A stretch of 23,615 nt of DNA, taken from IMG/VR virus record IMGVR_UViG_3300007280_000270, positions 1-23,615 of that record, one strand, 5' to 3'. A program made the translations under genes and the position numbers. This DNA comes from a virus. The notes below the pieces were generated by a model. It saw nothing but the letters and a program-made list of their open reading frames with translations, was not told the DNA's origin and did no database searches. This document shows, one piece after another, positions 1-23,615 of the stretch; position 1 is the first letter of the stretch; each line of letters opens with the position of its first letter.

Positions 1-393
1 AACTTGAGTTGAGAAGCCTGTGTTTGCTTCGTTATAAAAAGCTTCGTCTCCACCTTGGTTGGTGTATCTGCTTCTCATAGCAAAGATAAGACCAGTAGGA
101 CCAGTCATTGGCTGAACACCAACTAGGTCATAAGCAACCAAGTTAGGCATAGCTCTTCTTACTAAGCTGATTAATACTGGGTCGTAGTTATCTACGCCTG
201 ATCCAGTACTGTTTGTAGGAGCTGCTTCTAAAAGATTCTGAGGACTAAAAGTCTGAGACTCTTTAAGAGCAATCTCTGTATTTTCCAAACAAACAGCAGT
301 TACTGATTTCTTGTGGCTATCTGAAATTTCAGGTAGGTCACTGTGCTCAATAATCGGCTGCCATTTAGATTGTAAGTCTTCATATAAGTTCAT
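1..393 (-). CDS. 23: Major capsid protein gp23, N-terminal part (cut by window edge)
   Basis: The frame opens with ATG at 393-391 and runs off the left edge, giving 131 codons. The product begins MNLYEDLQSKWQPIIE and has the T4 gp23 landmarks: an N-terminal propeptide rich in charged residues, then RRAMPNLVAYDLVGVQPM followed by GPTGLIFAMRSRY. These match the start of the mature shell protein. A gp21-type cleavage site, L-L-E before A-A-P, falls at residues 54-58, where T4 gp23 is also processed. The start has a purine-rich GGGGAAACC leader. It follows gp22 by 29 bp, as in T4. I saw no TATAAATA octamer in that gap. Identification is by recalled family sequence and by gene order, and is secure; the C-terminal three quarters lie outside the window. 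Confidence 0.93.
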   Translation of the reverse strand, partial: MNLYEDLQSKWQPIIEHSDLPEISDSHKKSVTAVCLENTEIALKESQTFSPQNLLEAAPTNSTGSGVDNYDPVLISLVRRAMPNLVAYDLVGVQPMTGPTGLIFAMRSRYTNQGGDEAFYNEANTGFSTQV

Positions 394-422
394 TTGGTTT
401 CCCCTTTTTTAAATATGAAAGT

Positions 423-1466
423 TTATTTTCTAACAGTTCGCGATATTGCGGCTGCATAATTAGCCATTCCACCCTCTAACTTAGGTTGAGTTTCCTCATC
501 CAAATCTATAGGATCTGAGTCTTCGACTGAAGATGCAACAGCAGGTTGAGCACCGAAGTAAGATTCTTTAAGCATGTTTAGCTTTGAAGTATAATCTTCG
601 ATACTGTCATAATCAAGTCCTTCCGATAGAGCACGGAGTTTTTCAATCTTAGTTTCTGCGAGGTCATGAGAGACTTCAGCAAAAATTAACTTTTGTTCCG
701 CTAGGTCAGCTTCTTTAACAGCTGCTAATTTAGCAACAGTTTCTTCTTCTAACTTAGCTTCAAGTTCTTCGACTTGAGTATTAAGGTCTGCAAGGATATC
801 AGAATCAGCTTCTTCTGGTAGCTTAATGTTATGAGCTTCCATTAGACCTTTCAGTCCTTCCATAAATGATTCAGCTACTTCAACTTTAAGAGATGATTCG
901 ATTGCTACTGCATTCTCTTTCATCCACTCTTCAGCTACGTAGTTTAGATAACCATCTACTTTCTCAGCCATTTCTTCTTGCATTTGTTCTTTAGCTTCTG
1001 ACAATTGAATGTCAAATGCTTCTGATAATTCGTTTGAATATTCGCTTACACGAGCATTGACTGCAGCCTCGAATACAGTTTCAGCTTTCTCTCTGAGATC
1101 CTCTGCAAGGTCCTCACCAAAGATAGCGTCGATGTCTTCTTTTACTCCACCTTGACCAGGTGTAGCAACTTTAGGTGCTTGTGGTTTATCTGATGCGTTC
1201 TTATCAGCTCTACGAGCAGGGGCTTTGCCCTTCTCTACTTTAAGACCATCAGTGCTTGATACGGATGTACCATTTTCTGCCTTCGCATTACCAGGTGCAG
1301 GAGGAGTGAAAGATACCTTTTTATCTGCAGGTCTCTTATTGTCCTTCGTGCTGATTGGGTCAGCGATGCTTGAATCCTCACCACTGGCCTTGAACTCATC
1401 AAGTTCAACTTGTGCTTCGGCTTCATTGATTTCGTCGTTAGCGAACTTATCTAGTTCATTAGCCAT
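423..1466 (-). CDS. 22: Prohead core scaffolding protein gp22
   Basis: The product is 347 aa, somewhat longer than T4 gp22 (about 270). It is very acidic and helical. A low-complexity N-terminal third (residues 1-110, rich in K, A, D, E, P) precedes a long helical region. A strong coiled-coil stretch of E/K/A/L repeats runs from about residue 225 to 285. The C-terminus (residues 333-347) is basic, ending AISRTVRK, and resembles the conserved gp22 tail that contacts the shell protein. The role is the main scaffold of the prohead core, later degraded by the gp21 protease. It lies between gp21 and gp23 exactly as in T4, with a late promoter octamer 43 bp upstream of its ATG. Confidence 0.92.
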   Translation of the reverse strand: MANELDKFANDEINEAEAQVELDEFKASGEDSSIADPISTKDNKRPADKKVSFTPPAPGNAKAENGTSVSSTDGLKVEKGKAPARRADKNASDKPQAPKVATPGQGGVKEDIDAIFGEDLAEDLREKAETVFEAAVNARVSEYSNELSEAFDIQLSEAKEQMQEEMAEKVDGYLNYVAEEWMKENAVAIESSLKVEVAESFMEGLKGLMEAHNIKLPEEADSDILADLNTQVEELEAKLEEETVAKLAAVKEADLAEQKLIFAEVSHDLAETKIEKLRALSEGLDYDSIEDYTSKLNMLKESYFGAQPAVASSVEDSDPIDLDEETQPKLEGGMANYAAAISRTVRK

Positions 1467-1508
1467 TTTTTACTCCTTTGAGATTGAGTCATATGTATTA
1501 CTATAAAG

Positions 1509-1516
1509 TATTTATA
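1509..1516 (-). promoter_or_regulatory. T4-type late promoter, upstream of gp22
   Basis: A perfect TATAAATA octamer on the minus strand, 43 bp before the gp22 ATG, in the short gap between gp21 and gp22. In T4 such octamers are read by RNA polymerase carrying the gp55/gp33/gp45 late machinery. Its position suggests a separate late transcript for scaffold and capsid. Confidence 0.7.
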
Positions 1517-1529
1517 TTTATTTAATTGT

Positions 1530-2189
1530 CTACAGTGTATTTAGAAAAGCGGCAAACGCGGCAACTTTCTGTTCCTGTAGTTCCCTGTAGTTAACTTTAC
1601 CAGCATTTTGAATCTGTTCGATCACTTTTTGTGCTCTCCAGTTTCCTGACGCTGCGTCATAAATCCAGTCTACATTTTCCATAACGCCGTTAACAAAAGC
1701 GTTTGGTGCAGATGGGTCGGCAACAATATCACCAGCAGTAGCTAACATGAAGTCACCTTGTACTTCATTAACACCTTCTGATGTTTGCTTCAATGTTCCC
1801 ATACCTCTACTAGATACTCCAAGTTGGGCACCCTCGTCAATAAGGCTTTTTACAATCTTGCCATATGGAGTATCCATGATCTTGGCTTTCCCAACATAAT
1901 TAGAACCTTCTTTATTCAAAGATTTAATCATGTGAGAAACTCTTTCTAAGTTAATCGTTGGTCCGTCAGGATGTCCTAACTCACCATATGCACGATTAGG
2001 CTTAATAAATTCTTCGGTGTATCTTTCTGCTTCTTTATCTAAAGTAGCGATAGGATATTGTCTACCATTTCTGTTTACAATATCACCTTGTAAAAAGATA
2101 CCTTCGATGAAATAGTCTTTACCACCACCTTCTTTAGCTTCTACTAAAGGTTGGATGGTTTCAAAATTCTGTTCTGATATAAGTTTCAT
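1530..2189 (-). CDS. 21: Prohead core protease gp21
   Basis: The product is 219 aa (T4 gp21 is about 212 aa). It is the serine-type maturation protease that digests the prohead core and trims gp23, cutting after (L/I)xE motifs. The candidate catalytic His is H73 in YGELGHPDG, and the candidate catalytic Ser lies in the GVSSRGMG segment at residues 124-131. Both segments are hallmarks of phage prohead proteases. The ATG overlaps the stop of the preceding 89-aa gene as TAATG, indicating translational coupling. It sits directly before gp22, the canonical T4 order. Confidence 0.94.
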   Translation of the reverse strand: MKLISEQNFETIQPLVEAKEGGGKDYFIEGIFLQGDIVNRNGRQYPIATLDKEAERYTEEFIKPNRAYGELGHPDGPTINLERVSHMIKSLNKEGSNYVGKAKIMDTPYGKIVKSLIDEGAQLGVSSRGMGTLKQTSEGVNEVQGDFMLATAGDIVADPSAPNAFVNGVMENVDWIYDAASGNWRAQKVIEQIQNAGKVNYRELQEQKVAAFAAFLNTL

Positions 2190-2458
2190 TATCCCTCCAA
2201 ACTAACCGCACTTCCTAAAACACCTGCGTTAGCTGCAAAAATTTTATCTGTAGGGTTCTTCTTAATGAATATTACTTCACCGGCTGCAACTGTGCATGTA
2301 CCGATGTCTGTTCCGCCTGACTCTTCTAGTGTCACCAAATGAGCACTAGTAGTGGTATTAACCAATCTAACAATAGTGGCGGATCCGAAATTAGAAGCTG
2401 CACCTGTGTTAACTCCACAAGCTGCTTCTGTTCCTTTTAGTTTGATTATATTGGCCAT
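2189..2458 (-). CDS. Small beta-rich protein of the prohead cassette, no T4 counterpart
   Basis: The product is 89 aa, starting MANIIKLKGTEAACGVNTG. This start (ATG at 2458-2456) lies one base after the gp68-like stop and keeps genes from overlapping. A longer in-frame extension upstream would read through the gp68-like gene and is rejected. The protein is rich in T, A, G, V with alternating hydrophobic residues, has no charged helix, and reads as a small beta sandwich. T4 has no gene between 68 and 21. I recall similar small proteins in marine T4-like phages, but not a proven function. A head decoration or virion structural role is inference from position. The stop overlaps the gp21 start. 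Confidence 0.72.
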   Translation of the reverse strand: MANIIKLKGTEAACGVNTGAASNFGSATIVRLVNTTTSAHLVTLEESGGTDIGTCTVAAGEVIFIKKNPTDKIFAANAGVLGSAVSLEG

Positions 2459-2459
2459 C

Positions 2460-2867
2460 TTACTCTTCTGCCTCCAACTCTTCAGCAACTTCCATTGCGA
2501 ATTGTAAAGCAGTATCATAGTCTTCTTCAAGTAAGCTATTGAATGCTACTAGATTTTCTTCTGTAAGATTATCTTGTACAAAGTGGATTGCAGCTTCGTA
2601 TACTTCTACATCCATGTCATCTTTGTACGATGCTTTTTTAGAATGATCTTTGTTGACAGATCCACCTTTAAAGACAGCGTCTTGTTCTGCTTCGTTTTTG
2701 AATGCAGGGTGCAAAGTCTTTTGGATATTGTCTAAGTGCTTACCTACAAAGTTCCTTTCCCCGTCTGACTTAGGATTGGCATAATCAGCCCTAACGCCAG
2801 CTTGGAATTCTGGATCTGGGATAATGTCAATCTTTTTAAGTTCGACTATCTGTCTTAATGATTTCAT
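2460..2867 (-). CDS. 68: gp68-like prohead core protein
   Basis: The product is 135 aa (T4 gp68 is about 141 aa). It starts MKSLRQIVELKKI, with a lysine-rich N-terminal half containing a GERNFVGKHLDNIQ segment. An acidic helical C-terminal half follows, with NLTEENLVAFNSLLEEDY and a final EELEAEE. The assignment to gp68 rests mostly on position between the gp67-like gene and gp21 and on matching length; direct similarity to T4 gp68 is not obvious by eye. A good ribosome site (GAGGAAACT) lies just before the ATG. It probably contributes to the prohead core. Confidence 0.6.
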   Translation of the reverse strand: MKSLRQIVELKKIDIIPDPEFQAGVRADYANPKSDGERNFVGKHLDNIQKTLHPAFKNEAEQDAVFKGGSVNKDHSKKASYKDDMDVEVYEAAIHFVQDNLTEENLVAFNSLLEEDYDTALQFAMEVAEELEAEE

Positions 2868-2877
2868 AGTTTCCTCT

Positions 2878-3243
2878 TTAGTTTTCTTCTTCCTCTTCGG
2901 AAGGTTCTGAGTCGTCAGCAGGTTCTTCTATAACCTCTTGATCTGCCTCATAGTCTACTGGCTCTTCGCCTTCGACTTCTTCAGCGTCTTCGTACTCGAC
3001 CTCATCGTGGTCAGGCATCTCTTCTGCTTCTGGCTCTAGTTCGACTTCATTGTCGATATCCTCTAACTCGGCATCTTCTTGATCTGGTAACTCTGTACCA
3101 AATAGATTATTGCTAATAACATCTTTAGCTGCTTGTACATGATCACCAATTCGATCTTGCATTTCATCTGCAAAGATGTCTGCCATCTTGTTAGGTTTAT
3201 CGTCATTCGCTAAACCGACCATTTGTATTACTGGTTCTGTCAT
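2878..3243 (-). CDS. 67: gp67-like acidic prohead core protein
   Basis: The product is 121 aa and extremely acidic: from about residue 55 to the end it is mostly E and D. The N-terminal part contains ADIFADEMQDRIGDHVQAAK followed by an NLFG turn, which resembles the FxExMxxRIxD helix of T4-like gp67 core proteins. In T4, gp67 is degraded by gp21 to small internal acidic peptides; a similar fate is inferred here. It follows gp20 and precedes the gp68-like gene, as in T4. The ATG lies only 14 bp past a late promoter octamer, with GGAG between them. Confidence 0.72.
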   Translation of the reverse strand: MTEPVIQMVGLANDDKPNKMADIFADEMQDRIGDHVQAAKDVISNNLFGTELPDQEDAELEDIDNEVELEPEAEEMPDHDEVEYEDAEEVEGEEPVDYEADQEVIEEPADDSEPSEEEEEN

Positions 3244-3257
3244 AATATCTCCATCTA

Positions 3258-3265
3258 TATTTATA
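3258..3265 (-). promoter_or_regulatory. T4-type late promoter for the gp67-gp21 cassette
   Basis: A perfect TATAAATA octamer on the minus strand, in the 33-bp gap between the gp20 stop and the gp67-like start. It is unusually close to the ATG at 3243: transcription starting about 6 bp downstream would leave a leader of roughly 8 nt that barely contains the GGAG ribosome site. Confidence 0.6.
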
Positions 3266-3276
3266 ATCTAAAAGTT

Positions 3277-4845
3277 CTAGTCTTGAGGTGCTTCTGGAAA
3301 TCCAGCACCTTCTTCACCATTTTCAGCTTGAGGAGGACCGTATTCATCCATATTCTCCTGCTCAGCTTCTGTATCAGCCATCATCTCAGCATGCATATCT
3401 TCAATCTCTTGATCTGTTTGTCTAAGAATATTTCTCTTAACCCAAGATGTACTGAAGTATTTACCAAGGTATGGATCCACGTCGTTCACTGTTGAGAGTC
3501 TTTCTCTCATGATTTCTATTTCTTTTAGTTCTGAGAAGTGATTATCAGTAATGTAATCAAACTTCATATCTCTTCTCAACTGAGGCCAATCCTCAGCTGT
3601 AATAATACCTTTTAAGATAAGTTGTCTTTCTAAAGCTAGCTCAAAAAGTTTACTAAATTTTAATCTGATTCTTCCTATGAACTTCTGAAACTTGATTTCG
3701 TCTCTTGAAATCTCAGATGCTCTACCAAGTGAGAAACCGGTTTCAGGTTCTAACCTTGACACAGGAACATTTAATGATCTGTATAACTTCTTCTGGAAGT
3801 AAAGTACATCATCCATCTCACCTAGGTTCTGGCCCGCTGGGAGAGTTGTGATCTCTGTACCTTTTCCACCTTCTCTTCTAGGCAACCAATAATCTTCTAA
3901 CATTGTCATGAACTTTCTATCATCTTTGATCTCACCTGTGTTGGCATCGTAGATAGTTCTGTTCTTGTGCTTGGCCATCATATCTCTTAGATACTGTTCG
4001 GCTTTGAGTTTTGGTAAGTTCCCTACATCAATATAAAAGATCCTTCTTTCAGGGGCTCTTGATATTCTGTAGATTACGGTTGCGTCTTCGAGGATTCGTA
4101 ACTGATTCAAAGGTTTAATTGCTTTATGAAGATGAGACAAGACCATTTTGTTGTCCTCACTCATAAGACCAGATGTGTTATGCAATATACTATCTTTGGC
4201 TATTTTAATGCCCTGCGATGTACCTTGAGCGGGATTGATTGTACCTGGACCGCTTTTGAAACCTTTGTCGTTGAAGAGGTAATACTCTTGCTTTGTTTGT
4301 GTAAGTTGTATTCTGTTAGGACCTGAACCTTTTTGTTTCTTTTGAACTTGTCTTACTTTTCTGATCTTTCTTGGATCAATATATCGTAGTTCTTGTATGC
4401 CTGCTTTAGGATCTTTTTCGTCAATAACAACATGATAGTACATTCTACCATCGATGTACCAGTGTCTAAAGATTTCATATGCTTGACGTTCAAAGTCCAA
4501 GAGGTCTTTGACATTTAGGAATTCAGTTTGTATTTTTTCTTTGATAGCAGGATTGACCTGTACCTTATCGAGGTTTAGTTCGCATGTGTGTGAGTCTGAG
4601 TCATAAACAATAGATTCATTCACTACGTCATCAATAGCGTTTTCGCACTCAGGTTGCATGGCCATCTTTCGATACCTTGTAACGAGTTCGCCTTCTGTTT
4701 TGGATGTTTGTTCTAGATCAATGTATTGACCATATGCGCCACCTTCGGCGACGACTACTGCACCGTCATCGTCCTGACGGTTGACAAATGAGCCAAGATC
4801 ATCTTGACCCTTACGTTTGATTTCAAAACCGAATAGTTCTGCCAT
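3277..4845 (-). CDS. 20: Portal vertex protein gp20
   Basis: The product is 522 aa, almost the same as T4 gp20 (524 aa). It is the dodecameric portal through which DNA is packaged and on which the prohead and neck assemble. T4-like portal landmarks include MQPECENAIDDVVNE near residue 65, RYIDPRKIRKVRQV near residue 155, FYIDVGNLPK near residue 270, and the YWLPRREGGKGTEI and ETGFSLGRASEISRDEIKF blocks in the last half. The C-terminus is acidic and disordered. A GAGGTAATC ribosome site precedes the ATG, with the CTAAATAC motif further upstream. The order 19-20-67 matches T4. Confidence 0.97.
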   Translation of the reverse strand: MAELFGFEIKRKGQDDLGSFVNRQDDDGAVVVAEGGAYGQYIDLEQTSKTEGELVTRYRKMAMQPECENAIDDVVNESIVYDSDSHTCELNLDKVQVNPAIKEKIQTEFLNVKDLLDFERQAYEIFRHWYIDGRMYYHVVIDEKDPKAGIQELRYIDPRKIRKVRQVQKKQKGSGPNRIQLTQTKQEYYLFNDKGFKSGPGTINPAQGTSQGIKIAKDSILHNTSGLMSEDNKMVLSHLHKAIKPLNQLRILEDATVIYRISRAPERRIFYIDVGNLPKLKAEQYLRDMMAKHKNRTIYDANTGEIKDDRKFMTMLEDYWLPRREGGKGTEITTLPAGQNLGEMDDVLYFQKKLYRSLNVPVSRLEPETGFSLGRASEISRDEIKFQKFIGRIRLKFSKLFELALERQLILKGIITAEDWPQLRRDMKFDYITDNHFSELKEIEIMRERLSTVNDVDPYLGKYFSTSWVKRNILRQTDQEIEDMHAEMMADTEAEQENMDEYGPPQAENGEEGAGFPEAPQD

Positions 4846-4866
4846 TGATTACCTCATGTTATAAAA

Positions 4867-4874
4867 GTATTTAG
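4867..4874 (-). promoter_or_regulatory. Possible variant late promoter before gp20 (CTAAATAC)
   Basis: CTAAATAC on the minus strand, 22 bp before the gp20 ATG. The same octamer, with the same following T, precedes gp19 at 5476-5483. It shares the TAAATA core of the T4 late promoter but has C in place of TA at the front. Its arm lies partly within the hairpin at 4869-4896. Promoter function is inference. Confidence 0.35.
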
Positions 4875-4896
4875 GCTCCCCTTAGGAAGCCTAAAT
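4869..4896 (-). terminator. Hairpin after gp19, possible intrinsic terminator
   Basis: Nine perfect pairs (ATTTAGGCT with AGCCTAAAT), then one G-U and two G-C pairs, close a four-base loop. The hairpin starts 13 bp past the gp19 stop. On the minus-strand RNA it is followed by ACUUUUAU, a short and weak U tract. It lies between gp19 and gp20 and overlaps the CTAAATAC motif. It may terminate or attenuate gp18-19 transcription, or stabilise the 3' end of the tail tube message. Confidence 0.55.
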
Positions 4897-4908
4897 TCAA
4901 AGTTGGTT

Positions 4909-5460
4909 TTAGTTGCCGCCAGCGTTTCCAGTAGAACCACCAGTAACTTCCCACCAATCGTACTGGAAAGTGACCTGGAATTCTTGAAGGACGTCTGTAG
5001 CATCCCATGCAACATCCATTTCTGTAATGTTGATTGGGAATAAACCGTTAAATGTATATTCTCTTATCGGTACACCAGTTTTACTAAACTGTGTAATTTG
5101 ACCTTGAGATTTGTAAGACAAGTCTGAAGCACTTCCGAATCCTCTAACGTTGCCAACGTGTGAGTTAATGTTTTGCATCCACTCTTCCATTGCGTTTCTG
5201 ATTAGGAAATCTTCATCGTTGATTACAGTAACTGTCCATTCTGCGAATGTTCTGTCACCAGCAATCTTTGTCTTTCTTCCGAAGTAAGGTACTTCAATGA
5301 ATCCCAACGTTGCCGCTGGAACCTGAGAAGCTCTTACCATGAAAGGTGTTTTCAAATCGCCGGCACTGTTCGCAGGGTTAGTGATATTACACTGGAACAG
5401 GGTAGGTCTAGCACCACCAAGAGTTAGCTGTGATCTGATTTCATTAATATTAAAAGCCAT
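4909..5460 (-). CDS. 19: Tail tube protein gp19
   Basis: The product is 183 aa (T4 gp19 is about 163 aa). It forms stacked hexameric rings of the inner tail tube. The N-terminus reads FNINEIRSQLTLGGARPTLF, the conserved start of T4-like tube proteins. Later blocks are VPYFGRKTKIAGDRTFAEW and a C-terminal QVTFQYDWWEV beta strand near residue 168. A Gly/Asn-rich tail ends the protein. It has a GGAGTATCAA ribosome site and follows the sheath gene gp18 by 25 bp, as expected. Confidence 0.96.
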   Translation of the reverse strand: MAFNINEIRSQLTLGGARPTLFQCNITNPANSAGDLKTPFMVRASQVPAATLGFIEVPYFGRKTKIAGDRTFAEWTVTVINDEDFLIRNAMEEWMQNINSHVGNVRGFGSASDLSYKSQGQITQFSKTGVPIREYTFNGLFPINITEMDVAWDATDVLQEFQVTFQYDWWEVTGGSTGNAGGN

Positions 5461-5475
5461 TTGATACTCCTATTA

Positions 5476-5483
5476 GTATTTAG
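5476..5483 (-). promoter_or_regulatory. Possible variant late promoter before gp19 (CTAAATAC)
   Basis: CTAAATAC on the minus strand, 16 bp before the gp19 ATG, in the 25-bp gap after gp18. It is identical over nine bases (CTAAATACT) to the motif before gp20. It may give the abundant tube protein its own late transcript; function is inferred from recurrence and position only. Confidence 0.35.
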
Positions 5484-5485
5484 TC

Positions 5486-7420
5486 CTAAAACTGACCTAC
5501 GATTTCATTAAACTCAACTCCAGTTCTTACTGCAACGAAGTTCAACTGAATGAAGTTAATTGATTTAGCTGGCTTGACATAAATGTCACCGATAAATCTG
5601 TTACCATCAATTACTTCGCCAGTGTTGTTTGTCTCGTCACAAACTACTTTGAAGTCATAAATTCCTCTTCTACCTTGAATGTCTCTAAGGAAAGGTTCTA
5701 CCAAGTTCTTAAATTGAGATCTTGTGAACGGATCATTAAATTCAAACAATGTAAATTTAGATGCTGTGCTAATTGCTTTCTCAAGAACAATGAACAATCT
5801 TCTTACATTGATTCTATCGAATGCACTTGGTTTACCAAGTAATGTCTTGTCACCAAATAGTACTGTTCCCTGACCTGGGAATGTAACTACTGGGTTTACA
5901 TCAGCTTGATATAAGATATCTCTATCAGATTTCTTAGGATTGTAAGCTAGCTTAACGATGTTTTTGATTTGACCTCTGTTGAATCCAGCTGGTGAGAACC
6001 AAGCATCTCTTAGTTCATCAGATCTAACTGCTAGACCAGCCATGTCTCCATTCAATGGTACGTATGTGTATACATCGTTATACTTGTCGTATTGGTATTT
6101 GTAACCACTATCGAGGAATGCATAAGATGAAGAAGTAAGAGAGTTTCTAAATGCTACGATAGCATCTCGTTCTCCGTTTTCGTTATTAACAACGTCGCCT
6201 CTTTCTGGTGATATAAATGCAACACAGTCTTTTCTCTTGTCTGTGATGTTATCAATTATATACTTACCTAGAGTTTCTCCGTTAGTTCCACCTAATGCTT
6301 TACCTTGTAGTACTAAGCTGATATCAACATCTTCTGCTGATTTGTATTTGTCGTATCCACCGATCAATGTTGCTACTGATACTGAACCTTCTGCTGATGA
6401 ATCAACACCAAGTTTCAATGAATCGTAGACTGCATTCTCTGTGGTTAGTGCAGTTGAACTTGCACCAGTTGTGTTAGCTGCTAGGACGTGTGCGCCTTTA
6501 GCGTATATCCATCCTGATTGTGCGTCGATAACATCGATCCACCAGTTTGATTCTCCTGACTCTGTCTTAGCGTCAGTTGCTCTTGATAGACCTTCATATA
6601 CTTCAAGTACGTTTCCTTTGATACCTGTGATGTCTCCGTCTTCATCGATAACCACTACGTGGATCTCATCACCTGCACCACCTTTAGATTCTGCATAAGC
6701 AGAAGTACCTGGAGCAGCAGCTACTAGATCATAATGACCCCAGTATCTGTCGAATGTTAATGAAGCGATGTTAGTTGCACCTGTATATTTGTCTTGGAAA
6801 GATACATTTGCACCATCGATAGCAGAGATAGTTAAGTAATGAATTCCAACATCTGGATTATTGTTACCAACTTTAATTTTGTCTCCGACCTGGATTAGAC
6901 CAGTACCGCCAGAGCCTTGTGCTGCTGAAGTTGTTCCTGTGTTTGCACCTGCGGCTATTGAAATTGTTGCACTAGCTGAAGACTCAAGATAATCATTCGC
7001 TGATCTACAGACTGATACTCTTAGTGAGTTACCTTGTGCACCAGGATATCTGGCTACAAAGTGGTCTGTTGAACCTGGAGTGAAAGAATCTAATTGATCT
7101 TCATTGCTAATATATTCTGCAGCTGAGCTACCATTTGACACGGCGTTCTTTGCAGCGCTATCAGCGACTCTAGTTACATATAATTTATTTCCATAAGCTA
7201 GAAAGTTAGCTGCAGTGAAAAATGTTTCTGGGTTGAACCCAGTGACTGGCTTTCCAAATCTGGCCGCAAGAGTTTCCTCGCTGTCAATTAAGACACGAGT
7301 ATCAACTGGACCCCATTTGAAAACACCTGCTAAGGCACCTTCCGTAGTAGAAACCGCTGGAACAACAGTAGTTAAATCGATCTCCGATACGTTTACGCCT
7401 GGACTGACCTGAAATGGCAT
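5486..7420 (-). CDS. 18: Contractile tail sheath protein gp18
   Basis: The product is 644 aa (T4 gp18 is 659 aa). The start SPGVNVSEIDLTTVVPAVST is the classic sheath N-terminus, followed by GVFKWGPVDTR. The middle (about residues 100-350) is Ser/Thr/Gly-rich and variable, corresponding to the exposed protease-resistant domain. The conserved C-terminal half has FISPERGDV, WFSPAGFNRGQI, DINPVVTFPGQG-like residues and FNDPFTRSQFKNLVEPFL, the part that forms the contractile inter-subunit mesh. AAGGAG lies before the ATG, and a late promoter octamer lies 42 bp upstream. Confidence 0.97.
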   Translation of the reverse strand: MPFQVSPGVNVSEIDLTTVVPAVSTTEGALAGVFKWGPVDTRVLIDSEETLAARFGKPVTGFNPETFFTAANFLAYGNKLYVTRVADSAAKNAVSNGSSAAEYISNEDQLDSFTPGSTDHFVARYPGAQGNSLRVSVCRSANDYLESSASATISIAAGANTGTTSAAQGSGGTGLIQVGDKIKVGNNNPDVGIHYLTISAIDGANVSFQDKYTGATNIASLTFDRYWGHYDLVAAAPGTSAYAESKGGAGDEIHVVVIDEDGDITGIKGNVLEVYEGLSRATDAKTESGESNWWIDVIDAQSGWIYAKGAHVLAANTTGASSTALTTENAVYDSLKLGVDSSAEGSVSVATLIGGYDKYKSAEDVDISLVLQGKALGGTNGETLGKYIIDNITDKRKDCVAFISPERGDVVNNENGERDAIVAFRNSLTSSSYAFLDSGYKYQYDKYNDVYTYVPLNGDMAGLAVRSDELRDAWFSPAGFNRGQIKNIVKLAYNPKKSDRDILYQADVNPVVTFPGQGTVLFGDKTLLGKPSAFDRINVRRLFIVLEKAISTASKFTLFEFNDPFTRSQFKNLVEPFLRDIQGRRGIYDFKVVCDETNNTGEVIDGNRFIGDIYVKPAKSINFIQLNFVAVRTGVEFNEIVGQF

Positions 7421-7461
7421 TTTATTCTCCTTTCATTTGTGGTAGATTATAAGCTCTGTTA

Positions 7462-7469
7462 TATTTATA
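7462..7469 (-). promoter_or_regulatory. T4-type late promoter for gp18
   Basis: A perfect TATAAATA octamer on the minus strand in the gap between the gp17 stop and the gp18 start, 42 bp before the ATG. This spacing suits a late transcript for the abundant sheath and tube proteins. Confidence 0.7.
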
Positions 7470-7479
7470 ATTCCTTAGA

Positions 7480-9156
7480 TTAGAAGCCTGATTCCTGCTC
7501 ATATATAGTTCCAATAGCATCGAAATCAAGTTCTTCAAAGGAAACAAGTTCTCCACCCTTGAATTCATCATCGTCTTGTGATACATCTGCACTTGTGCCT
7601 GCATCTATGAATCCAAATGGAACTAGCTCATCCTCTATCGCTTGTTCGTTTTGTCGATATAGATTCTTCCTTATGTCTATATCCGTTAATTGTTTGAAGT
7701 AGTCTTGATCAGTTAACCATGCAAATAGTACTAAACATATTGCAAGGTCATCTGTCATTCCGTCTTCTGCTTCGTAATTAGTACCTCTTTTGTTAGCTAC
7801 AAATGTAGTCAACTCAGAAAGAACATCAAAATCACTTATTATCAGTCTATCGTTCTCGACAATTGTCTTTAGAGAAGAACATCCTATTCTTTTCAAAGAG
7901 CTGGTTGTTCTAACACCTAGCTGACTTTCGCCACCTCCGAAACCTCCACCCACTAGTTGGCCTGCGCGGCCTTTCCACTGAGCTTTGATTAAACCTTCAT
8001 ACTCATACTCATTATGTATAATATCCGCAACCTGGGCACCGATGTCATTGATCTCTACCATCACGACTGCATCGTTATACATTTTGGCTGCTGTCACAAT
8101 AAATTTAGGATACAACATTGGTGCTATTGTATTGTTCCTAAATGTGGCAACTACTTTATATGTTGGCTCTGTGACATCGACTACTACGAAAGCACTGTAG
8201 TCGTTGCCAACTCCTCTACTTGTATCCACAGTTATTGCATAAATGTGTTCAGGTATTGGATCATGAAAAACCTTTAGCGTATCATTATACCTTATTGGGT
8301 TATCAAAAGTCAACATTCTTAACTTATTAGCATCGATTAATGTATTGCTCGATCCTAAGAACTCACATTCAAACTCAACAGCGAACTGTCTTTCTGATGT
8401 GTTTCTAATTGTCTGTGCTTTCCATTCCTCATCTCTTCCAGGAACGTCCCACCAATCTACAGACATTGTCACATAATCATTCTTTTTCTTTTCTGCATCA
8501 TCCCATATCTTATAGAATAGATTCATTCCATTAGGCGTAGACGTAATCAATACACGTGATGATGTACCAGATGAGATCGTAGGATATACAGATGCAAAGA
8601 ATTCTTCTTGTACTGTATGAGGTACGAATGCAAACTCATCCAAGTAAACCATGTTGATTGACATACCTCTAACTGCCGTAGCAGATGTAGAAGATGCAAA
8701 TACTTTACTACCATTCTCTAATTCAATATTACCTTTGTTCCATTCTACAATACCTTGTTGTAAGAACCATGGCAATGCTTCATATGCTAATTGTATTCTA
8801 CCTAGAATCTCTCTAGCTGTTGTAGCTTTGTTAGCAAGAATAGCAATGTTAAAATCTGGATTGAATAATGCAAAGTGTAATATGACAGCAGCCATTGTAG
8901 TGGTCTTACCAGTCTGTCTAGGCATTTTACAGATAACAAATCTGTTATCTTGTACCTTATGCATTATTTCTTTTTGGTAATCATATGGCTCATATGCTAT
9001 GAGACCTTCATCAATAGAAACGATCTTCATATATTGTTCACAGAAATATTCTATGTCACGTGCACACTTTCCAATCTCTTGAATTTGATCAGGAGTAAAC
9101 TCCATCTCAACATTGGCTTTCTTGAGTTTGGGATTGCCTAAGTAATGATCAGCCAT
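7480..9156 (-). CDS. 17: Large terminase subunit gp17 (ATPase/nuclease)
   Basis: The product is 558 aa, shorter than T4 gp17 (610 aa) mainly at the N-terminus. It is the DNA packaging motor plus headful nuclease. The ATPase domain shows a Walker A motif PRQTGKTT with the Lys near residue 84, Walker B VYLDEFAF with D173-E174, and a coupling motif LITSTPNG. The C-terminal RNase H-like nuclease domain shows VDTSRGVGNDYSAF, VEINDIGAQ and the late acidic TDDLAICLVL. An adjacent acidic C-terminal tail may contact the portal. The ATG overlaps the gp16 stop as TAATG, so the two terminase subunits are coupled. Confidence 0.98.
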   Translation of the reverse strand: MADHYLGNPKLKKANVEMEFTPDQIQEIGKCARDIEYFCEQYMKIVSIDEGLIAYEPYDYQKEIMHKVQDNRFVICKMPRQTGKTTTMAAVILHFALFNPDFNIAILANKATTAREILGRIQLAYEALPWFLQQGIVEWNKGNIELENGSKVFASSTSATAVRGMSINMVYLDEFAFVPHTVQEEFFASVYPTISSGTSSRVLITSTPNGMNLFYKIWDDAEKKKNDYVTMSVDWWDVPGRDEEWKAQTIRNTSERQFAVEFECEFLGSSNTLIDANKLRMLTFDNPIRYNDTLKVFHDPIPEHIYAITVDTSRGVGNDYSAFVVVDVTEPTYKVVATFRNNTIAPMLYPKFIVTAAKMYNDAVVMVEINDIGAQVADIIHNEYEYEGLIKAQWKGRAGQLVGGGFGGGESQLGVRTTSSLKRIGCSSLKTIVENDRLIISDFDVLSELTTFVANKRGTNYEAEDGMTDDLAICLVLFAWLTDQDYFKQLTDIDIRKNLYRQNEQAIEDELVPFGFIDAGTSADVSQDDDEFKGGELVSFEELDFDAIGTIYEQESGF

Positions 9157-9641
9157 TATTTTTTCTTTTTACCTATTGTTCTGGCTGTGCCTTGCAATAG
9201 GTCTGTAATCTCTTTTGTTGAACCAACGAATAAATTATTTGTTACATTCTTTGGTTTGTCTGCTTCTGGCTGCAGGTCTTTCATTTTCTTTTGTACATCT
9301 AACAAGTCTTTGTTAGCACTTGATAAGGTTCTAATAAGATCAGCTACTACTTCAAATGATCTTGGATGTTGACTTTGTTGTGCAAGATCAACGATACCAT
9401 TCAAAGCATCTGTACCTCTTTCAATTACATTATACAGATTCTCTCTAGCATATTTGTAATCGTTCTCAAGGTTCTCCATCTTATCATCTTTATGGATAAC
9501 TTCTACTTCTTTCTTTTCGGCAGGCAAAAAGTCTTGGATAGGATCCAAGTCTAATGCTTTTGCTATCTTATCGTCTTCGGAATTGTCAATAGTTTGTTTA
9601 CTTACTGACTTATCGAAGTTAGGTTGGGGTGTCTTCGCCAT
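9156..9641 (-). CDS. 16: Small terminase subunit gp16
   Basis: The product is 161 aa from ATG at 9641, starting MAKTPQPNFDKS (T4 gp16 is 164 aa). A TTG five codons upstream is rejected because GAGGA sits eight bases before the ATG and would itself encode part of that extension. The protein is helical. A central region with ARENLYNVIERGTDALNG and VVADLIRTLSSANKDLLDVQ forms the coiled-coil oligomer core that in T4 regulates gp17. The C-terminus ends in a lysine run. The start overlaps the 3' end of gp15 by 23 bp, and the stop overlaps the gp17 start. Confidence 0.93.
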   Translation of the reverse strand: MAKTPQPNFDKSVSKQTIDNSEDDKIAKALDLDPIQDFLPAEKKEVEVIHKDDKMENLENDYKYARENLYNVIERGTDALNGIVDLAQQSQHPRSFEVVADLIRTLSSANKDLLDVQKKMKDLQPEADKPKNVTNNLFVGSTKEITDLLQGTARTIGKKKK

Positions 9642-10455
9642 TAAAATAATCCTCAAAATCTGCTATTACAGCATAGTTATCATTTGCAAAGATGCCACTC
9701 ACAGCAATACTTGCTTGTGCGTTGGTAGTTGGTTCTCTAAATTGATCCAACCCTGGCTTCAGTTTAACTGCTGCAGAAGGTGTATTTGCATACCCTCCTG
9801 AAGTGTTTGATGAGAAGAATCTTACGTCTGGTTCTTTGATCACAGATGATTTGGTTACTGGACCAAACATATAAGCCTTCATAACAAAGTTCAGGTTCCA
9901 TATCAATGCTCTTCTTGTTTCGTAATCACCTTCGTAAGTATCTTGCGAAGACATACTTTGAAGAACAAGTGGAATGTCCATCTTTATATCCATATCAGGA
10001 ATTAAGTTAAGTGTTCCTGTCCACTCAGGTGTGAAGAAAGGTAGGATCTGCTCTAGTAATTGAGTTCCATCTTCTGCATACCTTACATATAAATTCAAGT
10101 CAAAGTTGATATCATATGGTACTGGCTGGTACATATTCAACTTTTTATTTGCATCAGTAGAATCAGTTTTAGTGAATCTATTAAGAGTATTTAGTTTTCT
10201 TTCTGCAGCATATTGTAATGATACCATCTCGAAAGAAATTCTTGGTAATAGTATTGACTCTTGGTTTTGTAAATCTAAGTTGCCTTCTAACCTCGAAGTC
10301 ATCTTTTCTCTAGGTGCATAGGTGACTGGTACTTTAATGTTTTGAATTACATTACCATCAGTGTTTCTTCTTTTGATATGTAAATCGTTAAACAAAGTAC
10401 CGAAGTATATAACATACTTACGAATCGATTCGTGATAATAGTCGTGACCTAACAT
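9619..10455 (-). CDS. 15: Tail terminator / sheath stabiliser gp15
   Basis: The product is 278 aa (T4 gp15 is 272 aa). It caps the finished tail tube and sheath and joins the tail to the neck. The N-terminus has GHDYYHESIRKYVIYFGTLF followed by VPVTYAPREKM. These resemble the T4 gp15 start, where an aromatic Y/R segment is followed by RVPITYASKEH. A conserved LPRISFEMV block lies near residue 72. The start overlaps the gp14 stop as TAATG. Order and length both support the call. Confidence 0.93.
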   Translation of the reverse strand: MLGHDYYHESIRKYVIYFGTLFNDLHIKRRNTDGNVIQNIKVPVTYAPREKMTSRLEGNLDLQNQESILLPRISFEMVSLQYAAERKLNTLNRFTKTDSTDANKKLNMYQPVPYDINFDLNLYVRYAEDGTQLLEQILPFFTPEWTGTLNLIPDMDIKMDIPLVLQSMSSQDTYEGDYETRRALIWNLNFVMKAYMFGPVTKSSVIKEPDVRFFSSNTSGGYANTPSAAVKLKPGLDQFREPTTNAQASIAVSGIFANDNYAVIADFEDYFNGEDTPT

Positions 10456-11201
10456 TAGTACGTACCGCCCTCACTAAATGGATCCTTGTCTGTAAAGTCA
10501 ATAAAGTTGTCTGCTTTTGTTTCTAAGAATGTATTCTCTGCAGCTGCAACTTCATCTAAGTCATTTTCTGCATAACCCATAAGTAATATTCTTTCACCTG
10601 ATTGATCATGGATAGGTTCTTCCATACCAGTTGTACCTTCCATCATCCATTGTGATTCTAAACCAATATCGAAAGACTTGTTATCTTCTAACTTGTCTAT
10701 CTCTTGAATACCTGTGTTTAATCTTTCACCAGCATATTCGAACTTCTCTGCTCTCATTTCATAGAATTGTAGAGCACCCATTTGATAGAATACTGGTTCG
10801 TGTTCTACAAATTGAATAGTGAATAGACCTTTAGTTAGAGGGAAGTATAACATATCTCCTTCTCTTGGTCTTACAATGCTAGCTGGTTGTCCTACGTTAT
10901 TCTCAAATGAGAATCTTGCTACTGACATAGTTAATTGGTCTCTCATCTCGAAACCAAACTTACCTAAGAAGTCTCCTTCACCACCAAACCCATCAACAGA
11001 GTTAATGTACATTTCGCATTCGTGGAATTCTTTGAATACTCCTAAGTCGTCTTCACCGTATAGGTAATCATAATCACCATATGTCTTAGGTAGGTAGTAA
11101 ACTTCAACACCATGTATCTTGATTGCCTCAATACATAAATCTTCGATAAGCAATTGCTCTTGCGAGTTCTCGAAGTTGTTGAAAAAGAAGTTAGTAGCCA
11201 T
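10455..11201 (-). CDS. 14: Neck protein gp14
   Basis: The product is 248 aa (T4 gp14 is about 256 aa). It is a head-completion protein that with gp13 closes the packaged head and receives the tail. The N-terminus reads NFFFNNFENSQEQLLIEDLC, then GVEVYYLPKTYGDYDYLYGED, both typical of T4-like gp14. The extreme C-terminus is PFSEGGTY, matching a (D/E)GG(T/S)(Y/F) ending on three fibre-region proteins. The ATG lies 4 bp after the gp13 stop, with only a weak AGGG ribosome site, so coupling to gp13 is likely. Confidence 0.94.
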   Translation of the reverse strand: MATNFFFNNFENSQEQLLIEDLCIEAIKIHGVEVYYLPKTYGDYDYLYGEDDLGVFKEFHECEMYINSVDGFGGEGDFLGKFGFEMRDQLTMSVARFSFENNVGQPASIVRPREGDMLYFPLTKGLFTIQFVEHEPVFYQMGALQFYEMRAEKFEYAGERLNTGIQEIDKLEDNKSFDIGLESQWMMEGTTGMEEPIHDQSGERILLMGYAENDLDEVAAAENTFLETKADNFIDFTDKDPFSEGGTY

Positions 11202-11205
11202 AATA

Positions 11206-11943
11206 CTACCCTATCATATCTTCTGGAGGATACTGTAGTGTTCTGATTTCTTCCTCTAGTTTATCTATCTCCGCTACGGCGTCGTCATATATCTTGCCGC
11301 CATTAAATGTTAAACCACCAGGTAGTTGCATCCCCTCAAACTTAGTAAGGTTTGTTCCCCATTGCTTTTTAATTAATGCTGAAGCGTATCTCAATAACCA
11401 TCTGTCTTTGTATACATCAGCATATGTTTCTGGATTCATAATTTTATATGCTTTGGCAATAATGTAATCACCAGCATTGATTCTATTCCAATCCATCTCA
11501 ATATGTAATTGGTTAGCGTGTTTGTTATATTTGAATGTTTGTTTACCAACTAAGATTTCTTCAATCATTCTAATATTTTGAAAGTTCATATAGTATGGCA
11601 CCAACTCATATCTTGATAAATCATATAGGTCATTAAGAGCTATCTGATATCTAATATTGAAAAGGTTGTTTGTGCTAGTAGCATCACCGATATCAAATAG
11701 ATCCACAACACCTACAATGTTTTCTGGAACAGTTAGGTATCTGTCTGTTTTGTTTTGTTCAGTTATTTGCCACTTATAGAAACACTGTTCGATTCCATCG
11801 TAATGGAAGTCCCAATAGTAATCAATAGCTTCGTCTACTCTATCATCTACTTGATCTTCGTCTACGTTTATTTCGATTACAGGTTTCCCCAGCCTTCTAA
11901 GACAGTGTTCTTTGAATTGTGCTTTGTTAGTTGGATAAGCCAT
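11206..11943 (-). CDS. 13: Neck protein gp13
   Basis: The product is 245 aa, somewhat shorter than T4 gp13 (about 309 aa). It is a head-completion protein working with gp14. Typical residues include FKEHCLRRLGKPVIEINVD, DDRVDEAIDYYWDFHYDG and a conserved DRWLLRYASALIKKQWGTNL block near residue 180. No Shine-Dalgarno is visible: GATAAATAGTATT directly precedes the ATG, so translation may depend on the upstream 100-aa gene, whose stop is 12 bp away. The T4 order 13-14-15 is kept, but the upstream whisker gene wac of T4 was not recognised here. Confidence 0.94.
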   Translation of the reverse strand: MAYPTNKAQFKEHCLRRLGKPVIEINVDEDQVDDRVDEAIDYYWDFHYDGIEQCFYKWQITEQNKTDRYLTVPENIVGVVDLFDIGDATSTNNLFNIRYQIALNDLYDLSRYELVPYYMNFQNIRMIEEILVGKQTFKYNKHANQLHIEMDWNRINAGDYIIAKAYKIMNPETYADVYKDRWLLRYASALIKKQWGTNLTKFEGMQLPGGLTFNGGKIYDDAVAEIDKLEEEIRTLQYPPEDMIG

Positions 11944-11955
11944 AATACTATTTAT

Positions 11956-12258
11956 CTACCCCCAAGCAACGTCACCATTTGCATAATAGACCTTGAAAGC
12001 TCTATCATTATCGTCATATAATGTCGTTTCTATTTTTAAATCTCCATTGACGTGTAATGTCTTTTCTGGATTTGTCATTTGTATACCAACGAATCCTGAT
12101 GATGTATTTGCAACCACCATATCGTCATTTTTATTTTGTCCCATTCTTGTAAGTGATGGGTTCTTATCTGATTTCACACCAACGGAAGCATGTCCTACAG
12201 ACTTACCTCTGGATCCTGTTGCTATCAAATCTGCTAAGTGTCTTGCTTTACTTCCCAT
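11956..12258 (-). CDS. Small fibre-region protein sharing a C-terminal module with its neighbour
   Basis: The product is 100 aa. The N-terminal half is Gly/Ser/Lys-rich with no recognised domain. The C-terminal half has VGIQMTNPEKTLHVNGDLKI, a strand-turn phrase common in phage fibre proteins, then an ending FKVYYANGDVAWG. The upstream 231-aa protein ends with the same 13 residues after a similar VGIGNVNP phrase. The nucleotide sequences of the two endings differ at many third positions, so the duplication is not recent. AAGGAG lies 6 bp before the ATG. A virion fibre or adhesin role is inferred from neighbours. Confidence 0.75.
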   Translation of the reverse strand: MGSKARHLADLIATGSRGKSVGHASVGVKSDKNPSLTRMGQNKNDDMVVANTSSGFVGIQMTNPEKTLHVNGDLKIETTLYDDNDRAFKVYYANGDVAWG

Positions 12259-12267
12259 GGTTTCTCC

Positions 12268-12963
12268 TTAACCCCACGCCACATCGCCATTGGCGTAGTA
12301 AACTTTAAATACTCTATCTGATGAATCTAAGATGTCATCACCAAACTTTACATTAGCACTTATGTATGCTTCACCACCAACTGCCAAAGCAGTACTTGGG
12401 TTTACATTTCCAATACCAACATTATTATTTGCTGCAATTGTAATATTATTTGCTGATCCAGCATTGAATGCAAATATGTCTACAACGTCATTTGCTGACG
12501 CACCAGATGTTAAAATAACATTTGCTGAGTTCGTTGCAGTATAGTCTTGTGTATCCTCTAGTAGAATACCATTAATGTATACAGTTAAACCAGATCCTAC
12601 TGTATAAGATAAATTTTGTCCATCAACATCATTACCTGCAAAATTAGTTTGTGATGCGGATGCTAAGAAAGAGAATCTTTTGAATGTTTGAATATTGGTA
12701 GCATCACTACTTGATGCCCAGTACATTGTACCGTTACCATATGTAGAAAGTACTTTACCATTATCACCATCTTCTGATGGAAAGGATTGACCGTTTACGG
12801 ATAAGGAATTAAGATTAGCACCTACTTCAAAAACTGCAGTCGAGTTGGCAGAATAAACAATACCATCAGCGGTATTGATTGCAAATTCGCCATCGGCTAG
12901 TTTTGAATTACTTGGGACGTTCCCACTTACGGCGGAACGCTTGATCTTTATTACAGATGCCAT
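12268..12963 (-). CDS. Tail fibre/adhesin-like protein with Mtd-like N-terminus (231 aa)
   Basis: The product is 231 aa. The N-terminus MASVIKIKRS followed by a GEFAIN block matches the Mtd-type N-terminal domain seen on many phage fibre and receptor-binding proteins. It is shared by the 419-aa and 998-aa proteins here. A GNGTMYWASS phrase near residue 78 and a beta-rich middle with SGLTVYINGILLEDTQDYTA follow. The C-terminal 50 residues share a module with the 100-aa neighbour. No charged or catalytic motif is seen. AGAGGA precedes the ATG, and a pair of palindromes lies just upstream. The likely role is a virion fibre or tip component. Confidence 0.82.
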   Translation of the reverse strand: MASVIKIKRSAVSGNVPSNSKLADGEFAINTADGIVYSANSTAVFEVGANLNSLSVNGQSFPSEDGDNGKVLSTYGNGTMYWASSSDATNIQTFKRFSFLASASQTNFAGNDVDGQNLSYTVGSGLTVYINGILLEDTQDYTATNSANVILTSGASANDVVDIFAFNAGSANNITIAANNNVGIGNVNPSTALAVGGEAYISANVKFGDDILDSSDRVFKVYYANGDVAWG

Positions 12964-12982
12964 CTATCTAGTTCCTCTTACT

Positions 12983-12996
12983 GCTCTATATAGAGC
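12983..12996. repeat. 14-bp palindrome upstream of the 231-aa fibre gene
   Basis: GCTCTATATAGAGC is a perfect inverted repeat in the 73-bp gap between the 419-aa and 231-aa fibre genes. It lies 20 bp before the 231-aa ATG and 8 bp from a second, larger palindrome. It could form a 5' leader hairpin or be an operator; no function is assigned. Confidence 0.6.
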
Positions 12997-13004
12997 GAGT
13001 TTAT

Positions 13005-13024
13005 AGCCCCTTATATAAGGGGCT
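13005..13024 (-). terminator. 20-bp palindrome after the 419-aa fibre gene, possible terminator
   Basis: AGCCCCTTATATAAGGGGCT is fully palindromic, with a GC-rich stem base, and sits 13 bp past the gene's stop codon. On the minus strand it is followed by AUAAACUCGC, with no U run, so it is a poor classical intrinsic terminator. RNA 3'-end protection or attenuation is equally possible. Confidence 0.5.
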
Positions 13025-13036
13025 TAACTAATTTAA

Positions 13037-14296
13037 TTAGTAACTACCACCATCTATAATAGCGTCAAGTTGTCCTAAGTTTCCTGAGTTAGTTGAGTTA
13101 GCAGCATTATAAGATACTGTTGCACCTGGTTCTGTACCAATACTATTCACTACAACGAATACGTTAGCAGATGCATCTCTGAAGATACCTGAATAGAATA
13201 AGCTAGATGTGTTACCATACTCACCATAGAAACCAAAGTCAGCTGAATCAGTAAATGTGTTTGTGTCACCTTGATTATCTGCTAGCTTTAATGCTGCGTC
13301 ATCAATTGTTACTGTTGAACTATTAACTGTTGTGGTCGTACCATCAACTGTGAAGTTACCATGAATTGTTAAATTTTCACCAATCGTTACAGACTTACCA
13401 AATCCAGCACCACCAGCTACTATTAAAGCACCTGAAGTGTTTGAAGATGAATCCGTAGCATTGGAAATGTTTACGGTGGTTGTTGTATTTGCAGCTGTTG
13501 TGTTACTTGCAAAGAAGTTAGTTGAGTTACCAACTTTCAAGTTAGCACCATCAGAGTTAATTACTACATTTGAGTGACCATATGTTGCAGTCGCTGCTGC
13601 AGTTTTAACTACTACTGCATCTTTGCTTACATGAGTATTAGATGCGTGAGTACCAACATGCAATGTGCCTGTATTGGATAATTCTACTGTATCGTCTAAT
13701 GATACGCTAATTGCTGAAGTAGAAGTATTTGTTACAGTGATGTTATCACCACCGTTTAATGTTACTGTGTTATTTTCGCCACCACCTGAAAGTACCAATG
13801 TACCAGTAGAAGCTGTACCACCGGCTGCGAGGTCATAGTCCTCACCAGTGATTGTCATTTGTGTAGAGTTACCAGATACGATTACTCCATTAGCACCTGT
13901 AACTGTTAATGTTTCTGCAGAGCTGTCTCCACCATTTGAAGGTGTAAGAACAATCTGACCAACAGATGAGTTACCAGTTTGTGATAATACGTAAGTAGTA
14001 GAGTCTACTGTTACCTGTGTTGAGTTACCAGATACTACTGTACCATTTGTACCTGCAATGACGATGGAGTCATTTGATAGTGAGGCATTGTCAACAGTTA
14101 ATGTGATTGTACCCTGAGTAGAGTTACCACTCTGGACCATATTGTAGTTATCGCCGGATACACTGACTACCTGTCCATTCGCTCTTGCTGTAAACAGTTT
14201 CTTATCAGCTAAGTTAATCGCTAATTCACCGGTCTCCAGTGACGAAGGAACAGCACTCGAGGTACTCGATCTTTTTAATTTAATGACTGATGCCAT
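13037..14296 (-). CDS. Tail fibre protein with Mtd-like N-terminus and three beta repeats (419 aa)
   Basis: The product is 419 aa. The Mtd-like N-terminus is MASVIKLKRSS with ETGELAINLAD. From about residue 50 to 200 there are three imperfect repeats of roughly 50 residues. The first two end in VSGNSTQ(V/M)T(V/I), the third in a related strand. Near residues 290-370 is a module widespread in marine T4-like fibre proteins: SGALIVAGGAGFGKSVTIGE, then GNFTVDGTTTTVNSSTVTID, then DFGFYGEYG. The C-terminus is IIDGGSY, the shared ending described elsewhere. The protein is rich in S, T, N, G and has almost no Cys. A TAGGAGATCACG ribosome site precedes the ATG. A virion fibre function is likely, but which fibre is not known. 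Confidence 0.88.
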   Translation of the reverse strand: MASVIKLKRSSTSSAVPSSLETGELAINLADKKLFTARANGQVVSVSGDNYNMVQSGNSTQGTITLTVDNASLSNDSIVIAGTNGTVVSGNSTQVTVDSTTYVLSQTGNSSVGQIVLTPSNGGDSSAETLTVTGANGVIVSGNSTQMTITGEDYDLAAGGTASTGTLVLSGGGENNTVTLNGGDNITVTNTSTSAISVSLDDTVELSNTGTLHVGTHASNTHVSKDAVVVKTAAATATYGHSNVVINSDGANLKVGNSTNFFASNTTAANTTTTVNISNATDSSSNTSGALIVAGGAGFGKSVTIGENLTIHGNFTVDGTTTTVNSSTVTIDDAALKLADNQGDTNTFTDSADFGFYGEYGNTSSLFYSGIFRDASANVFVVVNSIGTEPGATVSYNAANSTNSGNLGQLDAIIDGGSY

Positions 14297-14310
14297 CGTG
14301 ATCTCCTATT

Positions 14311-14544
14311 TTAATCTAATTTTTGATTGTTTAAACGCTCTTGTTTAAACGCACTAATTCTCTTTGTTGGTTTAACCTTATGGTTATTTATACTTTCCAG
14401 CTGTTTGATTTGAAGACGTTGAACTTGCACCTCTGTTGTTAGTTGCATATTCTTCTCTATCAAGTCATTTATTATTTCCTGCTGGTTTTGCACGTATTGC
14501 GTAACCATCTGCAAATCACTTAAATCAAAATCATTATCACTCAT
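14311..14544 (-). CDS. Small coiled-coil protein in the fibre cluster
   Basis: The product is 77 aa. Residues 5-55 form an uninterrupted amphipathic helix with hydrophobics at heptad spacing (the QNQQEIINDLIEKNMQLTTE region). A basic tail containing KPTKRISAFKQERLN follows. It has no Gly or Pro in the helix. It may be a fibre chaperone, a trimerisation peptide, or a tail connector; nothing distinguishes these. It sits between two fibre genes, with AGGGAAC before the ATG and an 11-bp gap upstream. A late promoter octamer for the next gene lies inside it. Confidence 0.72.
   Translation of the reverse strand: MSDNDFDLSDLQMVTQYVQNQQEIINDLIEKNMQLTTEVQVQRLQIKQLESINNHKVKPTKRISAFKQERLNNQKLD
14385..14392 (-). 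promoter_or_regulatory. T4-type late promoter octamer inside the 77-aa gene
   Basis: A perfect TATAAATA octamer on the minus strand, 89 bp before the start of the 419-aa fibre gene. Being within a coding sequence it could be fortuitous, but its orientation and distance suit a separate late transcript for the downstream fibre. Confidence 0.45.
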
Positions 14545-14555
14545 AACAAAGTTCC

Positions 14556-15299
14556 CTAATAAGTCCCTCCGTCCAAGTCATCGAACGTTGGGGTATCATT
14601 ACTATCTAATTGCATCACTTGTCCATTTGTACCTGTGGCTTGAGCCATAGTAGAAGTATTAGATGCATAAAATACTCCTTTAGCAGTGAACGTATTTAAT
14701 CCTGTACCACCATCTGATGTCTTCAGAGGTGATGCTAAACTATCAATAGTTGCATTGTATAATGTTGTTGACAATCCAGTATTGAGAGTATTACCATTAT
14801 ATTTAGCTCCTGAAACAAATATGCTTTTACCTGAAGTCACACTGCCAGGTAGATTGGTTCCTATGAAATGAAGTGTACCTGATTGATAATCAAAGTACCA
14901 TTCGTCACTGTTACCGGATCCAGTTTCAAAAAGCTGTGCACCATTAGATGCAGGGTTACCAGATCCAGCAGAATCAACATATACTTTTAGTTGATATGTT
15001 GCACCAAATGTTGGTGGGATCCAATTGATAACTCCTGTCTTCCAAGTTCTTCTTGCTGTAGATGTTCCGTCTTCTGTTGTTTCTAATTCATCATAGACGA
15101 TTGTAATACCAGCATTTGCACTTGGTTTTGTTGATGCTATTGAAGATGTGTCTGACCAAATACTTGTTGGTTTGATAATGAATTCTGATACGATACTTTC
15201 GTTAGCAGCTTTCTTAGCAGCATTAGTATCCGTCTTAGCTTTACCAAAGCCAATCTTTTTCCATAAGAGGTCTACTTTTTTTGCGTCTGTAATTGCCAT
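14556..15299 (-). CDS. Virion structural / fibre protein (247 aa) ending DGGTY
   Basis: The product is 247 aa. The N-terminus AITDAKKVDLLWKKIGFGKAKTDTNAAKK is a signature I associate with structural proteins of marine T4-like phages. A globular beta domain follows at about residues 60-165, with YQLKVYVDSAG and NSDEWYFDYQSGTLHFIGTN; this resembles a carbohydrate-binding-like jelly roll, but that is only an impression. The C-terminal quarter has GTGLNTFTAKGVFYAS, a phrase frequent in phage fibres, and the ending DDLDGGTY. Its ATG overlaps the stop of the 998-aa gene as TAATG, so it is probably made together with that fibre. Confidence 0.82.
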   Translation of the reverse strand: MAITDAKKVDLLWKKIGFGKAKTDTNAAKKAANESIVSEFIIKPTSIWSDTSSIASTKPSANAGITIVYDELETTEDGTSTARRTWKTGVINWIPPTFGATYQLKVYVDSAGSGNPASNGAQLFETGSGNSDEWYFDYQSGTLHFIGTNLPGSVTSGKSIFVSGAKYNGNTLNTGLSTTLYNATIDSLASPLKTSDGGTGLNTFTAKGVFYASNTSTMAQATGTNGQVMQLDSNDTPTFDDLDGGTY

Positions 15300-18295
15300 T
15301 ATGCTATACTCATACTTGTTACGGAGTCACCAGAATCTAATCCGATCCTCACTAATATTTGATTACCAAATGCTCCTGTACCATTTTGGTCACCAAGAGT
15401 AAATGTAAAGTCTTCGTTTGAATATGTAGTGCCATCTACTACTATATCACCAGATGTGAAAGCACATCCATCTGAACCGTTACCACCAGCAGTTGTATTT
15501 GCTCCTGGTGTACCTGAACCAGCATATGCTGCTGAACAGTTTAACCATCCATTTGAATCTGAAGTATCATCGATAGCAGTATTTGGTGCTGCTATTTGCA
15601 TTGATGAAACTTTACCAGACATTGTCAATGTAAAGTTAGCCATTGCTGATCTTCTGAATGCAAATGTAAAGTATTGTCTTCCTGACCTGCCAGTATTTAG
15701 GTCTGGACCTACTGGTAGATAACCAGATGATAAGTCTTGTGTATAGTGTTTCAATGTTCCAAATCTAACTACTGCTTCGTCTGTGCCTGCTATTGTTTGA
15801 GCACCTGACCAAGCATTACCTGTGTAGTAGTTTGTAGAATTACTGAATGATGGATTGGCACCACTAAGTCCATGTATTCTTTTTCCATCATCGTCATAGG
15901 TTGCACCTAATGAATCTGAAACAGATATAAGGTCTTCTCTTACACCAGATGAATGACCATTGTATGCTTGTATTTGTGTATTGGCCATTTGTATAGTTGA
16001 ACCATTACCATTAACATTCTTAACATAGATACCAAATCCTTCTACATTTCTACCACCACCTGCAACATTAATCTGGAATGTTTCTAATGTTACGTTTGCA
16101 GATAGACCTGTGTTTGCTTTTGGATAACCACTATTAAGAGTTGATGCTGGGAATGCCTGTGCATATGTCTTACTTTGTGAATTGATTGCACCACCACTAT
16201 CACTTTCAGTATTAGTACCACTTACTATTTGAACTGGTGATGTTGTATTTCTATATGTTTGACCTGCAACATTAGATACTAACACACCTGCAACATTCAA
16301 TACTGCATCGTTAGTATAGTATGGTATACCAGAAACATATGCTAATGTTCCTGCTGAGTTTTGAGTAACTGTTGTGCTTGTACAATTGACAACCGCTGTT
16401 CCAGTTAAACTATCTTCCATGAATTGTACTACTGCTGTATTACCAGTTGTACTATGACTCATCATAAATGTATGAGCACCTGGAGATAATGTAGACTTAG
16501 ATATTCTAGCTTTTAGACCAGCATATAAACCTGGAGCATATATTCTTTGTCCAGCAGATACACTTGATCCACTTGCATTAAAGTTATAGAAGTCTACGTC
16601 TGAGTGAAGGACCAAACCACCAGATGTAGAAACATTGTTGCTACTTGATAGAGTTATTGATCCATCTTCTGATCCATCTACATACGCTTTTAGCACACCT
16701 GCATCACCGTTGTAGAATGGTGTAGAGTTTGCAGTCCCCGATGTTGTTCGAGTACCAGCTCCAGTATATCTTGTACAAGTATCACCTGCTGATAATGTTG
16801 TTACACCGCTTGTGTGGTCTACAAACCCATGAGCCACTCTTACGTCCGATCCAGACGAACCGGTTGTTAATGTGATGTTTTTGCTTGATAAACCATTCGG
16901 GGCTGCAATGCCTGTATCGAAAATCTTTATTGTTCCAGTTGTTGAAACTGGTGTTGCACTTGGTGTTGCTGTTGCATGTGAATTGATAGAGAACGTAATT
17001 GTATTAGTTCCAGTACCTGTTCCACTTGTATATGTATGTGCTAACCTTGCACCTTGTGTACCACCAGCAACTGTTGTATTAGCAATAGCATCTGAATTAC
17101 CATCACCCCAGTTAGCATTAAATGTTGCTACAACATCGTTTGCATTTGTAGATGTGTTAAGTAGATATATTGCTTGGTTGATATTTGCTTCTGTAATAAC
17201 ACTGCCACCAGATGATGCATTATAGATCTGGAATGCTGCACCTGGATCTGCTGTGTATAGTGTAATTAAATCTGTTACCGAATGCGTTGCTGAATTACCA
17301 GATCCTTTTGCATTTGGATTTCTAGCTGTTACAGTAACGTCAAATGGTGAGTTAGTATTGTCTGTGTACGTATGAGATGGCGTACTATCAGTAGTGTTAT
17401 TAGTATATGAACCATCCCCCCAATTAATATCGTAGTGAGTAGCATTTCCTGTTACGTCCAATGTTAGTGTTGCTGTTAGTGGAGTACCACCTGTGTTTCC
17501 AGAAGTACAAGTTACTGTTATGTCTCTAACGTAATTATTTGTGTATACGTTATACATTACTTCGTTCAATATGTCAACTGAGTCAGCAATCTTAGTTGTG
17601 TTTGCTAATTCAATTGTTGCACCTTCTGCTGATGTTCCTTTACCGTTTGAATATGCTCCATCTGTTGGAGGTCCTATAACAATACTATTACCACCTAACT
17701 GTGCTTCAATATTATCAACGTATTGTTTTGTTGCTGCTTCCATTGCATTTGTCGGATCAGTACTTAGGGTCACAACATTAGTAAACAGATTCAAATATGT
17801 TTTATCTGATGATCCAAGTGTAAAGTTTCCATTTGATGATGGAATGATATGTGAGTTAACTGATGCACCAAGTGATATAGTATCACCACCATCACCAAGT
17901 TGTAATGATGCACCTCTTAGTACAATATCTCCATTAACTGTTAGTGTGTTAGATACTGTTACTGAATTTGTTATTGAAAGATCACCAGCAGTAATGTTAA
18001 CTGCATTGATGATGTTTGCTGTCTGTGTTCCGTCAGTTGTAATATTTAATGTCTTAATATTATCAACATAACCTGTAGCATTAGTTACAAGTGCAGCAGA
18101 GTTTGTTAGTGTGCCATTGGCATGACTTAGTTTACTACCAACCGATCCAGTATCGAGTACTTTGAATAAGTCTCCATTTGGATTACCAATGAATAAGCTG
18201 TTGGATGAATAGGAATAAGCTAATTCACCATTCGCAAGACTTGACGGAGTATCTTGAGTGGTACTTCGTTTTATTTGAATAATAGAATCAGACAC
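15299..18295 (-). CDS. Large tail fibre/adhesin with Mtd-like N-terminus and two PKD-like domains (998 aa)
   Basis: The start is GTG at 18295, sharing its G with the stop of the 82-aa gene (TAGTG), with a strong GGAGGA nine bases before. Residues 1-45 are the Mtd-like N-terminus (IIQIKRSTTQ, then LANGELAYSY). A beta region with AATKQYVDN near 187-195 follows. Two PKD-like domains occupy about 258-343 (WGDG 292-295, HTY 308-310) and about 345-460 (WGDG 396-399, HTY 420-422). The last 200 residues hold a Gly/Ser-rich module with FAFRRSAMANFTLTMSG and GWLNCSAAYAGSG, which I recall from other marine myovirus structural proteins. PKD domains mediate protein or glycan contacts, so surface adhesion is the likely role. 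Confidence 0.88.
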   Translation of the reverse strand: MSDSIIQIKRSTTQDTPSSLANGELAYSYSSNSLFIGNPNGDLFKVLDTGSVGSKLSHANGTLTNSAALVTNATGYVDNIKTLNITTDGTQTANIINAVNITAGDLSITNSVTVSNTLTVNGDIVLRGASLQLGDGGDTISLGASVNSHIIPSSNGNFTLGSSDKTYLNLFTNVVTLSTDPTNAMEAATKQYVDNIEAQLGGNSIVIGPPTDGAYSNGKGTSAEGATIELANTTKIADSVDILNEVMYNVYTNNYVRDITVTCTSGNTGGTPLTATLTLDVTGNATHYDINWGDGSYTNNTTDSTPSHTYTDNTNSPFDVTVTARNPNAKGSGNSATHSVTDLITLYTADPGAAFQIYNASSGGSVITEANINQAIYLLNTSTNANDVVATFNANWGDGNSDAIANTTVAGGTQGARLAHTYTSGTGTGTNTITFSINSHATATPSATPVSTTGTIKIFDTGIAAPNGLSSKNITLTTGSSGSDVRVAHGFVDHTSGVTTLSAGDTCTRYTGAGTRTTSGTANSTPFYNGDAGVLKAYVDGSEDGSITLSSSNNVSTSGGLVLHSDVDFYNFNASGSSVSAGQRIYAPGLYAGLKARISKSTLSPGAHTFMMSHSTTGNTAVVQFMEDSLTGTAVVNCTSTTVTQNSAGTLAYVSGIPYYTNDAVLNVAGVLVSNVAGQTYRNTTSPVQIVSGTNTESDSGGAINSQSKTYAQAFPASTLNSGYPKANTGLSANVTLETFQINVAGGGRNVEGFGIYVKNVNGNGSTIQMANTQIQAYNGHSSGVREDLISVSDSLGATYDDDGKRIHGLSGANPSFSNSTNYYTGNAWSGAQTIAGTDEAVVRFGTLKHYTQDLSSGYLPVGPDLNTGRSGRQYFTFAFRRSAMANFTLTMSGKVSSMQIAAPNTAIDDTSDSNGWLNCSAAYAGSGTPGANTTAGGNGSDGCAFTSGDIVVDGTTYSNEDFTFTLGDQNGTGAFGNQILVRIGLDSGDSVTSMSIA

Positions 18296-18543
18296 TAAAA
18301 TGTTCCTCCGTCTATATTAGGATTCTTCAAAACATAGTTATTTGAAGACGCTTCATATACTAATGTACCTCCGTCTACTAGAGTTGCATCATTGACGTCA
18401 TCTAGATCTGCTATGTTTGATTTACCTGACGCAGACGTTCTTAATGTTACAGGATCACCACCTTGGTTTCCACCAATGGATCCAGTTTGTCCAACATTAA
18501 CTTTTATTGATGTTGATTGATTGTTAAAAAGTGTATTTGCCAT
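18295..18543 (-). CDS. Small fibre-region protein ending DGGTF (82 aa)
   Basis: The product is 82 aa. A Gly/Asn-rich N-terminal half precedes ADLDDVNDATLVDGGTLVYE, a DLxDV...DGxxLVY phrase found in many phage fibre proteins. The ending is NIDGGTF, one of four such C-termini in this window. The start is coupled to the 109-aa gene by TAATG, and the stop to the 998-aa fibre by TAGTG. It is therefore probably co-translated with and structurally linked to the large fibre. No catalytic residue pattern is visible. Confidence 0.8.
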   Translation of the reverse strand: MANTLFNNQSTSIKVNVGQTGSIGGNQGGDPVTLRTSASGKSNIADLDDVNDATLVDGGTLVYEASSNNYVLKNPNIDGGTF

Positions 18544-18872
18544 TACTTGGTTACCTCCGGTGTGACTGTAACCATTCCTTCTAATATTCTACTCTTAACA
18601 GATGATGCATCTGTCAGCTCAACATCATATACATATCTGCCTGCTGATAAAGATGATGTTACAGAATTATTAAGGGAAAGCGTCAAAGTGCCATTGTTAT
18701 TGGCCAGGGCAGTTGTAAAGGCTGTTGAGTTAGAAGAGGAATAAGTTTTTCTGATTTGTGACGCAGCTGTCATGCCAGTTAAATCTAACTGTGCTCCTTC
18801 TGCGTTTGTTAATGATACTGTGGTAGCAAAATCTGTACCTTGATCAATTACGATATTGACTTTTGTTCCCAT
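18543..18872 (-). CDS. Small beta-sandwich virion protein, first gene of the fibre cluster (109 aa)
   Basis: The product is 109 aa: GTKVNIVIDQGTDFATTVSL, then LDLTGMTAASQIRKTYSSSN, then GRYVYDVELTDASSVKSRIL. The alternating hydrophobic pattern and short turns suggest one Ig-like beta sandwich. I recall similar proteins in marine T4-like phages, annotated only as structural or hypothetical. GGAG precedes the ATG by a normal distance. A late promoter octamer lies 39 bp upstream, making this the promoter-proximal gene of the fibre transcript. It is coupled to the next gene by TAATG. A baseplate or fibre adaptor role is inference. Confidence 0.82.
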   Translation of the reverse strand: MGTKVNIVIDQGTDFATTVSLTNAEGAQLDLTGMTAASQIRKTYSSSNSTAFTTALANNNGTLTLSLNNSVTSSLSAGRYVYDVELTDASSVKSRILEGMVTVTPEVTK

Positions 18873-18884
18873 CTATAACTCCAA

Positions 18885-18892
18885 TATAAATA
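18885..18892 (+). promoter_or_regulatory. Plus-strand T4-type late promoter for the lone plus gene
   Basis: TATAAATA on the plus strand, 50 bp before the ATG at 18943. With the next base C it forms a nine-base inverted repeat with the minus-strand octamer at 18910-18918, 16 bp away. The two promoters point toward each other, so each initial transcript would cross the other promoter. Confidence 0.55.
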
Positions 18893-18910
18893 CTATTATA
18901 AGTACCCTTG

Positions 18911-18918
18911 TATTTATA
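18911..18918 (-). promoter_or_regulatory. T4-type late promoter for the fibre cluster
   Basis: TATAAATA on the minus strand, 39 bp before the ATG of the 109-aa gene, the first of eight closely packed fibre genes. It faces the plus-strand octamer at 18885-18892. Confidence 0.65.
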
Positions 18919-18942
18919 ACACAAGTGACACGAGGATTAATT

Positions 18943-19287
18943 ATGAGACTAAGAACAGATTACAAATACGCACTAATCGATCAATTCCAAACCTATTGGA
19001 ATGCATTTGACAATACTGAAGAGTTTTACAGCGACATTATGGCAACTGATGAGAAACTTCTAAAGTATACTATTTCTAAAACTAAAAAAGTAAGAGGCAT
19101 CAAAGGCTTTGTCTCTAAGGTTATTTATTCCCAAAACGAATTGTGGATGATATATTATTGTGATTACAAGCCTGCGCTTGAGGCTATAGATAATATTGAC
19201 AAGAGCAATATTGTTGAACCCTTAGAGAAAAAAAGATATAATGTATCTAGTAGGATTGTGACGACTAAGAGAGTTCCCCACTTGTAA
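18943..19287 (+). CDS. Hypothetical protein, only plus-strand gene (114 aa)
   Basis: The product is 114 aa from ATG at 18943, with GAGG seven bases before; in-frame upstream codons to 18856 have no ribosome site and would cross the promoter region. It starts MRLRTDYKYALIDQFQTYWN and is rich in Y, K, D, I, with a basic C-terminus (KKRYNVSSRIVTTKRVPHL). Pattern: an N-terminal amphipathic helix, then KVRGIKGFVSKVIYSQNELW, which alternates as beta strands. I do not recognise the family. Its 3' end overlaps the oxygenase-like gene by 23 bp, tail to tail. It is the only gene against the general direction, suggesting a later insertion or separate control. Confidence 0.75.
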   Translation: MRLRTDYKYALIDQFQTYWNAFDNTEEFYSDIMATDEKLLKYTISKTKKVRGIKGFVSKVIYSQNELWMIYYCDYKPALEAIDNIDKSNIVEPLEKKRYNVSSRIVTTKRVPHL

Positions 19288-19984
19288 GTTCGTCAACAAT
19301 GTCTTCCCAGATAGCTGGGTCTTTAACTACAAAACCTAAAGTTATTCTTGGACCGCCATATGCTGCGTGCCACATAATTTTATTATGTTCTTGCTTTTCA
19401 CCATAATAACCAAGTTTGCAATGCCAACCATCTACGTCTTGTATATGAACTAAATGTTTATCTGGATCTGCTCTGAGAGAACCTTCTGGTTCATTTGAGC
19501 TGTCTATGTGACGCCAATAGCCAGAACCATCTGACCAAGTAAATAAACAATTGAAACCAGGTACGTTCCAATTAGTGTGCCATGCAATGTATCCATCTTC
19601 TGGATAAAACATTTTCAATGCACAGAATTTAAAACCAATTGCGTGACCTATTTCTTCATCTACCCAGTCACTTTTTTCTTTATACTTCTTCACCCATTCT
19701 TTTTCTTCGGGTGTTAAGCTATCATTGTTATCAAGTTGTTGTTGCATAGACATCATGTTGAGATCATAACCAAATGAATCTGGTGGAAATCCATTGTGTG
19801 ATTCTGCTGGTGTAGATTTCAAGCATTCTAACGATGCTGCATATTCAGGTCGGCCTTCTTTTATAAACTTGCCTTTACATTGCCAATTAGGTAAATTCTT
19901 ATCTGGTCTGTTTGCTAGGATCCAATCTTTATACTCATTTAAGGAGGTCAAGAGATCCGCAGGTAGGGTCAATATTTGTCTCAT
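19265..19984 (-). CDS. Probable 2OG-Fe(II) oxygenase-like protein (239 aa)
   Basis: The start chosen is ATG at 19984, with GAGGAAA eight bases before; longer in-frame starts lie deeper inside the glycosyltransferase gene. The product is 239 aa. YIAWHTNWN (H136, N138) is followed about 70 residues later by MWHAAYGGPRITLGF (H206, R213). This spacing and the distal H-x6-R-x-T/S-L pattern resemble the Fe(II) and 2-oxoglutarate binding residues of double-stranded beta-helix oxygenases. The second metal ligand, usually Asp or Glu, would be Asn here, so activity is uncertain. The substrate is unknown. It overlaps the glycosyltransferase gene by 50 bp, implying joint translation. The call is inference from motif shape. 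Confidence 0.6.
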   Translation of the reverse strand: MRQILTLPADLLTSLNEYKDWILANRPDKNLPNWQCKGKFIKEGRPEYAASLECLKSTPAESHNGFPPDSFGYDLNMMSMQQQLDNNDSLTPEEKEWVKKYKEKSDWVDEEIGHAIGFKFCALKMFYPEDGYIAWHTNWNVPGFNCLFTWSDGSGYWRHIDSSNEPEGSLRADPDKHLVHIQDVDGWHCKLGYYGEKQEHNKIMWHAAYGGPRITLGFVVKDPAIWEDIVDELTSGELS

Positions 19985-20810
19985 TATAAGTTTCCTCATG
20001 TACCAACTCAGGTGGTATCGTGTAATGAAATACAGCATACTCTTCGCCATATCTCAGTTCAGTTTCTCTGTAGCCTGTTACGTAATTGTACTTAGCGTCT
20101 TTAGGCATACGCTGAATGTTAATCTTTAAGTCTGGTTGTTCATGTAACACTCTCCAAAAAGCAAATGTGTCCCAGTATGCTAATGACCTTGGATATGGGT
20201 CAACACCAGACTTATCTCTTTGACCAGAACCATCAGTTGATTCATTATGGTTTCTGTAATATCTTAACCACTCCTTCCATAACTTCTGTGTACGTTCATT
20301 CTTTCTCCAAGTAAACATGCCACAGTGCCATCTGAATATATGAGCTTTACCGTCCAAATATAAATCAATATGTTCTTGGTCCCAATGGTTTAACTCTCTA
20401 GCCTCACCATTGTTTTGATGTTTGTCTTGAAACAAAACTACCTTAGCATTGTAAGGTCTGTTCTCAGACATCAAAACATCTACATCATCGCCAGCATTAT
20501 CAAGATGTTCCCAGACTTCTTCTATCTCATCAGAACAAACAAAGCTGTCTGCATCTAAGTATGTTGTATACTCAAATGGCGACATAGGCAATGCCCATAG
20601 CTTTGCTCTATTATGTACTGGTGCAGGAGTAAACAAATGATCAAACAAATGTCTGTCCTCATCCTTTATATACATCTCATGTGTAAAGAATGCTACTTGA
20701 GCATCCGGTACTTCATCTTTAAGACTCTTGATACACTCTACTGCGCCTGTATAAAACGACTTAGATAGAGTTGCTACTATTAAGTATCCTCTACTTTCCT
20801 TTGGAATCAT
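19935..20810 (-). CDS. GT-A fold glycosyltransferase (GT8-like)
   Basis: The product is 291 aa. The N-terminus is a Rossmann-like strand GYLIVATLSKSFYTGAVECI. Next comes RAKLWALPMSPFEYTTYLDA, with the metal-binding DAD motif at residues 86-88 (LDADSFV), the nucleotide-sugar site of GT-A enzymes. Later features are a conserved-looking HIFRWHCGMFTWRKN segment, YWDTFAFWRVL and a late His in AVFHYTIPP, a position that in GT8-like enzymes often completes the metal site. The acceptor is unknown: virion fibres, host lipopolysaccharide or modified DNA are possible. It overlaps the upstream 174-aa gene by 20 bp and the oxygenase-like gene by 50 bp, so the three form one unit. Confidence 0.85.
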   Translation of the reverse strand: MIPKESRGYLIVATLSKSFYTGAVECIKSLKDEVPDAQVAFFTHEMYIKDEDRHLFDHLFTPAPVHNRAKLWALPMSPFEYTTYLDADSFVCSDEIEEVWEHLDNAGDDVDVLMSENRPYNAKVVLFQDKHQNNGEARELNHWDQEHIDLYLDGKAHIFRWHCGMFTWRKNERTQKLWKEWLRYYRNHNESTDGSGQRDKSGVDPYPRSLAYWDTFAFWRVLHEQPDLKINIQRMPKDAKYNYVTGYRETELRYGEEYAVFHYTIPPELVHEETYNETNIDPTCGSLDLLK

Positions 20811-21315
20811 ATGACCTCAATATAGCTGCGATACCATATGCTTGAGCTTCGATGATGGTTTTACTTTTTCTGATAGCTCGTCTAAACTCTTTGTTACATT
20901 CTTCTTTAAGAGGTTCCAAAGCTAACATAGTTGTTTTCATTTCCCAGATATCTTCTCTGGCTTTACTATTTCTTGCCTGCTTTTCTTGTTCTTTTGCAGC
21001 TTCATTAGTTTTAGTTTCAATCTGAATCTGTCTGTTGGTATTGTGCTGAATCTCTTCTGGCCTGTATTGTTTCTCAATGTCTTTAAACAATGGATGGTTT
21101 GGATCAGCAGGAATACCTTTCTCCATATGTGCTGAACCATCTGGTCTAATTAACGTACAAGCAAGCTCAGTCTTGTCATTGTTTGTGTAATGTGGATATA
21201 CAATTCTTGGTAAAGTAGGATCTACTTCAAAGTCAGGTATAGAGGTACCTTTCCTTACCTCTGGTTCTGGCTTGTCTATAGTTACTCCTTCAGGAATTTT
21301 TGCTTCTCGATTCAT
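20791..21315 (-). CDS. Hypothetical helical protein, first gene of the accessory cassette (174 aa)
   Basis: The product is 174 aa. Residues 1-85 are proline-rich with short strands (DPTLPRIVYPHYTNND, then LACTLIRPDGSAHMEKGIPA). Residues 85-150 are a charged, glutamine-rich helix (TKTNEAAKEQEKQARNSKAR) likely to form a coiled coil. A C-terminal helix contains IIEAQAYGIAAILRSYDSKGK. I do not recognise a family. AAGGAAAC lies before the ATG, and the same AGGAAACTTATA context precedes the oxygenase-like start. It is the first gene after a sigma70-like promoter. Confidence 0.78.
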   Translation of the reverse strand: MNREAKIPEGVTIDKPEPEVRKGTSIPDFEVDPTLPRIVYPHYTNNDKTELACTLIRPDGSAHMEKGIPADPNHPLFKDIEKQYRPEEIQHNTNRQIQIETKTNEAAKEQEKQARNSKAREDIWEMKTTMLALEPLKEECNKEFRRAIRKSKTIIEAQAYGIAAILRSYDSKGK

Positions 21316-21339
21316 AATATAAGTTTCCTTTTGACCTGC

Positions 21340-21368
21340 ATTATACAGGCAATTAATTATAAAGTCAA
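21340..21368 (-). promoter_or_regulatory. Sigma70-like promoter of the accessory cassette
   Basis: On the minus strand, TTGACT (21368-21363) is separated by exactly 17 bp from TATAAT (21345-21340), a near-consensus sigma70 promoter. It lies in the 56-bp gap after the repeat-protein stop. The -10 box is 25 bp before the ATG at 21315, leaving a leader of about 18 nt that carries AAGGAAAC. This implies host-polymerase or early transcription, unlike the late-promoter genes around it. Confidence 0.7.
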
Positions 21369-21371
21369 CAG

Positions 21372-23615
21372 TTAGCTAACTCTTACCCAGAGTTTCAATG
21401 TTGCTACAGTTGTTGAAGAATCCATTACAGTCTGACCGACCCATTGATGTGAGTAAGATCCTTCATATTGTTTTACATAGTTGGTGTTATATATGCCTTC
21501 GTATTCTTTTGCATATTGTTTAGTCCACTGCTTAACATATGCTTTGATCCAATCTCTATCAAAGTACCCAGTGTAAGCACCTTCGTATTGTCTTGCAAAG
21601 TATCCAGTGAATTGTTGTTCGTAGTTACCAGCATATGCCTTTGTGTACTGACCAATGTATGATCCAGTAAACTGTTGAGTGAATACACCTTCAAATGCTC
21701 CAGTGTATTGAGCTTCATATGCTTTTACATATTGGCCAAGGTATGTTGTATTGAATACACCTTCGAATGTTCCAGTGTATTGACCAAGATATGTTCCAGT
21801 GTATTGACCAATATAGTTACCTGCCCATGCTTTCTGATAGTAACCAATGTATGCACCTTCGTATTGTTTTGCAAAGTATCCTGTATACTGAGCTTCCCAA
21901 ACCTTAGACCATTGTTTTTCATAAACGCCAAGATATGTTCCAGTAAACTGTTGGCCAAAGTATCCTGTAAACTGACCTTCATATTCTTTTGAGTATTGAC
22001 CAAGATATGTTCCAACATATTCACCTTGGTATGCTTTTACATATTGGCCAACGTATAGTCCTTCATAGTGTCCAACATAGTTATGTGCACCTTCGAATGC
22101 TTGGTCATAGTATCCAATGTAAACACCTTCATAAGTTTTAGTCCAAGTGTTTGCATAGTAACCAGTATATTGACCGTTGTACTGACCTGAGTATGTTCTT
22201 GATCCAGACCATAGTTTAGCATATGCTTTGATCCAAGCTACTGAGATATAAGTTCTGTTAAATGCACCTTCGAACTGTTGAGCATATTGTCCGGTGTATG
22301 TTCTAGTACCTTCGTATTGTTTAGCATATGCTTTGACCCAACTCAGTACATAGTCTTTTGAGTAGTTTCTTGTAAACAATCCAGTCCACTGTCTGCTGCC
22401 TGCATATTGTGCTTGATAGTTTCTTGAGAACTGACCTGTATAGTTTTTGGCATACTGACCTGTGTATGTTCTGGTACCAACATATTGTGCAGCAAATGCT
22501 CCAGCAAATCTTCTTTCGTAATATCCTGTATAAACGCTTTCGAAGTAGCCAGTGTACTGTTTACTATAGTTAGATGTATACACGCCCGTATACGTGGTCT
22601 CATACTGTCCTACATATGCTTTCGTGTACGTTTTAGACCATACTCTATTCCATTGTCCGGTATATGTTTTAGTATATGCACCAATGTATGCTTTTTGATA
22701 TGCCTTAGTCCATTGCTTTGTATACTGACCAAGGAAAGTTTTTACATAGTTACCTTGGTATGCTTTTTGATATGCTTTCTGCCATATCTTAGCAAACACA
22801 CCTTCATAAGTTTTTACATAGTTGCCTGTGTATGCTTTCTGATAATGTTTTGTATACAGACCAGTATATGATCCAACGTAATCGCCAGAGTATTGTTTTA
22901 CATAGTTACCAGTATACTGCTTAGTATAGTTTCTATTATACTGACCTGTGAACTGACTTTCATATGTTCCAGAGTATGCTCTATCATAGTTGCCTGTATA
23001 TGCTTTCTGATAGTTAGTACCGTATGTTCCACTAAACTGAGAATCATAAGAACCAGTGTAACCTCTTTCGTAGTTACCTGCATAATGCTTTGTATAGTTT
23101 GTTGTATACGTACCAGAGAACTGAGACTCATACGTACCAGCAAATTGTCTGTCATAATTACCAGTATATTGTTTCAGGTAGTTTCTATTATACAGACCTA
23201 CGAATGTTGTTCCATACTGACCTGAGTATGCTTTTGTATAGTTACCAGTGTATGCTTTTTGATAGTTTCTAGTATACGTTCCACTATATTGTTTTGTATA
23301 GTTTGTTGTATAGTATCCAGTATAATGCTTGGTGTAGTTTCTACCATACTGACCTGTAAAGGTAGTTGCATATTGACCTGAATATGTCTTGGTATAGTTA
23401 CCAGTGTACTGTCTTGTATAGTTAGTACCATACTGACCTGAGAAGGTAGTTGCATATTGACCTGAATATGTCTTAGTATAGTTACCTGCATACGCTTTTG
23501 TATATGATGTAGCGTACTGACCTGAATACTGTTTTAGATAGTTCTTGTTAAAGTTGTTAGCATATGCTCTGGTATAACCTGTCTCATAGTAACCAGTATA
23601 TTGTTTTGTATAGTT
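21372..23615 (-). CDS. Giant Tyr-rich tetrapeptide-repeat protein, C-terminal part (N-terminus outside window)
   Basis: I read the frame codon by codon from 23615 to the TAA at 21374-21372 and found no stop, giving 747 residues. There is no ATG in the upper 816 bp, so an apparent GTG start at 22799 is only an internal Val codon. An aromatic residue (Y, sometimes F or W) occurs at every fourth position almost throughout. The three residues between usually carry a central G or K/R/E: Y-x-G-x-Y-x-K-x. Examples are QYTGNYTKTYSGQY and AYQKAYIGAYTKTY. At about five places the phase shifts by a six-residue unit such as VGTRTY or AGSRQW. The last 25 residues leave the repeat and end ATLKLWVRVS. I do not recognise a named family. 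A long fibre or whisker is the likeliest role, from its position next to fibre genes. Confidence 0.88.
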   Translation of the reverse strand, partial: NYTKQYTGYYETGYTRAYANNFNKNYLKQYSGQYATSYTKAYAGNYTKTYSGQYATTFSGQYGTNYTRQYTGNYTKTYSGQYATTFTGQYGRNYTKHYTGYYTTNYTKQYSGTYTRNYQKAYTGNYTKAYSGQYGTTFVGLYNRNYLKQYTGNYDRQFAGTYESQFSGTYTTNYTKHYAGNYERGYTGSYDSQFSGTYGTNYQKAYTGNYDRAYSGTYESQFTGQYNRNYTKQYTGNYVKQYSGDYVGSYTGLYTKHYQKAYTGNYVKTYEGVFAKIWQKAYQKAYQGNYVKTFLGQYTKQWTKAYQKAYIGAYTKTYTGQWNRVWSKTYTKAYVGQYETTYTGVYTSNYSKQYTGYFESVYTGYYERRFAGAFAAQYVGTRTYTGQYAKNYTGQFSRNYQAQYAGSRQWTGLFTRNYSKDYVLSWVKAYAKQYEGTRTYTGQYAQQFEGAFNRTYISVAWIKAYAKLWSGSRTYSGQYNGQYTGYYANTWTKTYEGVYIGYYDQAFEGAHNYVGHYEGLYVGQYVKAYQGEYVGTYLGQYSKEYEGQFTGYFGQQFTGTYLGVYEKQWSKVWEAQYTGYFAKQYEGAYIGYYQKAWAGNYIGQYTGTYLGQYTGTFEGVFNTTYLGQYVKAYEAQYTGAFEGVFTQQFTGSYIGQYTKAYAGNYEQQFTGYFARQYEGAYTGYFDRDWIKAYVKQWTKQYAKEYEGIYNTNYVKQYEGSYSHQWVGQTVMDSSTTVATLKLWVRVS
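23342..23486 (-). repeat. 84-bp direct repeat inside the Tyr-repeat gene
   Basis: Bases 23342-23402 and 23426-23486 match at 58 of 61 positions by eye, offset by 84 bp (28 codons). The unit encodes YSGQYATTF plus following tetrads in each copy. High nucleotide identity, against the diverged codons elsewhere in the gene, points to a recent tandem duplication or gene conversion. Confidence 0.8.

Follow-up and report, generated by a model that had tools for sequence, protein, structure and literature searches.

The window analysed here is the whole of an IMG/VR virus fragment of 23,615 bases, in which all identified genes lie on the minus strand. Its right edge is occupied by the 3' part of a giant fibre gene with an aromatic tetrad repeat (21372..23615, minus strand); the frame is open throughout 747 codons plus a stop and exits the contig there, its start lying beyond the edge, as an earlier note on this DNA had recognised. 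Downstream of the fibre follow, in order, a 174-aa protein with a helix-like C-terminal half (CH; 20791..21315, minus), a 291-aa candidate glycosyltransferase (GT; 19935..20810, minus), a predicted Fe(II)/2-oxoglutarate (2OG) oxygenase (OX; 19265..19999, minus; the listed ORF reaches 20050, and the family alignment favours a start near 19984-19999), a 109-aa protein resembling the PHROG 'L-shaped tail fiber protein assembly' (18543..18872, minus), which is the next gene in Phage C48C1 too, and tail fibre-type proteins. Further downstream are T4-type genes for neck, sheath stabiliser, terminase, sheath, tube, portal, protease, scaffold and capsid. In relatives, the region upstream of the fibre encodes an S74 chaperone-domain fibre and an aromatic-repeat protein (L006:1971-5537 and L004:2646-6077), whose period-4 repeats are followed by a Gp38 adhesin domain (PF05268, 8.8e-13). 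Because of these tail-fibre-type and adhesin neighbours, the gene is assigned to the tail-fibre/adhesin locus, and the source of the window is an uncultured T4-like phage with the fibre in its tail-fibre region.

Elsewhere in the window, three proteins (14556-15299, 18295-18543 and 13037-14296, minus) have in common the C-terminal tag DGG(T/S)(Y/F), with the endings FDDLDGGTY, NPNIDGGTF and AIIDGGSY, and two adjoining proteins (12268-12963 and 11956-12258, minus) share the C-terminal end DRxFKVYYANGDVAWG.

The window fibre is dominated by aromatic residues, which make up 191 of its 747 positions (Y 19.4%, F 4.0%, W 2.1%), or about one in four as originally estimated. Pairs of aromatics at spacing 4 number 172, against 48.4 +/- 5.2 after shuffling (maximum 66 in 2,000 shuffles), there are no pairs at spacing 2, and enrichment is confined to multiples of 4. 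The periods 3 and 5 of collagen and pentapeptide proteins were looked for in the window fibre and not found, and the early exclusion of collagen, pentapeptide repeats and coiled coils holds. An aromatic had been described at every fourth position for about 720 residues; the repeat does extend to aa 725, ahead of the conserved C-terminal strand, but six phase breaks, of which five have spacing 6 and one has spacing 5, interrupt it at aa 378-513. The longest exact runs flank this region, with 95 aromatics at aa 2-378 (22482..23612, minus) and 54 at aa 513-725 (21441..22079, minus). The middle position of the tetrad, for which glycine or a charged residue had been proposed, is G, K or R in 82% of window tetrads. 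With even spacings, the side chains of a beta-strand all point to one side, so that the pattern fits extended strands with the aromatics on one face, a geometry already suggested by the earlier note.

Searches of Pfam and PHROGs with the window fibre and three neighbouring genes, and of PDB sequences with the raw window repeat, gave no match. Fold searches of PDB and BFVD with the model of a short homologue were likewise negative, although its disordered shaft may have weakened them; the statement that the protein cannot be linked to a described fold was thus borne out in these databases. Chance and assembly or sequencing artefacts are ruled out by the same plan in many independent contigs.

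Relatives of the fibre are numerous: IMG/VR contains hundreds, of which 189 were reported by a GT query and 224 by a query with the N-terminal domain. Our set comprised 217 complete fibre ORFs taken from IMG/VR, of which 97 are non-redundant. Giant relatives with complete genes, on independent contigs, measure 1,723-3,138 aa, in agreement with the initial description of a giant phage protein. All complete fibres have a common plan: an N-terminal domain of ~235 aa is followed by a shaft, and the chain ends in ..LW(V/L)R(T/V)A or something close to it. The aromatic shaft varies from about 40 to 2,863 residues; one fibre (L152:2897-3773) has no aromatic shaft. Two complete fibre genes stand in tandem before a single enzyme cassette in L135, L139, L113 and L087. 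In a set of 50,697 phage records, Phage C48C1 (Kyanoviridae) is the only one with full relatives of the N-terminal domain, GT and OX; the family is widespread and nearly absent from cultured phages. A genome collection gave one match, on an Acidimicrobiaceae MAG contig, which offers no basis for host assignment. No description was found in the open-licence literature on tyrosine-repeat fibres, C48C1, T4-like 2OG/GT genes or hairpin fibres.

The two ends of the chain probably meet in the base. The N-terminal base domain is composed of three related units, and the C-terminal tail aligns with the last strand of unit 2; in fact, unit 2 aligns better with unit 3 plus the C-terminal tail (105.1) than with unit 3 alone (96.7). 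An AF2 model of the 368-aa fibre L103, run in single-chain mode with a 40-sequence alignment, has pLDDT above 90 in most of the N-terminal domain, below 50 in the shaft and of 92-97 at the end of the C-terminal strand. In this relative, single-chain prediction was thus informative for the base and the C-terminal strand but not for the shaft. Alignment and model together support completion of unit 3 by the ..LW(V/L)R(T/V)A strand, and the same is predicted for the window strand MDSSTTVATLKLWVRVS with its stop (21372..21425, minus), which carries the conserved LWxRxA/S end. If the strand completes unit 3, the shaft is an insertion in this unit that starts and ends at the same place; from this follow two predictions, a tip at mid-shaft and mirrored arms, which were then tested.

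As for the tip, the largest interruption of the shaft falls near half-length in most of the first 67 complete fibres (shafts of 45-2,863 residues), and in 56 of 96 non-redundant fibres it lies at 0.45-0.57 of shaft length, where 11.5 such fibres are expected; many of the outliers are ties among 5-residue gaps that are themselves mirrored. In most short shafts the centre is a Gly-rich chain break, such as FFAGSIGGFFSG or YYSGRNYGSY.

As for the arms, the breaks of L135 form an exact mirror, lying at shaft fractions.072,.155,.239,.322 and.420, then.508, then.580,.678,.761,.845 and.928. Mirror coherence, that is aromatic facing aromatic in one register i+j=S, reaches 0.82-0.91 in L005, L006, L009, L012, L014 and L036, against 0.39-0.59 for segment-shuffled shafts, of which at most 1 in 500 matches the observed value; in close relatives a single register covers arms of about 900-1,430 residues. 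A direct-order control, with the C-terminal half reversed, gives lower coherence than the mirror in giants (0.32-0.73) and equals it in some short fibres whose breaks are evenly spaced. The symmetry is not general: of the 34 fibres that have at least three breaks, only 17 pass the mirror test at the 5% level, and C48C1, L113, L106, L048 and L056 are among the divergent members that do not. These contain more inserts, and their architecture may be a different one.

Facing residues, compared with shifts by multiples of 4 as the baseline for middle and outer positions, are strongly paired by type: D.R is enriched 11.8x, K.T 2.5x, G.G 1.8x and E.Q 1.6x, while G.K falls to 0.38x and D.E to 0.19x. 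Since the register was picked by best class agreement at middle positions, the G.G excess is partly selected; the excess of D.R and E.Q and the avoidance of D.E concern outer positions, outside this selection. Independent 250-residue blocks nearest the base have an offset of 0 or -1 in all proteins tested, and blocks farther out mostly 0 or +4, with two odd (spacing-5) breaks, one per arm, bringing the offset back to +4. In L004 and L012 the cluster of breaks starts at height 212 in each of the two arms; in L006 and L009 it starts 232 residues farther out, again in both arms. A 28-aa indel (seven tetrads; fibre aa 1334-1361) between L004 and the near-identical L005 affects the return arm only, and is either a real difference or an assembly collapse.

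The window fits into this series. Its break cluster (22077..22484, minus; aa 378-513), with spacings 6, 6, 6, 5, 6 and 6 from N to C and heights 341-212 from the base, places breaks at heights 212, 250, 264, 285, 315 and 341, identical to those of the return arms of L004, L011 and L012; these heights are exactly conserved at 43-47% identity. Compared with outgoing arms, the window sequence matches best at zero offset in L004, L006 and L009, and at other offsets in L012 and L014. The window ORF would therefore probably contain only the return arm, with its distal stretch before the cluster and its base-proximal stretch after it, and the C-terminal strand of a giant fibre whose outgoing arm and base lie outside the window.

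The window ORF probably encodes the return arm of a giant out-and-back fibre of the virion, which we take most likely to be a tail fibre. The sequences of close relatives support this architecture well; the fold and oligomeric state are proposed. The chain would begin in the ~235-aa base domain, exit inside its third unit, and form an outgoing arm that is a beta-strand lattice with Y, F or W at every fourth residue; at a mid-shaft tip it would turn and come back antiparallel in fixed register, until the ..LWVRxA strand at its end completes the third unit, leaving both chain ends in the base. On one face of this ribbon, places where aromatic lies opposite aromatic would alternate with places where middle positions are paired (G with G; K with T, K or R), and even-numbered phase breaks matched at the same height in both arms would keep the register. 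In fully extended strands (0.33 nm per residue), the relatives' arms of ~925-1,430 residues would reach ~300-470 nm and the visible 725 residues of the window ~240 nm. The tip may contact the host. More tentatively, we propose a new kind of fibrous protein, in which a single chain forms an antiparallel beta ribbon with locked register and an aromatic tetrad lattice. Such ribbons would reach about half a micrometre in length, lengthen through insertions that are matched between the arms, bear a receptor tip where the chain folds back, and receive hydroxyl and sugar groups from enzymes encoded in the same operon.

The last feature derives from the linked downstream cassette, which is absent from the account in the earlier note. 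CH, GT and OX all lie downstream of the fibre in 113 of 117 non-redundant loci with at least 4 kb of downstream sequence, a sample not free of selection because the loci were mostly fetched with fibre, GT or OX queries; in the subset fetched with the fibre first, 55 of 57 carry the full cassette. The exceptions are the shaftless L152, with CH only, L008, whose ORF is broken, L259 and L271. CH has no match in NCBIfam and, conserved directly after the fibre, is a putative chaperone. GT is likely a GT8-like glycosyltransferase of GT-A type, as its sequence suggests: the DxD motif (D86 and D88) is invariant in 63 sequences, and Glyco_transf_8 is the strongest family match among relatives, found in 6 of 63, at best at about 2.6e-6 to 3e-6, while the window GT matches it at 0.034, under the curated cut-off. 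The best PDB profile match, a weak one (0.047), is glycogenin, an enzyme that glucosylates its own tyrosine.

Sequence searches gave no identification for OX, which was recognised by structure: its AF2 model (pLDDT 94.2) has the double-stranded beta-helix fold, and fold matches are led by 2OG oxygenases, with AlkBH2 best (3.5e-4), followed by P. putida P4H, AlkBH3, BesD-like and FIH, at TM-scores of only 0.3-0.45. The motif H141-x-N143 ... H211 ... R218 is invariant in 72 sequences (the window and 71 relatives), as is D188; N143 stands where Fe/2OG enzymes have the D/E of H-x-D/E. The model predicts an Fe(II)/2OG oxygenase. Chaperone, transferase and oxygenase would act on the fibre, the latter two glycosylating and hydroxylating its shaft. 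Lysine cannot be the universal target, because short shafts and C48C1 contain little of it, and tyrosine or threonine are the candidates shared by the family.

The fibre may also be built as modelled while GT and OX are mere neighbours serving another substrate, such as a virion protein, the host surface or DNA. This we hold to be a serious, if somewhat doubtful, possibility: the GT class derives from modest profile matches and C48C1 has further oxygenase-like loci elsewhere, whereas the near-fixed four-gene order persists in 113 of 117 loci across wide divergence, and the shaftless L152, a single case, retains CH without GT and OX within 7 kb downstream.

Concerning the fold itself, two straight chains lying head to tail as an antiparallel homodimer, with residue i facing S-i, a base domain at each end and possibly swapped C-terminal strands, would yield the same mirror signature. 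We judge this arrangement unlikely, since the central Gly-rich break of most short shafts suits a turn and a dimer does not need it; the single-chain AF2 model also places the C-terminal strand with confidence, though a swapped strand would look alike. Still less likely is a parallel trimeric shaft or beta-solenoid with an aromatic ladder on one face and no fold-back. Period 4 with a single aromatic face would suit it, and known tail-fibre shafts are mostly parallel trimers. The T4 gp34 shaft is an example (PMC3004832). Such a structure, however, does not predict a tip at mid-shaft, breaks in mirror positions, length changes shared by the two arms or a C-terminus in the base, and the solenoid or helical bundle put forward at first gives way to an antiparallel ribbon, to which the mirror symmetry of relatives and their base-completing strand point. 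A disordered or amyloid-like sticky filament, tyrosine-rich and without fixed pairing like silk or an adhesive, is very improbable, as the low-complexity Y/G/T/Q-rich sequence and shaft pLDDT below 50 that would favour it are opposed by break heights that stay exact at 43-47% identity and by pairing that is specific to the register.

The proposed out-and-back fibre belongs to a family whose architecture is readable from sequence alone. If the model is true, phages fold one chain back on itself to make fibres several times the length of the long tail fibre of T4, and shafts of about 40 to 2,860 residues form a natural length series for register studies in antiparallel strands; the question is also raised of how the two arms of one gene lengthen in step. 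The two half-fibres of T4 measure ~70 and 74 nm (PMC3004832).

The closest working analogue would be the out-and-back needle of T4 gp37 (and the lambda Stf C-terminus), with no homology found: neither the window fibre nor complete fibres gave a Pfam or PHROG match of this type, and no fold matched. T4 gp37 is a homotrimer with HxH iron-binding motifs in its needle; the window fibre has no such motif, nor do the five giant relatives examined. The gp37 tip consists of a collar, a six-stranded antiparallel needle and a receptor-binding head (PMC9659904, PMC7291167). In both systems the chain would run out to a tip, return antiparallel, end at a base or collar and make contact distally, as judged for the fibre from sequence symmetry and the AF2 closure in relatives; the fibre differs in its aromatic tetrad lattice, its arms, which reach ~1,430 residues where gp37 has a short needle, and its own cassette genes.

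Among phage proteins, CDS0201 of C48C1 (OQ984149, 3,347 aa, 'hypothetical protein') has the same N-terminal domain, C-terminal strand, aromatic period 4 and CH-GT-OX order, but its shaft is Arg-rich and broken by several globular-looking inserted domains, a ~78-aa stretch is tandemly duplicated at about aa 2007-2160, and global mirror symmetry is absent. The S-RIM2 structural protein with VTGN repeats also has a tetrapeptide period, of pattern x-T-G-N; its repeats are aliphatic and form two blocks of unequal length, no relative of the N-terminal domain was found in S-RIM2, and kinship is not claimed. The Gp38 adhesin protein upstream in relatives shares the locus and aromatic period-4 stretches, and differs by its terminal PF05268 domain and a mirror test that is not significant.

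Mimivirus collagen is modified by a virus-encoded hydroxylase and glucosyltransferase (PMC9546862). It has period 3 instead of 4, and no homology with the fibre is shown; the likeness lies in a viral fibrous repeat protein accompanied by virus-encoded enzymes for hydroxylation, predicted in the case of the fibre, and glycosylation, and it suggests that bacterial viruses may have a counterpart to collagen-style hydroxylation and glycosylation.
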